NCBI RefSeq assembly: GCF_003545715.1
Contig: NZ_QVNU01000001.1
Span: forward strand, 1,357,962 to 1,421,961
Direction of reading: 5' to 3'
Length of the DNA: 64,000 nucleotides
Source of the DNA: Taibaiella koreensis
Lineage (GTDB): Bacteria; Bacteroidota; Bacteroidia; Chitinophagales; Chitinophagaceae
Below are positions 1 to 64,000 of this stretch, piece after piece; position 1 is the stretch's first letter; each line of letters starts with the position of its first letter. The notes under the pieces were generated by a model. That model had not been told where the DNA came from. It searched no databases and was given only the letters and a program-made list of their open reading frames with translations. The translations under genes were made by a program, and so were the position numbers.

Positions 1-3000
1 GATATTACCCAGAGTAAAAGGGCACTACTGGCACAGTTTGTCCGCTATCCCGGTCTCCTGAACCTGCTCCCCGTGTCCGGCGATAACGACTTCCGGAAAA
101 AAGCGCATTGGGAGCAGATAGCAAAAGCTTCCGGACTCGGTTATCCCTTGCCGGATGTACGGGACCTGAGAACCTTTGCCGAATTGATGCATCCGCCTTT
201 CAGAGATTTCCGCTGGGATGCGGCTACTACCGTTTATATTGCCGGTAAAGACAAGCTTACCGCGAAAAAGATCGCGATCGATGTCGTGAACGGTAAGGTT
301 GATTTCTATGGCACACCACGTGGAGATGGGAGTGTTACCTGGGACAGCATTCCCGGGGAGCTGCAGGCAGCAACTTATTATGTAGAAGCCCGTCATGGCG
401 ACCTGGCCGCTCATGAAAATGCTTTTCCTGCTTACCGGGAATTGCTGAAGACCGGTAGTACAGCTTTGCTGCCGGCTATCGCTCCGGCACCGCGTGGCGA
501 AGAGGAACGCCTGCTGCTGATGCCCGAAGCAGCTCCTGCGTTGCCTACAGGCGAGACGGAGCTGTCGAAGCGGATCATGGGGATGGCTGTTCCGGCTTCA
601 GGTCCGGGGCAAAAGCAGGTACGCTTGTCGATCACGCATGGCGATATGGGGCATGCCTTGTACCCCCTGGTGGCCGGGCATTTTGCGGGAGATAGCATTG
701 TACAGGCCGAGCAGGTGCTGAACCGGAAGCTGGGCGGCTATTTGGCTATTCGATATGATACCGGCAATTATCCCGGCCGTATTGGTACCCATGAGATCGT
801 CTTCAAAAAGGATGCACGCCCAAGTGGCGGCGTTGTCGTAGGTCTTGGCGACTTCGGCAGCCTCACCGAAAATACCTTTTACCTCACTTTGCGGCAGGCG
901 CTGATGAGCTATGTGACCGCATGTGCAGAGCAGGAGCCTGGCAAGGAAACCGCCGGTATCTCCACTTTATTGGTGGGATCGGGGTTTGGTGGCCTTACCA
1001 TATACAGCTGCATAAGGGCGGTCATTATGGCCGTCGGGGATGTGAATGCTTTCTTTGATCCTGCGCTACGTAGAGGCTATCCCTTTATCGACCATATCGA
1101 ATTTGTCGAGCTGTACCAATACAAAGCGGTGCAGGCGGCCCGTATCATCAATAGCTTGCTGAGTGGGAGCGACCTTTTCTCCGGTTTTCTTTTCTCTCCT
1201 GATCTGATCAAAAGGGTTTCGGGTAGCCAGAACCGTATCCCTGACGATATACAGGCCGATTGGTGGCACCGGCTCAAGGTATATGAGGCGGATCCTTCAG
1301 CACAAAATAAGCAGACCCGTCTTATCCGCTTCAGCTCAATAACGGACAAGGCCAGGAATGAAGAAGAAATATTGGCTGCCAACATCGGTATTGTCGATCA
1401 GCTGATCGCACGCGCAGCGGTGTATAGCCGCAACGATCCCGGCTTATACGAGGCTTTATACGAGATGCTGATCCCGGCCGGCTTTAAAGGCTACGGTTCC
1501 GACCTGAGGAATATTGTGCTGATCGTAGATAAGGAAACGGCCCGTTATCCCTGGGAGATGTTGCATGATGCCTTTGGTGGCAGCACAGAGCCTATTGTAA
1601 CCCGCACCGGTTTTATCCGCCAGCTCAGCACCACTACGTTCAGACCAAACAGCGAGCTGTCTCGGGGCGACAATGCCCTGGTAATTGGCAATCCCCAGGT
1701 GCGCAAGGCTTATCCCGACCTGCCCGGCGCCGCCCGCGAGGCTGCTTCAGTGGCGCAGCAATTGAAAGAGCGCCATTTTGAAGTGACCACTTTTATCAGC
1801 CAGCCCGGTGCAGAGGCGATGACAAGCCTGTACAGCAGGAACTATAAGATATTGCATATTGCTGCACATGGCGTGGTTAACGAGCGGGATACGGGACGGA
1901 CGGGGGTAGTGCTTGGCGATGCGTTGATCCTGACGCCTGCCGACTTTAAGCAGATCCGCTATGTGCCGGAGCTGGTCTTTATCAATTGCTGCTCGCTGGG
2001 GACGATAAGCAAGGAAGAAGAAGAGCGGCTGCAGCGCAAGTACGAAGTCGCCGCCGGTGTGGGCACACAGCTTATCGAAATGGGCGCCAGAGCCGTGATC
2101 GTAGCCGGCTGGGAAGTGGATGATGCAGCGGCAAAATGCTTTTCTGAAAGCGTATATCATTTCCTGCTCGAAGGCCGTCCATTTGGCGAAGCGGTACGTT
2201 TTGCGCGTAAGCTCACCTACGATGGCTTTCCGCAGGTAAGCACCTGGGGGGCTTATCAATGTTACGGCGATCCCTTTTATACGCTGCGCAACAGCGGTGG
2301 CGCACAGAAGGCGAACCGTGAGCAATACTATGATATAGTAGAAGCGATCAACCGGCTGGAAACCTTTATCAGCAAGGCGGAGGCGGCCACGGGCCGGTAC
2401 GGGAACGGCAGGGAGGAAAAGTTGAAGCAGGAGCTTGAAGCGATCCTGGATGGCATACAGGCGCGTCCTGAATGGAAAGACGCAGCGCCACTGCTGGCCC
2501 TTATAGCGGAAGCCTTCCAGGAGATGGATTGCCTGGAAGAAGCCATTCCCTATTATGAGCGCTTGCTGGCGCTCGACGATTCCGGTTATACCTTCCGTAC
2601 CGTGGAGCAATATTGCGATACCAGGATCCGTTACGCGATCGAATGCATAGACGAGCTGGCGCGACAGGATCAAGTCCTGCTCCCGGATGTGCTGGAGGAT
2701 GCTGCGGCTACTGTCAGGTGCATGATCGCCCAGCTACAGGGTCTGGGCAGTCTGTGTACTTCGGGACGGCTCAATGTTATCGCCAGCGGCTATAAAGCCC
2801 TGGCCACACTGGACTTGTACCGGGGGCATACCGTGTTTGATAATCTGGCGGCGGCGGCGGGCTATTACCGGCAGAGCTTTGAACAACGGCGGAAGAACAA
2901 CGCGCCGCTGGATGGGTATCCCTTCTGCAACTGGCTGCAGCTGGCAGCTGTGCTGGATCATGTTTTGCCTGAACAGGAAAAGGCCACACATGCTGCTTCC

Positions 3001-3354
3001 GGCTTGCTGGGATTGCCTCCCGGCTGGGATCAGCCGCTACATGCAGGAGAAGAGCTTCTGTTGTCGCGCACAGCTACCGGTTTCTGGTATAAGGTATCCG
3101 ACGGAATGGCTATGCTGGTATTGCTGCTCCGCAGCATGGACCGGGAGGAAATAGGGCGGTACGAAGTATCTGTTGCCGATAATTTTCACAATGCTTTGAA
3201 GGTGGAAGGATCGCAAAAGAAGATCCGGTCCGTGATCCGCTACCTCAGGTTGCTTGCCGGCTTGCTGGCGCTCAGCGGGGATATGATCGTGCCGGCTAAA
3301 ATTGTGGCCTTGAACCGCATTGCATCGGTCCTGGAGCGGCCGGAAGCGGACTAG
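1..3354 (+). CDS. Lipase-like / CHAT protease / helical repeat fusion protein, 5' truncated by window edge
   Basis: The reading frame is open from base 1, so the gene begins outside the window; the GTG at 73 is just an in-frame valine. The first part looks like the end of an alpha/beta-hydrolase of LCAT/PGAP1 type: a GDGS stretch with a candidate acid Asp at 325-327 and an RHGDL stretch with a candidate catalytic His at 394-396. A middle region (about 620-1300) resembles the conserved linker of large CHAT proteins (THGD, GLGDFG, GSGFGG). The CHAT (caspase-like) peptidase core follows, with LHIAAHG (His codon 1867) and FINCCSLG (Cys codons 1987/1990). The last ~330 residues are helical and TPR-like. 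The family is known for large multidomain proteases, some used as immune effectors; a role here is inference. The nucleophilic Ser of the lipase would lie upstream of the window. Confidence 0.8.
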   Translation, partial: DITQSKRALLAQFVRYPGLLNLLPVSGDNDFRKKAHWEQIAKASGLGYPLPDVRDLRTFAELMHPPFRDFRWDAATTVYIAGKDKLTAKKIAIDVVNGKVDFYGTPRGDGSVTWDSIPGELQAATYYVEARHGDLAAHENAFPAYRELLKTGSTALLPAIAPAPRGEEERLLLMPEAAPALPTGETELSKRIMGMAVPASGPGQKQVRLSITHGDMGHALYPLVAGHFAGDSIVQAEQVLNRKLGGYLAIRYDTGNYPGRIGTHEIVFKKDARPSGGVVVGLGDFGSLTENTFYLTLRQALMSYVTACAEQEPGKETAGISTLLVGSGFGGLTIYSCIRAVIMAVGDVNAFFDPALRRGYPFIDHIEFVELYQYKAVQAARIINSLLSGSDLFSGFLFSPDLIKRVSGSQNRIPDDIQADWWHRLKVYEADPSAQNKQTRLIRFSSITDKARNEEEILAANIGIVDQLIARAAVYSRNDPGLYEALYEMLIPAGFKGYGSDLRNIVLIVDKETARYPWEMLHDAFGGSTEPIVTRTGFIRQLSTTTFRPNSELSRGDNALVIGNPQVRKAYPDLPGAAREAASVAQQLKERHFEVTTFISQPGAEAMTSLYSRNYKILHIAAHGVVNERDTGRTGVVLGDALILTPADFKQIRYVPELVFINCCSLGTISKEEEERLQRKYEVAAGVGTQLIEMGARAVIVAGWEVDDAAAKCFSESVYHFLLEGRPFGEAVRFARKLTYDGFPQVSTWGAYQCYGDPFYTLRNSGGAQKANREQYYDIVEAINRLETFISKAEAATGRYGNGREEKLKQELEAILDGIQARPEWKDAAPLLALIAEAFQEMDCLEEAIPYYERLLALDDSGYTFRTVEQYCDTRIRYAIECIDELARQDQVLLPDVLEDAAATVRCMIAQLQGLGSLCTSGRLNVIASGYKALATLDLYRGHTVFDNLAAAAGYYRQSFEQRRKNNAPLDGYPFCNWLQLAAVLDHVLPEQEKATHAASGLLGLPPGWDQPLHAGEELLLSRTATGFWYKVSDGMAMLVLLLRSMDREEIGRYEVSVADNFHNALKVEGSQKKIRSVIRYLRLLAGLLALSGDMIVPAKIVALNRIASVLERPEAD

Positions 3355-3370
3355 CGGTTGTTGCGCCTGC

Positions 3371-4060
3371 CTAATAATCTACCGGCAGCATCTTGCTGTA
3401 TTCGGCGAGCGGCATATGGTCGGTCTTGGAAAAGGGTTGCAGGGTGTTGTTCACGCGAATGATGCTGGCCACCTTGAAGTCGCGGTAGTCGGTGCGCAGA
3501 TGACACCAGGCAATAAGATGCCATTTGAAAGCATAAAAAATAAGCCCGATGGGTTCCAGTTGCCGCCTGCTGGTTTCTTCCTTATTGTTTTTATATTCGA
3601 TAGTAATGATCTGCCGGGCCGAAATAGCTTCCTGGAGCACGGACAGGTATTCAAAGTCGTTGATGATGCGCTGGGGTACCTGTAACCTGATGTTCTCATG
3701 CAGGTAGTCGACCTTCTCTTTCTGGGTATGGCGCAGGACTGCCTTTACTTTATTGAGTGCAGTTGAATAATGCTTTTTGATCGACTTGTCGGCAAAGCCG
3801 GTTACCAGCGCCTCCATCAGCAGCAGGGCATTGGCTTCTTCATTGGTGAAGGAAACGGGGGAAAGGAAATAGCCTTGTACCACGAAGTAACCTTTATATT
3901 GCTCGAAGCTCACCGGTATACCTTGCTCGCACAATGCTTTGATATCGCGGTATACGGTGCGGATGCTGATATCAAATTTCTCCGCGATCTTTTCTGCAGG
4001 CACAAATTTTTTGGACTGCAGCAGGGTTAGGATACCGAACAGGCGATCGATGCGGTTCAT
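3371..4060 (-). CDS. YafY-type HTH/WYL-domain transcriptional regulator
   Basis: A 229-residue DNA-binding regulator. Residues 1-60 form a DeoR-like winged HTH (LFGILTLLQSKKFVPAEKIAEKF is split by a turn before SIRTVYRDIKAL), the hallmark start of YafY proteins. The C-terminal half is a WYL domain (ending around PIGLIFYAFKWHLIAWC), which in this family senses small ligands or nucleic acid. Length is normal for the family. It lies downstream of, and on the same strand as, the glycolipid-binding gene with a 58-bp gap, so the two are probably cotranscribed. It converges on the CHAT gene with only 16 bp between stops. Confidence 0.9.
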   Translation of the reverse strand: MNRIDRLFGILTLLQSKKFVPAEKIAEKFDISIRTVYRDIKALCEQGIPVSFEQYKGYFVVQGYFLSPVSFTNEEANALLLMEALVTGFADKSIKKHYSTALNKVKAVLRHTQKEKVDYLHENIRLQVPQRIINDFEYLSVLQEAISARQIITIEYKNNKEETSRRQLEPIGLIFYAFKWHLIAWCHLRTDYRDFKVASIIRVNNTLQPFSKTDHMPLAEYSKMLPVDY

Positions 4061-4118
4061 ACTGGGAAATTCGTTTTGGGACTGATCCCCGAAAATAATG
4101 TTTATTTTCCGTATGTCT

Positions 4119-4676
4119 CTAATCCTGTATCAGAATGCGATCAAAGAGTGTAGGGTAGTGTTTGACCAGGCCAAGCTCATCAACCAGGATGTCGGCGCTA
4201 AAATCGCCGGTACTGTTGGTAAAACGGTAAGTATGTGTATCGAGACGGCTGTAGCGCTGATGCTCCTGCGCGATCCGGAAATGAGGAATATCGATATATA
4301 CCACAGTTATTTCCAGCGTCGCTCCTGCTGCCATATTCAGGCGATTGATCGGGAGTGAATTGGTAAAAGGCGATACGGAGATATCGATATCGGTACAGCC
4401 CTCCAGCTGTTTCCATTCCCTGTCTTCGCTGTACCAGTGGCCCAATCCGTCGTGCTGCAGGGCGATCCGTTGATCCATATTGCAAAGGCTGCTCCTGATC
4501 TCCACCGACCTCGTGTTCCAGTTGCGGTCCATTTCGATCTCATAATCTACCTTGAACGGCAGCTGCTCATAACGGCCAACAATAGCCGACCTGACGGAAA
4601 GCGCGTCTTTAAAGTAAACGCTGCAATATTCAAGGCTTTCCATTGTCAAACCCTTCCAGAGTATATTTTTGATCAT
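4119..4676 (-). CDS. Putative glycolipid-binding domain protein
   Basis: 185 residues. I start it at the ATG at 4676 because the protein then begins MIKNILWKGL and continues MESLEYCSV, which matches the usual N-terminus of the PF06475 putative glycolipid-binding family (typically M-x-x-I-L-W-R-G-L-x-x-x-S-L-E). The longer open frame back to 4787 adds residues not typical of the family. No signal peptide or membrane segment is seen. Biochemical function is poorly known; the family name rests on a mycobacterial structure. The WYL regulator follows directly on the same strand. Confidence 0.8.
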   Translation of the reverse strand: MIKNILWKGLTMESLEYCSVYFKDALSVRSAIVGRYEQLPFKVDYEIEMDRNWNTRSVEIRSSLCNMDQRIALQHDGLGHWYSEDREWKQLEGCTDIDISVSPFTNSLPINRLNMAAGATLEITVVYIDIPHFRIAQEHQRYSRLDTHTYRFTNSTGDFSADILVDELGLVKHYPTLFDRILIQD

Positions 4677-4938
4677 GACGCGACAGCGGGAAAAGATAAT
4701 ATAGGTTAACAGAGAACGCTGGAGTCCGGGGGACGCTGTTTTCTTCTTAGCAAAAATGATACCAAAAAAACAGCAAGGTAACTGCATGATCGCTTACCTA
4801 ATTATATTGCGCTGATTTTCTGATTAGTATCTTTTTGCATTTTCCCGTACTCCTGGTTGGCCGCAGGCAAATAGATATACGGGGCGCATGGCCGCAGGGA
4901 TTTAAGACGGGTGTCAATTGTGTATGCCTGCTGTATGC

Positions 4939-5418
4939 TTATGCAGGCAATGCGGCTATCGCATCAGCGTAGTCGTATTGCAGGTCTTCGTGAAGCGTGC
5001 TGAGCGCTTTGTTCAACTTTTTGAGCTGGTTCTGATAAAGATTGCGGAGTGTGGTGCTTTGCCGGTAAGCAATGCCCGAGGCGTTGAGGGCCTGGCAGAA
5101 ATGGAGCAGCAGTTCGACCTCTGTGGGCTTTTGTGCTGAATATTTTATGTATTTATTGGTAATGCGTAGTATTTTCCGGATGCTTTTCTTAGCCCAATAC
5201 AGGTTGGCCTTATTGATATCGGCGTAGCTCAGGTCTATCTCTTCTTTGACTGCACTAATGAAGTGTGCTTCATTGTCTGCTTCGAATAACAAGTAGCTTA
5301 GCAGCTCCTTGTTTTCCTTTTTGTATGCGGCAAGGCGCAGGCAAAGTGCCTTCAGGGTTTTGGGTGGCAGGCGGTCCAGCTCTTTCCGTATCGCTGCAAT
5401 ACCGGCAGTCTCTATCAT
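4939..5418 (-). CDS. Conserved hypothetical protein, helical, Bacteroidota-type
   Basis: 159 residues, predominantly charged helices, cytoplasmic, with no signal peptide. It starts 4 bp after the MgtC-family gene stop on the same strand, so the pair is very likely one operon. The sequence includes LLSYLLFEADNE and AKKSIRKILRITNKYI, a pattern I recognise only as a Bacteroidota conserved unknown. No catalytic motif is visible. It could be an accessory of the MgtC protein, but that is inference from position alone. Confidence 0.7.
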   Translation of the reverse strand: MIETAGIAAIRKELDRLPPKTLKALCLRLAAYKKENKELLSYLLFEADNEAHFISAVKEEIDLSYADINKANLYWAKKSIRKILRITNKYIKYSAQKPTEVELLLHFCQALNASGIAYRQSTTLRNLYQNQLKKLNKALSTLHEDLQYDYADAIAALPA

Positions 5419-5422
5419 GCGG

Positions 5423-6058
5423 TCAAAAGTCGAATTCGTGAATATCGGGATCCCGGAGCAATTCCTGGATCACTTTTTCGTGGCCCCTGTCGGGCCCCTG
5501 TACTTCCCAGTTCCCTTCTATAAGGCCGGCCGTCCTGCTCTGGCGACCCCGCGAGGCTTTCAGCTTGTGTTTCTTGAAAAGGGCTTCATACTTGGCTAAG
5601 GAGGTATTGCGATAGGGGCACACGATGCGGTAATGACGGCTGCGGTTGATGCGTTCAAAAACGCTTTGCAGCGGGGCAAGAAAAGCCAGTACGATGAGCA
5701 CAGCCACAGTGCCTACTGCCGCCGCCTGGTAATGTCCCGAGCCAATAGCCATGCCCAGGGCGGCTACCATCCATATGGTAGTGGCCGTGGTAATGCCGGT
5801 CACCCGGTTCTCATCCTTAAAGATAACGCCGGCGCCCAGGAAACCGATGCCCGTAATGATGTTGGCTGCAATGCGGTCGGGATTCTCGTTGCCGATGCGT
5901 ATAGACAGTATGGTAAACAAACAGGCGCCCAGGCTCACCAGTATCATAGTGCGTAAACCCGCCGATTTGGACCGGTATTCCCGTTCGGCGCCTATAACGG
6001 CGCCTATGAGCAGGGCAATGAGGATATGCTTGATATCCTCGCTAAGGGTATAATGCAT
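5423..6058 (-). CDS. MgtC/SapB family membrane protein
   Basis: 211 residues. The N-terminal ~140 residues contain four to five hydrophobic segments with the family's conserved GAVIGAEREYRSKSAGLRT and GIGFLGAGVIF motifs. A soluble ~70-residue C-terminal domain follows, ending in a likely ACT-like regulatory fold. MgtC proteins act in the inner membrane and are linked to Mg2+ limitation and modulation of ATP synthase or potassium transport in pathogens; the role in free-living Bacteroidota is not settled. It is first in a two-gene operon with the hypothetical protein that follows on the minus strand. Confidence 0.9.
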   Translation of the reverse strand: MHYTLSEDIKHILIALLIGAVIGAEREYRSKSAGLRTMILVSLGACLFTILSIRIGNENPDRIAANIITGIGFLGAGVIFKDENRVTGITTATTIWMVAALGMAIGSGHYQAAAVGTVAVLIVLAFLAPLQSVFERINRSRHYRIVCPYRNTSLAKYEALFKKHKLKASRGRQSRTAGLIEGNWEVQGPDRGHEKVIQELLRDPDIHEFDF

Positions 6059-6140
6059 GTTTGTAAAAATAATACGGAATCAGCAGGATACAAAATCTGG
6101 TGTCTGATGCCTGGTGGCAGGGGAGCGGGCGACGGGTAAT

Positions 6141-6174
6141 GAAAACGGGAATGCTCCTGTTCAAAGCATTCCCG
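6141..6174 (-). terminator. Rho-independent terminator of prfB
   Basis: A perfect 10-bp stem (CGGGAATGCT at 6146-6155 with AGCATTCCCG at 6165-6174) with a 9-nt loop lies 20 bp past the prfB stop. Read on the minus strand it is followed by TTTTC. Confidence 0.75.
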
Positions 6175-6194
6175 CCTGGCAAAGCCATGATGTT

Positions 6195-7280
6195 TTATTC
6201 GGCTCCCTGCATCATCAGGTAAGCCTTGATAAAGTCGTCGATCTCGCCATCCATTACGGGCTGTATATTGCCTACTTCGTAGTCGGTACGGTGATCCTTG
6301 ATCATTTTGTAAGGGTGGAATACATAGGAGCGGATCTGGGAGCCCCATTCGATCTTTTTCTTGGTCGCGTTGGTCGCGTTCTTGATCTCTTCCCGTTTGC
6401 GCAGCTCTTCCTCGTACAAACGGCTTTTCAGCATCTGCATCGCCTTTTCGCGGTTGCCCAGCTGGCTACGCTCGGTCTGGCACACGACCACGATACCGGT
6501 GGGTATATGCGTCAGCATCACCTTTGTCTCTACCTTGTTCACGTTCTGGCCACCAGCGCCACCGCTTCGTGACGTCTCCATTTTGACATCAGCATCTTTG
6601 ACCTCGATATTGATCGAATCGTCGACAAGCGGGTAAACAAAAATGGAAGCAAATGAGGTATGGCGGCGTGCGTTGCTGTCGAAAGGGGAGATGCGTACCA
6701 GGCGGTGTACACCGCTTTCTGCTTTCAGCAGTCCGTAAGCGAAGTCGCCGTCGAACTGGAACGTGCAGGTCTTGATGCCTGCGCCGTCGCCATACTGCCA
6801 GTCCAGCTCGGTTACGGTCCAACCCTGCTTCTGGCCGTACATGCGGTACATGCGGGCCAGCATTTCGGCCCAGTCCTGGCTTTCGGTGCCGCCGGCTCCC
6901 GAGTTGATCACCATTACCGCCGGCATTTCATCTTCGGGCTGGTTTAGCGTAGACTTAAATTCAGCGTCGTCCATTGCCTTTACGGCGGTATCATAGGCTT
7001 CTTTTACCTCTTCTTCGGCGGCTTCACCTTCTTTCCAGAATTCAAACAGGGTAGCATAGTCGTCTACCGAGCGGCTGGTCTCTTCATAAAGGTCGATCCA
7101 GTATTTATTGGCATTCTGTTCCTTTACCAGGGCTGTGGCACGTTCATTGTCGTCCCAGAAGCCGGGTGAGAGGGTAAGCTGGCGGTCGCTTTCAAATTTG
7201 GCAATCCGCTCTTCTACTTTCAGGTATTTGTTCAGATGGGATACCCGCTCACGCAGGTCCTTAAGTTGTTCGATGGTCAT
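6195..7280 (-). CDS. prfB: Peptide chain release factor 2
   Basis: 361 residues. RF2 recognises UGA and UAA stop codons and triggers peptide release on the ribosome. The stop-codon reading tripeptide SPF is at residues 198-200 and the catalytic GGQ at 243-245, both inside conserved RF2 context ([24 protein letters not shown]). The coding frame runs uninterrupted through the region (NKYLKVEE, about residues 18-25) where many bacteria carry the autoregulatory UGA frameshift, so this gene is made without programmed frameshifting. A strong terminator follows. The upstream side is a repeat-filled intergenic region. Confidence 0.97.
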
Positions 7281-7283
7281 AAT

Positions 7284-7640
7284 TCAGCGCAAAGATACGA
7301 CGAATAGGGGATTAAGCCGAAAGGACGGTAGCATTGGGGAAGAGTTGGCAACGGGCAGTTGGCAATTTTGAAGTCTTAAGTTCCAGGGACCAAGGTTCAA
7401 ATTCCAAATTCCACAGTTGGCAATGGGCAGTTGGCAATTTCGAAGTCTTAAATTCCAAGGACCAAGGATCAAATTCTAATTCCAAAGTTGGCAATGGGCA
7501 GTTAGCAATTTTCAAATAATAAATTCCAAGTTCCAAATCCCAATACTCAATACCTAATACCCCATACTCAATACCTAATACCTAATACTTAATACCTAAT
7601 ACCTAATACTTACAATTTCTAACATCTAACGTCTAACATC
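7284..7640. repeat. Low-complexity degenerate direct-repeat block
   Basis: About 360 bp without a credible gene. Positions 7334-7500 hold three degenerate copies of a ~60-70 bp phrase (GTTGGCAATGGGCAGTTGGC, AATTTNGAAGTCTTAA, ATTCCAAGGACCAAGG). Positions 7540-7612 are imperfect runs of the heptamer CTAATAC and relatives, then repeats of the type TCTAACATC. The same heptamer forms a perfect run at 37151-37241. Short open frames here simply read through the repeats. Confidence 0.85.
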
Positions 7641-7650
7641 TAAGAAAAAA

Positions 7651-8373
7651 TCACCAGCCACTGGCCAGCACGTCGGCGATATGCATGGTCTTCATCTGCA
7701 GGCCTTGTTTCTGGATATAGGTGTCGATATGCATGAGGCAGGAAAGATCGGTGGAAATAAGGCAGTCGGCGCCGGTTTCGATCGCACTTTTCACTTTAGT
7801 ATAGGCCATACCGGTCGATATGGGCTCGTACTTTACAGCAAAGGTACCGCCAAAGCCACAGCAAGTCTCGCACTCTTTCATCTCAACCAGCTCCAGGCCT
7901 TTCACTTCTTCCAGTAACTGGCGGGGCTGCGCCTTGATACCACACTCCCGCAGCGTGCCGCAACCGTCGTGGTAGGTGGCTTTGGTGTGCAGGGTGGCGC
8001 CGGTGTCGGTAACATGAAGCACATTGACCAGGAATTCGGTGAATTCAAACAAGTGTGCCTTTACCTTCCGTACATCGTTATGCTCAGCGGAGTTTTCGAA
8101 CAGCTTTTGATAATAATTACGTACATAGCCCGTGCAGGAGCCGCTCGGGGCTACGATATAATGGTCGTTATCGGAAAAATCTCTTAGGAATTTCTTGCCT
8201 ATAGAGCGGGCTTCATCCCAATAGCCACTATTGAAGGCCGGCTGTCCACAGCAGGTTTGCTGGTGATTATAGGTCACCTCACAGTTGAACTTTTCCAGCA
8301 CTTTTACCATATTGAAACCTGTTTCGGGAAATAGCTGATCGACAAAACAGGGTATAAACAGATCTACTTTCAT
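7651..8373 (-). CDS. LutA/YkgE-type (Fe-S)-binding oxidoreductase subunit
   Basis: 240 residues, cytoplasmic. It carries two CCG domains: QTCCGQPAFNSGY near residues 40-50 and CETCCGFGGTF near 165-175, each with the paired cysteines that bind an unusual iron-sulfur centre in heterodisulfide-reductase-type proteins. Length and architecture match LutA, the small subunit of the LutABC L-lactate oxidation complex. The lutB and lutC partners are not adjacent, so the specific substrate is uncertain; it could equally be a glycolate or heterodisulfide-type subunit. Confidence 0.85.
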   Translation of the reverse strand: MKVDLFIPCFVDQLFPETGFNMVKVLEKFNCEVTYNHQQTCCGQPAFNSGYWDEARSIGKKFLRDFSDNDHYIVAPSGSCTGYVRNYYQKLFENSAEHNDVRKVKAHLFEFTEFLVNVLHVTDTGATLHTKATYHDGCGTLRECGIKAQPRQLLEEVKGLELVEMKECETCCGFGGTFAVKYEPISTGMAYTKVKSAIETGADCLISTDLSCLMHIDTYIQKQGLQMKTMHIADVLASGW

Positions 8374-8411
8374 GTTGTAATATTGATACCGGCAATTGAC
8401 GGCAATAGGGT

Positions 8412-8975
8412 TTAATCCAGCAGGCGCAGCAGGCGGTTGTCGATCATCTGGAACAGGAGCTGCGGCTGGTGTGTGCGCCAGGCAGGATATTCCTGCAGAA
8501 AGGCGTAATGCCCTATGTGGGCCTGCCGCATTTCGTCATGCGCATGCTGCGGCATGTTCAGGAATACGATCCAGCCGCCTTCCTCGCTAATGTCTTCGCT
8601 CCATTCTTCATAATAGCTTTCGTCGCTGCTGTGGAAGTTGAGCACGTTCTCGGTAATAAGGAGAAACTTAAAAATGCCCCTTGCGATCATAGGATCGATG
8701 ATGCTGCGCTTCAGCTGCATAATGTCGTTCTCTACCGCATCGTTCCATTCGCCTATAAACTCGATGATCGCGAAATTCTGATCATAGTCAGCATAGAGGA
8801 TCTTGAGGTATAAGGTGCGGGAACCGAAATCATCCCATTGGGGATGGATATAAAAGTTGTACACCGTATTGGAAAATTCGAATTCGCTGTGCTCTTTCCC
8901 ATATAGCGGCGACAGCTCATCTTCTTCGGCTGTATACAAATGGCGCCAGTTGTAGTATGGCTCTAGTTCATGCAT
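8412..8975 (-). CDS. Conserved hypothetical protein, acidic and aromatic-rich
   Basis: 187 residues from the ATG at 8975 (MHELEPYYNWRHLY); an in-frame ATG at 9008 would add 11 residues with a less typical sequence. The protein is acidic, rich in Tyr and Trp, soluble, with no signal peptide or known catalytic motif. The sequence reads like a conserved Bacteroidota cytosolic unknown. It lies 38 bp upstream of the LutA-like gene and 81 bp downstream of the rhodanese gene, all on the minus strand, so the three may be cotranscribed. Confidence 0.7.
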   Translation of the reverse strand: MHELEPYYNWRHLYTAEEDELSPLYGKEHSEFEFSNTVYNFYIHPQWDDFGSRTLYLKILYADYDQNFAIIEFIGEWNDAVENDIMQLKRSIIDPMIARGIFKFLLITENVLNFHSSDESYYEEWSEDISEEGGWIVFLNMPQHAHDEMRQAHIGHYAFLQEYPAWRTHQPQLLFQMIDNRLLRLLD

Positions 8976-9056
8976 AGTGTAAATGCCCCGTTTCTCAATC
9001 TTTAACAACGAACCATGGAATAAGTTAGCCGGAAGCGGCTGTTTTCCGGGGAGCTG

Positions 9057-9377
9057 CTAGCCAATCTTAGCGTCGCCAAATTTAGCCTGCCAGTCCATGA
9101 TGCCGCCGACCACATTCACCGTTTTCCCAAATCCCATTGTTTCCAGCAGCATACAGGCTTCCATGCTGCGCTTTCCGCTGCGGCAATGAACGATCACCTC
9201 CTCGTCTTTCCAGTTGTCGATACCTTCGGTATCCATCTGGCGCAGTTTGCTCAGGGGCAGCAGCAGGGCGCCGATGTTGGCTGCGGCATATTCATCGGCT
9301 TCGCGTACATCGAGTATATGCAGTTGCTCGCCGGCGTCGAGGCGCGCTTTTAATTGTTCGGTGGTTATGTTTTCCAT
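9057..9377 (-). CDS. Rhodanese-like domain protein
   Basis: 106 residues forming a single rhodanese domain. The active-site loop is VHCRSGKRS, with the catalytic Cys in the position that accepts sulfane sulfur; LDVREADEY near the N-terminus is the conserved structural motif. Such single-domain cytosolic proteins move sulfane sulfur between carriers. No partner gene for sulfur metabolism is adjacent, so its acceptor is unknown. Confidence 0.9.
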   Translation of the reverse strand: MENITTEQLKARLDAGEQLHILDVREADEYAAANIGALLLPLSKLRQMDTEGIDNWKDEEVIVHCRSGKRSMEACMLLETMGFGKTVNVVGGIMDWQAKFGDAKIG

Positions 9378-9561
9378 ATATGCTTGCTTTCTTTTTTTAT
9401 GAATGCAAAGGTAAAATTTCCCGCAATAGCAGCGTAAAAATATCTCATTCCTTCAACTTTATGCATCGATTGGTGTTGATGGGTAGGCAACGGGCCAGAG
9501 AAAGAAAATTGCCGGTGAGCTAAAAGAGCCGGATCTGTTTTTCATTTAAAAGCGAACCTAA

Positions 9562-9852
9562 ATGAGATTTTCAAAATTCACGGCGGGCGTGGTGTCCGGT
9601 TTTGTCCTCGGATTATTGCTGGCCCCCGAAAAGGGTGAAGAAACCCGTAAAAAAGTGCGGGAAACCGCCGAAGCCTGGAAGCATCGCCTTAATAACCTTT
9701 TTGGAAAAGGTGAAGGGGAGCTGGACGAGCTGAAAGATATCCTGGAAAACGAAGCGGAAACCCTGAGCCATGAGGTACGGCAGAAACTGTTGCGCCTGGT
9801 GGAGGAGAACCGTAAGACGTACCAGGAGGCCAGGCAGCAGTCGCTGTCCTGA
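9562..9852 (+). CDS. YtxH domain-containing small protein
   Basis: 96 residues. A hydrophobic glycine-rich N-terminal segment (GVVSGFVLGLLLAPEKGEETRKK split over residues 9-30) is the YtxH signature, followed by a charged amphipathic or coiled-coil helix. Such proteins are membrane-anchored, are often induced by general stress, and are widespread in Bacteroidota; their molecular role is not established. It is a single gene, ending in a hairpin that it shares with the converging DUF2807 gene. Confidence 0.85.
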   Translation: MRFSKFTAGVVSGFVLGLLLAPEKGEETRKKVRETAEAWKHRLNNLFGKGEGELDELKDILENEAETLSHEVRQKLLRLVEENRKTYQEARQQSLS

Positions 9853-9873
9853 ATGCCGCAAACTATTGGGTAA

Positions 9874-9903
9874 AACAGGGGCCGGATGATTCCGGTCCCT
9901 GTT
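9874..9903. terminator. Hairpin between converging genes
   Basis: A 13-bp stem with one G-T pair (9874-9886 with 9891-9903) and a TGAT loop lies between the YtxH gene and the converging DUF2807 gene. It lacks a clear T-tract on either strand, so bidirectional termination is only a suggestion. Confidence 0.5.
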
Positions 9904-9926
9904 CCTGCGCCGGTGTATGCCGCCGT

Positions 9927-10640
9927 CTAATCGACATGCTTCACATCGCCTGCGCCCGATATATCTTTCTTGATCGTAGCCGGATTGCCTTTATATTTGA
10001 CCGTACCTGCACCGCTGATCTCTACTTTAAGCGTTTGGGCGGCCCATACTTCCGCTTCGCCTGCGCCCGAAATGTCGATCTTTGTGTTGTCGGACATTAA
10101 TGGAAAGGCTTTGATGTCGGTAGTGCCGGAGCCGTCTACAGACAGGTAGGCTACCTTGCCTTTCAAGTTGATCTCTGTGCTCCCGCTGGCATCTACACCC
10201 AGCTTATTGGCTTCGATAGCCAGATCGGCATTACTCGCCCCGCTAAGCGATAAAATGATCTCGTTGCCCTTGATTGTCTGTTCCGCATATAAATTACAAG
10301 CGCCGGAGCCTTCCAGGTGGCGGAATTCGGGAGCGGTAACATAAACTTCTATGGGTTTGGTGGGATTAACACTTGTATTATTACCGAAGCCGACCACCAA
10401 CTGATCCTTTTCGACATATACTTTCATTAAGTGCAGCAGGTTCTCCTCTGCATCCACCTTCACACTATAGTCGGGACCCTGTTTTATATGGACATTTAAT
10501 GCCGAACGGGCGTCTATACCCTTAAAGTCCTTTTGGGGAAAGTTTTTGCTGATGACATGGCCGTCGCCTTCCACCGTATTCGTATTACAGGAGGCGAACA
10601 AGGCCGAAGCTGTCGCTGCGGCTAACAGAAATTGTTTCAT
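9927..10640 (-). CDS. Head-GIN/DUF2807 lipoprotein
   Basis: 237 residues. The N-terminus is a lipoprotein signal (LLAAATASALFASC, lipidated Cys 18). The rest is a repetitive beta-helix of the DUF2807 'putative auto-transporter adhesin, head GIN' family, with many GSG and GAG turns (DASGSTEINLKG, DISGAGEAEV, DISGAGTVKY, DISGAGDVKH). It is predicted to be anchored in the outer envelope. Function is unknown; the family is abundant in Bacteroidota. It follows the MoxR gene on the same strand after 29 bp, so they may share a transcript. Confidence 0.9.
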   Translation of the reverse strand: MKQFLLAAATASALFASCNTNTVEGDGHVISKNFPQKDFKGIDARSALNVHIKQGPDYSVKVDAEENLLHLMKVYVEKDQLVVGFGNNTSVNPTKPIEVYVTAPEFRHLEGSGACNLYAEQTIKGNEIILSLSGASNADLAIEANKLGVDASGSTEINLKGKVAYLSVDGSGTTDIKAFPLMSDNTKIDISGAGEAEVWAAQTLKVEISGAGTVKYKGNPATIKKDISGAGDVKHVD

Positions 10641-10669
10641 TATATTGGTTTTAACGGCGATAGTTCAAA

Positions 10670-11662
10670 TCAGTATAGTTTGAGCTTACTCAACCGGTCC
10701 ATTTCCTTGTGTAAGATCTGGTCAAAAGCTTTCAGCTTTGCTTCTCGGTTGCGGTAGATGAGGCGATGGTCGAGCACCGCGCGGGCAATTGCCTGCACAT
10801 CGTCCTCGATCACAAAGCTCCGGCCTTTTACGAGGGCAAAAGCCCTGAGACAGCGCAGGAATGCAATGCCGGCACGCGTGCTGGCACCCAGCGTGATCTC
10901 CTGGTGCTCGCGTGTGCCCCTTACGATATTGGATACCGCCTGGATAATCTCGTCATGAACAAATACGGACTCCGCTTCCCTGCGGAGGTCCAGCACATCC
11001 TGCGGGTTCAGCACTTGCTTCAGGTGTTCCAGGTTGTCCTGGATACGGTCGTAGTTGCGGTAAATATCGACCTCTGTCGCGGCATCTACATAGCCGAAAT
11101 AGATCTTCATAAAGAAGCGGTCCAGCTGAGCGGCGGGCAGGGGATAGGTGCCTTCCATCTCGACAGGGTTCTGCGTCGCTATGGTAAAGAAAAGGTCTTC
11201 CAGCTTGGTTGTGGTATCGCCCACGGTGATCTGGCCTTCGGCCATACATTCCAGCAGGGCGCTTTGTACTTTGGGGGAGGCCCTGTTGATCTCATCGGCC
11301 AACAGCACATTGCAGAACAGCGGTCCTTTTTTAAACACAAAATCGGTATTCCGCTCATCAAAGAGATGCGAGCCGATAAGGTCCATCGGCAACAGGTCGG
11401 GGGTAAATTGTATCCTCTTGAAAATGATATTGCCATCTTCCCCGTGTCCGCTTACTGAATGGGCCAGGGTACGGGCCAGCACTGTTTTGCCGGTGCCGGG
11501 ATTGTCTTCCATCAATACATGTCCCTTAGCCAGGAGACAAGTGATCACCATTTCTATCTGCAAGCGCTTTCCGCGGATCACACTTTCCATATGGGTGATC
11601 AATTGCGGAATGCGCTCTTTTGCGGTATCTGTGCCGGGTTGCCCGGCGCTGTAGTCTTCCAT
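10670..11662 (-). CDS. MoxR-family AAA+ ATPase
   Basis: 330 residues. Walker A is EDNPGTGKTVLA (about residues 52-63), Walker B is LLADEINRA, and the MoxR-type sensor region reads ATQNPVEMEGTYPLPAAQLDRF (shown in parts). The C-terminal lid domain is present. MoxR ATPases act as chaperones that insert cofactors or mature protein complexes, usually encoded beside DUF58 and von Willebrand-type proteins. Those partners are absent here, which is less usual. The DUF2807 lipoprotein gene lies immediately downstream on the same strand. Confidence 0.92.
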   Translation of the reverse strand: MEDYSAGQPGTDTAKERIPQLITHMESVIRGKRLQIEMVITCLLAKGHVLMEDNPGTGKTVLARTLAHSVSGHGEDGNIIFKRIQFTPDLLPMDLIGSHLFDERNTDFVFKKGPLFCNVLLADEINRASPKVQSALLECMAEGQITVGDTTTKLEDLFFTIATQNPVEMEGTYPLPAAQLDRFFMKIYFGYVDAATEVDIYRNYDRIQDNLEHLKQVLNPQDVLDLRREAESVFVHDEIIQAVSNIVRGTREHQEITLGASTRAGIAFLRCLRAFALVKGRSFVIEDDVQAIARAVLDHRLIYRNREAKLKAFDQILHKEMDRLSKLKLY

Positions 11663-11777
11663 TGAATCTATCCGGTTTACAGGTTACAATGTTAACGATT
11701 TTATTCGATCGGCATCTAATGCCACCGTAAAATTTTATGTGAAACAAGGGCCCGGCTATGCTCTATTTCCGGCCAGG

Positions 11778-12110
11778 TCAGGATTCCCACTGCACTTCGG
11801 AATAGTCGATCTGGCCTGCCATAGGCGGGTTCCGTTTACGTACCGCAACTTTGATCCTGCTACCGGGATAAGCGCCGGTAACGCCTGCAACAATACGCTG
11901 CAATACCGTTTCCAGCAAATGGGCCGGTTCCTGTACCGCCGCTTCGGCAATTGCATGCAGCAGGGCATAATCAATAAGGGGCAGGTTGTCGATCGCCGCC
12001 TGCTGCGATACAGAAAGGAAGAGCTCAATCTCATTGCCGAGGAAGGCCTCCTGCGGATAAAGACCAATCGGCGCCTGGAAGCGGACTCCCGATAAGGATA
12101 CGGTAAGCAT
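11778..12110 (-). CDS. folB: Dihydroneopterin aldolase
   Basis: 110 residues. FolB cleaves 7,8-dihydroneopterin to 6-hydroxymethyl-dihydropterin and glycolaldehyde in folate synthesis. It has the family features IGLYPQEAFLGNEIE near the N-terminus (substrate-binding Glu), a central IDYALLHAI segment, and AVRKRNPPM with the conserved lysine or arginine and proline near the C-terminus. Its length is slightly shorter than the usual ~120 residues. No other folate gene is adjacent. Confidence 0.9.
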   Translation of the reverse strand: MLTVSLSGVRFQAPIGLYPQEAFLGNEIELFLSVSQQAAIDNLPLIDYALLHAIAEAAVQEPAHLLETVLQRIVAGVTGAYPGSRIKVAVRKRNPPMAGQIDYSEVQWES

Positions 12111-12187
12111 CGTGTGCGTAGTATGATTTGAAGCGCCAAAGCTACTGGAAATTGCGATAGGAGCGGAAGGCTTCTTGCGGGAAAGGC

Positions 12188-12218
12188 ATAAAAAATGGCG
12201 GTCTTATGACCGCCATTT
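12188..12218 (-). terminator. Rho-independent terminator of the M16 peptidase gene
   Basis: A perfect 11-bp stem (AAATGGCGGTC at 12193-12203 with GACCGCCATTT at 12208-12218) and 4-nt loop lies 23 bp after the M16 stop. On the minus strand it runs into a T-rich stretch. Confidence 0.85.
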
Positions 12219-12240
12219 CAAGGTTATATGATCGGGAAGA

Positions 12241-15177
12241 TCAATAACCGAATATTTCCTGGAGATTCAGCTTTTTGAACTCACCCAGCTTCTTCATGTC
12301 TTCTTCCTTCAGCTTGTCCTGAGAGGCTACGATGCAATAAGCAAAGGGCTTATGGCTCATTTCCTGGTCGTGGAAGGTCTTCAGATCTGCAAAGGTAAAC
12401 TTAGGCGTTGCCTCATAAGTGCTCTTACGGATGTCAAAATCGCGTCCCATACGTTGGGAGCTCAGGTAGTAGAACAGGATACCATCTTCGCTGTAACGCT
12501 CGGTAGCCAGCGATTTGCGCAGGCCTTCCTTGGCATTGCTCAGCGCTTTGTCCGATTGTGGCAGCGTTGTGAGCAACTCGTTCATGCCGGCAACAGCTTC
12601 GTTGAACTTATCGGCCTGGGTACCTACGTAAGCCAGCACGCTGTTGCGGTACTCCTTACGGCTAGGCGTTGCAAAGGCGGAATAAGTAGAGTAAGCAAGG
12701 GCTTTGGACTCGCGTATGGTTTGGAACACGATAGAGCCCATACCACCGCCGAAGTACTCATTGAACATAGAGATCACAGGTTGCCTGGCGCTGTTGTACT
12801 GGTCGGCGTTACGCATCCAGAAGACTTCGGCCTGCACCATATCGAAGTGCGCGAAAAGCACTTGCGATTTGTTCTGATCCAGCTGGGGGAATTTCCGCGC
12901 TGCGGGCATGTCCTTAAACGTTGCCGGGGCGGGGTGCACCTTTTGGATGCCGGCAGCCAGCTGTGTAGCGGTCTGCGGGCCATAGTACAGAATACGATGC
13001 TTATAATCGGCAAGATTATGCAGCACGGCTACTAGGTCTTCCGCTTTCAACGCCTCAAGCTCCGCGTCGGTCAGCTCATTGTTGAAGGGGTTCTGCGCGC
13101 CGTACATAGCATAGCTGCGCAGGCCCGCCATGATGGCGCCTTTGTTCTGCTTCTTATTCAGTCTTGCTTTCTTCAACCTGCCTTTGTAGGCATTCAAGGC
13201 ATCAGCATCGGCCTGACAGTTGTGCAGCAGGTCATCCAGCATCGCTACCGCTTTGTCGAAATTGTCCTGGAGACCGTCGAGACTGATGGTGGTGTTTTCA
13301 CCACCAGCGCTTACATTGAAAGAAGACGCCAGCTTATAGAAGTCGGTGCTCACCTGTTCGGCCGATTTGTTTTTTGTACCCAGGTACTTCAGGTAGTCGG
13401 CTGCGATAGGCAGCAATTTGCTCGACCAGCTGCCGGTCTCGAATTGATAATAAAGACGGAACAACGCATTGTCTTTGTTCTGCACAGCCAGTACCTCATA
13501 AGGTCCCGACTTCGCTGTTTGAATGTCCTTCTTGAAATCGACCCAAACCGGATCGATCTTGTTTTCCGGCATCGCATTCACTTTTTTCAGGAAGTCGGAT
13601 TGCGCTTCCCGGTTTACTTCTACCGGCGTGATCGGCGGCTTGTCTACTTTTACGATGTTCTTATCCTCGCCCTGACGCTTGTATACCGCTACGTAGTTGT
13701 TGCCCAGGTATTTGTTGGCAAAAGCAATGATGTCGGCCTTGGTGATCTTGCTCAGGTCATTGACATAATCCACTTTGTCTTTCCAATTGGTCTCATCGGT
13801 AAAATTGCTCATCAGGTTGCTTGCCCTGCTGGAGTAGTTTTCATTTTCTTCGATGATCCTTTTGCGCTCATTATTGATGATGGAGGGGATGAGGTCGTCG
13901 GGGAAATTACCTTTCTTAAGGTTGTCGAGCTCGGCCAGCAGCAGGCTTCTTACTTCATCCAGCGATTGACCCTCTGTGGGGCGGCCTTGCAGCAGCAGCA
14001 CGCTGTAGTCCTTCAATACATAGGGGTAAGCGCTTGCGCTCAGCAGCTTTTGTTTCTGGATCAGGTTCAGATCGATAAGGCCGGCTGCGCCATTGGTCAG
14101 TATATTACCGACCAGCTCTACCATTTGCGCATCTTTGGTAGCTGCGCCCGGAAACCGGAAGCCCAGCATAATGTTTTCGGGGTCGGGGCCCGTTACCTCT
14201 GCCGTAACCGGGGCCGCGATGGGCGCCTCGGGATCAAACTTGTAAACCGGGATCGCTTTGTTCTGCATATAGCCGAAATCTTTGTCGATCTCTGCGATCA
14301 CCTGGTCGGGATTGAAATCGCCCGACATCACGATGCCCATGTTGTTGGGCACATAATAGGTGTTGAAGTATTTACGGATCTCGATCAGCGAAGGATTTTT
14401 CAGGTGCTCTACCGTACCGATGGTAGTTTGCTTGCCATAGTTATTATTGGGGAAAATAGTGGCAAACATTTTCTCAAACACTTTGCGGCCGTCATTGTCT
14501 AGGCCGCGGTTTTTCTCTTCGTACACCGCTTCCAGCTCGGTATGGAAAATACGCAGCACAGGAGCGCGGAAACGCTCCGATTGCACCGCAAGGTATTTAT
14601 TGATGGCATTGCTGGGTACGTCTTCGGTGTAAACGGTCTGCTCAAAAGAGGTGAAGGCATTGGTGCCTTTCGCGCCCATAGCACCCATCATTTTGTCGTA
14701 TTCGTTGGCGATCGCAAATTTGGCGGCCTCACCCGATACACGGTCGATGTCTTTATAGATCGCTTTGCGCTGCGTTTCGTCGGTTGTCTTATTGTACTTT
14801 TCATACAAGGCATCGATCTGGTCGAGCAGGGGCTTTTCCTTGCTCCAGTCGAGCGAGCCATAACGGTCGGTACCTTTAAACAGCAGGTGCTCCAGGTAGT
14901 GGGCCAAACCGGTATTGGTTGCCGGATCGGTTTTGCTACCTGCCTTTACCGCGATATAGGTTTGTACCCTGGGCTCTTTTTTACTCGGGCTCAGGATAAC
15001 GGTAAGTCCATTTTTTAGGGTATAGAACCGGGATTGGGTAGGATCGTTGGTCACGTACTTGTAAGAATAGCCGCCGGAGCTGGCATCCTTCCATTCCGTT
15101 TTTTGCTGTGCAAAAGAACCATGGACCATACCGGCGGCCAGGGCCGCTGTAATGGTGAAGGAGCGTAATAGCTTCAT
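12241..15177 (-). CDS. Secreted M16 (insulinase/pitrilysin-family) zinc metallopeptidase
   Basis: 978 residues: signal peptide (SFTITAALAAGMVHGSFAQ, cleavage about residue 24), then two tandem M16 halves. The catalytic inverted zinc motif HYLEH has His93, Glu96 and His97, with the distal zinc Glu in the ELEAVYEEKNR region around residue 215. The second half lacks the HxxEH motif, as expected for the inactive half of the clamp. Such periplasmic two-half enzymes degrade peptides. It is transcribed alone, ends in a strong terminator, and starts 220 bp from the GG-leader peptide cluster on the opposite strand. A link to peptide maturation is conceivable but unsupported. Confidence 0.93.
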   Translation of the reverse strand: MKLLRSFTITAALAAGMVHGSFAQQKTEWKDASSGGYSYKYVTNDPTQSRFYTLKNGLTVILSPSKKEPRVQTYIAVKAGSKTDPATNTGLAHYLEHLLFKGTDRYGSLDWSKEKPLLDQIDALYEKYNKTTDETQRKAIYKDIDRVSGEAAKFAIANEYDKMMGAMGAKGTNAFTSFEQTVYTEDVPSNAINKYLAVQSERFRAPVLRIFHTELEAVYEEKNRGLDNDGRKVFEKMFATIFPNNNYGKQTTIGTVEHLKNPSLIEIRKYFNTYYVPNNMGIVMSGDFNPDQVIAEIDKDFGYMQNKAIPVYKFDPEAPIAAPVTAEVTGPDPENIMLGFRFPGAATKDAQMVELVGNILTNGAAGLIDLNLIQKQKLLSASAYPYVLKDYSVLLLQGRPTEGQSLDEVRSLLLAELDNLKKGNFPDDLIPSIINNERKRIIEENENYSSRASNLMSNFTDETNWKDKVDYVNDLSKITKADIIAFANKYLGNNYVAVYKRQGEDKNIVKVDKPPITPVEVNREAQSDFLKKVNAMPENKIDPVWVDFKKDIQTAKSGPYEVLAVQNKDNALFRLYYQFETGSWSSKLLPIAADYLKYLGTKNKSAEQVSTDFYKLASSFNVSAGGENTTISLDGLQDNFDKAVAMLDDLLHNCQADADALNAYKGRLKKARLNKKQNKGAIMAGLRSYAMYGAQNPFNNELTDAELEALKAEDLVAVLHNLADYKHRILYYGPQTATQLAAGIQKVHPAPATFKDMPAARKFPQLDQNKSQVLFAHFDMVQAEVFWMRNADQYNSARQPVISMFNEYFGGGMGSIVFQTIRESKALAYSTYSAFATPSRKEYRNSVLAYVGTQADKFNEAVAGMNELLTTLPQSDKALSNAKEGLRKSLATERYSEDGILFYYLSSQRMGRDFDIRKSTYEATPKFTFADLKTFHDQEMSHKPFAYCIVASQDKLKEEDMKKLGEFKKLNLQEIFGY

Positions 15178-15313
15178 AATAAGGTGAGAATTATTTGATC
15201 AGAACGTCAAAAATAAGTCCTATTGCGCCTTTTCGCAACTTCCAAAATAAATTTTACCTCGAATCGTCAAAAAATCACCCTGCACGGGTGAATTGAGTAA
15301 TGATACAGAACTA

Positions 15314-15373
15314 GTATAAAACACGTATTTTCTTTGGGCTGCAGATTTTATGCATTCTGGGTGCATAATTTTA
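15314..15373 (+). promoter_or_regulatory. Composite promoter of peptide gene 1
   Basis: Contains one copy of the upstream motif (GTATAAAACACGTATTT, 15314-15330), a degenerate 19-bp palindrome (GCTGCA-N7-TGCATT, 15338-15356) and a -7-like box TAATTTTA (15366-15373). The palindrome starts 28 bp before the -7 box, the same as in the promoters at 15.8, 16.9 and 52.7 kb. Confidence 0.65.
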
Positions 15374-15397
15374 TCTTTCACTAAACCACTTATACAA

Positions 15398-15652
15398 ATG
15401 AAAAAGAAAACCCTTCAGCTCGATAAAAAATTGATCCTGCGCAAGGCCGGTGTTGTTGCGCTTAACCCGGAGCAGCTTCCCGATATCCAGGGTGGCGCTA
15501 CCGGCATCCCGTGCAATCAGACCATTCAGTGTCCGGTTACCCAGTTTTGTAATCCATCGGTAGTGCTCTCCTGCAATACACGATGTCCCGGTTGCCGAAG
15601 CTTCGATATCCGGGATTGTATTTCTCATAAGATCACACCGGGATGTCACTAA
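15398..15652 (+). CDS. GG-leader Cys-rich precursor peptide 1 (class I lanthipeptide-type leader)
   Basis: 84 residues from the ATG at 15398. The leader of 33 residues runs from MKKKTLQLDKKLILRK to DIQGG and matches the Bacteroidota leader pattern (basic start, K-L-x-L-x-K, then a double glycine). The predicted core of 51 residues begins ATGIPCNQ and contains eight cysteines. Leader families of this kind are known for ribosomal peptides processed at GG by C39 peptidase-transporters, and NCBI names many of them class I lanthipeptides. No modification or export gene is present in this window, so the mature form is unknown. It is first in a five-gene cluster with its own promoter and terminator. 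Confidence 0.8.
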   Translation: MKKKTLQLDKKLILRKAGVVALNPEQLPDIQGGATGIPCNQTIQCPVTQFCNPSVVLSCNTRCPGCRSFDIRDCISHKITPGCH

Positions 15653-15684
15653 GCCGTTGTTGACAGGATTATAAAATTTGTTGT

Positions 15685-15715
15685 GCCGCACTCTCTTTAG
15701 AGGGCGGCTTTTTTT
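15685..15715 (+). terminator. Terminator after peptide gene 1
   Basis: Stem GCCGC-A-CTCT with AGAG-G-GCGGC (one A-G mismatch) and a 4-nt loop, followed by TTTTTTT. Confidence 0.8.
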
Positions 15716-15741
15716 ACGATCAGCAGCCCGGAAATAGCATA

Positions 15742-15824
15742 GTAGAAAAGACGTATTTTCCTGGTATAAAAGACGTATTTCCGTGCCCACTGCAGGTTTC
15801 GTGCAGTTGAGGGTAATAGTTTTG
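15742..15824 (+). promoter_or_regulatory. Composite promoter of peptide gene 2 with tandem direct repeats
   Basis: Two direct copies of the 17-mer (GTAGAAAAGACGTATTT at 15742-15758 and GTATAAAAGACGTATTT at 15764-15780) start 22 bp apart. A perfect palindrome ACTGCA-N7-TGCAGT (15789-15807) follows, then the -7 box TAGTTTTG (15817-15824). Two-turn spacing of direct repeats is typical of dimeric activators such as LytTR-family regulators; the protein that binds is not known. Confidence 0.75.
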
Positions 15825-15848
15825 CCTTTCATTAAAACCCCAATACGT

Positions 15849-16151
15849 ATGAAAAAGCAAAAGATCGCGCTGGGCAAGCTGGCCCTCAACAAAGAGCGCA
15901 TCACAGACCTGAATGCCGATGAACTGAATAATGTGATCGGTGGATCCAATGCTGCTACCATTTGCCAGGTATCAGTTCAGATCATCTGTCTGCAAACCGT
16001 GGTTTGCGTTACCCGTACCCCGCAATGTGTGATCGTTACCCGCCCGCCCAGGTGTGTTATCGGACCGGTAACCCTTGGCGGATGTCCGATCAATTCTATT
16101 GCCTGTAACCCGACAGAAACTATCGGCGGCCCATCTGAAGTGATCCATTAA
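15849..16151 (+). CDS. GG-leader Cys-rich precursor peptide 2
   Basis: 100 residues from the ATG at 15849. The leader MKKQKIALGKLALNKERI runs to NNVIGG (about 32 residues). The core starts SNAATICQVSVQIIC and has seven cysteines spaced at 5-8 residues among Val, Ile and Thr, with TRTPQC and TRPPRC. It is clearly paralogous to peptide 5: both cores share a C-Q-V-x5-C-x5-C-x6-C pattern. The tail TIGGPSEVIH has a second GG. No modification enzyme is adjacent. A hairpin lies 17 bp downstream, before peptide gene 3. Confidence 0.82.
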   Translation: MKKQKIALGKLALNKERITDLNADELNNVIGGSNAATICQVSVQIICLQTVVCVTRTPQCVIVTRPPRCVIGPVTLGGCPINSIACNPTETIGGPSEVIH

Positions 16152-16168
16152 GACCTGTTTGACCGGGT

Positions 16169-16200
16169 AGGCTGTCTCTACGGAGACAGCCTCTTATCTT
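16169..16200 (+). terminator. Hairpin terminator or attenuator between peptides 2 and 3
   Basis: A perfect 10-bp stem (AGGCTGTCTC at 16169-16178 with GAGACAGCCT at 16183-16192), loop TACG, followed by CTTATCTT. No separate composite promoter is seen for peptide 3, so partial readthrough is likely. Confidence 0.7.
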
Positions 16201-16240
16201 AAAGCCTTGTATCGCTTTTAATCGCAAAACTTTGTTCACA

Positions 16241-16516
16241 ATGAAAAAGCAAAAACTTTCTTTGGGCCGGTTATCCCTGACCAAAGCACATATTGCCAGC
16301 CTGAATGCCGCATCGCAGGATGAAGTGTTCGGTGGCAATGCTTCGTTGGCCGGCTGTCCGGTAATATCCCTGCAGGGCACCTGTGTGACCCGGATATGCG
16401 CCACGCGTATCCAGGCGCTTTGCCCGCCACACACGGGCATTACTGTATATCCCGGCTGTCCGCCGCCCACGACATCGCTCAACAACAATTGCCCTACGCT
16501 GGCTTGTACACTCTGA
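16241..16516 (+). CDS. GG-leader Cys-rich precursor peptide 3
   Basis: 91 residues from the ATG at 16241. The leader MKKQKLSLGRLSLTKAHI continues to DEVFGG (about 35 residues). The core, NASLAGCPVISLQGTC onwards, has eight cysteines, with repeated CPP and CVTR-type pieces and ends NCPTLACTL. It lies in the middle of the cluster, 48 bp downstream of the hairpin that ends the peptide 2 unit. The leader is closest to those of peptides 2 and 5, showing recent duplication. Confidence 0.82.
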   Translation: MKKQKLSLGRLSLTKAHIASLNAASQDEVFGGNASLAGCPVISLQGTCVTRICATRIQALCPPHTGITVYPGCPPPTTSLNNNCPTLACTL

Positions 16517-16560
16517 CCATAAGCCAGACGCGTATTTACTTATCCTTTAAACCCTGTTTT

Positions 16561-16794
16561 ATGAAAAAGACCAAAATCGGATTGGGCAGAAAACTGATCC
16601 TTTCCAAAGAAAACATCAGCAGCCTTGATGGCAATAGCCAGCTGGCGATCAAAGGCGGCGCCTCCGTAAATATTTGCGCCGAAACGGATATTTGTCCCGT
16701 AATCAAAACCAAGATCTGCCCGGTAATTCCTTCGGCAGGTTGCGTTACCCATAAGCATACCTGGTGCTGGGTAGCGGGCGGTTCCTGCCAGTAA
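16561..16794 (+). CDS. GG-leader Cys-rich precursor peptide 4
   Basis: 77 residues from the ATG at 16561. The leader MKKTKIGLGRKLILSKENI continues to LAIKGG (about 33 residues). The core ASVNICAETDICPVIKTKIC onwards has six cysteines, includes a CPVI repeat, and is the only one in the cluster with His and Trp near its end (THKHTWCWVAGG). It starts 44 bp after peptide 3 with no terminator between, so the two are probably cotranscribed. Confidence 0.8.
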   Translation: MKKTKIGLGRKLILSKENISSLDGNSQLAIKGGASVNICAETDICPVIKTKICPVIPSAGCVTHKHTWCWVAGGSCQ

Positions 16795-16824
16795 GCAGCG
16801 GTGCAAAGCGTAGTGGGCTGCTGC

Positions 16825-16845
16825 AAGGCCATACTGGTCTTTTTA
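16825..16845 (+). terminator. Weak terminator after peptide gene 4
   Basis: Stem AAGGCCA/TGGTCTT with one G-T pair and a TAC loop, running into TTTTA. Confidence 0.55.
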
Positions 16846-16882
16846 TCTCCTGTAACTGGTTAGCTGTACACAAAGCGCTTTA

Positions 16883-16965
16883 GTATAAAAGACGTATTTC
16901 ACTCGTATAAAAGACGTATTTATGCCGGTACTGCGCAGTTTGTGCAGTGGTCGCAGGTAGCTTTG
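16883..16965 (+). promoter_or_regulatory. Composite promoter of peptide gene 5 with tandem direct repeats
   Basis: Two identical copies of GTATAAAAGACGTATTT (16883-16899 and 16905-16921) start 22 bp apart. The near-palindrome ACTGCG-N7-TGCAGT (16930-16948) and the -7 box TAGCTTTG (16958-16965) follow. All spacings equal those of the peptide 2 promoter: 25 bp from second repeat to palindrome and 28 bp from palindrome to -7 box. Confidence 0.78.
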
Positions 16966-16988
16966 CTGTACACTAAACCCCTTTTTTT

Positions 16989-17279
16989 ATGAAAAAACAA
17001 AAGCTTACGCTGGGCAGGCTGTCTCTCAACAAAGAGCGCATCTCCGGCCTGGATGCCGGCCAGGTTACGGGCGGGGCGCCCTTATCGGTGAACATTCCCT
17101 GCCAGGTAACATTGCTGGTCAATTGCCAGCAAACAATACTTTGTCCTACGCGGCAGGTGCTCTGTCGTACTACCCGGATCCCCATCTGTGCCGATCCGCT
17201 TACGGTAGGAGCGGCCTGTCCACCGGTATCGCTCGCTTGCAATCCGCAAACCCTGGCCTGTGGCCCGGGTGGTTTCTGA
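16989..17279 (+). CDS. GG-leader Cys-rich precursor peptide 5
   Basis: 96 residues from the ATG at 16989. The leader MKKQKLTLGRLSLNKERI ends at GQVTGG, giving a 29-residue leader, the shortest of the five. The core APLSVNIPCQVTLLVNC onwards has nine cysteines and ends LACGPGGF. It has the same C-Q-V-x5-C-x5-C-x6-C spacing as peptide 2 and so is its paralogue. A strong terminator follows 17 bp after the stop. It has its own promoter with the full motif set. Confidence 0.82.
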   Translation: MKKQKLTLGRLSLNKERISGLDAGQVTGGAPLSVNIPCQVTLLVNCQQTILCPTRQVLCRTTRIPICADPLTVGAACPPVSLACNPQTLACGPGGF

Positions 17280-17296
17280 TCCTGAGTTTATCCAGG

Positions 17297-17326
17297 AAGG
17301 CCGTCCCGCAATGGACGGCCTTTTTT
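17297..17326 (+). terminator. Rho-independent terminator after peptide gene 5
   Basis: A perfect 10-bp stem (AAGGCCGTCC at 17297-17306 with GGACGGCCTT at 17313-17322), loop CGCAAT, then a T6 run. Confidence 0.92.
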
Positions 17327-17340
17327 ACATCAGTCGGTCC

Positions 17341-17648
17341 TTACTGCCGGGATGAGGGCAAAAACATGAAGTACACAGCGCCGATAATAAAGAGAACGGC
17401 CATCAGGTAGTTCCACCGGAATTGCTCCCTGAGGAAAAACAAGGCAAAAGGAAGAACATCGTAAGCAAAACGATCTCCTGCATCGTTTTCAGCTGGAAGG
17501 GGCTGAAACCTTCCTGCTTGCCGAAGCGGTTGTTGGCCGGTACCATAAATACATAATCAAAAAAGGCAATGCCACAGCTGATGAGATGTCCGTACCAGGC
17601 GTAGGTCATGAAACAGTTAGCGGCCGGGAGATAAAGAATAGTTCACAT
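17341..17648 (-). pseudogene. Decayed DUF486 (DMT-superfamily) membrane protein gene
   Basis: Read on the minus strand, the region encodes a DUF486 protein in two frames. The start ATG at 17648 is followed at once by TGA where the family has Lys (M-stop-T-I-L). The frame then continues through NCFMTYAWYGHL and FDYVFMVPANNRFG to TMQEIVLLTMFF. A one-base loss near 17450 then shifts the frame, after which the expected ending FLREQFRWNYL and IIGAVYFMFLPSS is readable to TAA at 17341. The total of 308 bp equals an intact 309-bp gene minus one base. Two independent lesions make it a pseudogene unless the sequence is wrong. It converges on the peptide cluster. Confidence 0.85.
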
Positions 17649-17763
17649 TATTTTGTTTAAGTAAATAATCGTTGAGACGGCCGTTTTAAAATGCCCTGGC
17701 TGGTACAATTGTTCAATGAATGCAAAATAATATACCCTGCGGGGAGATTTGAATCATTTCGCT

Positions 17764-17771
17764 TACTTTTG
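17764..17771 (+). promoter_or_regulatory. -7 promoter box upstream of the dipeptidase gene
   Basis: TACTTTTG matches the Bacteroidota -7 consensus TAnnTTTG and lies 22 bp before the dipeptidase ATG. No good -33 TTG is seen at the standard spacing. Confidence 0.5.
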
Positions 17772-17793
17772 AGCCTCTAAAATTGTAAAACAC

Positions 17794-19164
17794 ATGCAAG
17801 TCTGGAAAGATTATCTTGAAACCAACAAAGACCGTTTCCTGGATGAATTGCTGGAACTGTTGCGGATACCTTCCGTAAGTGCCGACAGCAAATATAAAGA
17901 AGATGTGGCGCGTTGCGCAGAAGCTGTAAAACAGCATATGCTGGCCGCCGGATGCGATAATGCGGAAGTTTGCCCCACAGCCGGGCATCCGATCGTCTAT
18001 GGTGAAAAAATAATTGATCCCAAGCTGCCTACCGTCCTGGTATACGGCCATTACGATGTACAGCCCGCCGATCCGCTGGAGCTTTGGCACAGCGGCCCTT
18101 TCGAGCCGGTAATTAAAGATGGCAGAATCTATGCCCGCGGCGCCTGCGACGACAAAGGACAAATGTTCATGCACATCAAAGCATTTGAAGTGATGAACAA
18201 AACCAATACCCTGGCTTGCAATGTGAAGATGATGATTGAAGGTGAGGAAGAAGTGGGTTCCGACAACCTGGGCAAATTCCTTGAAGCCAATGTGGAAAAG
18301 CTTAAAGCCGATATCGTCCTCATTTCCGATACTTCTATGATCAGCATGGAAAATCCTTCCATCGAAAGCGGTCTGCGTGGTCTGGCATATATGGAAGTGG
18401 AAGTAACAGGTCCCAACCGTGATCTGCATAGCGGTGTATATGGCGGCGCTGTGGCCAATCCCATCAACCAGCTTTGCAAAATGATTGCTTCGCTGCATGA
18501 CGAAAATAACCACATTACCATTCCCGGCTTCTACGATAAGGTGCTCGATCTGAAAGCCGAAGAGCGCGATGACCTCAATAAAGCGCCCTTCGACCTGGAA
18601 GAGTATAAGAAGGAGTTGGCGGTAAAAGAAGTATGGGGTGAGCTGGGCTATACCACCCTGGAACGTACCGGCACCCGTCCTACACTTGACGTAAATGGTA
18701 TCTGGGGCGGCTATACCGGCGAAGGCGCTAAGACCGTATTGCCTTCCAAGGCTTATGCCAAAATATCCATGCGCCTGGTGCCCAACCAGATCAGCAAGGA
18801 AATATCCAACCTGTTCACCAACCATTTTGAGAAGATCGCTCCTCCCGGTGTTACCGTTAAGGTAACCCCGCACCATGGCGGCGAGCCTGTGGTAACGCCT
18901 ACAGATTCACCCGCTTACCAGGCGGCTGCCAGGGCTATCCAGGCTACCTTTGGAAAAGATCCCATTCCTACAAGAGGCGGGGGTAGTATTCCCATCGTGG
19001 CTTTATTTGAAAGCGTGCTGGGACTCAAGACCGTACTGCTGGGCTTCGGACTGGACAACGACAATATCCATTCGCCCAATGAAAAGTACGATGTGTTCAA
19101 CTATTACAAAGGCATCGAGACCATACCGTTCTTCCACAAGTATTTTGCGGAGAGCAAAGGATAA
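17794..19164 (+). CDS. M20-family dipeptidase/aminoacylase metallopeptidase
   Basis: 456 residues, cytoplasmic. The zinc-binding motifs are visible in order: YGHYDVQPADP (His and Asp, about residues 86-96), ARGACDDKGQ (bridging Asp, about 117-126), and MIEGEEEVGS with the general-base Glu pair (about 147-156). RGGGSIPI and DNDNIHSPNEKY near the C-terminus carry the last metal and substrate ligands. A lid/dimerisation domain lies between. Family members hydrolyse dipeptides or N-acyl amino acids. It is a single gene with its own -7 box and a strong terminator. Confidence 0.95.
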   Translation: MQVWKDYLETNKDRFLDELLELLRIPSVSADSKYKEDVARCAEAVKQHMLAAGCDNAEVCPTAGHPIVYGEKIIDPKLPTVLVYGHYDVQPADPLELWHSGPFEPVIKDGRIYARGACDDKGQMFMHIKAFEVMNKTNTLACNVKMMIEGEEEVGSDNLGKFLEANVEKLKADIVLISDTSMISMENPSIESGLRGLAYMEVEVTGPNRDLHSGVYGGAVANPINQLCKMIASLHDENNHITIPGFYDKVLDLKAEERDDLNKAPFDLEEYKKELAVKEVWGELGYTTLERTGTRPTLDVNGIWGGYTGEGAKTVLPSKAYAKISMRLVPNQISKEISNLFTNHFEKIAPPGVTVKVTPHHGGEPVVTPTDSPAYQAAARAIQATFGKDPIPTRGGGSIPIVALFESVLGLKTVLLGFGLDNDNIHSPNEKYDVFNYYKGIETIPFFHKYFAESKG

Positions 19165-19184
19165 TGCTTTAAAGCGATAAGCAG

Positions 19185-19220
19185 AAAGCCACCCTTAGCG
19201 ATGAGGGTGGCTTTGTTTTG
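19185..19220 (+). terminator. Rho-independent terminator of the dipeptidase gene
   Basis: A perfect 10-bp stem (AAAGCCACCC at 19185-19194 with GGGTGGCTTT at 19205-19214) and 10-nt loop, then GTTTTG. Confidence 0.85.
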
Positions 19221-19300
19221 GCAAAAAAAATTGTCAACTATTTTGATGGAAATACTGTCGTGCTTATAGGTTTTATTATGCCTTAATAGTGCTGTGAAAT

Positions 19301-19582
19301 CTATTTCACCACTACATCAGTCACCACCTTCTCTCCGAAATACTCATTGATATTGGCGATCACCTGCTGCTTGCCGAATTGCAGCTCCTGCTTGAGCGGA
19401 GCGACATCGGTGGTGACGATCAGGACACCTTCTCTTAACTGAACGTTGCGGGTATATTTGGCTATAGTGGCCCCCATGATCTTGGGCCATTCCCGTTGAA
19501 TGCGGATCTCGTTGATGCGGGTCTGCCAGCGGGCGCTTTTGAGGAAATTGCTTAGCGATTCGCCTATACTTAGCATGGCCAT
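19301..19582 (-). CDS. DUF721 (DciA-like) protein
   Basis: About 93 residues from the ATG at 19582 (a further ATG at 19576 is equally plausible; an upstream one at 19609 adds atypical residues). The pattern SIGESLSNFLKSARW, REWPKIMGATIAKYTRNVQL and the closing LREGVLIVTTD-LKQELQF is typical of DUF721. The family includes DciA, a loader of the replicative helicase in many bacteria, so a role in replication is possible. It lies directly downstream of the Fur-like regulator on the same strand. Confidence 0.8.
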   Translation of the reverse strand: MAMLSIGESLSNFLKSARWQTRINEIRIQREWPKIMGATIAKYTRNVQLREGVLIVTTDVAPLKQELQFGKQQVIANINEYFGEKVVTDVVVK

Positions 19583-19621
19583 AGGTAGGGTAGTTTTGAG
19601 GTGAAGCAAAGATAAGGATCG

Positions 19622-20038
19622 TCAGTCTTGCGCGGTACATTTGTTGCAATAACCTTTGATCTGCACATCGATCGTGGTTTTGCTGAAGCCTTTGGGCACC
19701 TTCATGTCACCAAGGGGGAATTCTTCGTCGAGGCAAAATACCTGACCGCAGTCGAGGCAAATAAAATGGGCATGGCAGTGCCTGTCGGCAGCAGGCCTTG
19801 CCGTATAGGCATATTTGGCGATCCCGTTGGGATCCATGATCTTGTGCAGGATGCCCGATTCTTCGAAAGCATGCAGTGTACGGAAAAGCGTGACCCTGTC
19901 AAAGTCGACGTCCAGCGCCCTGGACAGGTCCTGGTGCGACAATCCTTTATCCGAACGCATCAGCACGGATAGTACGGCCTTCCTCACTTTCGTATTCTTC
20001 AGACTATGCTGCTGCAATATCTCTTCTACACCTTTCAT
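19622..20038 (-). CDS. Fur-family metalloregulator, probably zinc-responsive (Zur-like)
   Basis: 138 residues: N-terminal winged HTH (DKGLSHQDLSRALDVDFDRVTLFRTLHAF in parts, residues ~30-60) and a C-terminal dimerisation domain with HCHAHFICLDCGQVFCLDE carrying His ligands and a CxxC, plus a second CxxC (YCNKC) at the end. These form the structural zinc site. It is divergent from a ZIP-family transporter with 82 bp between starts and a palindromic operator in that gap. The context suggests Zur rather than Fur, but metal specificity is inference. Confidence 0.88.
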   Translation of the reverse strand: MKGVEEILQQHSLKNTKVRKAVLSVLMRSDKGLSHQDLSRALDVDFDRVTLFRTLHAFEESGILHKIMDPNGIAKYAYTARPAADRHCHAHFICLDCGQVFCLDEEFPLGDMKVPKGFSKTTIDVQIKGYCNKCTAQD

Positions 20039-20059
20039 GATGCAAAGATAAGGAATTTA

Positions 20060-20103
20060 AATGCAACTCTGTTGCGTTGTTTTGGGAAATTGATGTAGTT
20101 TTG
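20060..20103 (+). promoter_or_regulatory. Fur/Zur-type palindromic operator over the ZIP gene promoter
   Basis: AATGCAAC-TCT-GTTGCGTT (20060-20078) is an 8-bp inverted repeat with one mismatch around a 3-bp centre, the form of a Fur-family box. The -7 box TAGTTTTG is at 20096-20103, and a TTG at 20072-20074, 21 bp upstream of it, would be the -33 element inside the operator. Binding would therefore block the ZIP promoter. Confidence 0.65.
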
Positions 20104-20120
20104 CCCTCCATTTTACCTTT

Positions 20121-20867
20121 ATGTTCTTTCTATATAGTCTTGTTCTTTTTCTCATAACCCTCGCCGGCGGCAGCATGCCTTTATGGAACCGTGGCTGGAA
20201 CGAGCAGCGTATGAAATACCTGCTGGCCTTTTCCGGTGCATTCCTGCTCTGCATTACGCTACTGCACCTGGTGCCGGAGACGCTGGCGCACGAGCAGGCC
20301 GGGCATACCGGAGGCTTGCTTATTGTAGCCGGATTTTTCCTGCAGCAAATGATACAACGCATCACCCATGGCGTAGAACACGGCCATGTCCATTCCGGCG
20401 GCGATCACCATCATCATGTGCCGGTGCTGCCTGTATTTGCAGGGCTTGCAGTGCATGCCTTTAGTGAAGGCTTGCCCCTGGGCATTACCTATGCCGACAC
20501 CGCTACCCAGCGTTCGTTATTTCTGGCTATCGCTTTTCATAAGTTGCCGGAAGCTATGCTTATTACATCCCTGGTCTATTTCAGCACGCATAACCGTACC
20601 AAAGCGACTATTGCCCTGGTCATTTTTGCCCTTATCACGCCATTGGCGGCTACACTTACGGCATTGCTGGGCGCCCGGTTCCAGATAGTCGGTACTATTG
20701 TACAATGGTGCATTCCCGTCATTGCCGGCGCGTTTATCCATATTGCCACCACCATACTATTCGAAAGCGGCACCCGTTCGCATGAAATGAACTGGAAAAA
20801 ATGGACCGCTATGCTTTCGGGCATCGGCCTGGCCGTGCTTACCTTGCTGGACGGCCATGCGGGATAA
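20121..20867 (+). CDS. ZIP-family divalent metal (zinc) transporter
   Basis: 248 residues with seven to eight hydrophobic segments. A histidine-rich cytoplasmic loop (HGVEHGHVHSGGDHHHH) separates the first three from the rest, as in ZIP proteins. Metal-site motifs are visible: VHAFSEGLPLG (HxxxxG) in TM4 and AFHKLPEAML in TM5. It is an inner-membrane importer of zinc or other divalent cations. It starts with an ATG directly downstream of the putative Zur operator and is divergent from the Fur-family gene, which together suggest repression when zinc is plentiful. Confidence 0.92.
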   Translation: MFFLYSLVLFLITLAGGSMPLWNRGWNEQRMKYLLAFSGAFLLCITLLHLVPETLAHEQAGHTGGLLIVAGFFLQQMIQRITHGVEHGHVHSGGDHHHHVPVLPVFAGLAVHAFSEGLPLGITYADTATQRSLFLAIAFHKLPEAMLITSLVYFSTHNRTKATIALVIFALITPLAATLTALLGARFQIVGTIVQWCIPVIAGAFIHIATTILFESGTRSHEMNWKKWTAMLSGIGLAVLTLLDGHAG

Positions 20868-20893
20868 TGTTTAATTTTAACCCCAAAAAGATT

Positions 20894-21775
20894 ATGTACA
20901 AACAATTGATCCTGCTATGTGGCCTTCTTTTTCTGGGCGCCCTGCCTGGCATGGCGCAGGCTGTAAAGAAGAAGCCGGTTACCGGGAATAAATCACTCCT
21001 GTGGAAAGTAAGCGGTAAGGGCCTGAAGCAGCCGTCTTATCTTTTTGGTACGCTGCATATCATTTGCCCCTCCGATTATTTGTGGACAGCAGCCATGCAA
21101 AAGGCTTTAGACGCCAGCAAAAAGGTAGTCTTTGAGATGGATATGGACGATCCTTCCCTGCAAAGCCGTATGACTGCCGGTATGATGCTGAAGGACGGCA
21201 AAACCCTTAAAGACTTTTACACCGAAGAAGAATACAAGCAGTTGACCGGCATTGCTACGCAAAACAATATTCCGCTCCAGATGATGCAGGGCTTTAGTCC
21301 CTTCGCGCTGGTGAGCTTCCTGTACCTGAAGGCCATTACCTGCACCATTCCCGAATCCTACGAGGGTAATATCACCAAGCTGGCTGCGAAGCAGCATAAG
21401 GAAGTGCTGGGCCTGGAAACGGTAGAAGACCAGGTAAAGGTGATCGAAGCGATAAACGTGGATTCAATTGCCAAAGCGGTATTGCGTATCGCCGGCGACC
21501 TGGATTCCTTCCGCCTGACTTATGCGCAAATGCTTGCTGTATACAAACAACAGGATATGCCGGCGCTGTACCAGCAGATCATCGAATCGCCCGATTACAA
21601 AGATGACCTGAATACACTGTTGTTTGACCGAAATAAAAAATGGGTGCCTGCTATAATCGATATGGCCAAGGCCCAGCCCGTATTCGTTGCAGTAGGTGCA
21701 GGTCATCTGTGGGGTGACAAAGGCGTGATTGCCTTGCTGCGACAGGAGGGATATACCGTAGAGCCGGTAAGATAA
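20894..21775 (+). CDS. TraB/GumN family protein
   Basis: 293 residues from the ATG at 20894, with a signal peptide (LILLCGLLFLGALPGMAQA). The TraB/GumN features are present: LLWKVSGKGLKQPSYLFGTLH with the GTxH motif, an E-M-D-M-D segment, and a C-terminal VAVGAGHLWGDKGV with the GxxH motif. These conserved Glu/His/Gly residues suggest a metal-dependent hydrolase related to Tiki proteases. It is periplasmic or secreted. It starts 26 bp after the ZIP stop, so cotranscription with ZIP is likely. Confidence 0.88.
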   Translation: MYKQLILLCGLLFLGALPGMAQAVKKKPVTGNKSLLWKVSGKGLKQPSYLFGTLHIICPSDYLWTAAMQKALDASKKVVFEMDMDDPSLQSRMTAGMMLKDGKTLKDFYTEEEYKQLTGIATQNNIPLQMMQGFSPFALVSFLYLKAITCTIPESYEGNITKLAAKQHKEVLGLETVEDQVKVIEAINVDSIAKAVLRIAGDLDSFRLTYAQMLAVYKQQDMPALYQQIIESPDYKDDLNTLLFDRNKKWVPAIIDMAKAQPVFVAVGAGHLWGDKGVIALLRQEGYTVEPVR

Positions 21776-21855
21776 AGGCTATACCTGCCACTTCCCCAAT
21801 CGGGGAGCGCAAGACTACCCCTGCAAAAAAGCCCTTTCAAAAGACAATAAAAGAT

Positions 21856-23679
21856 ATGTACCGCAGCCTGGAAGAATGTTTGCTTGACCTGGAAAAGCAT
21901 GGCCACCTGGTCAGGATAGAAGAAGAAGTGGATCCTTATCTCGAAATGGCAGCGTTGCACCTGCGTGTCCATGCCATAAAAGGACCAGCCCTGTTGTTCA
22001 CCAAGGTAAAAGGTTCCCGCTACCGTGCCGCGTCCAACCTGTTTGGAACAGTCGAGCGGAGCCGCTTTATGTTCCGGGATACCTGGAAAGCGGTGGAGCG
22101 GGTAATTGCGCTGCGCAACGATCCTATGGCCGCCCTGAAACGGCCCTTCCGGAATATCGGTACCGGCCTTGCCGCGTTGAAAGCATTGCCGGCAAAGAAA
22201 GCCTTTCCCGGCGGCGCTTTTGAAGAGATACGTATCGATGAGCTACCCCTTATTCACCATTGGCCTATGGATGGCGGTGCATTTGTGACGCTGCCACAGG
22301 TCTATACCGAAGACATAACGCAACCCGGAATTATGAACGCCAATTTGGGTATGTACCGTATCCAGCTGAATGGTAACGACTATGAAACAAATAAAGAGAT
22401 AGGCTTGCATTATCAGATCCACCGCGGCATTGGTGTGCACCAGGCGAAGGCCAATGCAAGCGGCGTGCCCTTGAAGGTAAGCTGCTTTGTGGGCGGGCAT
22501 CCAGCCCATACGCTGGCTGCGGTAATGCCGTTGCCTGAAGGACTGAGCGAGCTGACTTTTGCCGGGATGCTGGCAGGACGCCGTTTCCGCTATAGCTACG
22601 AACAGGGTTTCGCTATTTCCAATGATGCCGATTTTGTGATCACCGGGGAAGTATATCCAGGGGAAAACAAGCCGGAAGGACCTTTTGGCGATCACCTTGG
22701 CTATTACAGTCTCAGGCATCCTTTCCCGCTCATGAAGGTGCACAAGGTCTATGCCCGCAAAAATGCGATCTGGAATTTTACGGTAGTGGGCCGCCCGCCG
22801 CAGGAAGATACGGCTTTCGGTGCGCTGATCCATGAGCTGACCGGCGATGCCATACGCCAGGAAATACCGGGCGTTAAAGAAGTGCATGCTGTTGATGCCG
22901 CCGGCGTGCATCCCTTGTTGTTTGCTATCGGTAGCGAAAGGTATACACCCTATCTGCAGCAAAAGCAGCCGGCAGAGATCCTCACGCTCGCCAATCGTAT
23001 ACTGGGCACCGGGCAGCTAAGCCTCGCCAAGTTCTTGTTCATTACAGCGGAGGATGGCCCCAGGCTCGACACACACGACGAAGCTGCTTTTCTGAAACAT
23101 ATGCTGGAACGGATCGACCTGCGGCGGGATATTCATTTTTATACGCATACGACTATCGATACGCTCGATTACTCCGGCACCGGCCTCAATACGGGAAGTA
23201 AAGTGGTGTTTGCCGCCTATGGCGATGTTTTGCGGAACCTTGCGGATGAGGTGCCACCTGCCTTTCACCAGCTGGATGCCTTTAAGGATCCACATTTGGT
23301 GTTGCCTGGCATCGTGGCGCTGAAGACAGCACCTTTTACCAGCTATGAGCGTGCTGCGACGGAGATGGCACAGCTGAATCAGCAATTGTTGCGATTAACG
23401 GACATAGAAAAACTGCAGTCATTGCCATTGATCGTGATTGCCGATGAACCGGATTTCCTGGCGCAGCAGCTGGGCAATTTCCTTTGGGCGACTTTTACCC
23501 GCTGTAATCCCTCGCACGATCTTTATGGGATCGATAGCTTTAGCGAGTATAAACACTGGGGCTGTCGCGGACCCCTGGTAATCGATGCACGAATCAAACC
23601 GCATCATGCACCGCTCTTAATTCCCGATCCTGCTGTGGAGGCCAAGGTCGATCGCTTAATGGAACGGATATTTAAATAG
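21856..23679 (+). CDS. UbiD-family prenylated-FMN decarboxylase
   Basis: 607 residues. UbiD enzymes decarboxylate aromatic or unsaturated acids using prenylated FMN made by UbiX. The sequence has family blocks: NLGMYRIQLNGNDYETN, HYQIHRGIGVHQAKA, GHPAHTLAAVMPLPEGLSE, EVYPGENKPEGPFGDHLGYYS (in parts) with the conserved Glu, and the C-terminal WATFTRCNPSHDLYG. In Bacteroidota such proteins usually serve menaquinone synthesis by the futalosine or a related route; no other menaquinone gene is nearby, so the substrate is open. Confidence 0.9.
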   Translation: MYRSLEECLLDLEKHGHLVRIEEEVDPYLEMAALHLRVHAIKGPALLFTKVKGSRYRAASNLFGTVERSRFMFRDTWKAVERVIALRNDPMAALKRPFRNIGTGLAALKALPAKKAFPGGAFEEIRIDELPLIHHWPMDGGAFVTLPQVYTEDITQPGIMNANLGMYRIQLNGNDYETNKEIGLHYQIHRGIGVHQAKANASGVPLKVSCFVGGHPAHTLAAVMPLPEGLSELTFAGMLAGRRFRYSYEQGFAISNDADFVITGEVYPGENKPEGPFGDHLGYYSLRHPFPLMKVHKVYARKNAIWNFTVVGRPPQEDTAFGALIHELTGDAIRQEIPGVKEVHAVDAAGVHPLLFAIGSERYTPYLQQKQPAEILTLANRILGTGQLSLAKFLFITAEDGPRLDTHDEAAFLKHMLERIDLRRDIHFYTHTTIDTLDYSGTGLNTGSKVVFAAYGDVLRNLADEVPPAFHQLDAFKDPHLVLPGIVALKTAPFTSYERAATEMAQLNQQLLRLTDIEKLQSLPLIVIADEPDFLAQQLGNFLWATFTRCNPSHDLYGIDSFSEYKHWGCRGPLVIDARIKPHHAPLLIPDPAVEAKVDRLMERIFK

Positions 23680-23892
23680 ACTGGTATCATCATAAATTAT
23701 AAGTAGCTATCCGCCTAAAGGAAACCAAACCCTTTGCAAAAGCTAGTTATTCCTTTTGCATGAATAATGCATTTTTGTTTGGCTTCTAAACTATATGCTA
23801 ATATGCTGAAGCGTCGTATCCTATAATAACAAAGACGCTTACGAGTGTCGCTCTTATTACATCAGATGTTATGATCACGAATCTTTATGTGT

Positions 23893-23924
23893 TGAAACTT
23901 GGCTTCTCTTAGCCTTATCTTTGC
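23893..23924 (+). promoter_or_regulatory. -33/-7 promoter giving a predicted leaderless mRNA
   Basis: TTG (23893-23895) and TATCTTTG (23917-23924) are separated by 21 bp, a good Bacteroidota promoter. The -7 box ends 3 bp before the ATG at 23928, so transcription should begin at or next to the start codon. Confidence 0.6.
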
Positions 23925-23927
23925 CCC

Positions 23928-24557
23928 ATGAAAAGATTGCTTCTTTTAGCCCTCGTATCATTTACCATATCGGCTTCAGCACAGCCCGGAAAGGACTTTT
24001 CCTGGCAGACCGGCGACCTTATTTTTCAGGACCTGGACTGCGGGGAAATGTGTGATGCCATAGAAGCTGTTACGCAGGGATACGAAGGCAAAGCTTTCTC
24101 TCATGTAGGCCTGGTGGATAGGGAAGGGGACAGTGTCATGGTGATCGAGGCACTGGGAAAGGGTGTGCAGATGATACCGCTGGAGACCTTTACGCGCAGA
24201 ACGGAGCATAAAATGTATGTAGGGCGTGTAAAGCCGGAGTACAAAAAGCTGGTGGAAAAGGCGATGGCTTTTGCCAAACAACAGCTGGGCAAGCCTTATG
24301 ATGATGCCTTCCTTTATGATAATGGCAAATATTATTGCTCCGAGCTGATCTACGACGCCTTTAAGCAGGCCAATAAAGGCAAGCCTTTTTTCCGGCTGGA
24401 ACCCATGACCTTTAAGGAGCCAGGCTCTGGCGCTTACTTTCCGGTATGGATAAAATATTACCGCCAGCTTGGCGTAGATATCCCGGAAGGGAAGCCAGGA
24501 TGCAATCCGGGCGGCCTTTCCCGGTCGGATAAGATCAGTATCGTGGGAACAATATAG
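23928..24557 (+). CDS. YiiX/YebB-like permuted NlpC/P60 cysteine hydrolase
   Basis: 209 residues with a signal peptide (LLLALVSFTISASAQ). The permuted papain-like fold is recognised from QTGDLIFQD at the start, AFSHVGLVD with the catalytic His, and YYCSELIYDAF with the catalytic Cys. Family members (C92 peptidase or amidase type) cleave amide bonds in lipids or peptides. It is periplasmic. It stands alone between a 248-bp AT-rich intergenic stretch with nothing recognisable except its promoter, and rlmI downstream. Confidence 0.88.
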   Translation: MKRLLLLALVSFTISASAQPGKDFSWQTGDLIFQDLDCGEMCDAIEAVTQGYEGKAFSHVGLVDREGDSVMVIEALGKGVQMIPLETFTRRTEHKMYVGRVKPEYKKLVEKAMAFAKQQLGKPYDDAFLYDNGKYYCSELIYDAFKQANKGKPFFRLEPMTFKEPGSGAYFPVWIKYYRQLGVDIPEGKPGCNPGGLSRSDKISIVGTI

Positions 24558-24620
24558 CCGCCAATCGCCCGATTTTCCGGGCAGCCCCTTGCTTCGGCAG
24601 GCCATTCCAAAGGTTCAGCG

Positions 24621-24628
24621 TATATTTG
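24621..24628 (+). promoter_or_regulatory. -7 box giving a predicted leaderless rlmI mRNA
   Basis: TATATTTG matches TAnnTTTG and ends 4 bp before the rlmI ATG at 24633. Confidence 0.5.
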
Positions 24629-24632
24629 CGGC

Positions 24633-25805
24633 ATGGCGAAAATTTTTCTGAGAAAGAAGATCAGTTCCCGCATTGCAGATGGACATCCCTGGATTTTTGG
24701 CAATGAGATCGGAGACGAGGAAGGACAGTATGAACCGGGTGATGTCGTCGATGTGTTTTCTTCGAATGGCTCTTTCGTGGGACGCGGCTATATCAATCCG
24801 GCCTCACAGATCAAGGTGAGGCTGCTCACCCGCAACCAGCAGGAAGAGATCAACGATGCCTTTTTCCACAACCGGATACAAAAAGCATGGGACTACCGCC
24901 GCAAACTCGGCTATACCGAAAACTGCCGCCTTATTTTCGGCGAGGCCGATGAGTTGCCGGCGCTTATCATCGATAAGTTCAACGATTATATTGTGATCCA
25001 GACCCTTTCGCTTGGCATCGAACGTTGGAAAGGAGCTATCGTAGCGGCTTTGCAGGCGATCTTTAAGCCAAAGGGCATCTATGAGCGCAACGATGTGCCC
25101 GTGCGCGAGCTTGAAGGAATGCAGCAGCAGAAAGGCTTTTTGACCGATCCTTTCGACACCAATATCATCATTAATGAGAACGGCCTTAAATTTCATGTAG
25201 ACATAGAGAACGGGCAAAAGACCGGCTATTTCCTGGATCAGCAGGATAACCGCCGCGCTATAGGACAGGTAGTGGCCGGAGGCGATGTGCTGGAAGCTTT
25301 CTGCTATACCGGCACCTTTTCCATGCATGCTGCGATGTATGGCGCCAAAAGCGTCCTGGGACTGGATATTTCCGATACCGCGATCAACACTGCCCGCCGC
25401 AATGCTGAGCTCAACGGTTTCCAGGATACCTGTAAGTTTGAAAATGTAAACGCCTTTGACGTACTGAAGCAATGGGTAAAAGAAGGTCGTCGTTACGATA
25501 CCGTGATCCTGGATCCGCCCGCTTTTACCAAGAGCAGGGAGAATATACAGAAGGCGGTAACCGGTTATAAAGAGATCAACCTTCGCGGCATGAAGCTGCT
25601 GAAGCCCGGAGGCTTCCTGGTAACGGCTTCCTGCACCAACCTGGTGCCGCCCGAATTGTTCCTGAAAACCGTCGAGATGGCTGCAAAGGATGCACGTAAG
25701 ACTATACGCCAGGTGAGTTGGCAAACCCAGGCCGCCGATCATCCTATTCTCTGGAATGTGCCCAATACCCAATACCTTAAATTCCTCATTGCAGAGGTGA
25801 GCTAA
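24633..25805 (+). CDS. rlmI: 23S rRNA (cytosine-C5) methyltransferase of the RlmI type
   Basis: 390 residues. The N-terminal PUA domain (residues 1-75, with HPWIFGNEI) binds RNA. The EEHD-like linker (KTGYFLDQQDNR) and a Rossmann methyltransferase domain follow: VLEAFCYTGTFSMHAA binds SAM, and VILDPPAFTKS carries the conserved DPP. RlmI methylates C1962 of E. coli 23S rRNA; closely related proteins may target neighbouring sites. Length fits. The two-component genes follow 23 bp later. Confidence 0.9.
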   Translation: MAKIFLRKKISSRIADGHPWIFGNEIGDEEGQYEPGDVVDVFSSNGSFVGRGYINPASQIKVRLLTRNQQEEINDAFFHNRIQKAWDYRRKLGYTENCRLIFGEADELPALIIDKFNDYIVIQTLSLGIERWKGAIVAALQAIFKPKGIYERNDVPVRELEGMQQQKGFLTDPFDTNIIINENGLKFHVDIENGQKTGYFLDQQDNRRAIGQVVAGGDVLEAFCYTGTFSMHAAMYGAKSVLGLDISDTAINTARRNAELNGFQDTCKFENVNAFDVLKQWVKEGRRYDTVILDPPAFTKSRENIQKAVTGYKEINLRGMKLLKPGGFLVTASCTNLVPPELFLKTVEMAAKDARKTIRQVSWQTQAADHPILWNVPNTQYLKFLIAEVS

Positions 25806-25828
25806 AAGAGAGATACTTCCCGTCTTAT

Positions 25829-26533
25829 ATGCCGAACAGCCCCAAGAAGATACTCCTGATCGAAGATGAGGCCGCCGTGGTCAACCTGCTGAAACGGGGA
25901 CTGGAGGAAGAAGGCCATGAGATATCGGTTGCCCTGGATGGCCGTTCAGGTTACGAGATGGCCACAAAACATTATTTCGATGCCCTTGTGGTAGACATTA
26001 TGTTGCCGGGAATGAATGGCATCGAGATATGTAGGAACCTGAGGGAGCAACACAATACTACGCCTATATTGATGCTTACCGCGCTTGGCTCTACGGAAAA
26101 TATCGTTACCGGCCTCGATAGCGGCGCCGATGATTACCTGGTCAAACCCTTCAACTTTGCCGAGCTACTGGCCCGTCTGCGCACCTTATTCCGGCGCAAG
26201 ATGGGGATCGCCGAGGAAGAAACCATAAATGACAAGATAATATCATTGAGCGACCTGGAGCTCAACACAGATTCCAAAACGGTAAGCAGGGCGGGAAAGG
26301 CGCTGCAGCTGACCGCTACCGAATTCAGGCTGGCCGAGTACCTGCTGCGTAACCGTAACCGCGTGCTGAGCCGTATGGATATACTGGAATACGTATGGGG
26401 TGTAGATTTCAATATGAATACTAACGTGGTCGATGTTTATATCAATTATCTCCGCAAAAAGATAGACAAAGATTTTGAACCCAAACTCATTCATACAGTG
26501 GTAGGGATGGGTTATGTATTGAAGATCCAATAA
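25829..26533 (+). CDS. OmpR/PhoB-family response regulator
   Basis: 234 residues. The receiver domain has phospho-acceptor Asp56 (VVDIMLPGMNG), acidic pair IEDE near residues 11-14 and Lys in DDYLVKPF. The C-terminal winged-helix domain ends HTVVGMGYVLK, the PhoB-type signature. It is encoded directly before its kinase with a TAATG one-base overlap, so the two are translationally coupled. A phased repeat array, a plausible target, lies just downstream of the kinase gene. Confidence 0.95.
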   Translation: MPNSPKKILLIEDEAAVVNLLKRGLEEEGHEISVALDGRSGYEMATKHYFDALVVDIMLPGMNGIEICRNLREQHNTTPILMLTALGSTENIVTGLDSGADDYLVKPFNFAELLARLRTLFRRKMGIAEEETINDKIISLSDLELNTDSKTVSRAGKALQLTATEFRLAEYLLRNRNRVLSRMDILEYVWGVDFNMNTNVVDVYINYLRKKIDKDFEPKLIHTVVGMGYVLKIQ

Positions 26534-27930
26534 TGACCGTACATTGGCCCGGTATCAAGACACAGCTGAAGATCACGCTCCTGTACACCGTACTGACCGG
26601 AGCCACTATCCTGCTGCTCAGCTTGCTGGTCTATTACTTTGCACAACGGCTCTCGGCCGAGGATTTCTACAAGCGATTGGATATACGCGCCGTAATGGTA
26701 GCGCAAACCAATTATCCCCAAAATGCCGGTACCAGCGACCTGATCAAAGATTTACGTAACGAATACCTGGAAAAGCTGCCCGACGAAAAGGAATACTTCC
26801 GCGAGATCGGCAAGGACTCCGAAAGGGTGGCGATCCCGGGACTTTCGCTGCCCGGTTATTTCTACGACAACCTGCTCCAGGACGATAAAGCGGAATATAA
26901 GAGCGGCGACGCCTACTATGCCGGTATCCTGCACCGGCAGAACGGTAAGCGCATTATTGTAATCGTGTCGGCGCAAAACGAATATATTAAGAACCAGCTG
27001 ACCAATCTGCGCCGTATCCTCCTGACCGGCTTTATCCTATCCACTGTTCTTATTTTTGCTCTGGGCTGGTTCTTTTCCAAGCGCATTTTCCTGCCGATAC
27101 GCAAAATGACGCGCAGTGTACAGGATATCAATACCGAGAATCTGCACCTGAGACTCAATGTAGGCCGCAATACCGACGAGGTAAGCGACCTGGCACACAC
27201 GTTCAACAATATGCTGGACCGGCTCGAGACCTCGTTCGAATCGCAGAATAACTTTGTGAGCAATGCCTCCCATGAGCTCAGCACACCACTGACCTCTATT
27301 ATTGGCGAAGCCGAGCTGGCTTTACAGAAAGAGCGTAGCCCCGAGCGCTACCGAGAGGCGATGGCTATCATCCTTAAGGAATCGGAGCGGCTGAAGGCCA
27401 TTATTCAAAGCCTGCTGAGCCTGGCGCAGACCGGCTTTGACGGCAAAAAGCAAAGCCTGGAAAGGCTGAGAGCCGATGAAGTGGTATTGCTGGCCAAAAA
27501 TGCGGTCGCCCGCATCTATCCCGAAAGCCGCGTCAAGATAGATTATACCCTGATGCCCGAAAACGAGGAGCAATTGCAGATCATGGGCAATGAGGGCCTG
27601 CTGGTACTCGCGCTCACCAATATCATGCTCAACGCCTGCAAATATTCGGGTAACAAAGAAGTGACGGTAGCCATTGCTTCGGGCAGCGCCAGGCTTTACA
27701 TTATTGTTAAAGATCAGGGTATCGGTATCCCATCCGATGAGCTCCGCTATATCTACGATCCTTTCTTCAGGGCCTCGAACACCGGTGTGGTCAAAGGCTA
27801 TGGTATTGGTCTGCCCCTGGCCCGCAACATTATCCGCATCCATCATGGCGAGCTCCAGGTGACATCAGAGGTCAACCAGGGGACCGAGGTGCAGATCATG
27901 CTTCCTGTTGATAAAAGTCATCATCATTAA
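26533..27930 (+). CDS. HAMP-domain sensor histidine kinase
   Basis: 465 residues: TM1 about 14-37, periplasmic sensor about 38-160, TM2 about 163-182, HAMP about 183-236, HisKA with phospho-accepting His247 (SNASHELSTPL), and HATPase with N box (LTNIMLNACKYS), G1 (DQGIGIP) and G2 (KGYGIGLPLA). It is an inner-membrane kinase for the response regulator encoded immediately upstream. The sensor domain shows no recognised ligand fold. The stimulus may relate to ions, because channels and a permease follow, but this is inference. Confidence 0.95.
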   Translation: MTVHWPGIKTQLKITLLYTVLTGATILLLSLLVYYFAQRLSAEDFYKRLDIRAVMVAQTNYPQNAGTSDLIKDLRNEYLEKLPDEKEYFREIGKDSERVAIPGLSLPGYFYDNLLQDDKAEYKSGDAYYAGILHRQNGKRIIVIVSAQNEYIKNQLTNLRRILLTGFILSTVLIFALGWFFSKRIFLPIRKMTRSVQDINTENLHLRLNVGRNTDEVSDLAHTFNNMLDRLETSFESQNNFVSNASHELSTPLTSIIGEAELALQKERSPERYREAMAIILKESERLKAIIQSLLSLAQTGFDGKKQSLERLRADEVVLLAKNAVARIYPESRVKIDYTLMPENEEQLQIMGNEGLLVLALTNIMLNACKYSGNKEVTVAIASGSARLYIIVKDQGIGIPSDELRYIYDPFFRASNTGVVKGYGIGLPLARNIIRIHHGELQVTSEVNQGTEVQIMLPVDKSHHH

Positions 27931-27943
27931 TCCCGCTCTAATC

Positions 27944-28023
27944 TTCTAATAGGATTCTAATCCGTTTTTTAAGGTATTCTTATCGCGTTATTAGCCCCTG
28001 CTAATAAGGCCGGCGCATCTTTG
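27944..28023 (+). promoter_or_regulatory. 11-bp-phased direct-repeat array and promoter
   Basis: Heptamers start every 11 bp: TTCTAAT (27944), TTCTAAT (27955), TTTTTAA (27966), TTCTTAT (27977), TTATTAG (27988) and TGCTAAT (27999). The last two also form the palindrome TTATTAGC-CCCT-GCTAATAA (27988-28007). A -7-like box CATCTTTG follows at 28016-28023, then a 40-bp leader to the stress-protein ATG. OmpR/PhoB-family regulators bind direct repeats at 11-bp spacing, so the adjacent response regulator is the natural candidate. Confidence 0.65.
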
Positions 28024-28063
28024 TTCCCGACAACAAGATCACGTACACGCTAAAATTTCGCAT

Positions 28064-28549
28064 ATGAAGAATATCCTCATCCCAACCGATTTTTCTATAA
28101 AGTCGCTGAAACTGGTCAAGGCAGCCGTTGAACGTTTTCCTGAAGAGCAGCTGCAGATCACGTTGGTACATGCACTGAAACCGGATCATTCCATATCGGG
28201 ACTGCTGATGCTCAATAAGCGGCTCACCGTACACCAGTTGTATACGGCCGAATTTACCGAAGCCTGCGAGGTGCTGCGGAATAAATATGCCTCTGTATTG
28301 AAGAAGATCCGTATAGAATTTTACTACGGCAGCTCCAAAAGCTACCTGAAAAACTTCCTGGAAGCCCGTAGTATCGATGCCATTCTGCTGGCACGGGATT
28401 ATACTCTGCAGCCGCCTTCTAAAGCAGGCCGCGACCTTTATCCCGAATTAAGAAATAGTGGCTATCCAGTATTTGAAGAACCGCTTCAGACAGCAACACA
28501 AAGAACATTGGCCGGTGAGGCGTCGCTCTCAGAGCTTTTGCCTGCCTGA
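28064..28549 (+). CDS. Universal stress protein-like protein
   Basis: 161 residues. The N-terminus MKNILIPTDFS is the classic UspA start, and the central segment LEARSIDAILLARDY resembles the Usp beta4-alpha4 region. The C-terminal ATP-binding G-2x-G-9x-G motif is not evident, so this may be a non-nucleotide-binding or degenerate version. The gene sits behind the phased repeat array and 32 bp before the first bestrophin gene, suggesting an operon. Confidence 0.75.
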   Translation: MKNILIPTDFSIKSLKLVKAAVERFPEEQLQITLVHALKPDHSISGLLMLNKRLTVHQLYTAEFTEACEVLRNKYASVLKKIRIEFYYGSSKSYLKNFLEARSIDAILLARDYTLQPPSKAGRDLYPELRNSGYPVFEEPLQTATQRTLAGEASLSELLPA

Positions 28550-28581
28550 ACCCAAGCCATCCAACCCAAAAAGACTGAATC

Positions 28582-29493
28582 ATGTTACTGAAAGACAATA
28601 TTCCCTTCCGCTATATTTTCAGCGGCATCAGGAGAGAGGTGTTTATGATCACGCTATATGTAACGATCATCTGCCTGGCGCAATATGCCTTGCACCTCAA
28701 AGTTTCCATCCCTGTTTCCGTGCCGATGATACTCGGTACTATTATTTCCCTGCTGCTGGCCTTCAGGGCCAACCAGGCCTACGACCGCTGGTGGGAAGCC
28801 CGTATCGTATGGGGCGGTATCGTAAATGATTCCCGTTCCTGGTCGCGGCAGGTGGTTTCTTATATCGACAACGGCTACGACGATGATGAAAAGGCGGAGC
28901 TGGAGCAGCGGCTCATCAACCGGCAAATCGCCTGGGCGCATTGCCTGGGAAGAGCCTTGCGTGGTCAGTCTGATGAAAAGCAGCTGGGCAAATGGCTACA
29001 TGAAAACGATATGAACTTCATCGCCCGCTACAGCAGCACGCCTATGGCCTTGCTGGAGCTCCAGGCCCGTGATATCAAGTATGCGCTCGACAATGGCTGG
29101 ATCAATGCTTATCAGCATGTAGAGCTCGACCGCACGCTGACCAATTTCTCCGATCATATGGGTAAGTGTGAAAGGATCAAAAAGACGGTATTCCCCGCGA
29201 CTTATGGCCTTTACCTGCACCTGGCGATGAACCTGTTCATTATGCTGCTGCCTTTTGCCCTGATCGAATATTTTGGTTGGCTGATGATACCCCTGGTAAC
29301 AGCGATCGCTTCCGCTTTCTGGCTCATTGAGAAAATGTCGGTACACCTGCAGGATCCCTTTGAGAACAGGCCCACCGATACCCCCGTTACTGCGATAGCG
29401 CAAACCATTGAACGGGATCTGGGCCAGGTGCTGCGGCAGCACAACCTGAGCCATGCTGCAGAGAACAGGGTCGAACAATTTTATGTTTTATAA
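28582..29493 (+). CDS. Bestrophin-family anion channel 1
   Basis: 303 residues with four hydrophobic segments. The bestrophin signature is present: FRANQAYDRWWEARIVWGGIVNDSRSW (read in parts) after TM2, and LIEYFGWLMIPL plus DPFENRPTDTP near the C-terminus. Bacterial bestrophins form pentameric channels in the inner membrane, conducting anions or small cations. It is one of two homologues flanking an amino acid permease here. A terminator follows its stop. Confidence 0.9.
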   Translation: MLLKDNIPFRYIFSGIRREVFMITLYVTIICLAQYALHLKVSIPVSVPMILGTIISLLLAFRANQAYDRWWEARIVWGGIVNDSRSWSRQVVSYIDNGYDDDEKAELEQRLINRQIAWAHCLGRALRGQSDEKQLGKWLHENDMNFIARYSSTPMALLELQARDIKYALDNGWINAYQHVELDRTLTNFSDHMGKCERIKKTVFPATYGLYLHLAMNLFIMLLPFALIEYFGWLMIPLVTAIASAFWLIEKMSVHLQDPFENRPTDTPVTAIAQTIERDLGQVLRQHNLSHAAENRVEQFYVL

Positions 29494-29537
29494 GATGTAT
29501 GTTTTGTAATGGCGTTGGCAAGCGCCTGCATGGGTGG

Positions 29538-29569
29538 CCGGTTTGTTTCTACAAACCGGTTTTATTTTT
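29538..29569 (+). terminator. Rho-independent terminator after bestrophin 1
   Basis: A perfect 9-bp stem (CCGGTTTGT at 29538-29546 with ACAAACCGG at 29551-29559), loop TTCT, then TTTTATTTTT. Confidence 0.9.
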
Positions 29570-29631
29570 CACAAATTATGCTGGAAAATATTCAACTATT
29601 TTTTCGGATATTGGGCCGAAATAAACCATAG

Positions 29632-31128
29632 ATGGCGGAACAAATTAACCCGGGGGCGCCTGCAGAGCAGGGCCATTTTAAACGCTCCCTGAGCCTGATC
29701 GACGGTGTGCTGCTAGTAGCAGGCTCCATGATCGGATCAGGGATCTTTATTGTCAGCGCCGATATTACCCGAAATGTAGGTAGCGCCGGTTGGCTGATCG
29801 CCGTATGGATCATTACCGGGCTTATGACCATGACCGCAGCCATCAGCTATGGTGAGCTGAGTGGCATGTATCCCCGTGCCGGCGGGCAATATGTTTACCT
29901 GAAGGAAGCGTATAACAAGCTGATCGCTTTTTTGTATGGCTGGAGCTTCTTTGCCGTCATCCAGACCGGTACCATCGCCGCGGTGGGCGTTGCCTTCTCC
30001 AAATTTGCCGCCTATCTTATACCCCAACTGAGCGAAGACATCAAGCTGTTACAGTTACAAACGGGTACCGACAGCTGCGGCCAGCCCACTTATTTCTCTG
30101 TCAGCACAGCCCAGTTGGTATCCATAGCCGTCATCGCCTTGCTTACCTATACCAATACCAAAGGGGTAAAAGGCGGTAAATGGATCCAGAATATCTTTAC
30201 CACCACCAAGCTTCTGTCGCTGTTCGGCCTCATCCTGGCGGGCTTTCTTATGTTCAAGCCAGAGATATGGCATGCCAACTGGAGCGCCGCCTGGACCGCG
30301 ACGAAAGCCACGATGGTCGACAGCTGCAATCCTGCTGCCGGCTTCAGCGTAATGCCGATCTCGGGCACTGCCTTGCTGGGTGGTATTGCCGCAGCCATGG
30401 TGGGATCAGTGTTCAGCAGCGATGCTTGGAACAATGTAACCTTTATCGCCGGCGAAATGAAAAACCCCCAGCGCAATATCGGGCTGAGTCTTTTCCTGGG
30501 TACACTTATTGTTACGGTGATCTACGTTTCGGCCAACCTGGTATATCTGGCGGTATTGCCTATGGACGAGATCGCCCACGCCACGAAGGACAGGGTAGCG
30601 GTGACCGCCTCCACGGTGATCTTCGGCGGCCTGGGCACGGCGATTATCGCGATCATGATCATGGTATCGACTTTTGGCTGTGACAACGGTCTTATTCTCG
30701 CTGGTTCCCGCGTCTATTATACCATGGCCCAGGATGGCCTGTTCTTTAAAAAGGCTGGGACCCTTAATAAGCATGGTGTTCCGGAATGGGCGCTCTGGGC
30801 GCAATGTGTGGTAGCGGCCATCCTTTGCCTTAGTGGTAAATATGGCGACCTGCTCGATATGATCTCCTTCGTGGTGGTGATCTTCTATGTGCTCACCATC
30901 GGCGGTGTCTTTATCCTCCGGAAACGCTTACCCGATGCCGAGCGTCCGTACCGGGCTTTCGGCTACCCGTTATTGCCTGCTTTATACATAGTGCTCGGCA
31001 TCAGCTTTTGCCTGCTGCTCATCTGGTTTAAGCCGCAGTTTACCTGGCCCGGCCTCATCATCGTGCTCATCGGTATCCCTATTTATTATGGATTGAAGCG
31101 GCAAAACAAGACAGTTGAAACCGTATAA
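29632..31128 (+). CDS. APC-superfamily amino acid permease
   Basis: 498 residues with about twelve hydrophobic segments. TM1 has the substrate-binding GSMIGSGIF motif (SMIGSGIFIVSAD), typical of amino acid/polyamine/organocation transporters of the LAT/YfnA type. TM6-region GGIAAAMVGSVFSSDAWNNVTF and the loop GEMKNPQRNIG also match. It is an inner-membrane importer or exchanger; substrate is unknown. It is placed between the two bestrophin genes and is preceded by a terminator, so it may have its own promoter. Confidence 0.93.
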   Translation: MAEQINPGAPAEQGHFKRSLSLIDGVLLVAGSMIGSGIFIVSADITRNVGSAGWLIAVWIITGLMTMTAAISYGELSGMYPRAGGQYVYLKEAYNKLIAFLYGWSFFAVIQTGTIAAVGVAFSKFAAYLIPQLSEDIKLLQLQTGTDSCGQPTYFSVSTAQLVSIAVIALLTYTNTKGVKGGKWIQNIFTTTKLLSLFGLILAGFLMFKPEIWHANWSAAWTATKATMVDSCNPAAGFSVMPISGTALLGGIAAAMVGSVFSSDAWNNVTFIAGEMKNPQRNIGLSLFLGTLIVTVIYVSANLVYLAVLPMDEIAHATKDRVAVTASTVIFGGLGTAIIAIMIMVSTFGCDNGLILAGSRVYYTMAQDGLFFKKAGTLNKHGVPEWALWAQCVVAAILCLSGKYGDLLDMISFVVVIFYVLTIGGVFILRKRLPDAERPYRAFGYPLLPALYIVLGISFCLLLIWFKPQFTWPGLIIVLIGIPIYYGLKRQNKTVETV

Positions 31129-31163
31129 AACATTTTTTCATCCCAGCTGTTCCTATCATCGTT

Positions 31164-32075
31164 ATGCACATCGCACAGAATATCCGGCTCAGCAGAATAC
31201 TGAAGAATACCTGGCAGGTCGATCTCCTCATGATCTTCTCCAGTACAGCGGCCTACCTGCTTCACGACCGGCTGATCAAATACCACCTTGAGATACCAAC
31301 CCTGGTGCCCACGGTACTGGGTACGGCGATCGCCTTTTTTATCGGCTTCAACAATAACCAGGCATATGATCGATGGTGGGAGGGGCGGAAAATATGGGGC
31401 GCATTGGTAAACGATTCCCGGTCCTGGGCACGTAACATCATCTGCTATGTCCAGCTGAATAATCTGTCGGAACAGAAAAAGCTGGCCATTCATGGCCGCA
31501 TGGTCACCAGGCATATCGGTTTTTTGTATGCGCTGAAGGCTGCGCTGCGCGGTGCGGACGATCCTACCTATAAGAATTATTTAAGTGAAGGGGAGGTAAT
31601 GGAAGTATCGAAGCATAGTAATGTTCATAATGCTATATTGTTGCTGCAATCGCATGAGCTGAACGAGTTGCTGGAAAAAGGCCATATCGATGGTTATCGC
31701 TACCTGCAGCTGGATGCCCTGCTGGTGAAGCTTACAGATTCGATGGGTATGGCCGAGCGGATCAAGAACACCGTATTTCCCACCACCTACAACTATTTCA
31801 CCAAAGTATTTATCTGGCTGTTTGTTGTTTCTGTAGCCCTGGTACTGAGTCAGCCTATGGGCATCTGGGCCATTTTTATGAGTTGGCTGATCGGTTTTGT
31901 TTTTATTTCGACCCAGATCAACGGGATGACCCTGCTGAATCCTTTTACCAATAACTCAGCCTCCTTGCCCTTGAACCAGATCACCCGCACTATCGAGATC
32001 AACCTGCTCCAAATGCTAAAGGAAGTCAATATCCCTGAACCGGTAAAGCCGGTCAATGATGAATATATTCTTTGA
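31164..32075 (+). CDS. Bestrophin-family anion channel 2
   Basis: 303 residues, the same length as the first bestrophin but clearly divergent (an old duplication). The signature is NNQAYDRWWEGRKIWGALVNDSRSW (read in parts). The tail keeps the NPFTNNSASLPLNQITRTIEINLL segment equivalent to the DPFENRPTDTP region of bestrophin 1. It starts 35 bp after the permease stop, so it is likely cotranscribed with it. Two homologues could give channels with different ion selectivity or mixed pentamers; that is inference. Confidence 0.9.
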   Translation: MHIAQNIRLSRILKNTWQVDLLMIFSSTAAYLLHDRLIKYHLEIPTLVPTVLGTAIAFFIGFNNNQAYDRWWEGRKIWGALVNDSRSWARNIICYVQLNNLSEQKKLAIHGRMVTRHIGFLYALKAALRGADDPTYKNYLSEGEVMEVSKHSNVHNAILLLQSHELNELLEKGHIDGYRYLQLDALLVKLTDSMGMAERIKNTVFPTTYNYFTKVFIWLFVVSVALVLSQPMGIWAIFMSWLIGFVFISTQINGMTLLNPFTNNSASLPLNQITRTIEINLLQMLKEVNIPEPVKPVNDEYIL

Positions 32076-32121
32076 TGGGTGGTTGCATGCAATATAGGTG
32101 TGTCCATGGTGTTTCGTAAAT

Positions 32122-32808
32122 GAGATCCTTCACTCCGCTGCGCTTTGTTCAGGATGACAGCGTAATATTTACAGCCTGGGTAGGCACAAAGCCATATACA
32201 TACTATTCATGCTGAGGTCTGCAGGCGCGACCGAAGCATCTCAATTACCTTTATCCACTCCTGAGATCCTTCACTCCGCTGCGCTTTGTTCAGGATGACA
32301 GCGTAATATTTACAGCCTGGGTAGGCACAAAGCCATATACATACTATTCATGCTGAGGTCTGCGGACGTCACCGAAGCATCTCAATTACCTTTATCCACT
32401 TCTGATATCCTTCACTCCGCTGCGCTACGTTCAGGATGACAGCATAATGTTTACAGTCTGGGTGAGCACAAAGCCATAAACATCACATTGTCATGCTGAG
32501 GTCTACGCAGCAACCTAAGCATCTCAATTACTTTTATCCACCCCGGAGATTCTTCATCCGCTGCGCTACGTTCAGGATGACAGCATAATGTTTACAGTCT
32601 GGGTGAGCACAAAGCCATAAACATCACATTGTCATGCTGAGGTCTGCGCAGCAACCGAAGCATCTCAATTACCTTTATCCACCACGGAGATTCTTCACTC
32701 CGTTACGCTTTGTTCGCGGATCACAACGGGGTGTTTACAGAAGCACAATCATAAACCATAAGCACTAAATAGTTTAAGTCTGCAGGCGTCATCGAAAAAT
32801 CTCTTTAT
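32122..32808. repeat. Five tandem copies of a 141-bp palindromic repeat
   Basis: Units start at 32122, 32263, 32404, 32546 and 32687 (141-142 bp period); the last is degenerate. Each unit has a left arm beginning GAGATCCTTCACTCCGCTGC and ending TTCAGGATGACA, and a right arm from TCATGCTGAGGTCTG to GAAGCATCTC that is largely its reverse complement, separated by about 47 bp. Each unit can therefore fold as a long imperfect hairpin. No gene is visible between 32076 and 32813. Confidence 0.92.
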
Positions 32809-32813
32809 CAATC

Positions 32814-33419
32814 TTATTTCGTCATTATCAGCGAAAAGCCAATGGTAAACTCATCGTCTATGGCTTTATCGCCCAACGACGATTTAAGGGTCTTTGAAGC
32901 AAATTCCACGCCAAATTTGGTTCTGTCGACCTTGATTTTTTTTGCAGTCACTTCCAGGCGGCCATTGACGGCATTCATGGTAATAGGGAAGCTGATCTCG
33001 CGTGTCGTTTCTTTTATCGTCAGCATACCCGTTGCCCAGGCCTGGTCGCCGGAGCGGCGTTCGACCTTTTTGATCTTAAACGTCGTCAACGGATATTTGG
33101 TCGCATCAAAAAAGTCGGGCGACATCAGGTGATGTTCCAGCTTCTGTTTTTTCTCGCCTTCCAGGTCAAGGCTTTTAATCGTGCTCATATCGATCGTGAA
33201 AGTCCCCGAGGTAATGGTATTCCCATTATAGTTAACCGAACCATCTTTGATCTGGATAGTGCCATTGTGGCCGCCGATCACTTTCTTTCCTTCCCAGGTA
33301 ACCCCCGATTTGCCGGGATCTACCTTGTAAAGGCCACTGTCTTTAGCTTCATCCTTTCGGAATGCCCAAAAGAAAAATCCGGCCAGGAATACCAAAGAAA
33401 TGTACAATAGTCTTTTCAT
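32814..33419 (-). CDS. YceI-family periplasmic protein
   Basis: 201 residues from the ATG at 33419, with an N-terminal hydrophobic anchor or signal (LLYISLVFLAGFFFWAF). The remainder is a YceI lipocalin-like barrel: SGLYKVDPGKSGVTWEGKKV at the start, FTIDMSTIKSLDLEGEKKQKLEHHLMSPDFFDATKYP (in parts) with the family's typical H-L-x-S-x-D-F-F-D-x-x-x-Y-P pattern, and KIDRTKFGVEF-like VDRTKFGVEF. The family binds isoprenoid or other lipids in the periplasm. The minus-strand gene ends 6 bp from the repeat array. Confidence 0.92.
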   Translation of the reverse strand: MKRLLYISLVFLAGFFFWAFRKDEAKDSGLYKVDPGKSGVTWEGKKVIGGHNGTIQIKDGSVNYNGNTITSGTFTIDMSTIKSLDLEGEKKQKLEHHLMSPDFFDATKYPLTTFKIKKVERRSGDQAWATGMLTIKETTREISFPITMNAVNGRLEVTAKKIKVDRTKFGVEFASKTLKSSLGDKAIDDEFTIGFSLIMTK

Positions 33420-33522
33420 GAGATGAATGATTGAATCGTGTGAATAAATATAATGTTGTAACAATACAAACTTAAGCTTTGTTTGGGCAATAATTTAACG
33501 AGGGCCGGTAAATACATAGCTT

Positions 33523-33530
33523 TATTTTTG
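33523..33530 (+). promoter_or_regulatory. -7 box giving a predicted leaderless DUF1543 mRNA
   Basis: TATTTTTG matches TAnnTTTG and ends 4 bp before the ATG at 33535. Confidence 0.5.
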
Positions 33531-33534
33531 CTGT

Positions 33535-34104
33535 ATGGAACCCTTATACCTGCATATGGCGATCGTGGGCTGTACGCCTCCCGGCCGTTTTACCGAACAA
33601 CATGATGTCTTCTTCGGCATCGGCCCCAATATGCCTGCGCTCATCCCTGAGTTGCTTCAATTCTGGCCCGAAGCGGAAGGCAGGCTGCATATCGACGCCT
33701 GGCGCAGGGTGACCTGTGTCGATGGACATCATATTACCGTCGGTCCGGCCCATGGCATTACTGAAATGGCTACCGGATCTACTCTGAAACTCTTCTTTCT
33801 TAACCTGGGTGGTTACCGGCCGGGCGAATTTGAAGAATATCATTATAAAATGCTCGTTGCCGCCACCGATCAGGGTAAAGCCATTCGTCAGGCAAAGGAA
33901 ACAGCCTTCTATAAGCACTCGGGATTCAAAGGGGCCGAGTCGCATGTAGATGATAAGTATGGCGTCGATGTCGACGATGTCCATGCCATACGGGATATCC
34001 TTGATAAACGGTATAAAGAGCAATACCGGATCGTGCTGACGGAAAAAGAGAACCTGCCCGTCGATGAGCTGCATATCGGGTATTTCAAGCTGGATAAGCT
34101 TTAG
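33535..34104 (+). CDS. DUF1543 domain protein
   Basis: 189 residues, soluble, no signal. The family pattern is clear: an N-terminal LYLHMAIVGCTPPGRFTEQHDVFFGIG (in parts), then KLFFLNLGGYRPGEFEEYHYKMLVAA, followed by SHVDDKYGVDVDDV. DUF1543 proteins are small conserved enzymes or binding proteins of unknown function in Bacteroidota and Proteobacteria. It is a single gene with a -7 box directly abutting the start codon, 151 bp upstream of cydA. Confidence 0.85.
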   Translation: MEPLYLHMAIVGCTPPGRFTEQHDVFFGIGPNMPALIPELLQFWPEAEGRLHIDAWRRVTCVDGHHITVGPAHGITEMATGSTLKLFFLNLGGYRPGEFEEYHYKMLVAATDQGKAIRQAKETAFYKHSGFKGAESHVDDKYGVDVDDVHAIRDILDKRYKEQYRIVLTEKENLPVDELHIGYFKLDKL

Positions 34105-34255
34105 TGGCTTTCGGTGCGCGATGATATGAGCCGATAAATTATATCAAAAAAGGCGTTGTTTTTTGTCGTTTTACGGCCTTTAATCAGGACCTTTGTATCC
34201 GGTTTCCGGACGTCCTGTTCCACCACATTTCTTAATGCGCTAATCCTACGGCGTT

Positions 34256-35593
34256 ATGAATGACTTCTTCGCGGCACGGTCCCAGATGGCATTGTCCCTT
34301 GGGTTCCATATTATTTTCTCTTGTATAGGCATGGTAATGCCTTTTTTTATGGCCATAAGTCACTACTACTGGTTGCGTACCGGCGATGTGGTCTTTCGCA
34401 ATGTGACCCGTGCCTGGAGCAAAGGTGTGGCTATCTTTTTCGCCACTGGAGCGGTTTCCGGCACTGTACTCTCCTTTGAGCTCGGCTTGCTCTGGCCCGA
34501 ATTCATGAAACATGCCGGTCCTATTTTCGGCATGCCCTTTTCCCTGGAAGGCACAGCATTCTTCATTGAAGCCATTGCGCTGGGCTTCTTCCTCTACGGC
34601 TGGGACAAGTTCAATAAATGGTTCCATTGGTTCACCGGCGTAGTTGTCGGCATCAGCGGCCTGGCTTCCGGTATACTGGTTGTGGCTGCCAATGCCTGGA
34701 TGAATAATCCAGCGGGCTTTACCTATCGCGATGGCGTCTACTCCGATATTGATCCTATAAAGGCAATGTTCAATGATGCCTGGTTGTCGCAGGCCCTGCA
34801 TATGATGGTGGCCGCTTTTGTGGCCACCGGTTTTGCAGTAGCGGGCGTACATGCGTTAATGGTCCTGAAAGGGAAGAATGTACGCTTCCATTCTGCGGCT
34901 TTCCGCATTGCAGCTGCTTTTGCGACCATAGCAGCATTGCTGCAGCCTTTGAGCGGCGATATCTCTGCTAGGGATGTAGCCCGGCGGCAGCCGGCCAAGC
35001 TGGCGGCCATGGAGGCGCACTTTCATACCGAAAGCCGCGCCCCGCTTATCATAGGCGGTATCCCCGATGAGGAGCGGAAAGAAGTGCGCTATGCGCTGAA
35101 GCTTCCGGCCTTGCTGAGCCTTATGATCGACCATGATCCGGATGCGGTGGTGAAAGGGCTCGACCAGATCCCGGAAGCCGATCATCCGCCGGTAGCCGTA
35201 ACGCATTACGCTTTCCAGGTCATGGTAGGCCTGGGCATGTTTATGGTCGCTGTTTCCATTCTCTATTACTTTATTATCTGGAAGAAAAAGCGCTGGCGGG
35301 ATAAACGTTGGCTGCTGAAACTCTTTGTGCTGGCTACACCCATGGGCTTTATTGCTGTGGAGGCCGGCTGGACAGTAACCGAAGTGGGCAGGCAACCCTG
35401 GATCATTTATGGTATTATGCGTACCCGCGATGCCGTAACGCCTATGCCCGGCATCAGCTATTCTTTCCTGTTGTTCAGCCTCATTTATTTATCCTTATCG
35501 GTGATCGTGATCTTTATGCTGTACCGCCAGATACGTATGGTCGACAAACTTTATGATGTACCCTTACCTGTTTTCAAAAATCCTGAGGCATGA
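34256..35593 (+). CDS. cydA: Cytochrome bd ubiquinol/menaquinol oxidase subunit I
   Basis: 445 residues with about nine transmembrane helices. It is the heme-bearing subunit of the bd oxidase, which oxidises quinol and reduces O2 in the inner membrane. Visible landmarks are SLGFHIIFSCIGMVMPF with a heme-ligand His, the GRQPW motif (VGRQPWIIYGIMRT), and a short Q-loop that makes it shorter than the 522-residue E. coli protein, as in the CIO/short-loop class. The stop overlaps the cydB start by 4 bases (ATGA). Heme for it is made by the hem cluster 3 kb downstream. Confidence 0.95.
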   Translation: MNDFFAARSQMALSLGFHIIFSCIGMVMPFFMAISHYYWLRTGDVVFRNVTRAWSKGVAIFFATGAVSGTVLSFELGLLWPEFMKHAGPIFGMPFSLEGTAFFIEAIALGFFLYGWDKFNKWFHWFTGVVVGISGLASGILVVAANAWMNNPAGFTYRDGVYSDIDPIKAMFNDAWLSQALHMMVAAFVATGFAVAGVHALMVLKGKNVRFHSAAFRIAAAFATIAALLQPLSGDISARDVARRQPAKLAAMEAHFHTESRAPLIIGGIPDEERKEVRYALKLPALLSLMIDHDPDAVVKGLDQIPEADHPPVAVTHYAFQVMVGLGMFMVAVSILYYFIIWKKKRWRDKRWLLKLFVLATPMGFIAVEAGWTVTEVGRQPWIIYGIMRTRDAVTPMPGISYSFLLFSLIYLSLSVIVIFMLYRQIRMVDKLYDVPLPVFKNPEA

Positions 35594-36627
35594 TCTATAT
35601 CGTCATCGGTTACCTGTGGGCTTCTATATTGCTGTACCTGCTATTGGGTGGCGCCGACTTCGGCGCGGGCATCATCGAGCTGTTCACCTCCCGGAAGAAC
35701 AAGGAAAAAACGCAGCATACCGCTTATAAGGCTATCGGGCCGCTATGGGAGGCCAATCACATGTGGCTCATCATCGCCATTGTGATCCTTTTTGTAGGTT
35801 TTCCGGCCATCTATACCACCATGTCGGTACACCTGCATATACCGCTGCTGCTGATGCTCCTGGGTATTATCGCCAGGGGTACGGCGCTTACCTTCCGGCA
35901 CTATGACGCTGTGGTCGATGACTGGCAAACGCTTTACCGGCGTATCTTTACCTATTCCAGTTTTGTTACACCCTTATTCCTCGGCATTATTGCCGGCAGC
36001 ACGGTTTCGGGGCAGATCGATACGGAAGCGAAGACCTTTGCCGGCGCTTATCTATCCGGCTGGCTCCAGCTGTTCCCGGTCAGCGTAGGCTTTTTTACCG
36101 TAACCATCTGCGGCTTTCTGGCTGCGGTTTATCTTATCGGCGAGGCAACAGACGAAGCGGATAAGACGCGCTACCGGATCAAGTCGAGGGTATTCCAGAA
36201 CCTGGCCATCTTCTGTGGTGTTTTGGTGTTTGCAGCGGCAGCTTACGAGCATATCCCGCTCTGGAGCTGGGTTTTCGGGCAACCGGTGGGTATTGCAGCG
36301 GTGGCATTAGCATCGCTGTCGGTAATCCTGTTCCGTATCCTGCTGCGGAGACCCGGCCGGCAACCTTTGCGTATGCTGGCGGCCTTTCAAATATGTATGA
36401 TCCTGCTGGTGACCACCTATCATCATTATCCCGATATCGTTTTGCTGAAGAATGGTCATCATCTCTCCCTGTTGGAAGAGCAGGGGCAACAAAAGACCAC
36501 CGAAGCCCTGGGCTGGGCGCTCATACTGGGAAGCCTTTTTATTCTGCCCGCACTATTTTACCTGATGTATGCGTTCCAGATGAAAAGCCGTAAAAAGGTA
36601 TACGGGCAGGCAACGATGCACGAATAG
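35590..36627 (+). CDS. cydB: Cytochrome bd oxidase subunit II
   Basis: 345 residues, about eight to nine hydrophobic helices. The start MIYIVIGYLWASILLYLLLGGADFGAGIIEL is the standard CydB N-terminus (LGGADFGAG), and GPLWEANHMWLI is the conserved following block. It forms the bd oxidase with CydA and stabilises its hemes. It overlaps cydA by 4 bases. No cydX or cydCD gene is adjacent. Confidence 0.95.
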   Translation: MIYIVIGYLWASILLYLLLGGADFGAGIIELFTSRKNKEKTQHTAYKAIGPLWEANHMWLIIAIVILFVGFPAIYTTMSVHLHIPLLLMLLGIIARGTALTFRHYDAVVDDWQTLYRRIFTYSSFVTPLFLGIIAGSTVSGQIDTEAKTFAGAYLSGWLQLFPVSVGFFTVTICGFLAAVYLIGEATDEADKTRYRIKSRVFQNLAIFCGVLVFAAAAYEHIPLWSWVFGQPVGIAAVALASLSVILFRILLRRPGRQPLRMLAAFQICMILLVTTYHHYPDIVLLKNGHHLSLLEEQGQQKTTEALGWALILGSLFILPALFYLMYAFQMKSRKKVYGQATMHE

Positions 36628-36655
36628 CATTGCTTGTTGCCGTAACCGGAACAGC

Positions 36656-37081
36656 CTATTTAAGGATGTTGTTTTTTACTCCTTCATGGTGTTGCGCCGC
36701 AGCATCCTTTTTGTACCCGATCACCAGGTACAGGAACAGCACACGTGAAAAGCGCATCAGCCAGGGCTGCAGGATCAAAGACAGTATGGTAGCGGCGCCC
36801 AGGTAATAAAAAACGCTGTTGTCCTTGTAGGAAATGCCGAATACGGGCCAGTAAATGCAGAGGGTAAGGATGAAGATAATAAAGACAAAGACAAAGTTCA
36901 TACCCTGCCCGTAATTCTGCTCCACTTTGATCTTTTGGCCGCAGCTGTGGCAATGCTCTTCCATGCGCAAGCAAGTCTTCAAAGGAAAAACATGCTTTTG
37001 GGTGAATAGATTGCCCTGACGACAACGCGGGCATTTGCTACCCAACAAGCCTTTAAGCAAAGAAACGGAACGGGTTGACAT
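36656..37081 (-). CDS. DUF983 membrane protein with zinc-ribbon cysteines
   Basis: 141 residues. The N-terminal region has two CxxC pairs (SKCPRCRQG and HCHSCGQK-like CHSC), the usual DUF983 zinc ribbon, followed by two transmembrane helices (FVFVFIIFILTLCIYW and YLGAATILSLIL). The family is sometimes encoded near cytochrome oxidase assembly genes. It converges with cydB, 28 bp apart. The function is unknown. Confidence 0.88.
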   Translation of the reverse strand: MSTRSVSLLKGLLGSKCPRCRQGNLFTQKHVFPLKTCLRMEEHCHSCGQKIKVEQNYGQGMNFVFVFIIFILTLCIYWPVFGISYKDNSVFYYLGAATILSLILQPWLMRFSRVLFLYLVIGYKKDAAAQHHEGVKNNILK

Positions 37082-37150
37082 AGACGGCGCAAAGGTACGT
37101 ATTGGATGTAAGAATCAGGTATCAAGTATCAAGTACCAAGTATTACGTAC

Positions 37151-37241
37151 CTAATACCTAATACCTAATACCTAATACCTAATACCTAATACCTAATACC
37201 TAATACCTAATACCTAATACCTAATACCTAATACCTAATAC
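37151..37241. repeat. Perfect heptanucleotide tandem repeat (CTAATAC)x13
   Basis: Thirteen exact copies of CTAATAC, 91 bp, between the divergent DUF983 and MFS transporter genes. Flanking bases (37105-37150 and 37260-37320) are degenerate relatives such as AAGTATCAAGTACC and TCTAACATC. No gene is present between 37082 and 37334. Confidence 0.97.
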
Positions 37242-37334
37242 GTAGCTTACAATTGCTTACATTCTTGTCCCCTGCTTTCAATCTAATATCTAAAGTCTAA
37301 CATCTAAAGTCTAATCTCTATCTTGTGGCCCGAC

Positions 37335-38615
37335 ATGACTGAAAAGATCTCTTCGCGCAGGCTGAAAGCCATTTTCGGCGGCTCCATCGGCAACCTGGTG
37401 GAATGGTATGATTGGTATGCCTATTCCGCCTTTTCCATTTATTTTTCCGCCGCCTTTTTTCCCGAAGGCAATGCTACAGCGCAGCTGCTGAACAGCGCCG
37501 GCATCTTTGCCCTGGGTTTTCTCATGCGTCCGCTGGGGGGCTGGCTGTTTGGCCGTATCGCCGATAAGGCAGGGCGGAAGCAATCGATGCTGCTATCCGT
37601 AGTGCTCATGTCGCTGGGGTCGCTACTGATCGCCTGTACACCTGCATACAAAACAATAGGCATCCTGGCGCCCATCCTGCTCCTGGTGGCCCGTCTACTG
37701 CAAGGGCTAAGCGTCGGCGGCGAATATGGGGTTTCCGCTACCTACCTCAGCGAAATGGCTTCGCGCAACAGAAGGGGCTTTTATTCCAGCTTCCAGTATG
37801 TAACACTTATCGGCGGCCAGCTGATCGCGCTGGGCTTACAGTTGTTGCTGCAAAAGCTTTTGCTCACTCCGGAGCAACTGTCGGCATGGGGCTGGCGCAT
37901 ACCCTTCGCTTTCGGAGCGGTATTGTCGGTGATCGCATTATACCTTCGCCGCAACCTGGACGAGACGCATGCCTTCGAACAGCAGCAAAAGCCGGAAGCG
38001 AAGAAGGGAACGATCGGGGAACTGATGAAGCATCCCAAGGCTTTGCTGACCGTGGTAGGGCTTACGCTGGGAGGGACACTGGCCTTTTACACCTATACGA
38101 CTTATATGCAAAAATTCCTGGTCAATACGGTGCAGCTCAGCAAAGAGCAATCCACCCTGATCTCGTTTTTGTCCCTGTTCATATTTGCCTGCCTGCAGCC
38201 GCTGTTTGGCCTGCTATCTGACCGTATCGGGCGTAAGCCTTTACTGATCGGCTTTGGTCTGTTGGGCACGTTGTGCACAGTGCCGCTACTTACTGCACTG
38301 AGTCACGCCAGCAGCCAATGGGGCGCTTTTGCCCTGCTGCTGGCGGCTTTGGTAATTGTAAGCGGCTATACCAGCATCAATGCGGTGGTTAAGGCCGAGC
38401 TGTTTCCCGCCGAGGTAAGGGCCTTGGGTGTGGGATTGCCCTATGCGCTTACGGTCGCCTTATTTGGCGGTACAGCGGAATACATTGCTTTATGGATGAA
38501 GGAAGCAGGGCATGAGACCCTGTACTATTGGTACATTACGGGCTGCATCCTGGTGTCGCTGCTGGTATACTTATTCATGGGAGATACCAGGAAGGAGTCT
38601 AAGATAGAAGCGTAA
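37335..38615 (+). CDS. MFS metabolite:H+ symporter family transporter
   Basis: 426 residues from the ATG at 37335, with twelve hydrophobic segments. The MHS-family hallmark GNLVEWYDWYAYSAFS occurs at the start, and the MFS loop motifs GRIADKAGRKQ and LSDRIGRKPLL are present in both halves; SVGGEYGVSATYLSE matches the KgtP/ProP type. Such proteins import organic acids or osmolytes with protons. It stands alone downstream of the heptamer repeat and converges with hemJ across 4 bp. Confidence 0.92.
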   Translation: MTEKISSRRLKAIFGGSIGNLVEWYDWYAYSAFSIYFSAAFFPEGNATAQLLNSAGIFALGFLMRPLGGWLFGRIADKAGRKQSMLLSVVLMSLGSLLIACTPAYKTIGILAPILLLVARLLQGLSVGGEYGVSATYLSEMASRNRRGFYSSFQYVTLIGGQLIALGLQLLLQKLLLTPEQLSAWGWRIPFAFGAVLSVIALYLRRNLDETHAFEQQQKPEAKKGTIGELMKHPKALLTVVGLTLGGTLAFYTYTTYMQKFLVNTVQLSKEQSTLISFLSLFIFACLQPLFGLLSDRIGRKPLLIGFGLLGTLCTVPLLTALSHASSQWGAFALLLAALVIVSGYTSINAVVKAELFPAEVRALGVGLPYALTVALFGGTAEYIALWMKEAGHETLYYWYITGCILVSLLVYLFMGDTRKESKIEA

Positions 38616-38619
38616 GGGA

Positions 38620-39162
38620 TCAGGAGCGGCGCAACTTACGGTATAGCCGTATCGCCAGCATCAGCAGGATCACCAGCAGGATGAGGCCGATTAATCCCCA
38701 CAGCCAGCTCATAGCCGATTTTACCGTAGCCAGCATGACGATGGCGACAAGAAAAATGGTAGCGACCTCGTTCCAAATGCGTAGCTGCTTTGAGCTGTAC
38801 CGGAAGATGCCCTGCTGCTGTTGCCGGAAAATACGGTGCAAACTCAGGAAATAAGCATACAGCAGCAACACGAAGAGCAACTTGATGTGCAGCCAGGGAT
38901 AAGCGCCAAAATCTTCAAGGTAATTCCCTTTCCACAACACCAGCGGACCGAAGATCAGGGTAAGGATCGCAGAAGGTACCGTAATACCATACCATAGCCG
39001 CTTGCTCATGAGTGCAAAATGCTGTTGCAGGATGCTGCGCTCCGGCTCTTCTTTATCCTGTGCTTCACGATTGTAGATAAAGAGCCGCACAATATAGAAC
39101 ATGCCGCTGAACCAGGTCACAATGAAAATGATGTGCAGGGCCTTGAGATAAAGGAAGCTCAT
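38620..39162 (-). CDS. hemJ: Protoporphyrinogen IX oxidase of the HemJ type
   Basis: 180 residues with four to five transmembrane helices. HemJ oxidises protoporphyrinogen IX to protoporphyrin IX in the inner membrane. The start FLYLKALHIIFIVTWFSGMFYIVRLFIY carries the conserved heme-ligand His in ALHII, and the family's KRLWYGITVPSAILTLIFGPLVL is present. It lies 34 bp downstream of hemH on the same strand. HemG and HemY are absent, so HemJ is the likely enzyme of this step. Confidence 0.92.
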   Translation of the reverse strand: MSFLYLKALHIIFIVTWFSGMFYIVRLFIYNREAQDKEEPERSILQQHFALMSKRLWYGITVPSAILTLIFGPLVLWKGNYLEDFGAYPWLHIKLLFVLLLYAYFLSLHRIFRQQQQGIFRYSSKQLRIWNEVATIFLVAIVMLATVKSAMSWLWGLIGLILLVILLMLAIRLYRKLRRS

Positions 39163-39196
39163 AGCAGGAAAATGTTTGGTCGTGCAAAGGTAGCAA

Positions 39197-40219
39197 TCAT
39201 TTCTCTACCCAGCGGACAATGGTATCCACCCATTGCGGACTATCATTAAGGCAGGGAATATAAGTAAGCTCTGTACCGCCTGCATGTTCAAAAGCATGTT
39301 TGCCTTCCATGGCAATTTCTTCAAGCGTCTCCAGGCAATCGTTGATAAAGGCGGGGCAAACCACCAGCAAGCGTTGTACACCCTCTTGTGGTAATGCTTC
39401 CAGTCGCACCGCGGTATAAGGCTTGATCCATTCGTTACCGGCCTGCGTGAGTCGTGACTGAAACGATGTTTCCACTCTTTCCTGCGGAATATTCAGAAAA
39501 GCTGTTACCAGCTGTGTGGTCTCAAGACATTGCTTTTGGTAATTGACCGGCGGCATGACGAAACCGGCTTTGACTTTGTCGCCGGCCGCAAGCGTTGTGG
39601 CAATCGTCTGGTCGTCCTTACGCATATGCCGCTCGGGCAAGCCATGGTAGCTGAACAGGATCTTGTCGTAAGGCCGGTCGAGATAGGGCCGTATCCTTTC
39701 CGACAGCGCCGCGATATAATCCGGGTGGTTGTAAAAAGGGCTGATAAAGCTAAGCGAAAAGGGATAGCCGGATTGTTTGTGTACCTTTTTCACGTAGTCC
39801 ACAGCCGTCCTGTAGCTCGACATGGTATAATGCGGATACAGTGGGAAAACCAGCAACTCCTTAATGTCAGGATGTTCCTCCCGCAGCTGGTCAAGGACTG
39901 CCTTGGGGCAGGGATTGCCATATCTCATGGCAAGGACGACAGGGTAATCCAGCTTTTGCTGTACGGCATCGCCCAGCTGGCGGCTGAGCGCGATGAGCGG
40001 CGATCCGTCGGGGCGCCACACCCGTTTGTAAGCTTCCGCCGACTTTGGTGCACGAAAGGGGGAAATGATCCAATGGACCAGCGGGTAGCGAAAAACCACA
40101 GGGAAGTCCAGCACATTGGTGTCCATGAGAAATTCGTTCAGGTAACGTTGCACATCTTTGGGATCGGTAGAATCCGGGGAGCCGAGATTCATAAGCAGGA
40201 GCGCTTTTGCAGAGGACAT
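39197..40219 (-). CDS. hemH: Ferrochelatase
   Basis: 340 residues from the ATG at 40219 (MSSAKALLLMNLGSP; the longer open frame adds atypical residues). It inserts ferrous iron into protoporphyrin IX, the last step of heme synthesis. The active-site motif KILFSYHGLPERHM and the early NLGSP are present; VCPAFINDCLETLEEIAMEG is the conserved C-terminal block with the metal-site Glu. No iron-sulfur cysteine cluster is seen. It forms a probable operon with hemJ and is divergent from hemA. Confidence 0.95.
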   Translation of the reverse strand: MSSAKALLLMNLGSPDSTDPKDVQRYLNEFLMDTNVLDFPVVFRYPLVHWIISPFRAPKSAEAYKRVWRPDGSPLIALSRQLGDAVQQKLDYPVVLAMRYGNPCPKAVLDQLREEHPDIKELLVFPLYPHYTMSSYRTAVDYVKKVHKQSGYPFSLSFISPFYNHPDYIAALSERIRPYLDRPYDKILFSYHGLPERHMRKDDQTIATTLAAGDKVKAGFVMPPVNYQKQCLETTQLVTAFLNIPQERVETSFQSRLTQAGNEWIKPYTAVRLEALPQEGVQRLLVVCPAFINDCLETLEEIAMEGKHAFEHAGGTELTYIPCLNDSPQWVDTIVRWVEK

Positions 40220-40361
40220 ATAGCAGCTGTAATAATAAAACCGTGGCGAAGGTAATGTCATATCGGGGATGGCCGGGTAGACATATTCCTAATTTTGGTT
40301 AAATCGCCTTGAAATGACAGTTCTATGACAATGCAGGCTCCTAACCATTGCGCTTCTGTGG

Positions 40362-40369
40362 TATTTTTG
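40362..40369 (+). promoter_or_regulatory. -7 box of the hemA-to-hemL operon promoter
   Basis: TATTTTTG matches TAnnTTTG and places transcription start near 40375, after the upstream in-frame ATG at 40325. This supports the TTG at 40400, preceded by AAAGGAG (40387-40393), as the real start of hemA. Confidence 0.6.
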
Positions 40370-40399
40370 CTGCGGTTAAAAAACGCAAAGGAGCACTAC

Positions 40400-41611
40400 T
40401 TGGAAGACTTAAAATCAGCGACGGACTTTTGGGTGATCGGCATCAATTATCGTAAAGCAGATACCACCCTGCGCGGGGCCTATGCCGTTAATGAACATCA
40501 GTACGAAGCGATCTTAGATTCGGCCAAGGTGTTCGGTGTCTCCAGTCTTTTTGTGCTCTCCACTTGTAACCGTACCGAATTATATGGCTTTGCAGAACAG
40601 GCGGATCAGCTGACCGGCTTGCTCTGTCGTCATACAGAAGGCAGTGCGGAGGCCTTTACGGCTCAGGCCTATATCAAAAAGGGAAATGAAGCCCTCAACC
40701 ATATTTTTAATGTGGCCGCGGGGCTCGATTCGCAGATATTGGGTGATTATGAGATCGTAGGCCAAATAAAACAGGCCTTTTATTTTGCCAGAGACCGCGG
40801 CTATACCAATAGCTTTCTCGATCGTCTCTTTAATACCGTATTACAATCCTGCCGTGCCATCCGGAGCGAGACAAAGCTGAGCAGCGGTACTGTTTCCGTA
40901 GCCTTTGCCGCGGTACAGTTTATTCGCAACCGTATAGATAGCTTCGATCACAAACGTATTCTTATCCTGGGCTCCGGTGAAATAGGGCAGGCGGCTTGCC
41001 GCAACCTGCTCACCTTTGCTGGGAAAGATCAGGTAACGCTGATCAATCGTACGGAGGGAAAAGCCCAGGCGCTGGCAGAGGAGCTGGGCCTGCATACGGC
41101 TCCTTTTGAAATGCTGCGACAATATATCCGAGAATGCGATATTATCATCGTGGCTACGGCTGCGGCCACGCCACTGATCACGGTTGCCGACCTGGCGGAA
41201 GGCGATGAAAAGATACTGATCGATTTGTCCATTCCTAACAATATCGATGCTGCTGTGCAGCAATATAAAGGGATTGTTCTAGCCAATGTCGATGACCTTT
41301 CCCGTATCAACGACGAAACGCTCCGTAAACGCCAGGCAGAGATACCCAAAGCTGAAGAGCTAATTACCTGCCATATTCACGAATTTGCAGAATGGTACCT
41401 GATGCAGCAGCACGTACCTGTCCTGAAAGCCGTTAAGGAAAAGCTTCACGCGCTCAACATGCAGCTCGCAGAGGCCCGGCAGCAGGATGACAAACAAGCT
41501 GTGCAAAAAGCTTTGAACACCATGGCAAAGAAAATGCGCACAGAAGAGCAACGGCCGGGCTGCAACTATATCGAAACCATTCACCATTATCTGAAGCAAA
41601 CGGTGGCTTAG
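40400..41611 (+). CDS. hemA: Glutamyl-tRNA reductase
   Basis: 403 residues using a TTG start at 40400, chosen because an AAAGGAG ribosome-binding site lies 6-7 bp upstream and a promoter -7 box sits between this TTG and an upstream in-frame ATG (40325) whose extra residues are not conserved. HemA reduces glutamyl-tRNA to glutamate-1-semialdehyde with NADPH, the first committed heme step in this C5 pathway. VLSTCNRTELYG has the catalytic Cys, the NADPH-binding ILGSGEIGQAACRNL follows, and the C-terminal dimerisation domain is complete. First gene of the plus-strand hem operon. Confidence 0.92.
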   Translation: MEDLKSATDFWVIGINYRKADTTLRGAYAVNEHQYEAILDSAKVFGVSSLFVLSTCNRTELYGFAEQADQLTGLLCRHTEGSAEAFTAQAYIKKGNEALNHIFNVAAGLDSQILGDYEIVGQIKQAFYFARDRGYTNSFLDRLFNTVLQSCRAIRSETKLSSGTVSVAFAAVQFIRNRIDSFDHKRILILGSGEIGQAACRNLLTFAGKDQVTLINRTEGKAQALAEELGLHTAPFEMLRQYIRECDIIIVATAAATPLITVADLAEGDEKILIDLSIPNNIDAAVQQYKGIVLANVDDLSRINDETLRKRQAEIPKAEELITCHIHEFAEWYLMQQHVPVLKAVKEKLHALNMQLAEARQQDDKQAVQKALNTMAKKMRTEEQRPGCNYIETIHHYLKQTVA

Positions 41612-41650
41612 CAGCAATCTGCAATACCCACCCCGCTCCCCGAGTAAACA

Positions 41651-42598
41651 ATGAATCTTCCCCTCTCGATACGTATCGGAACCCGCGACAGTAAACTGGC
41701 CTTATGGCAGGCAGCACGGGTAAAAGAACGACTGGAACAACAAGGCGTTGCATGCACCCTGGTGCCTGTGAAAAGCGAAGGAGACCTGGACCTCGTCACG
41801 CCGCTTTATGCCATGGGCGTAGAAGGTGTTTTTACAAAGACCCTTGATGCGCACCTTTTGAGCGATCGTATCGACATAGCCGTACACTCGATGAAGGATG
41901 TCCCCACACAGCTTGCGGCCGGCCTTGTGCAAGCCGCGGTGCTTGAACGGGGAAATTATAAAGATATACTGATCGCCAGGAATGCCACGGCACAGCAACG
42001 CTTGTTGAACGGAGAGCAGTATCCGGCCGTGATCGCAACGGGCTCAATACGCCGTAAAGCGCAATGGCTGCGTCGTTATCCCGGGCATCGTATCGAAAAC
42101 CTGAGAGGCAATGTTCAAACCCGTATGCAAAAGCTGCAGGACAATGAATGGGAGGGCGCGATCTTTGCAGCAGCGGGCCTCGAGCGTATGGCTATGGCTA
42201 TACCGTATTCGATAGCATTGGACTGGATGCTGCCGGCACCGGCGCAGGGCGCGATCATGGTCGTTTGCCGTGAGCAAGACGATTGGGTGCAGACGCAGTG
42301 CGCTATGCTGAACGATGAGGCAACGGCTGCCTGTGTAAAAGCCGAGCGGGACTTTCTGTCGGCACTTATGGGTGGATGCTCCACGCCTATCAGCGCCCTG
42401 GCAGAATGGGTCGACGGACAGCTTTGCTTCAAAGGAAATATCTTGTCACCTGATGGCAACGATTACCTCGAACACAGCGCAGTGTTTTCATCGGCAGATG
42501 CCGGTACCGCAGGCATCGTGGCTGCTGAAGCCATAAAAGAGCGGGGCGCTGCAAGCATCGTCGCTGCGATCAAAGCACATAAACAGGAGCAAAAATAA
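41651..42598 (+). CDS. hemC: Hydroxymethylbilane synthase (porphobilinogen deaminase)
   Basis: 315 residues. It joins four porphobilinogens to hydroxymethylbilane, using a dipyrromethane cofactor on Cys243 (MGGCSTPISA). The start IRIGTRDSKLALWQA and the VHSMKDVPTQL and TGSIRRKAQWLRRYP motifs are standard. It follows hemA after 39 bp. Confidence 0.96.
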   Translation: MNLPLSIRIGTRDSKLALWQAARVKERLEQQGVACTLVPVKSEGDLDLVTPLYAMGVEGVFTKTLDAHLLSDRIDIAVHSMKDVPTQLAAGLVQAAVLERGNYKDILIARNATAQQRLLNGEQYPAVIATGSIRRKAQWLRRYPGHRIENLRGNVQTRMQKLQDNEWEGAIFAAAGLERMAMAIPYSIALDWMLPAPAQGAIMVVCREQDDWVQTQCAMLNDEATAACVKAERDFLSALMGGCSTPISALAEWVDGQLCFKGNILSPDGNDYLEHSAVFSSADAGTAGIVAAEAIKERGAASIVAAIKAHKQEQK

Positions 42599-42620
42599 AA
42601 CGCGATCTATTCATCAGGCT

Positions 42621-43316
42621 ATTTCTATATTAAGCACAAGGGCTCTGCCCGCAAGCTTGCCCGAAAAAATAAGGCAGGCCGGGTGGGCGATCGATGAAAT
42701 GCCCTTTATCACTACTCATCTGAAAGAAGACCGGGTATTGCGGCAACAGCTGGCGGGCTATGCCGGCCAAGGCGAAATGCTCGCGCTATTCACCAGCCGT
42801 CATGCCGTGGAAGCGGTAACCGCCTTACTACCCGGGCCGCCGGACTGGTCGATTGCCTGTCTCAGCGGCGCCACCTACGCAGCCGTGCGGCTTTACTGGC
42901 CGCTGGAGGCAATCGTAGCCACGGCGCCACATGCCGCAGCATTGGCTGCAGAAGTGATAGCAGCGGCGCCATCAGGCCCCGTGGTATTCTTTTGTGGCGA
43001 TCAAAGGCTGGATCATTTACCCGCTATGCTGAAGCAGGCGGGAATACCTTTTGAAGAGCCGATGGTTTACGAAACAGTCGCTACGCCGCAAAAGGTCGCT
43101 GCACATTACGATGCCGTTTTGTTTTTCAGCCCCAGCGCGGTGCACAGCTTCTTTTCACAGAACGTATTGCCGGAGCGGACAGTCGCTTTTGCGATAGGAG
43201 AGACGACGGCCGGATGTATACAACATTATTCAAAAAACAAGGTCATTAGGGCATCGCAACCCTCAGCGGAGGCGATGATCGACAAGGTGATCGACTATTG
43301 GGACTATGATGAATGA
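42621..43316 (+). CDS. hemD: Uroporphyrinogen-III synthase, no canonical start codon
   Basis: 231 residues if it starts at the ATT codon at 42621. It closes hydroxymethylbilane to uroporphyrinogen III. The conserved N-terminus [25 protein letters not shown] is readable only if the frame starts at or before 42621; there is no in-frame ATG, GTG or TTG between the previous in-frame stop and 42657, where a TTG would cut off that conserved start. An ATT start (42621 or 42609) is the simplest reading. [10 protein letters not shown] and [11 protein letters not shown] are the usual HemD motifs. It overlaps hemE by 11 bases. Confidence 0.8.
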
Positions 43317-44340
43317 CTTATTGCTGAGAGCGCTCAAAGGAGCACCGGTAGAGCGTGTGCCGGTATGGATGATGCGCCAGGCCGGACGCTACCTGCCCGA
43401 GTATATCGCACTCCGGAACCGTTACGGCTTTTTCGAGCGTTGCCAGACGCCCGCGCTGGCTTGCGAGATCACCTTGCAACCGGTAGATATTATCGGCGTC
43501 GATGCGGCGATATTGTTTTCCGATATCCTGGTCGTACCCCAGGCCATGGGACTGGAAGTGCAGCTGATAGAGAACAAAGGTCCGGTGCTACCCGATCCCA
43601 TACGGAACGACAAAGATCTGCAACGGATAACCGTTCCCGACGTGCAGGACCGCCTGCATTATGTATTTGATGCGATACGCCTTATCAAACAGGAACTAAA
43701 CGGCAGGGTTCCCTTGATCGGCTTTGCCGGCGCTCCCTGGACCTTGCTCTGTTATATGGTGCAAGGCAAGGGTAGCAAGACCTTTGATGAGGCGAAAGCC
43801 TTTTGCTATACACAGCCGGAGCTCGCGCATCGCGTGCTGCAAATGATCACCGACACTACCATCGGCTATCTGAAAGAGCAGATCAGGGCGGGAGCCGATG
43901 CCGTGCAGCTGTTCGATAGCTGGGGTGGTCTGCTGGGTCCCGCCGATTTCGAGCATTTGTCCTTGCAGTATATGCGGCAGATCGTGGCGGCGGTAAAAGA
44001 CGAAGCGCCAATAGTGGTCTTTGCCAAAGGCGCCTGGCATGCGTTGGGTGCTATGGCTGCCACAGGAGCGCAGGGACTGGGGCTGGATTGGTGTGTTCCG
44101 CCGGAGATGGCCCGTCAGCTGGCAGGCAACAAGACTACGTTGCAGGGCAATTTTGACCCGGCCAAATTATTGTCGCCTATCCCGGTGATCCAAAAAGAGG
44201 TAAAACAAATGTTGCATGATTTTGGCCGGGAGCGTTATATTGCCAATCTTGGCCACGGCATTCTGCCCAATGTGCCTGTCGATCATGCGCGTGCCTTTGT
44301 AGATACGGTAAAGAACTATGACTTTAATAAACATGACTAA
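43306..44340 (+). CDS. hemE: Uroporphyrinogen decarboxylase
   Basis: 344 residues. It removes the four acetate carboxyls of uroporphyrinogen III to give coproporphyrinogen III. The signature [15 protein letters not shown] lies near the start, with [20 protein letters not shown] later and a conserved Asp in FSDILVV. It overlaps hemD by 11 bases and hemF by 8, so the three genes are translationally coupled. Confidence 0.96.
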
Positions 44341-45268
44341 TGGAAGGGATGACAGCCGGCGGGACCGTTGGGTGGCTTATGTACAGGCGCTTCAGGACAG
44401 GATATGTGCAGCGGTAGAAGTAGCCGACGGCGTTGCCCGTTTCAGGGAAGATCATTGGCAGCGGGCAGGTGGCGAAGGTGGCGGTGGTAAGACCCGTACC
44501 ATTGCCGGAGGCGAGGTGTTTGAAAAGGGTGGGGTAAATACCTCCGTTGTTTATGGCCCGGTTACCGATGCAATGCGAAAAGCGCTGCAGATGGAGGGGC
44601 ATACCTGGTTTGCCTGCGGCCTGAGCCTGGTGTTGCATCCCCTGAATCCCTTTGTACCCACCGTGCATGCCAACTGGCGATACTTCGAGATATATGACGG
44701 GGAAAGGCTGGTGGCTGAACGTTGGTTTGGCGGCGGCTGCGATCTCACGCCTTATTATTTATTCGAAGACGATGCGCATCATTTTCACGGAATGCTGAAA
44801 GCCGCGATAGATCCTTTTGGAGAGGAGTTGTATCCTATGTACAAAAAGGAATGCGACCACTACTTTGTGAACAAGCACCGGGGCGATGAGGCGCGTGGCA
44901 TCGGCGGTGTTTTCTATGAGCACCTGCAACCGGCAGATGATGAAGATTGGGAGCGCCTGTTCTCCTTTCAGCAGGCTAACGGAGACCAGTTCATTCCCGC
45001 TTACATGCCTATCGTATCCCGGCGGAAAGATATGCCCTGGTTACCGGAGCATAAATATTGGCAGGAAATACGGAGAGGACGGTATGTCGAATTCAACCTG
45101 GTACACGACCGGGGCACCTTGTTTGGACTAAAGACCGATGGCCGTACCGAGAGCATCCTGATGAGCCTGCCGCCAACCGTTCGTTTCGAATACGATCACC
45201 AGCCGCAGCCCGGTAGTCCTGAAGAACAATTGTTGACGGTGTGCCGTCACCCGGTAGATTGGGTGTAG
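44333..45268 (+). CDS. hemF: Oxygen-dependent coproporphyrinogen III oxidase
   Basis: 311 residues from the ATG at 44333 (a second ATG at 44318 is possible). It oxidatively decarboxylates coproporphyrinogen III with O2. Motifs: [14 protein letters not shown] and [22 protein letters not shown] (in parts), a conserved signature, and [10 protein letters not shown]. The oxygen-independent HemN is not in the window, so this cluster is adapted to aerobic growth. It overlaps the hemE stop by 8 bases. Confidence 0.95.
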
Positions 45269-45288
45269 CACCTTAAAAATAAGAAGCC

Positions 45289-46266
45289 ATGTACCTTCAA
45301 AGAAGAAACCGAATGCTACGTACCAATGCCGCCATCCGCAGTATGGTGGCCGAAACGGTTTTAACGCCGGACGACCTTATGGCCCCCTTGTTCATTGACG
45401 AAGGAACCGGTTATAGCCGGGAGATACCCTCCATGCCGGGTTATTATCGCCGGTCTGTAGATCTTACGATCGAAGAGGCAAAAGCGCTTTGGCGTCTTGG
45501 TGTCAAAAGTGTGCTGTTGTTCATCAAATGCGATGATGCACTCAAAGACAATACCGGTAAAGAAGCCTGGAATAAGGACGGCCTGATGCAACGCGCCGTT
45601 CAGGCTATAAAGGAAGCCTTGCCGGATATGATCGTCATGACGGACGTGGCTCTGGATCCTTACTCGGAGTATGGCCACGATGGTATCGTAAAGGACGGGC
45701 AGATCGTGAATGATGAAACAGTTGAAGCGCTGGTAAACATGAGCCTGAGCCATGCAGCAGCCGGGGCCGACTTTGTGGCGCCCAGCGATATGATGGACGG
45801 CCGTATTGGCGCCATACGGCAGGCGCTGGAGCAGGAAGGCTATACGCGTACCGGTATCATGAGCTATAGCGCCAAGTATGCATCCTGTTTTTACGGACCG
45901 TTTCGCGATGCGTTGGATAGTGCGCCGGGCTTCGGTGATAAGAAGACCTATCAGATGGATTATGCCAACAGGAGGGAGGCCGTAAAGGAAACACTGATGG
46001 ATATCGAAGAAGGCGCAGATATCGTGATGATAAAACCGGCAATGGCTTACCTCGACATCATCAGGGAGGTGCGCGATGCGGTTACGGTGCCGGTAAGCGC
46101 TTATCATGTGAGCGGCGAATATGCCATGATCAAGGCTGCTGCGCAAATGGGATGGCTGCAGGAAGAAAAAGCGATCCTGGAAAGCCTTACTTCCATTAAG
46201 CGCGCCGGAGCCGATCTGATCGCCACCTATTTTGCCAAAGACGCAGCGCAGCTGCTCAACCGTTAA
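45289..46266 (+). CDS. hemB: Porphobilinogen synthase, aspartate-rich (magnesium-type) site
   Basis: 325 residues. It condenses two 5-aminolevulinates to porphobilinogen. Schiff-base lysines are Lys196 (SYSAKYASCFYGPFRDA) and Lys249 (MIKPAMAYLDI). The segment at about residues 119-132 reads DVALDPYSEYGHDG, with Ala and Asp where zinc enzymes have three Cys (DVCLCPY-HGHCG type), which indicates the zinc-independent, Mg/K-type enzyme. It lies between hemF (20 bp) and the YciI gene (2 bp). Confidence 0.96.
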   Translation: MYLQRRNRMLRTNAAIRSMVAETVLTPDDLMAPLFIDEGTGYSREIPSMPGYYRRSVDLTIEEAKALWRLGVKSVLLFIKCDDALKDNTGKEAWNKDGLMQRAVQAIKEALPDMIVMTDVALDPYSEYGHDGIVKDGQIVNDETVEALVNMSLSHAAAGADFVAPSDMMDGRIGAIRQALEQEGYTRTGIMSYSAKYASCFYGPFRDALDSAPGFGDKKTYQMDYANRREAVKETLMDIEEGADIVMIKPAMAYLDIIREVRDAVTVPVSAYHVSGEYAMIKAAAQMGWLQEEKAILESLTSIKRAGADLIATYFAKDAAQLLNR

Positions 46267-46268
46267 TC

Positions 46269-46556
46269 ATGTTTATCGTCGATTTGCAATACCTTGCCCC
46301 GCTTGAGACAATAGATGCCGCCCTAGAGGCGCATGTTCGCTTTCTCGATGAAGGCTATGCCAGCGGCTATTTTATCGCATCAGGCCGGAAAGAGCCACGT
46401 ACCGGCGGCATCATCCTGGCCGTGGCCAGCGATAAAGCGCAGCTGGAATCGTTTTTGAGAGACGATCCTTTTTACCGGGAAGGGCTGGCCCGATATACCA
46501 TTACCGAATTTATTGCCGGCAGAAAGGCAGACAACGCCGGCTCGCTAATCGCATAA
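46269..46556 (+). CDS. YciI-like protein within the heme operon
   Basis: 95 residues, a small dimeric alpha/beta (ferredoxin-like) YciI fold: FIVDLQYLAPLETIDAALEAHVRFLDEGYASGYFIASGRKEPRTGGIILA (read in parts) with the family's conserved central His at H24 and Asp. It begins 2 bp after the hemB stop and is followed by hemL after 46 bp. The function is unknown; other YciI proteins act as dehydrogenase-like enzymes or small-molecule binders. Insertion between hemB and hemL suggests a tetrapyrrole-related accessory, by context only. Confidence 0.85.
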   Translation: MFIVDLQYLAPLETIDAALEAHVRFLDEGYASGYFIASGRKEPRTGGIILAVASDKAQLESFLRDDPFYREGLARYTITEFIAGRKADNAGSLIA

Positions 46557-46602
46557 CTTTGTTATAAGCATTTGCCCATAGCGGCATCAATAGAAGAACA
46601 TC

Positions 46603-47895
46603 ATGTACGAATCCAGCAAAGCGCTTTTTGAGAGGGCGCAGCAAAGTATCCCGGGAGGCGTCAATTCGCCGGTAAGAGCCTTTAAAAGCGTAGGTGGCGA
46701 TCCTGTCTTTATCAGCAGCGCGCAGGGCGCCTGGTTGCAGGATGTAGACGGCCGCTGGTATATCGATTATATCAATTCCTGGGGACCAATGATCATGGGA
46801 CATGCCTATGCGCCTGTGGTAAAGGCCATACAGGAAAAGGTAAAAGATTCTACCTCCTTTGGCGCACCCACAGCGCTGGAGGTAGAGATGGCAGAGCTGA
46901 TCAGGAGCATGGCGCCCAATATCGACCTGGTGCGTATGGTCAACAGCGGAACGGAAGCTTGTATGAGCGCTTTGCGACTGGCACGGGGCTATACGGGTAG
47001 GAACAAGTTCATTAAGTTTGAAGGTTGCTATCATGGTCATGCCGACAGCTTCCTGGTCAAGGCCGGAAGCGGACTGGCAACGCTCAATATACAGGAAGTA
47101 CCCGGTGTTACCGGTGGCGTGGCCAACGATACCCTCACTTGTGCTTATAACGATCTGGTAGCTGTGCAGGAGCTGGTAGCTTTCCACAAAGATCAGATCG
47201 CCGCGATCATTATTGAGCCGGTTGCGGGCAATATGGGCTGTATTCCGCCTGTAGTGGGCTTCCTGGAAGGCCTGCGCCGCATTTGTACCGAAGAGGGCAT
47301 CGTGCTGATCTTCGATGAAGTGATGACCGGCTTCCGCCTGGCGCCTGGCGGTGCACAGGAACGCCTGGGTATCGATGCCGACCTGGTAACTTACGGGAAA
47401 GTGATCGGCGCAGGGATGCCGGTAGGTGCTTTCGGTGGCCGCCGGGAGATCATGCAGCACATAGCGCCCCTGGGTAAAGTATATCAAGCCGGTACCTTAA
47501 GTGGCAACCCGTTGGCCATGATCGCCGGCTATACACTCCTTAAAGAGCTTAACGAGCGAAGAGAAATATACCGGTCGCTTGAGGAAAAGACTCAGTACCT
47601 GCAGCAGGGCATAGACGAGGTGCTGCGCGCATCAGGCAAGCCGTACCGTATCAACCGGTTGGGCAGCATGATCAGTATTCACTTCAGCGAAATACCTGTA
47701 ACGGACTTTGCATCCGCTGCATCGGCCGACAACGCGTTTTTCAACCGGCTCTTTCATGCTATGCTGCGGCGTGGCATCTACCTGCCGCCTTCTGCTTTCG
47801 AGACCTGGTTCATCAGCGATGCCTTGCAGCAGGCTGAGCTGGATCAAACCATTACTGCTTTAAGAGAAGCCATGGCTGAGCTTTTGACGGCTTGA
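46603..47895 (+). CDS. hemL: Glutamate-1-semialdehyde 2,1-aminomutase
   Basis: 430 residues. A PLP enzyme that turns glutamate-1-semialdehyde into 5-aminolevulinate. PLP Lys266 lies in [13 protein letters not shown]; the upstream [14 protein letters not shown] holds the PLP-nitrogen Asp, and [14 protein letters not shown] binds phosphate. The start [23 protein letters not shown] is standard. Last gene of the operon; it converges with the response regulator gene 4 bp away. Confidence 0.97.
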
Positions 47896-47899
47896 CCGC

Positions 47900-48541
47900 T
47901 TAATCGGCACCTTCATTGTATTGAGAGAAGACCTGCATCAGGTCTACCAGTTGGGTAACCTTCAGCTTGTCGTAGAGCCTGGACTTGTAGGTGCTTACCG
48001 TAGATAGCTGGATATGAAGTGTAGCGGCGATCTGGCTCAGGTTCATGCCCTGCAGCAGGAGATTGGCTATTTCCAGCTCGCGATGCGATAGCTGGTTCAA
48101 CGGATTGACTGAGCTACCCTTTTTTAGTGAGAGCGCGTCATCGACCAGGAGATCGGAAAGCTTGCTGCTCAGATAGCGCCCTTTCTGCATTACTTCCCTT
48201 ATCGCCGTGAGCAATTCCTGCTCGTTACGGTCTTTCTGGATATAGCCGTTGGCGCCTACTGATAGATAACGCAACGCATAATTTTCTTCTTTCAGGGCAG
48301 AGAAGATGAGAATGCGGATGTCGGGGTTGTAAAAGTGGATGACCTCGATGATCTTGAAGTTGTTGCCCCCCGGCATCTTTACATCGCAAAGCAGCAGGTC
48401 CGCTTTATCCTTTTTCAGTAAGGCGATCAGGCTGTCAAAGTCTGCGCATTCGCTGATCACGGCATTCGGTATCGCGTCCTGGATAAGCATCCTGGTCCCG
48501 TACCGGATGATGTTGTGATCATCGGCGATGATAATTCTCAT
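47900..48541 (-). CDS. NarL/FixJ-family response regulator
   Basis: 213 residues: receiver domain with Asp53 (LLLCDVKMPGGNN) and acidic start IIADDHN; LuxR-type HTH at about 145-205 with LSHRELEIANLLLQGMNLSQIAATL and LSTVSTYKSRLYDKL (in parts). The natural partner is the large propeller sensor kinase at 49084-52146 on the same strand, with a small opposite-strand gene between them. The shared palindrome at 48589-48608 could be its autoregulatory site. Confidence 0.93.
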   Translation of the reverse strand: MRIIIADDHNIIRYGTRMLIQDAIPNAVISECADFDSLIALLKKDKADLLLCDVKMPGGNNFKIIEVIHFYNPDIRILIFSALKEENYALRYLSVGANGYIQKDRNEQELLTAIREVMQKGRYLSSKLSDLLVDDALSLKKGSSVNPLNQLSHRELEIANLLLQGMNLSQIAATLHIQLSTVSTYKSRLYDKLKVTQLVDLMQVFSQYNEGAD

Positions 48542-48588
48542 TGGTTGCTGACGGTTTTATTGGTTACACCTAAAGTGTCAAAATTTGT

Positions 48589-48608
48589 GCCACAATATAC
48601 ATTGTGGC
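48589..48608. promoter_or_regulatory. Palindrome in the response regulator promoter region
   Basis: A perfect 8-bp inverted repeat GCCACAAT-ATAC-ATTGTGGC in the 147-bp gap between the divergent NarL-type regulator and a plus-strand gene. It could be an operator or a transcript hairpin. Confidence 0.45.
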
Positions 48609-48688
48609 TGTTTTATTACAAGTCGGTTCGGAAATTGTTGTAAAATTTGTAGAAGACGTCCAATGCTATCAATGCCCCGAATCATTAT

Positions 48689-49066
48689 ATGAATCCGATC
48701 TTTACCGGAACCGCTCCCGATGCTGCTTATGAGCCGATAAGGCGTCTGCTGGCCAATTTCGAAAGCCGGACCGAGATGGTTGTCAATACCTGCGATTGCT
48801 GCTACCTGGAGTTCAGGTCGGCTGGTCAACCCCGCTTTTTTGCGGCTGTGGAGCGCCGGGCCGAAGGTACGGTGCTGCGCATGCAGGGACTACTGAAGAA
48901 TCCCGGTATCGTTCATATATTGTCGCCACGGCTGCAGCAGTGCTGGGATGGCTGTTATTCTTTTGTATTTTCCTTCGCGGCTCACGATATGCTACAGGAG
49001 CTGGATAAGCTGCTGGAGCTATCCCTGGAACAGGGGTACAATCAGCTCGGGCGCGCTGAAGCATAA
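48689..49066 (+). CDS. Hypothetical protein
   Basis: 125 residues, soluble and slightly acidic, with a cluster of cysteines near residues 35-40 (VNTCDCCYLEFRS). I do not recognise a family. It starts from an ATG 147 bp from the divergent response regulator start and ends 17 bp from the converging sensor kinase stop. The insertion of a plus-strand gene between a regulator and its kinase is unusual. The long continuous frame and ordinary codon use suggest a real gene. Confidence 0.65.
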   Translation: MNPIFTGTAPDAAYEPIRRLLANFESRTEMVVNTCDCCYLEFRSAGQPRFFAAVERRAEGTVLRMQGLLKNPGIVHILSPRLQQCWDGCYSFVFSFAAHDMLQELDKLLELSLEQGYNQLGRAEA

Positions 49067-49083
49067 GCCATGTTTTTAACCGT

Positions 49084-52000
49084 TTACAGCGCAAGGGGCA
49101 ACACAATATCGACCCGCGTTCCTTCGCCTTCCCTGCTGTGTACCGTGATGTGTCCCTTCAGCAGTTCGAGTGTATCGGCTATCGTAAAGTAGCCCAAACC
49201 TACAGCCGCGTTTTCGGGTCCGGCATTCTTCTCGTTGAGGAATTGGTTCAACAATGTTACTTGTTCCCCGGTCATGCCTTTGCCGGTGTCTTCTACGGAG
49301 AGCGCTACCTGCTCGTCGTGTTTGTGGGCCGATAAGGTTATGCTTCCCGAATGACTATGTTTGATTGCGTTATCGATGAGGTTGTGCAGGATAAGATCAA
49401 TAAGTGCTGCATGGGTAACGAGCTGCAACGATTCGGGTATGGTATTACGAAGCCCGATGTGTGCTTTGGCCGCGGCATCGGAGAACATTACCAGCTTCCG
49501 GGCCGCTATTTCATGAAGACCCGTAATGCCGGGCTTACCAATCCCGAGTCTTACCTTGATATATCCTGTAAGGGAATGTGTGAAATGGGAGATATGCGCC
49601 GATGCCTGGAATATCTCGAAAATGTCGTTAGCATCAGGGTCTCCCTGCCGTTCTTTCTTTTGAGCCAGATATTTCAGCGATAACGTGAGATATTGGATAG
49701 GGGTCTTAATATCGTGTGTAATGCTGGCATTGAGCCGTTGCTGGAATTTTACTTCCTTGCTCAGGTCTTCTTGCGTGTCTTGTAACATGCCGATCGCATC
49801 GCGCAGCTCCTTTGTTCTTAAAGAGACGGTTTGCTCCAGTTCTTTATTCTTTTTCTCCAGCCAGTTCACCCTCGCCTTGATCAATAGAAGTATGATGGCG
49901 CTTGTACCCAGTACCAGGAACAAAATGAACCACCAGGTTTCCCAAAAGGCTCTGGGCACTACGATCAGCACACGTTTATAAGTGTAATTGTCTTTTCCAA
50001 AGCCGCTATGCTTACGTATAGTAATCAGGAAGGAGCCTGATCCCGGGCTATTGAAAGAAATGAAATCATTGATCAGCGGATTCCATATTTTTTCTTCTGC
50101 ACCTGGTCCTTCTATCATGTATTCCATGTTCAGGTTGTCGGCATTGCCTTCGAATGCGGTAGCGATCCAGAGGTTGATCCTGCCGGAAGCATTGCCGGGA
50201 AATAGGGTATCTGCCACCGGAACATCTTTGCCATCGATCTGTACTGCATCGACAATTACCGGCCCGCCCGGCAATACAGGATATACCTGCTCGGGGTGGA
50301 ACCATACCAGGCCATTCAGTGAAGGGAAGGAAAAGCTGCTGTCGCGGTTAAAGCGGAGCGCACAGGGCACACAGCCGCCGCCGTTAAACTCGTTCGTATT
50401 GAAACCTTGCTCTTTGGTATAATGATGGTAATAAACGATAGCCTGCCTGCCATCTGCATAACGAAGCAGATCGGCCCTGGCCACCTGGAACAAGCCATTG
50501 TTAGTGGATATCCAGAAAAAGCCTTTCCGGTCTTCCATAATGCAATGCGCATTCTTGATATAGCTGTTCCGGTCCATGGGCATGTGGACCACCTTACCTT
50601 TCCGCCATAGGAAAAGGCCGTCTTCATAAGTCGTGATCCAGAGTTCATCGGGTGCTGTAAAATGCAGGCTGCGGATCGATTTGTAGGTTAGCGGGCTTAT
50701 CGTATCCCAAACTTTGGTTTTAAGACTGAGCCGGTAAAGATTAAAGGTGGTACCTACCCACAATGTATCCTTGTTTGTTTGCCCGACGCAGGTGATGAAT
50801 TCATTGAGTGGCGCTACCTGCCGGAGAAATGCATCGTTGCTGTCGGGCTGCAGGCTGTAGATGCCGCCTTTGGTCGTTCCCAGCCAGAGCATACCGCCAA
50901 GTCCCTGGAAAATGAGAAAGGGCGAGGAGACAGGCCAGCTGGATAGCAGCGTTTGTCCGTCGGGGCTCAACCGGAACAGGCTGTGCGCATCGCCGGTAAA
51001 TATAGTGCCATCGTTATAGCGCTGTATCGCCGAGCCGAACTGGTCGGCATGCTGCCCGATATGTGCTACATAGCGAACCGGGGCATGAGGCGAAAATATA
51101 TAACCATTGCCTGTGACAATGCTGCTATCATTCCATAACATCTGTCCGTAAAACACATTCTCCATCTGGTCGTCCACGGGGGCAACCATTGCGTTGAAAG
51201 GGCGGCGTTGAAGAATGTACAGACCCGAAATAGCCGTGCCCACATAGATGCGATCGGCTTTTTCGTTGTAATATAATGACCGCACGCCCTTCTCGCGTAA
51301 TAAGGGTTCATCAAGCAGCAATTGAAAATGAAGCGCCTTATCCTGACCGGCCCGGATGAGATAAAGCATTGATCCGTTCAGGAGGAATACCTGCCGGGTA
51401 ACATCGTTAAGGTATAATTTGAGCGGCAATGCGGGATTGATCGCAGCATCGCTGGTCCATTTGCAAAGCGTTGCTTTTTCGGGATTGAGGGCCAGCAAGC
51501 CTTTTGCAGAAAGGTCTTTGAGGTAATAGAGCTGATTGCCACAGATGAAAAAGCGGTCAGGATCTGCTGCAAATCCCAGCTGGTACCGCGTACCGCCGGG
51601 ATGGTCCCATTGCAGGCTATGGTCGCCATATAACACTGCTTTATGATGGTCGCCGATAAAATACTGTATAGAATCGTTCCCGGCGCCATGCTCCTGGTGA
51701 TAAAATGCAAAGTCCCCGACCTTTCCCCGCGTAAAGCTGTTACGGGGCCAGAATGGCTGGTGTAGGTCGACAATAGAAACCTTGCCCTGTCCTGCCTGGC
51801 TGTTGCGGATCTCCACGATCTGCCACAGGTCGGTTATCGCGTACAATACGCCGGGCTGCGTACCCGTCATGATAAATACGAAGCGACTCGACCGAAGATT
51901 GATATTGCCTTTGTTGTAGACCTTGAGCTTACGGCCGTCGTAACGGACGAGCCCGCTTTCAGTAGCCAGCCAAATGAAGCCGTTATCGTCGGGTGCGATG

Positions 52001-52146
52001 CTTTTGATGCTGTTTTGTGGCAGACCATTATCACCGTTGAGGTGCCGGCTGATATAGTAGCCGCGGCCATCTCCGGCGAAGGATAAAACACAAAGCACCA
52101 ACAACCCCATAAGGAGCAGGGGAAAGAAAATAAGGCGGCGGTTCAT
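49084..52146 (-). CDS. Two-component sensor kinase with N-terminal beta-propeller (Reg_prop/Y_Y_Y)
   Basis: 1020 residues. A signal/anchor (LIFFPLLLMGLLVLCVLSFAGDG) leads into a periplasmic propeller of Reg_prop-type repeats (NGLPQNSIKSIAPDDNGFIWLATESGLVRYDG and later similar WLGTTKGGIYSL pieces, read in parts) to about residue 640. A Y_Y_Y domain (about 650-740) follows, then a TM helix (TWWFILFLVLGTSAIILLLI), a coiled coil, HisKA with His811 (NASITHDIKTPIQYL) and HATPase (LHNLIDNAIKHSHS, EDTGKGM). It lacks the receiver and HTH domains of full hybrid systems, so it needs a separate regulator, probably the NarL-type protein. Such kinases often sense poly- or oligosaccharides. Confidence 0.92.
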   Translation of the reverse strand: MNRRLIFFPLLLMGLLVLCVLSFAGDGRGYYISRHLNGDNGLPQNSIKSIAPDDNGFIWLATESGLVRYDGRKLKVYNKGNINLRSSRFVFIMTGTQPGVLYAITDLWQIVEIRNSQAGQGKVSIVDLHQPFWPRNSFTRGKVGDFAFYHQEHGAGNDSIQYFIGDHHKAVLYGDHSLQWDHPGGTRYQLGFAADPDRFFICGNQLYYLKDLSAKGLLALNPEKATLCKWTSDAAINPALPLKLYLNDVTRQVFLLNGSMLYLIRAGQDKALHFQLLLDEPLLREKGVRSLYYNEKADRIYVGTAISGLYILQRRPFNAMVAPVDDQMENVFYGQMLWNDSSIVTGNGYIFSPHAPVRYVAHIGQHADQFGSAIQRYNDGTIFTGDAHSLFRLSPDGQTLLSSWPVSSPFLIFQGLGGMLWLGTTKGGIYSLQPDSNDAFLRQVAPLNEFITCVGQTNKDTLWVGTTFNLYRLSLKTKVWDTISPLTYKSIRSLHFTAPDELWITTYEDGLFLWRKGKVVHMPMDRNSYIKNAHCIMEDRKGFFWISTNNGLFQVARADLLRYADGRQAIVYYHHYTKEQGFNTNEFNGGGCVPCALRFNRDSSFSFPSLNGLVWFHPEQVYPVLPGGPVIVDAVQIDGKDVPVADTLFPGNASGRINLWIATAFEGNADNLNMEYMIEGPGAEEKIWNPLINDFISFNSPGSGSFLITIRKHSGFGKDNYTYKRVLIVVPRAFWETWWFILFLVLGTSAIILLLIKARVNWLEKKNKELEQTVSLRTKELRDAIGMLQDTQEDLSKEVKFQQRLNASITHDIKTPIQYLTLSLKYLAQKKERQGDPDANDIFEIFQASAHISHFTHSLTGYIKVRLGIGKPGITGLHEIAARKLVMFSDAAAKAHIGLRNTIPESLQLVTHAALIDLILHNLIDNAIKHSHSGSITLSAHKHDEQVALSVEDTGKGMTGEQVTLLNQFLNEKNAGPENAAVGLGYFTIADTLELLKGHITVHSREGEGTRVDIVLPLAL

Positions 52147-52245
52147 TGGTAATGCAAATATGCTAAAAGAAATCCAATGCAGCTGTAATAAGCCTCAAAA
52201 GATATAGTAACAGTCATCTATCTTATCTTTATGCATCTATTGTTT

Positions 52246-52704
52246 ATGAAGCAGAGCGCAGGAATATTGCTTTACCATTATGTGAATAAGCAGCTGTATT
52301 TTTTCCTGGTACACCCGGGTGGGCCTTTCTTTGCCCATAAGGATGCCGGATGGTGGACCATCCCCAAAGGAGAGCCCATGCCCGGCGAAGATATGCAGCA
52401 GGCTGCGCTAAGGGAGTTTGAAGAAGAAACGGGTTACCGCCCGGAAGGCGAGCTGCTTGCTTTGACGCCGATAGTACAGAAAGGCGGCAAAAAGGTAAGC
52501 TGCTGGGCCCTGGAAGGAATGCTTGACCCGGCTGCCATAGTCAGCAACACCTTTACCCTGGAATGGCCTCCGGGTTCGGGCAAGACGAGAACATGGCCCG
52601 AGATTGATAAAGCAGGCTGGTACACCGAAACCGAAGCCAGGGCATTGATCAATGAGCGGCAAGAGGCTTTTATCGATGAATTGCTGCAGCTGTTACAGGG
52701 GTAG
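52246..52704 (+). CDS. NUDIX hydrolase
   Basis: 152 residues from the ATG at 52246 (MKQSAGILLY). The Nudix box GEPMPGED-REFEEETGY (G-x5-E-x7-REFEEETGY, residues about 44-66) is complete. WWTIPKGE is the usual preceding strand. Nudix enzymes cleave nucleoside diphosphates linked to other moieties. A -7-like box TATCTTTA (52224-52231) overlaps the upstream ATG at 52231, which supports the later start. Confidence 0.9.
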   Translation: MKQSAGILLYHYVNKQLYFFLVHPGGPFFAHKDAGWWTIPKGEPMPGEDMQQAALREFEEETGYRPEGELLALTPIVQKGGKKVSCWALEGMLDPAAIVSNTFTLEWPPGSGKTRTWPEIDKAGWYTETEARALINERQEAFIDELLQLLQG

Positions 52705-52746
52705 CTCCTGCTGGAGTAAAGTACGGTCTGGGTAGCCGGCTGAAGT

Positions 52747-52782
52747 ACTGCAGCTAAAATGCAGTGCTGGTTGGTAATTTTG
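52747..52782 (+). promoter_or_regulatory. Promoter of the distal peptide gene pair, with the shared palindrome
   Basis: A perfect ACTGCA-N7-TGCAGT palindrome (52747-52765) starts 28 bp before the -7 box TAATTTTG (52775-52782). This is the same palindrome and spacing as the promoter at 15789-15824, 37 kb away, but no GTATAAAAGACGTATTT copies are found here. Confidence 0.72.
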
Positions 52783-52806
52783 GCTAAACCAAAAAATACC
52801 ATTCTT

Positions 52807-53094
52807 ATGAAAAAAACACAGCTGAATTTCAGTCCCAAGTTAAAACTCAATAAAGAGACCATTGGTATGCTGAGCGCACAGCAGGCACAATTTATCGGCG
52901 GAGCGCCCAACACAGTAGGATGCCCGCCTGCGTCTGTCAACTGTCCGCCGGTTACGATTAACTGTCCCATCCTGACCAACGGTTGTCAGACAGTTTCCAT
53001 TTGTAACGACCAATGTGCCGTAACCTGGGGCTGCCCGCCGAACACCATCAACTGTCCCCCTGTAAGCAATTCCTGCAATTGTCCTACTGGCTAA
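52807..53094 (+). CDS. GG-leader Cys-rich precursor peptide 6
   Basis: 95 residues from the ATG at 52807. The leader MKKTQLNFSPKLKLNKETIG runs to QFIGG (about 32 residues) and has the LKLNKETI form typical of Bacteroidota class I lanthipeptide leaders. The core begins APNTVGCPPASVNC and is repetitive: CPP-x4-NCPPV units occur twice, separated by CQTVSICNDQC. It has about twelve cysteines. It is cotranscribed with peptide 7, 32 bp downstream. Confidence 0.85.
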   Translation: MKKTQLNFSPKLKLNKETIGMLSAQQAQFIGGAPNTVGCPPASVNCPPVTINCPILTNGCQTVSICNDQCAVTWGCPPNTINCPPVSNSCNCPTG

Positions 53095-53126
53095 ATGTAT
53101 GTTTGACACCTGAATAAATATCAGTT

Positions 53127-53366
53127 ATGAAAAAAAAGAAGCTGAGCCTACATGCTAAGCTGATACTCCGTAAAGAGCCTGTAACGCCGCTAAGCAGACC
53201 GCAACAGGAGCAACTGGCCGGTGGCCAGGCCACCGAGAGTTGCCAGTGTCCCACACCGCCCGTTACCGTGGCTTATAATTGCCCTGTATCGCATCAGGCG
53301 CAGAAGAGCTGTTTCGATTGCATCCGTTCGATCCTTAATGAGAAAACGGAAAACCTCTGTTACTGA
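53127..53366 (+). CDS. GG-leader Cys-rich precursor peptide 7
   Basis: 79 residues from the ATG at 53127. The leader MKKKKLSLHAKLILRKEPV runs to QLAGG (about 32 residues). The core QATESCQCPTPPVTVAYNC continues to KSCFDCIRSILNEKTENLCY, with six cysteines. It follows peptide 6 after 32 bp in the same transcription unit and ends in a strong terminator. No maturation gene is adjacent. Confidence 0.82.
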   Translation: MKKKKLSLHAKLILRKEPVTPLSRPQQEQLAGGQATESCQCPTPPVTVAYNCPVSHQAQKSCFDCIRSILNEKTENLCY

Positions 53367-53380
53367 CCCCTAGCATAGAT

Positions 53381-53420
53381 CGGAGAAGCCGTCCATTATG
53401 GGCGGCTTTTCCGTTTTTTT
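53381..53420 (+). terminator. Rho-independent terminator after peptides 6-7
   Basis: A stem built from AAGCCGTCC/GGGCGGCTT (one G-T pair), extended outward by CGGA/TCCG, loop ATTAT, then a T7 run. Confidence 0.85.
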
Positions 53421-53501
53421 GAAAAAATATTTGTTGCGGAAAGACGCTCCGCCACGTATTGGCGTACCTGTACCTGAATTTTGCTGCCAGTTCAAACAAC
53501 A

Positions 53502-53750
53502 ATGATCATGTCAACAAGATCCGCTTTTCGTGTTTATGGCAACTTTATCCGGAACAAGGGTAATCTTACTGCTGCTTTACCCGACACCTGTCTCCAGATG
53601 ATCGCTTCCTGGGAGCCGCACCAGATCAAGGACACCTTCTATGAATATACGGCCGATCTGCTGAAAAAGCAGTTGCCGGGCTGGCAGCATCACGGCAAAG
53701 CCAATGTCTGCAGAGCCATCTACGAACTGATCGTGGAAAAAGAAGCATGA
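53502..53750 (+). CDS. Small hypothetical protein
   Basis: 82 residues from the ATG at 53502 (MIMSTRSAFRVYGN; a second ATG at 53508 is possible). The protein is soluble with mixed helices (TCLQMIASWEPHQIKDTFYEYTADLLKKQL), no Cys-rich core and no GG leader, so it is not another precursor. It follows the terminator of peptides 6-7 and has its own weak -7-like sequence. I do not recognise the family. Confidence 0.6.
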   Translation: MIMSTRSAFRVYGNFIRNKGNLTAALPDTCLQMIASWEPHQIKDTFYEYTADLLKKQLPGWQHHGKANVCRAIYELIVEKEA

Positions 53751-54314
53751 GCTGCCAAGGGCTTAATAAAAACTTCATCCGGAATTAGCATTGCCGCTAT
53801 AAGGAAAATGTACATTTGATAGGGAATGTATTGCTATCCCGACCCGGCAAAGGATTCGAAGAAGCCATTAGTTGTGCTGCCATTACTGCCGTTGCTTCCT
53901 GCTTGTCGGGAACGCGGTTCAAACGCCCGGTTTATCCATAGCCGGATATATATAAAGGCGAGACCCCGTAAGGTCTCCCTTTTCCTTTTATGCTAAAAAA
54001 ACCACCCTTTCAGGTTATAGGCGGTTAAACGTGTTTTGTTGACTTTTGCCACAAGGTAAAAATAGTGTGTTGTAGAATGGAACTAATATTGCCTGTAGCT
54101 TTCAATACTATTGCACACTTTTGAAGAAAAATGCGTCGAAGCAACAATTTTCTTCTTCTACTTTGAACTATCCCCATCCCTTTCATCCTGAAGTAAAAGT
54201 CAATAGTCGGTGCTACGCGTATCGCACTATTTAGATTAGCCTCGGTTACCTATGTGCGGATAGCCCAGGAATTGTAAAACAACTGTTTTTTAATTAAAAC
54301 TAAAGTGACTATAC
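53751..54314. other. AT-rich intergenic stretch without a recognised gene
   Basis: About 560 bp lacking a credible gene. It contains a short hairpin GAGACC-CCGTAA-GGTCTC at 53960-53977 followed by CCCTTTTCC, possibly a terminator for the gene ending at 53750. A 55-codon open frame from 53827 was judged chance. The region borders the inverted-repeat element that precedes the LPMO gene. Confidence 0.6.
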
Positions 54315-54426
54315 GGATATAGGAAACAAAGCCGGTCCTTGAGCTTGTCGAAAGTACAAAGATGATGCTTCGACAAGCTCAGCAACCGTTTAATGGGAAG
54401 CAAATTGTATCCTGTTTCCTATATCC
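54315..54426. repeat. Nested inverted-repeat (MITE-like) element upstream of the LPMO
   Basis: The outer perfect 14-bp inverted repeat is GGATATAGGAAACA (54315-54328) with TGTTTCCTATATCC (54413-54426). The inner repeat is GAGCTTGTCGAA (54341-54352) with TTCGACAAGCTC (54369-54380). The inner sequence belongs to a REP-like phrase (TTCGACAAGCTCAGCAACC) common in bacterial intergenic DNA. The right end is 15 bp before the LPMO ATG. Confidence 0.8.
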
Positions 54427-54441
54427 TGATAGTTAGAAAAA

Positions 54442-56238
54442 ATGAATATGACGAATTTCAGATCATTATTTTCGGTGGTACTCACTTTGTTTGTGCTGGT
54501 CGTTTCATCGGCCCATCTTTTCGCTCATGGATATGTAATGAGCCCGGCTTCACGGGGCTACCAGGGGAGCCTGGATAAAGCGGCAATTGGTTATAATGCT
54601 GCACTGGCATTATATGGCCGGGTAATCAACGAGCCGGGATCGCTTGAAGCGCCAAAAGGATTTCCGGGACAGGGTCCGGCAAACGGAAGAATCGCTTCTG
54701 CTAACGGGAGCATAGGGGGCGACAATACTTTGGATATTCAAACGGCGACCCGTTGGAAGAAAACCAATATCACCACCGGTTCAAACGCTTTCATCTGGAA
54801 ATATTCTGCCTACCATGCCACTGCAAAATGGCACTACTATATGACCACTCAGGGTTGGAATCCTGATCAACCGCTTTCCCGCCAGGATCTTGAGCTTATC
54901 GGGGAGGTCATCCATAATGGCACGCCGGCGCAAGATAATGTGTCGCATCAAATTGTAATTCCGGCTAACCGCCAAGGATACCATATTATTTTAGCGGTCT
55001 GGGATGTAGAGGATACCCCCAATGCATTCTATAATGTAATTGATGTCAATGTACAGTCATCAACAGGCGTTACACCACCTGCTACACCTACCGGATTGAC
55101 CACGATAGGTGTCACCAGCTCCTCTGCCAAGATCAGCTGGACGCCACAGACTGACGCGGCTGCTTTTACCGTTTACCGCAACGGAATGGCGATGCAGAAT
55201 GTAACTACTCCTGAATTTGAAGATATAGGTTTAACCGCAGGCACAAGCTATACCTACGAGATACAGGCGACGAATGCCAACGGATTAAGCTCGCAAAAGA
55301 GTGTAACGCATATAGTAATAACCAATAGTCAAACTGCAATTGAAAAGCCTACCGCACCTGCTCATCTGCATGCAATGAACATAACGGAAAGCGCGGTATC
55401 GCTTATGTGGATGGCTTCAACGCATACGCAGGGTATAAAAAGATATGAAGTATATGAAAATGGTATTAAGGTCGCAGCAACCACCGCCACCAGCTACTTG
55501 CGTACAGGTCTCTCCGAAGATACTGAGTATAGCTATACAGTGAGATCCATTGCGCAGAATGATGAAATATCCGACCAGAGCAATGTGCTGATAGCCAGAA
55601 CAGATAAAACGGATGATCAACAATCGTACTGCGGAGAACAGCAATATAGTCCAGTCAATGCGTACCCGACAGCCCATACCAAGGTGTTCTATGACTGCAG
55701 AATATGGAAAAACAAATGGTATGCCAATCCCAACGAAATTCCCGGAGTCAATATGGTATGGGAGGAGCTGAGCGTGTGTACAGAAGGGCCCGGTTGCCAG
55801 GCAAATGGGCCGGTTCTATATTGCGGCGCACAACAATACAGTCATGCCAAGGTTTATGCTACCGCCGGTACAAAGGTATTCTATGCCTGCAAGATATGGA
55901 AGAACAAATGGTATGCCAATCCGGGAGAGGCGCCGGGAAGCAATAACGTATGGGAAGCGATGGCTGACTGCAATGAAGGAGCTGAATGTGCCGGTACTGC
56001 AGACAAGAAAGGCCTCACTTTGGTCGTTGCAGCTAACCTGATGACTTTTGTACCTGAAACCAATCGCGAAAAAATCGTTGAATTGTATGTATACAACACC
56101 AATGGTGTTCGGGTACTCCATGTAAAAAACTGTAAAGAGAATGGTGTGGATGTGAGCACACTAATACCCGGAATCTATATTGTGAAAATTATTTATGAAG
56201 GTGGGAGCGTGATAACCAAAAAGATCAGTAAGCTGTAA
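54442..56238 (+). CDS. Secreted AA10-type lytic polysaccharide monooxygenase with FN3, CBM-like repeats and T9SS tail
   Basis: 598 residues. A signal peptide ends just before His29 (LFA-HGYVMSP), so the mature protein starts with His1 of the copper histidine brace; the second ligand is His125 (YSAYHATAKWHYYM), and an aromatic residue near 196 (NAFYNVIDVNV) completes the site. Two FN3 domains (about 213-297 and 302-392) follow. Two near-identical ~55-residue modules (about 397-450 and 460-515; YCG-Q-QYS and WKNKWYANP) resemble CBM5/12 chitin-binding modules. A C-terminal ~75-residue segment (about 525-598) resembles a type IX secretion sorting domain. AA10 enzymes oxidatively break chitin or cellulose. 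The gene is more AT-rich than its neighbours. Confidence 0.9.
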   Translation: MNMTNFRSLFSVVLTLFVLVVSSAHLFAHGYVMSPASRGYQGSLDKAAIGYNAALALYGRVINEPGSLEAPKGFPGQGPANGRIASANGSIGGDNTLDIQTATRWKKTNITTGSNAFIWKYSAYHATAKWHYYMTTQGWNPDQPLSRQDLELIGEVIHNGTPAQDNVSHQIVIPANRQGYHIILAVWDVEDTPNAFYNVIDVNVQSSTGVTPPATPTGLTTIGVTSSSAKISWTPQTDAAAFTVYRNGMAMQNVTTPEFEDIGLTAGTSYTYEIQATNANGLSSQKSVTHIVITNSQTAIEKPTAPAHLHAMNITESAVSLMWMASTHTQGIKRYEVYENGIKVAATTATSYLRTGLSEDTEYSYTVRSIAQNDEISDQSNVLIARTDKTDDQQSYCGEQQYSPVNAYPTAHTKVFYDCRIWKNKWYANPNEIPGVNMVWEELSVCTEGPGCQANGPVLYCGAQQYSHAKVYATAGTKVFYACKIWKNKWYANPGEAPGSNNVWEAMADCNEGAECAGTADKKGLTLVVAANLMTFVPETNREKIVELYVYNTNGVRVLHVKNCKENGVDVSTLIPGIYIVKIIYEGGSVITKKISKL

Positions 56239-56273
56239 TAGCCCAAAGGTCTGAAAAAAATATCGGGGAATAC

Positions 56274-56308
56274 ATAAGTCCGTCTCAATTGGAAGACGGA
56301 CTTATTAT
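56274..56308 (+). terminator. Rho-independent terminator of the LPMO gene
   Basis: A perfect 12-bp stem (ATAAGTCCGTCT at 56274-56285 with AGACGGACTTAT at 56294-56305) and 8-nt loop, followed by TATTG. Confidence 0.8.
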
Positions 56309-56354
56309 TGAATAGATGCTGCAGGCTGCTTTTGGGCTCGAGACAACAGGATGA

Positions 56355-56627
56355 TCACCCCGGTTTGTTGTAGTACTGCATGCCGTAGAAAAAGAAAATC
56401 ACGAGGAGCAGGGCTGTCGTGAGGAAGGTGATCAGGCAATAAATCATAAAAAGTATCCCCACAGATGCGGTGTCCCGTTGGGGGGAACAAACGAAGGCCA
56501 GCAAGGCATTAACCACAAGAAAAATGATCAGTACGGCAACCAGGCTATCTGTCAGCTGCAAGGCGCCGGCCACAGCCGGTATCATCACCAGGATTGCTGC
56601 GGCTCCGCCGATGTAGGCACGTTTCAT
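56355..56627 (-). CDS. Small hypothetical membrane protein
   Basis: 90 residues dominated by three hydrophobic segments (AAAILVMIPAVAG, DSLVAVLIIFLVVNALLAFV, ILFMIYCLITFLTTALLLVIFFFY) with a short polar loop CSPQRDTAS. The composition fits a real small inner-membrane protein rather than chance. It does not belong to a family I can name. It is on the minus strand between the LPMO terminator and the beta-barrel gene. Confidence 0.6.
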   Translation of the reverse strand: MKRAYIGGAAAILVMIPAVAGALQLTDSLVAVLIIFLVVNALLAFVCSPQRDTASVGILFMIYCLITFLTTALLLVIFFFYGMQYYNKPG

Positions 56628-56714
56628 GGATCGTATCTTTCTGTAAATGTCGGTTGAGATAAAGACCGTCCCCTTTTAAATGAGATAAGGCCTTTATCGA
56701 GCCGGCAGGCAACG

Positions 56715-57458
56715 CTATTTAAACCGTATCGCAATGCCGCCGTTGAACGAGAGGGTGCCGATGTGTTGCCGGAAACTGGCTTCGCTATAACGGGTAGAAG
56801 TGTAGAAATAGTTGGGTTCGAAAACGAGGGATATCCTGGGGCTCACATGGAACCGGAACATGGCGCTGCCAATAAAAGCCGGAGATATATTCCAGTCGTC
56901 CCAGTCGGCGCCGGGGAAGGTGGTCGCTGCAAAGGCTATCATCGGCCTCAGGTCTATATCAAGCCACGGGGCTGCCGGGAACGAAAACAAAGGTCCTATG
57001 CCCATACCGCTGTAACCCCAGAAGTCATCATCGTAATAACCATCTTTCAGCGCATTGGCCGACACAAAGCCTTTTGCCGTGATGCCTATGTATTTGTTGA
57101 ACAGGATGCCGAAATCGACATTGAAATTGGCGCCCGGTTCGGCATCACCACCCCGGCGGCGGCCAAAGTCTCCCAGCGGGATATTGACACCTGCCGAGAC
57201 GGCTACATAACCCATTTTGCGGTAGCTGCGGGGTTTGTCTTTAAGGAACCTGAACCCCGAGATATCTTCGCTGTTGTATTCGTATTCCACGCCGTCGCGC
57301 TGCTGCAGAATAATATTGCCATTGTCTTTTTCCTCTACGAAAATGCCCTGGATGCGGGTGCCGTCTGTAAGGCGGATCTGGGCTTTCTGCTCTTCCTGGG
57401 CAAGCGCTGTAGTGAGGGCCGTAAAGGCCAAAGCAAGGGTGAGTAAGATGGTTTTCAT
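56715..57458 (-). CDS. Predicted outer-membrane beta-barrel protein
   Basis: 247 residues: signal peptide (TILLTLALAFTALTTALAQ), an N-terminal ~60-residue strand-rich segment (IRLTDGTRIQGIFVEEKDNGNI, read in parts), then alternating strands rich in aromatic residues and Gly typical of a beta-barrel, ending in the outer-membrane pattern FNGGIAIRFK. Substrate or partner is unknown. It is encoded 60 bp downstream of the histidine kinase gene on the same strand, so they may be cotranscribed. Confidence 0.8.
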   Translation of the reverse strand: MKTILLTLALAFTALTTALAQEEQKAQIRLTDGTRIQGIFVEEKDNGNIILQQRDGVEYEYNSEDISGFRFLKDKPRSYRKMGYVAVSAGVNIPLGDFGRRRGGDAEPGANFNVDFGILFNKYIGITAKGFVSANALKDGYYDDDFWGYSGMGIGPLFSFPAAPWLDIDLRPMIAFAATTFPGADWDDWNISPAFIGSAMFRFHVSPRISLVFEPNYFYTSTRYSEASFRQHIGTLSFNGGIAIRFK

Positions 57459-57518
57459 TTTATGGTCTGGGTATAAGATGAGTATTGTTTTTTAATCCAT
57501 AGCCGGGTAGGGGGCCGG

Positions 57519-58601
57519 TTACTGGCTCAGTGCTTTTTTACCGGGAGCAGCGCGTTTGCCCGAGTCCAGCTGATCAATGCGAAGGTTGACAATAAACCTG
57601 TCGGCATCGTCGTTGATCTCCAGCTCGTAGTTGCCGGCAAAGGCCGATTCCAACTGGCGCTTGACATAAGCCAGCCCAATGCCCCGGCTCTTGTGGCTCA
57701 GCCGCCGGTTCTTCTTATTATAGCTGCTGAAGTAAAGCGATCCGTCGAGGTACTCTACCAGCACCAGCATGGCCTCGTTGGGTTGACTGAAATCGCCGTG
57801 CTTGAAGGCATTCTCTACAAATGGCGTGAGTGTATGCGGTGCGATCCTGAGGCCTTCCGGAATACTTTTCTGGTACTTGATATGGGCTTCGGGAAACCGC
57901 TGCCGGTAAATGTGGATGAGTGCTTCCAGCGCGCCTACTTCTTCTTCCAGCTTGATTTGGCCGTCGCTGCCGGGTACGCCTATGGACGACTGCATATAGA
58001 CCATCATGGCATGGGCAAAAGCGGCGACATGCGGCAATTTATGTTCCGATTCACCGGCCAGGTGTTCCAGGCTGTTGAGTACAAAGTGCGGGTTGATCTG
58101 GGCTCTCAGCGCGGCATTCTCCAATTCTATTTTCTCGGCTGCCGCCAGCTGCTGATCTTTTATCCGGGCTGTTTTCTCTGCCCACAGCAATCTTTCCGCT
58201 GCCCAGTAGCCTGCAGACAAGATCAAGAAGGTTAACGCCTGCCAGGTAAAGATGATAAGCATGTAACCAATGCTCTCACCCGATGCTATAGGTTCCGACT
58301 TCTCGCCAAAAATATAGGGCCAGATGACAATGAAGCTAAGATATTTGACGCAAAAATTAAGCGCAATAAGCCCCAGGAAGGAAAAGAAATAATGCCAGGG
58401 TTTACTACGGTTGGACAAATACCTGTTGAGGATAAAATAGTGGGTATAAAAAACGCCGATAGACAATGCGTAAGATACGAGCGTTTCTTTTGCTACGGCA
58501 AGCACGCCGGGCTTGGCGCCATAGGTGAGCAACGCGAATGTAATATAAAGCAACCAGAAGGCAGCGTGTGCAACTGCCAGTTTGTTTTTACTAACCGCCA
58601 T
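57519..58601 (-). CDS. LytS/YehU-class (PF06580) sensor histidine kinase
   Basis: 360 residues from the ATG at 58601, chosen because a longer frame reads through the GG-leader peptide gene out of frame. There are four hydrophobic segments (about 10-26, 42-62, 70-98, 110-134). The His_kinase domain begins at ALRAQINPHFVLNSLEHL with phospho-accepting His172. HATPase motifs are LTPFVENAFKHGD and KSRGIGLAYV. Kinases of this class usually pair with LytTR-domain regulators, and none is encoded in this window. It follows the tiny GG-leader gene (58684-58839) by 82 bp with a hairpin in between. Confidence 0.93.
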   Translation of the reverse strand: MAVSKNKLAVAHAAFWLLYITFALLTYGAKPGVLAVAKETLVSYALSIGVFYTHYFILNRYLSNRSKPWHYFFSFLGLIALNFCVKYLSFIVIWPYIFGEKSEPIASGESIGYMLIIFTWQALTFLILSAGYWAAERLLWAEKTARIKDQQLAAAEKIELENAALRAQINPHFVLNSLEHLAGESEHKLPHVAAFAHAMMVYMQSSIGVPGSDGQIKLEEEVGALEALIHIYRQRFPEAHIKYQKSIPEGLRIAPHTLTPFVENAFKHGDFSQPNEAMLVLVEYLDGSLYFSSYNKKNRRLSHKSRGIGLAYVKRQLESAFAGNYELEINDDADRFIVNLRIDQLDSGKRAAPGKKALSQ

Positions 58602-58617
58602 AGTATGTTTGGAGCAT

Positions 58618-58645
58618 ATCTCAGGGGAGATGCCTCCCCTGAGAT
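58618..58645. terminator. Perfect hairpin between the small GG-leader gene and the kinase gene
   Basis: ATCTCAGGGGAG (58618-58629), loop ATGC, then CTCCCCTGAGAT (58634-58645), a perfect 12-bp stem. No T-tract follows on the minus strand, so it may attenuate kinase expression or stabilise the upstream peptide mRNA rather than terminate fully. Confidence 0.6.
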
Positions 58646-58683
58646 GAACTGTAATGTTACAACTTTTTTTGTATCCGGCAGCT

Positions 58684-58839
58684 TTAGCAAAGGGGTACTT
58701 TGCTGCAGAAGCTGCTTTGCTGGTTACAGGAAACGGCATCGCTACCGCCTTTAACCTGTTCTTGTGTTGGCTTCTCCAGCCGGCTGACAATAGAGATCTT
58801 CTTCAGCTGGATTTTCTTTTGCGTGTTTTGTTTTTTCAT
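58684..58839 (-). CDS. Small GG-leader Cys-containing precursor peptide 8
   Basis: 51 residues. The sequence starts MKKQNTQKKIQLKKISIV and reaches the double glycine at positions 31-32 (EQVKGG), leaving a 19-residue core SDAVSCNQQSSFCSKVPLC with three cysteines and several serines. It was found by translating the minus strand upstream of the kinase gene and is too short for many gene finders. It has its own -7 box (58862-58869) 23 bp upstream. The compact Ser/Cys-rich core fits a lanthipeptide or signalling peptide better than the long cores of the other loci. Confidence 0.78.
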   Translation of the reverse strand: MKKQNTQKKIQLKKISIVSRLEKPTQEQVKGGSDAVSCNQQSSFCSKVPLC

Positions 58840-58861
58840 ATCGGTTCAAAATTTAGTGGGA

Positions 58862-58869
58862 TAAAGGTA
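58862..58869 (-). promoter_or_regulatory. Promoter of peptide gene 8
   Basis: On the minus strand the -7 box TACCTTTA has a TTG 21 bp upstream of it. It lies 23 bp before the start of peptide 8. The shared palindrome and 17-mer of the other loci were not found here. Confidence 0.5.
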
Positions 58870-59087
58870 ATTCGTTTTGAGGCAGTTGTGCAATTTTTGT
58901 CGAAAATTTTTAGTTGTTTACATATAAACATAAAAACACTTTTTATTTCAAAATGTTGCTTCCATACAAATCATCCTGCTTGCCCCTCATTTTAGCTAAA
59001 GTAAACCAGTGTTATGAAAGGAAGCCACTGAATAAAAACTGCAGCAGAAAGCCCGAAATTTACCGTTCATCCCAAAAATATACCGAC

Positions 59088-59324
59088 ATGAAAAAGAGAA
59101 ATCTGAATCTGGAAAAAAAGACATTGTCCTTTGATAAGCAGGTGATTGTTCTCCTGAATACGGAACAGCAATACCAGGCACTCGGCGGTGGTACCTTCCA
59201 GGATACCAATTGTCAGCAGTGCGTTTTCTCTATCCAGTTAAGCAATTGCCCGCCATGTCAGGGCTCCAATCCACGGCAGTCACATTGTCCTATCTCGGTT
59301 GATCCTTGCGGTATTTGCCTCTGA
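59088..59324 (+). CDS. GG-leader Cys-rich precursor peptide 9
   Basis: 78 residues from the ATG at 59088. The leader MKKRNLNLEKKTLSFDKQV runs to YQALGG (about 36 residues). The core GTFQDTNCQQCVFSIQL continues to VDPCGICL, with eight cysteines, several as CxxC pairs (NCQQC, NCPPC, CGIC). It is divergent from peptide 8, 249 bp apart with AT-rich DNA between. A half-site ACTGCA occurs at 59038-59043 but without a matching partner or -7 spacing, so its promoter differs from those of peptides 1, 2, 5 and 6. Confidence 0.8.
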   Translation: MKKRNLNLEKKTLSFDKQVIVLLNTEQQYQALGGGTFQDTNCQQCVFSIQLSNCPPCQGSNPRQSHCPISVDPCGICL

Positions 59325-59354
59325 GGATTTCAGATACAGCATCTGACCATTGAT

Positions 59355-59392
59355 AAACGAAGCAGTGCCCCCAGCCCGGAACTGCTTCGTTT
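59355..59392 (+). terminator. Hairpin terminator after peptide gene 9
   Basis: A perfect 12-bp stem (AAACGAAGCAGT at 59355-59366 with ACTGCTTCGTTT at 59381-59392) with a 14-nt loop. Only a weak T-run follows. Confidence 0.7.
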
Positions 59393-59604
59393 ACATCATT
59401 TAAGTAAGGACGGGACTTTTGATAGGCCGCCTTCTTCATCAATTTTTATGAGCTGTCCACAATCTGCCTGGCCGGGCCGTATCGTAGTGCGGGGTAGGGT
59501 GGAATTTGATTAACTTAGCATCTCAATCCGCCGTTTCGGAAGAACAGGAGCATTTTCTGCTACCAGTAACCAAAACGATAACTACCCTAAAAACAAAGAC
59601 AAGT

Positions 59605-60099
59605 ATGAAATTTTCAACGTTAATGTTACCCCTTTTTGTTGTTGCCCTTATAGGCGCCACTTCCTGCAATTTTAGCAAAGGCGTGAAAAAAGATCTGGCT
59701 ACAGGACTTACGGCCACCTACAATGGCTTTGGTGTGCAAGATATTTACATGGCCGACGCGAGCGGCAATAAGGTAAGCAGCAATCAAATTATCCTGGGCA
59801 GTCCGGTTGCTGTGATTGCCAATGGGGTAACCCACTATACCGAAAAGGACGGTAAGGTATACCCGGGCTGCAATATTATTCTTACCGATAAAAACAAGAA
59901 AGAGCTCCTCAATCTTCCCGATGCCTTTACCGATATGGCCAATGGCACACCGGCCAGCCAGGCCGCCTTATTGAGCGCTAAAGTGAGTACGGGTTCCCCG
60001 ATGGTAGCCGGTGAGACCTATCATCTGTATGTCCGTTTTTACGACAAGAACAATAAGGAAAACGAGATACTCGCCCAGGTGGACCTGCTGGCGAAATAA
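59605..60099 (+). CDS. Hypothetical lipoprotein
   Basis: 164 residues from the ATG at 59605. A lipoprotein signal precedes Cys21 (VVALIGATSC), so the protein is envelope-anchored. The rest is strand-rich (DIYMADASGNKVSSNQIILG, read in parts; VYPGCNIILTDKNKKELLNLPDAF) without a known catalytic motif. I do not recognise the family. It is a single gene with no clear operon partner. Confidence 0.75.
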   Translation: MKFSTLMLPLFVVALIGATSCNFSKGVKKDLATGLTATYNGFGVQDIYMADASGNKVSSNQIILGSPVAVIANGVTHYTEKDGKVYPGCNIILTDKNKKELLNLPDAFTDMANGTPASQAALLSAKVSTGSPMVAGETYHLYVRFYDKNNKENEILAQVDLLAK

Positions 60100-60315
60100 G
60101 GCCGGCGACAACGGGTCACTATTTGTAGAGCGGCCGGGAATCATCCTGCCCGGCAAGCCGGTCGGAACGCGCCAGCGGTCTGAACGGTGGCTGAAAGCAC
60201 ATTTTTTTGTTTATAGAACTTTTGCCCCTACAGGGCAATTTCGGGATTGCTCGTTTTTTAACAATAAACCTTTCTTGATCAGACGGCCTGCGGAGTGACA
60301 ACTGAATTGAAAAGA

Positions 60316-60347
60316 GAAAGGGTTGCTCCAGATCGGGCAACCCTTTC
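60316..60347 (-). terminator. Rho-independent terminator of tRNA-Leu
   Basis: A perfect 11-bp stem (GAAAGGGTTGC at 60316-60326 with GCAACCCTTTC at 60337-60347), loop of 10. On the minus strand it follows the tRNA by 24 bp and runs into TCTCTTTTC. Confidence 0.8.
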
Positions 60348-60371
60348 AAAAATCTCAGGAAATATCCTGTG

Positions 60372-60456
60372 TGCGGCAGAGGAGATTCGAACTCCCACGC
60401 CCATGACAGGCGCTACCACCTCAAAGTAGTGCGTCTACCAGTTTCGCCACCGCCGC
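60372..60456 (-). tRNA. tRNA-Leu (anticodon GAG)
   Basis: An 85-nt tRNA on the minus strand. The acceptor stem GCGGCGG pairs with CTGCCGC (one G-T), the discriminator is A, the D-loop has TGGTAGACGC, the anticodon stem-loop is CTACT-TTGAGGT-GGTAG with anticodon GAG (codons CUC/CUU), a long class II variable arm is present, and the T arm has GGGAGTTCGAATCTCC. CCA is not encoded. The rest of 60100-60640 holds no other gene. Confidence 0.97.
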
Positions 60457-60624
60457 ATGAGGGCTGCAAAGGTGCAGCGTTTTTTGTCATTTTCCCAATT
60501 TTTTTCTAGAAATTTTAAAGAAAAATAAAAACAAGGCCAAAGGGGTTGCAATTGTACCCGGCAGATAATATTCCGCCCTGCCTCGCGTTTAATACGGGAT
60601 TGCCTGATTGTCAAAATAAATACG

Positions 60625-60632
60625 TACTTTTG
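60625..60632 (+). promoter_or_regulatory. -7 box of the bamD-rpoZ-coaBC operon
   Basis: TACTTTTG ends 8 bp before the bamD ATG at 60641, so the predicted 5' leader is only a few bases. Confidence 0.55.
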
Positions 60633-60640
60633 CGGTTCTT

Positions 60641-61456
60641 ATGCGGAAATTTTCGTTCCTGTTTATTCCATTGATCGCGCTCCTGCTGGGCTCTTCCTGC
60701 AAAAGCGCACATGAAAAGGTGTTGACCAGTAAGGATGTGAACTATAAGCTCACTGCGGCCAACCAATATTACGATCAGAAGAAATACTTTAAGGCAAACG
60801 AGATCTACGAATCACTGATGCCTGTATTCCGGGGCAGTAAAAACTACGAAGAGCTGTATTACCGTTACTGCTACTCTTTTTACTACCAGGAAGACTACCT
60901 GAGCGCATCGTACCAGTTTAAGAATTTTGTGGAAGCTTTTCCCAAAAGCCCGAGAGCCGATGAATGCGAGTTTATGTATGCTACCTGCATGTATAAGCTG
61001 TCGCCGAAATTTTCACTGGACCAGGCCAGCACGTATAAAGCAATAGAAGCGCTGCAAACCTATATTAACACGCATCCCGGTTCGAAAAATCTTACGGAAG
61101 CCAATAACTATATCGATATCTGCCGTGCCAAGATCGAAAAGAAGGATGCCAGTGCCGCCAGGCTGTATTACGATGTAGGCCAATTTAAAGCCGCCACAGT
61201 AGCTTATAAGTCGCTGATCCAGGCTTATCCTGAATCGAAATCCCTGGACCTTTACCAGCTGATGGTGATCAAGTCCTTTTACGATTATGCCCGCTCCAGC
61301 TATAAAGAAAAGCAGGAAGAGCGTTATGCCGAGGCGGTGAACGCCTATAATGAACTGAAAGAATATACCCCCAATTCCAGCTACCTCAAGGAAGCGGAAA
61401 AATATTATACTTTGTCCCAGAATAATATTAAACAACTACGTAATGAGCACAAATAA
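60641..61456 (+). CDS. bamD: Outer membrane protein assembly factor BamD
   Basis: 271 residues with a lipoprotein signal ending at Cys20 (LLLGSSC). TPR-like helical repeats follow (KLTAANQYYDQKKYFKANEIYESL, read in parts; YQFKNFVEAFPKSPRADECEFMYATCMYKLSPKF), the BamD fold. BamD is the lipoprotein partner of BamA in inserting outer-membrane beta-barrels. It overlaps rpoZ by 14 bases. Gene order bamD-rpoZ-coaBC is typical of Bacteroidota. Confidence 0.93.
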   Translation: MRKFSFLFIPLIALLLGSSCKSAHEKVLTSKDVNYKLTAANQYYDQKKYFKANEIYESLMPVFRGSKNYEELYYRYCYSFYYQEDYLSASYQFKNFVEAFPKSPRADECEFMYATCMYKLSPKFSLDQASTYKAIEALQTYINTHPGSKNLTEANNYIDICRAKIEKKDASAARLYYDVGQFKAATVAYKSLIQAYPESKSLDLYQLMVIKSFYDYARSSYKEKQEERYAEAVNAYNELKEYTPNSSYLKEAEKYYTLSQNNIKQLRNEHK

Positions 61457-61772
61457 AAAACTGGTTTCTTCGCTGAACCCATTGATCGAAACACGTGATA
61501 TTGCCGCTATCAAAGCAAAGACCGGCAATATCTATGAAAGCATCGTGGTGGCTTCCAAGCGTGCCAACCAGATCAATATCAACCTGAAGGAAGAGCTGCA
61601 CCGCAAGCTTGACGATTTTGCCAACCATACCGATACGCTGGAAGAAGTGCACGAAAACAAAGAGCAGATCGAGATCTCCAGGTTCTATGAGCGTATGGCC
61701 AATCCTTCACTCCAGGCCCTAGGTGAGTTTATGGGCGATAAGGTATATTACCGTAAAAAAGAGGAGGAATAA
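61443..61772 (+). CDS. rpoZ: RNA polymerase omega subunit (Bacteroidota Rpb6-like type)
   Basis: 109 residues. The N-terminal helix with NIYESIVVASKRANQI is the omega/Rpb6 core motif that folds around the beta-prime subunit tail. The C-terminal extension (SRFYERMANPSLQALGEFM) is the Bacteroidota form. It stabilises RNA polymerase. Translationally coupled to bamD by a 14-base overlap. Confidence 0.92.
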   Translation: MSTNKKLVSSLNPLIETRDIAAIKAKTGNIYESIVVASKRANQININLKEELHRKLDDFANHTDTLEEVHENKEQIEISRFYERMANPSLQALGEFMGDKVYYRKKEEE

Positions 61773-61832
61773 TAGCTGACGACCGTCTGCATGGCGGTTG
61801 GGTTATTCGCTGATATCTCAATTCTTTTATCC

Positions 61833-63053
61833 ATGTCTTTACAAGGCAAAAAGATCATTTTAGCCATCACTGGTAGCATTGCGGCGTATAAAACGCCGCA
61901 ATTAGTGCGTTTATTGGTCAAGGCCGGCGCCGAAGTCCAGGTGGTGCTTACCGCTGCCGCCGCCGATTTTGTGAGCCCGCTGGCCTTGGCTACTGTTTCC
62001 CGGAAGGAGGTATTCTCTTCGGTAAGCAATGGTGCGCACTGGAACAATCACGTTCACCTGGGGCGCTGGGCCGATGCCTTGCTGGTGGCACCCTGCAGTG
62101 CCAATTCCCTCGCAAAAATGGCGCATGGGATCTGTGACAATATGGTCATGGCCGTATACTTGTCCGCCGGATGCCCGGTATTGGTTGCACCGGCAATGGA
62201 TGAGGATATGTGGCTGCATCCGGCCACAAGGGCAAACCTCGCAACCCTGGAATCTTACGGCCACCGCATACTGCCTGTAGAACATGGCGAGTTGGCCAGC
62301 GGCATTATCGGGGCGGGGCGTATGGCCGAGCCGGAAGCCATACAGCAATACCTGGAAAACTTTTTTGAAGGGCAGCATGCCGATCCCGCTTATGCCCGGC
62401 TTAAGGCGCTGGTTACTGCCGGTCCCACATACGAAGCATTGGACCCCGTACGTTTTATCGGTAACTTTTCAACCGGAAAGATGGGGATTGCCGTGGCCCG
62501 GGCACTGGCGGCAAAGGGCATAGCGGTCGACCTGGTGCTGGGCCCCAGTCCCGAGCAGGTGTCGCATCCGCTCATCGCAGTGCACCGGGTCGTGAGCGCC
62601 CAGGAAATGTATGATGCCTGCAATGGTATTTTTCCCGGTGTCGATATCGCCGTGCTGTCGGCAGCGGTAGCCGATTTCAGACCGAAGGAGAAGGCGGGTG
62701 AGAAAATAAAAAAAGGACAGGAGGACAACCTGGTACTTACCCTGGTGAAAAATCCGGATATACTGGCCCACCTGGGTCAACTCAAGTCGAAGCGGCAGAT
62801 CGTAGTGGGCTTTGCGCTGGAAACGCAGAACGAGCTGGAACATGCCCTGCAAAAGCTGGAACGAAAAAATGCCGATATGATCGTGCTGAATTCGCTCAGG
62901 GAAGAAGGTGCAGGCTTCGGACATGATACCAATAAAGTACAAATATTACAACGCAATGGCGATACGCTTGCCTTGCCGCTGCAATCCAAGGACGGAATTG
63001 CCAAAAGTATTGTAGATTGCATATTGTCTTCTATAAAGAAAAAGGATGCGTAG
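61833..63053 (+). CDS. coaBC: Bifunctional phosphopantothenoylcysteine decarboxylase / phosphopantothenate-cysteine ligase
   Basis: 406 residues from the ATG at 61833 (MSLQGKKIILAITGSIAAYK; the longer frame adds atypical residues). The N-terminal CoaC flavin domain has GSIAAYK, HVHLGRWADALLVAPCSANSLAKMAHGICDN (in parts) and the catalytic PAMDEDMW region. The C-terminal CoaB domain has VTAGPTYEALDPVRFIGNFSTGKMG, AAVADFRPKEKAGEKIKKG (in parts). CoaBC makes 4'-phosphopantetheine for coenzyme A. It overlaps the next gene by 8 bases. Confidence 0.96.
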   Translation: MSLQGKKIILAITGSIAAYKTPQLVRLLVKAGAEVQVVLTAAAADFVSPLALATVSRKEVFSSVSNGAHWNNHVHLGRWADALLVAPCSANSLAKMAHGICDNMVMAVYLSAGCPVLVAPAMDEDMWLHPATRANLATLESYGHRILPVEHGELASGIIGAGRMAEPEAIQQYLENFFEGQHADPAYARLKALVTAGPTYEALDPVRFIGNFSTGKMGIAVARALAAKGIAVDLVLGPSPEQVSHPLIAVHRVVSAQEMYDACNGIFPGVDIAVLSAAVADFRPKEKAGEKIKKGQEDNLVLTLVKNPDILAHLGQLKSKRQIVVGFALETQNELEHALQKLERKNADMIVLNSLREEGAGFGHDTNKVQILQRNGDTLALPLQSKDGIAKSIVDCILSSIKKKDA

Positions 63054-63960
63054 CTTAATTTTTAGTGTTGTTTTATTTCTGTCGGCCTGCCGCCTGTATG
63101 CGCAGGAGCTGAACTGTAAGGTAGATGTGACCTTCGACAGGGTACAGAATGTGGATCCTAAAGTATTTCAGACCCTGAAGCGCTCCATGAACGAGTTTGT
63201 CAATAACCGGAAATGGACCAACGACAATTTCAGGCCTGCTGAGAAGATCGATTGCAGCTTCCAGCTGAACCTTACCGAAAAGGCGCCCGGCGACAATACT
63301 TATAAAGCAACCCTGAACATTCAATCATCAAGGCCGGTGTTCAATTCGGGTTATAATACTTCATTGGTCAATTTTATTGACCGCGATGTCGTGTTCCGCT
63401 TCGACGAAAGCCAGAACCTCCAGTTCGACGATAACCGTGTGGCCGGTAACGACGCCCTGGGATCCAATCTTACGGCCATCTTTGCTTATTATATCTATAT
63501 CATGCTGGGGCTTGACTACGATTCCTTTGCCCCCCGGGGCGGCAGCGAATACTTCAAGCGGGCGCAGAATGTGGTCAATAACGCTCCGGAGGATAAGCTG
63601 ATCAAAGGTTGGAAAGCGGCGGAGAATAACCGCAACCGTTACTGGCTTATAGACCAGATACTCAATCCCCGCTTCGACGCCTTCCGTCCCTTATACTATA
63701 GTTATCACCGTAAGGGTCTCGATCTGCTCAGCAGCAAGCCCGAGGAGGGCCGGAAAGCGATATTGGAATCTATTCCTGTGTTGACCAAGATCAACAACGA
63801 CAACCCGACCTCTATCCTGATGCAGTTCTTCTTTAATGCAAAAGCGAACGAATTCGTCAACACGTTGATGCAGACGCCCGCCGCCGACAGGAAAGACTAT
63901 ATCGATCAGCTGAGCAAGATGGACGTACCCAATACAGCCCGTTACCGCGGCATTAAATAA
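63046..63960 (+). CDS. DUF4835 protein, likely type IX secretion component (PorD-type)
   Basis: 304 residues with a signal peptide (LIFSVVLFLSACRLYAQ). The family pattern is recognisable: LNCKVDVTFDRVQNVDPKVFQTL, AIFAYYIYIMLGLDYDSFAPRGG and RNRYWLIDQILNPRFDAFRPLYYSYHRKGLD (read in parts). DUF4835 proteins are encoded in Bacteroidota after coaBC and are linked to type IX secretion. The LPMO in this window carries a candidate type IX tail. It ends 40 bp before the window edge. Confidence 0.88.
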   Translation: MRSLIFSVVLFLSACRLYAQELNCKVDVTFDRVQNVDPKVFQTLKRSMNEFVNNRKWTNDNFRPAEKIDCSFQLNLTEKAPGDNTYKATLNIQSSRPVFNSGYNTSLVNFIDRDVVFRFDESQNLQFDDNRVAGNDALGSNLTAIFAYYIYIMLGLDYDSFAPRGGSEYFKRAQNVVNNAPEDKLIKGWKAAENNRNRYWLIDQILNPRFDAFRPLYYSYHRKGLDLLSSKPEEGRKAILESIPVLTKINNDNPTSILMQFFFNAKANEFVNTLMQTPAADRKDYIDQLSKMDVPNTARYRGIK

Positions 63961-64000
63961 AAACATTTTTCCGAGTTTCCTTCCGTATCAAATTTTGCGC

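Follow-up and report, generated by a model that had tools for sequence, protein, structure and literature searches.

Prochlorosins and synechococsins provide the closest described precedent for large precursor sets modified by few enzymes. According to passages of a survey of these systems (PMC10783134), one enzyme, ProcM or SyncM, serves tens of precursors in marine picocyanobacteria; the precursors combine a common double-glycine leader with diverse cores, are encoded genome-wide, alone or in tandem, and do not follow precursor-enzyme clustering. Prochlorosins are made by class II LanM synthetases and carry Nif11 leaders, whereas the system reported here features class I LanB, separate LanC and an LxLxKx5L leader. 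Clustering of precursor, LanB and LanC genes is usual for class I lanthipeptides but is not part of the class chemistry. The Pedobacter lusitanus PedA15 lanthipeptides and the pinensins belong, like the peptides proposed here, to class I of the Bacteroidota and are, unlike them, known from clustered loci. In the parts of Walker et al. (2020, PMC7268733) used here, several Bacteroidetes LanAs of class I are reported to carry the LxLxKx5L leader motif; they share the double-glycine site, and their clusters often encode a C39-family protease. That survey sampled precursors no more than seven genes away from a gene with a LanC domain, and would therefore miss scattered genes like those described below. 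A C39-type protease, LahT150, has been used on PedA15.2, as stated in a section of a review (PMC12328550).

A five-gene precursor array in the 64-kb window

Five consecutive genes in the window, the whole 64-kb stretch of Taibaiella DNA that was analyzed, encode peptides that combine the same type of leader with a double glycine and Cys-bearing cores (15398-17279, + strand), as an earlier note on this DNA had described. Leaders were scored with the NCBIfam model NF038153 (lant_leader_L1a, curated cut-off 22 bits). The genes, named P1 to P5, and the elements around them are as follows.

15322..15330, + strand: single box copy CACGTATTT upstream of P1, present before the P1 orthologue in T. helva as well
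15398..15652, + strand: P1 precursor, 84 aa, NF038153 36.1 bits; leader ends with Gly-Gly at residues 32-33; core of 51 aa with 8 Cys and 9 Ser/Thr
15750..15780, + strand: tandem direct repeat GACGTATTT, copies 22 bp apart, upstream of P2
15817..15824, + strand: TAGTTTTG before P2, fitting the -7 element TAnnTTTG
15849..16151, + strand: P2 precursor, 100 aa, 42.9 bits; core of 68 aa with 7 Cys and 12 Ser/Thr
16169..16192, + strand: hairpin after P2 with a 10-pair stem, possible terminator
16241..16516, + strand: P3 precursor, 91 aa, 28.7 bits; core of 59 aa with 7 Cys and 12 Ser/Thr
16561..16794, + strand: P4 precursor, 77 aa, 25.2 bits; core of 44 aa with 6 Cys and 7 Ser/Thr
16891..16921, + strand: tandem direct repeat GACGTATTT upstream of P5
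16958..16965, + strand: TAGCTTTG before P5, fitting the -7 element TAnnTTTG
16989..17279, + strand: P5 precursor, 96 aa, 27.0 bits; core of 67 aa with 8 Cys and 9 Ser/Thr
17297..17326, + strand: possible terminator downstream of P5 (GC-rich hairpin with T-run), read from the sequence and missed by the hairpin scan

All five peptides exceed the NF038153 cut-off and contain the LxLxKx5L motif, supporting the proposed membership in the Bacteroidota class I lanthipeptide/GG leader family, and Nif11 is absent among their leader-family matches. The cores, at 44-68 residues, are long for lanthipeptides and contain at least as many Ser/Thr as Cys residues in 5/5 cases. Their Cys counts run from 6 to 8, so that the lower figure of the previously given range of six to nine stands while the upper one does not. 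P2 and P5 are indeed paralogues (48% identity, E 3.9e-15), both with the Cys spacing quoted for them. Orthologues of P1 (56% identity over the whole peptide), P2 (78% over the whole peptide, core dN/dS 0.11) and P4 (82%, core dN/dS 0.05) occupy the matching position in T. helva, but no counterpart of P3 or P5 is found at that locus. The conservation in relatives on which the earlier note made its proposal depend thus extends to three of the five genes.

The tandem repeat upstream of P2 and P5 may represent a LytTR-like site. The exact pattern ACGTATTT-N14-ACGTATTT has only two matches in the genome, before P2 and before P5, and in T. helva the spacing of the P2-upstream repeat is kept with both copies reading GACGTAATT. 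When as many as 3 mismatches are allowed, 41 sites fit the pattern against 91 for a reversed control, so only the exact tandem sites are telling. The ACGTATTT box was rejected as a mark of all precursors, being present, close variant included, within 250 bp upstream of 3 of 124. Words enriched upstream of all precursors are mostly weak and A-rich, at most about sixfold. TAnnTTTG is the consensus of the Bacteroidota -7 element.

Four more NF038153 matches lie in the same window, the third of them below the cut-off.

52807..53094, + strand: further precursor, 95 aa, 10 Cys, 30.6 bits; T. helva orthologue 82%
53127..53366, + strand: further precursor, 79 aa, 6 Cys, 41.3 bits; T. helva orthologue 71%
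58684..58839, - strand: possible precursor, weak, 51 aa, 3 Cys, 16.3 bits
59088..59324, + strand: further precursor, 78 aa, 7 Cys, 26.9 bits; T. helva orthologue 73%

Precursor matches and enzyme genes across genome, genus and family

The leader-model search for further precursors called for in the earlier note returned 124 matches across the Taibaiella genome at E<=1, 93 of them above the cut-off (90 if scored on a single match). The LxLxKx5L motif is present in relaxed form in 122/124 and in strict form in 103/124. The matches fall into 84 places (5-kb grouping) and 114 of the 124 have no LanB or LanC match within 10 kb. A core is present in 123/124; Ser/Thr residues equal or outnumber Cys in 119 of these 123 cores and the Cys number is odd in 65. 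One match is truncated to 26 aa (C16:155127) and another lacks an ATG in the frame read (C18:617947). Among 14 control genomes, three gave matches at E<=1 and none above the cut-off, and a sister genome (G101) gave none at E<=1 among 31 candidates, so the matches exceed what chance would give. BLAST clustering of the cores, run with no composition correction, grouped 32/124 including P1, P2, P4 and P5 and left P3 alone; as links of this kind are unreliable between Cys-rich sequences, no family tree was drawn.

The enzymes expected for class I biosynthesis are encoded elsewhere in the genome. Inside the window there is no hit to LanB (PF04738), LanC (PF05147) or C39 (PF03412), as previously noted, and for the five genes precursor, LanB and LanC do not share one gene cluster. 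The genome-wide search proposed earlier located two genes for LanB and four for LanC outside the window, together with a single C39 peptidase-ABC exporter, which is also outside it. The label orphan therefore fits the window and not the genome. The LanB genes lie on contigs C16 (LanB1) and C20 (LanB2); both match the C-domain profile, while the N-domain profile gives a near-complete match to LanB1 and a match in two pieces to LanB2. The C39-ABC exporter and an HlyD protein directly adjoin LanB1. No LanC lies beside LanB1, here or in T. helva. The LanC genes are on contigs C18, C10, C19 and C2, none with a LanB, and the one closest to the window is about 0.75 Mb away on the same contig. All four LanC sequences contain WCYG, CHG and LAHG, which we take to be the zinc-site motifs, and each has a precursor leader match at 196-1586 bp. 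The LanC-like open frames (407-448 aa) are too short for LanM, and the pairing of a LanM class II synthetase with a Nif11 leader that marks the prochlorosin family is not found among these four frames and the leaders of P1 to P5. A complete cluster near a LanC was rejected on the grounds that LanB and LanC contigs differ; around the four LanC, 46 ORFs measuring 100 aa or more were listed, LanC themselves excluded, and the 17 searched against Pfam include no LanB and no ABC exporter. A LytTR response regulator adjoins the C18 LanC. A second C39 match (C10:1226182) was set aside as an exporter: it is 161 aa long with a lipoprotein-like start and lies beside a SecDF-like protein.

Precursors and enzymes co-occur in genus and family. 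The four Taibaiella genomes contain 124 (this one), 71 (T. helva), 79 (T. chishuiensis) and 0 precursors with 4, 4, 6 and 0 LanC, and the fourth also has no LanB. In a family sample of 147 genomes, a leader match (E<=0.01) is present in 11/20 genomes with LanB and 3/127 without (Fisher p 4e-9), and outside the genus in 9/18 and 3/126, respectively. Exceptions occur in both directions: G140, an assembly of many contigs, lacks a LanB match despite three leader matches above the cut-off, and nine LanB-bearing genomes have no leader match.

Selection on cores and leaders

Core Cys and Ser/Thr residues are nearly fixed between orthologous precursors. We extracted peptides for 63/71 T. helva and 51/79 T. 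chishuiensis matches. For the T. helva comparison, 41 of the 50 reciprocal best pairs (80 bits or more) were kept. In these pairs 250/250 aligned core Cys are kept, 335/351 core Ser/Thr (95.4%) remain Ser or Thr and 906/1205 other core residues (75.2%) are identical. The leaders of the same pairs keep 103/143 Ser/Thr (72%) and 845/1091 other residues (77.5%). Ordinary orthologues of 75-88% identity (n=59) likewise keep Ser/Thr slightly less often than other residues (2206/2739, 80.5%, against 15721/18761, 83.8%), as do all 177 ordinary pairs (81.0% against 84.3%). The per-pair Ser/Thr excess is positive in 39/40 precursor pairs (40 of the 41) and 20/85 controls (ordinary pairs of 65-90% identity with enough residues; Mann-Whitney p 7e-18). 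Overall, the comparison was limited to two kinds of control, the precursors' own leaders and ordinary proteins. By core identity alone Thr (90%) and Ser (88%) stand close to Tyr (88%), Pro (87%) and Gly (86%), with Trp higher (16/17); Ser-Thr exchanges make up 21/37 core Ser/Thr changes, and counting them, which was done equally for controls, widens the gap. dN/dS over the 41 pairs is 0.076 for cores and 0.131 for leaders, ratios that are rough given a core dS of about 1.6. For T. chishuiensis (9/21 reciprocal pairs, 50 bits or more) the direction is the same, with Ser/Thr kept at 52/72 (72%) and other residues at 113/236 (48%), while Cys are kept at 39/45, with 6 not kept. This retention of both Ser/Thr and Cys in cores, not shared by the leaders or by ordinary proteins, is what dehydration of Ser/Thr and their bridging to Cys would lead one to expect, and it speaks against disulfides.

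Readings of the precursor set

These observations make it probable that P1 to P5 encode precursors of class I lanthipeptides within a set of about 120 members, which would be modified in trans by dispersed enzymes. The precursors would be transcribed at their own sites, where P2 and P5 carry the tandem LytTR-like box. The LxLxKx5L leader would then recruit a LanB from another locus, LanB1 being the most likely one, for dehydration of core Ser/Thr, and one of the four LanC cyclases from four other loci would close (methyl)lanthionine rings by addition of Cys thiols. Cleavage after Gly-Gly and export would fall to the C39 peptidase-ABC exporter beside LanB1 and its HlyD partner. Counting against this explanation are the lack of LanB and LanC in the window, the missing counterparts of P3 and P5 at the T. 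helva locus, the unusual length of the cores, the lack of a LanC adjoining LanB1, the 6/45 Cys not kept in T. chishuiensis pairs, the leader matches of G140 without LanB and the nine LanB genomes without a leader match.

Dehydration by LanB with no or partial cyclization, or modification by another enzyme such as a radical SAM or YcaO protein, would lead to a different RiPP. LanB1 without a LanC neighbor fits this outcome, as does a weak match of P2 to the radical SAM-modified RiPP leader family TIGR04149 (20.0 bits, below the cut-off of 25), but four motif-bearing LanC, each close to a precursor leader match, and the complete retention of core Cys make it unlikely. An oxidized disulfide scaffold, raised in the earlier note, would have the GG leader serve only C39 export of secreted peptides with unmodified Ser/Thr. 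Cys-rich cores with much Val/Ile/Thr/Pro and the lack of an adjoining LanB or LanC are in line with it; we nevertheless judge it quite unlikely given that Ser/Thr are held in cores and drift in leaders, that odd Cys numbers occur in 65/123 cores here and in 33/63 and 24/50 in the relatives, that the leader model belongs to class I lanthipeptides and that the fourth genus member misses precursors, LanB and LanC together. Very improbable is a decaying or selfish gene family, in which most of the 124 copies would be unexpressed remnants spread by duplication: the truncated copy, the copy without ATG, the absence of P3 and P5 from the T. helva locus and the differing gene content among species point that way, against which stand the low core dN/dS, the invariant Cys in 41 pairs and a core in all but one copy.

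Class I precursors served in trans by few enzymes, many and scattered, are thus most likely, judging from gene content and conservation, and in number and scatter (124 matches, 84 places, 2 LanB, 4 LanC) the set resembles the prochlorosin mode. The chances are about even that it is a modular class I counterpart of the prochlorosins, a kept library in which about 120 precursors rely in common on one exporter and on one or two LanB and choose among several LanC cyclases encoded separately; strong selection on individual cores would then mean that every peptide is maintained for a role of its own and that the set is not fast-changing. Prochlorosin cores are described as non-conserved between precursors in passages of the survey (PMC10783134), whereas here orthologue cores are more constrained than leaders, the two statements resting on different measures. 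If correct, this one genome with 124 matches, or 93 above the cut-off, would exceed the two richest prochlorosin producers of that survey (83 and 79, in the part referred to), and a very large set would be made with class I enzymes, the dehydratase being one protein and the cyclase another, encoded apart. Such a system would be a natural test of few enzymes handling very many substrates and a source of broad-tolerance LanB/LanC. Mining of enzyme neighborhoods would miss most of these precursors, and the comparison of core and leader Ser/Thr offers a simple sequence-only lanthionine test applicable to other orphan Cys-rich GG peptides. A survey (PMC9248904) that places Taibaiella second in its phylum for how many biosynthetic clusters it has does not, in the portion considered, use the word lanthipeptide, and the scattered set may bear on this rank. 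In another Bacteroidota genome (G347) the same leader model gives 19 scored matches that, unlike those described here, all lie in one 3.3-kb array, with 36 further candidates outside the 19 scored.

Leader family and promoter regions of the five-gene cluster

The five small precursor genes P1-P5 are flanked by two genes that, going by their sequences, we take to encode M16-type and M20-type peptidases.

Genes of the cluster and its flanks (positions within the window)
12241-15177 (-), presumed M16-type peptidase gene, neighbour before P1
15398-15652 (+), precursor gene P1
15849-16151 (+), precursor gene P2
16241-16516 (+), precursor gene P3
16561-16794 (+), precursor gene P4
16989-17279 (+), precursor gene P5
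17794-19164 (+), presumed M20-type peptidase gene, neighbour after P5

The class I lanthipeptide/GG leader family claimed earlier for P1-P5 is supported: all five pass the NCBIfam model for class I lanthipeptide leaders, NF038153 (cut-off 22 bits), and all contain LxLxKx5L. According to available sections of Walker et al. (2020, PMC7268733), this motif occurs in a number of class I LanAs from Bacteroidetes, and many of these end in Gly-Gly. The cores following Gly-Gly comprise 44-68 residues with 6-8 Cys and 7-12 Ser/Thr, and a Pfam search of the five peptides returned no match above cut-off. P2 and P5, previously described as paralogues, indeed share 48% identity and a tandem box, and P5 resembles a duplicate of P2 that took the P2 promoter region with it.

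The box preceding P2 and P5 is a perfect tandem repeat of GACGTATTT with a 22-bp period, and the exact tandem pattern occurs at only these two sites in the genome. P1 carries the box in single copy; it is found upstream of just three of the genome's 124 precursors and is not common to the rest. In T. helva, the repeat spacing upstream of P2 is kept while both copies are altered to GACGTAATT. Downstream of the repeat, TAGTTTTG (P2) and TAGCTTTG (P5) fit the Bacteroidota -7 element TAnnTTTG. The tandem repeat represents a putative LytTR-type activator site. Imperfect 19-bp dyads, ACTGC...GCAGT, are located between tandem boxes and -7 elements at 15789-15807 (P2) and 16930-16948 (P5) and possibly represent a second regulator site. 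LytTR response regulators are encoded near the LanC cyclase gene of contig C18 (stretch L073, 10653-11363) and, with a histidine kinase, beside the dehydratase gene LanB2 (stretch L057, 13448-15318), which may tie LytTR control to the precursor system. Hairpins 3' of P2 and of P5 make it likely that P1-P5 form several transcription units.

Precursors, enzymes and exporter across the genome

The window genome (5.94 Mb, 24 contigs) contains 124 leader matches at E<=1, with 93 above cut-off (90 on a single match alone), at 84 places when genes up to 5 kb apart are grouped. A core is present in 123 of them, the median core having 6 Cys and 9 Ser/Thr. Few of the matches are expected to be false, because the sister genome G101 yielded no match at E<=1 among 31 candidates and none of 14 control genomes yielded one above cut-off (three had a match at E<=1). 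Nine of the 124 lie inside the window, namely P1-P5 and four more, three of which have T. helva orthologues and one of which is below cut-off.

Further leader-family matches in the window
52807-53366 (+), further matches
58684-58839 (-), further match
59088-59324 (+), further match to the leader model

A single tRNA gene was identified in the window, tRNA-Leu (gag), 60371-60456 (-).

The 124 matches, together with LanB, LanC and C39 exporter genes encoded elsewhere in the genome, remove the orphan status that the earlier note had given P1-P5.

Candidate dehydratases and exporter
Contig C16, LanB1, 1074 aa, adjoins a precursor, the C39 peptidase-ABC exporter and an HlyD protein
Contig C16, C39 peptidase-ABC exporter, 731 aa, with LanB1
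Contig C20, LanB2, 922 aa, adjoins a LytTR regulator and a histidine kinase

Among solved structures, 9g04 and 5ehk match both LanB proteins, and NisB (4wd9, 6m7y) matches LanB2; no precursor match lies within 20 kb of LanB2. Four LanC genes lie elsewhere, at separate loci on contigs C18, C10, C19 and C2, and every one of them has a precursor leader match at a distance of 196 to 1586 bp. WCYG, CHG and LAHG are readable in all four LanC sequences, and the exporter has DCGPTC at its start; we take these to be catalytic or metal-site motifs. More than 10 kb separates 114 of the 124 precursor matches from every LanB and LanC match. Service in trans by dispersed enzymes is likely.

LanB1 (88% identity), the exporter (96%) and HlyD (88%) are adjacent in the same order in T. 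helva, where the C19 and C18 LanC copies have counterparts at 92% and 77%. LanB2 shows only a 26% match to the second T. helva LanB, which adjoins LanC and a precursor in a compact cluster (L180, C33:52001-72000). In T. chishuiensis, the LanB1 orthologue is flanked by LanC genes on both sides (C1:998636-1009787; L161, L234, L240), and the LanC-LanB1 separation in the window genome and T. helva may therefore be derived.

Conservation of core residues

Ser/Thr that are dehydrated and bridged are expected to be fixed and interchangeable, whereas in a disulfide-bonded peptide they would be expected to vary as much as the remaining residues. In 41 orthologous pairs from one close relative, T. helva, core Cys is kept at 250/250 positions and core Ser/Thr as Ser or Thr at 335/351, with other residues identical at 906/1205. 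The controls were leaders and ordinary orthologues rather than unmodified Cys-rich peptides: leaders of the same pairs keep Ser/Thr (103/143) less than other residues (845/1091), as do 59 ordinary orthologues (2206/2739 and 15721/18761), so that the Ser/Thr constraint appears only after Gly-Gly. The T. chishuiensis pairs used (9 of 21) point the same way, though with 6/45 Cys lost.

A limit of this comparison is that, by identity alone, core Tyr, Pro and Gly are kept nearly as well as Ser/Thr and Trp better (16/17). The difference between core and leader Ser/Thr speaks against the oxidised disulfide scaffold suggested earlier, and an odd Cys number in 65/123 cores is evidence against fully paired disulfides. 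Sequence evidence gives good support to modification of the precursors by class I enzymes.

Distribution among relatives and known systems

Conservation of the locus in related genomes holds in part: the same two neighbour genes in T. helva enclose orthologues of P1, P2 and P4 only, with no counterpart of P3 or P5 there. Both neighbours are present in T. chishuiensis with no such peptide between them, and none lies beside the M16 gene of G101.

LanB1 relatives in named genomes place the window in Taibaiella. Besides the window genome (124), precursor matches at E<=1 number 71 in T. helva, 79 in T. chishuiensis and 0 in G101; across these four genomes LanC counts are 4, 4, 6 and 0 and LanB counts 2, 2, at least 1 (from a separate comparison) and 0. 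This co-occurrence is only suggestive, because it covers four genomes of one genus. Among 147 family genomes, a leader match at E<=0.01 is found in 11/20 with LanB versus 3/127 without, the matches in two of these three being weak, partial and in long frames; the third, G140, has three leader matches above cut-off and no LanB match. In nine of the LanB-bearing genomes among the 147, no leader match was scored; LanB by itself is therefore no predictor of this leader family. Outside Taibaiella, 12 family genomes have 1-7 leader matches and the rest none. Nine of 395 phylum genomes, the window genome included, have a match at E<=0.001. Among the phylum matches scored, the only other large precursor set, in the Bacteroidota genome G347, is a single tandem array of at least 19 same-leader precursors in 3.3 kb (C1:2257066-2260358). 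For genomes with many candidates, at most 49 (family) or 19 (phylum) were scored, so other large weak-match sets are possibly undercounted.

The leader family is ordinary and its organization unusual. In working mode, the nearest known system is that of the prochlorosins, with scattered GG-leader precursors, one promiscuous LanM and up to 83 precursors per genome surveyed (available sections of PMC10783134). Walker et al. (PMC7268733), in the sections available, sampled precursors up to seven genes from a LanC-domain gene, a range that would miss P1-P5. The open literature searched yielded no report of Taibaiella lanthipeptides, subscription papers, including structural work on Pedobacter lusitanus, being outside this scope; accessible parts of the literature on Taibaiella biosynthetic gene clusters do not describe the precursor system. 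Given how strongly the cores are conserved between the two most closely related species, fixed roles for individual peptides, as signals or antimicrobials, seem to us more probable than a rapidly changing library.
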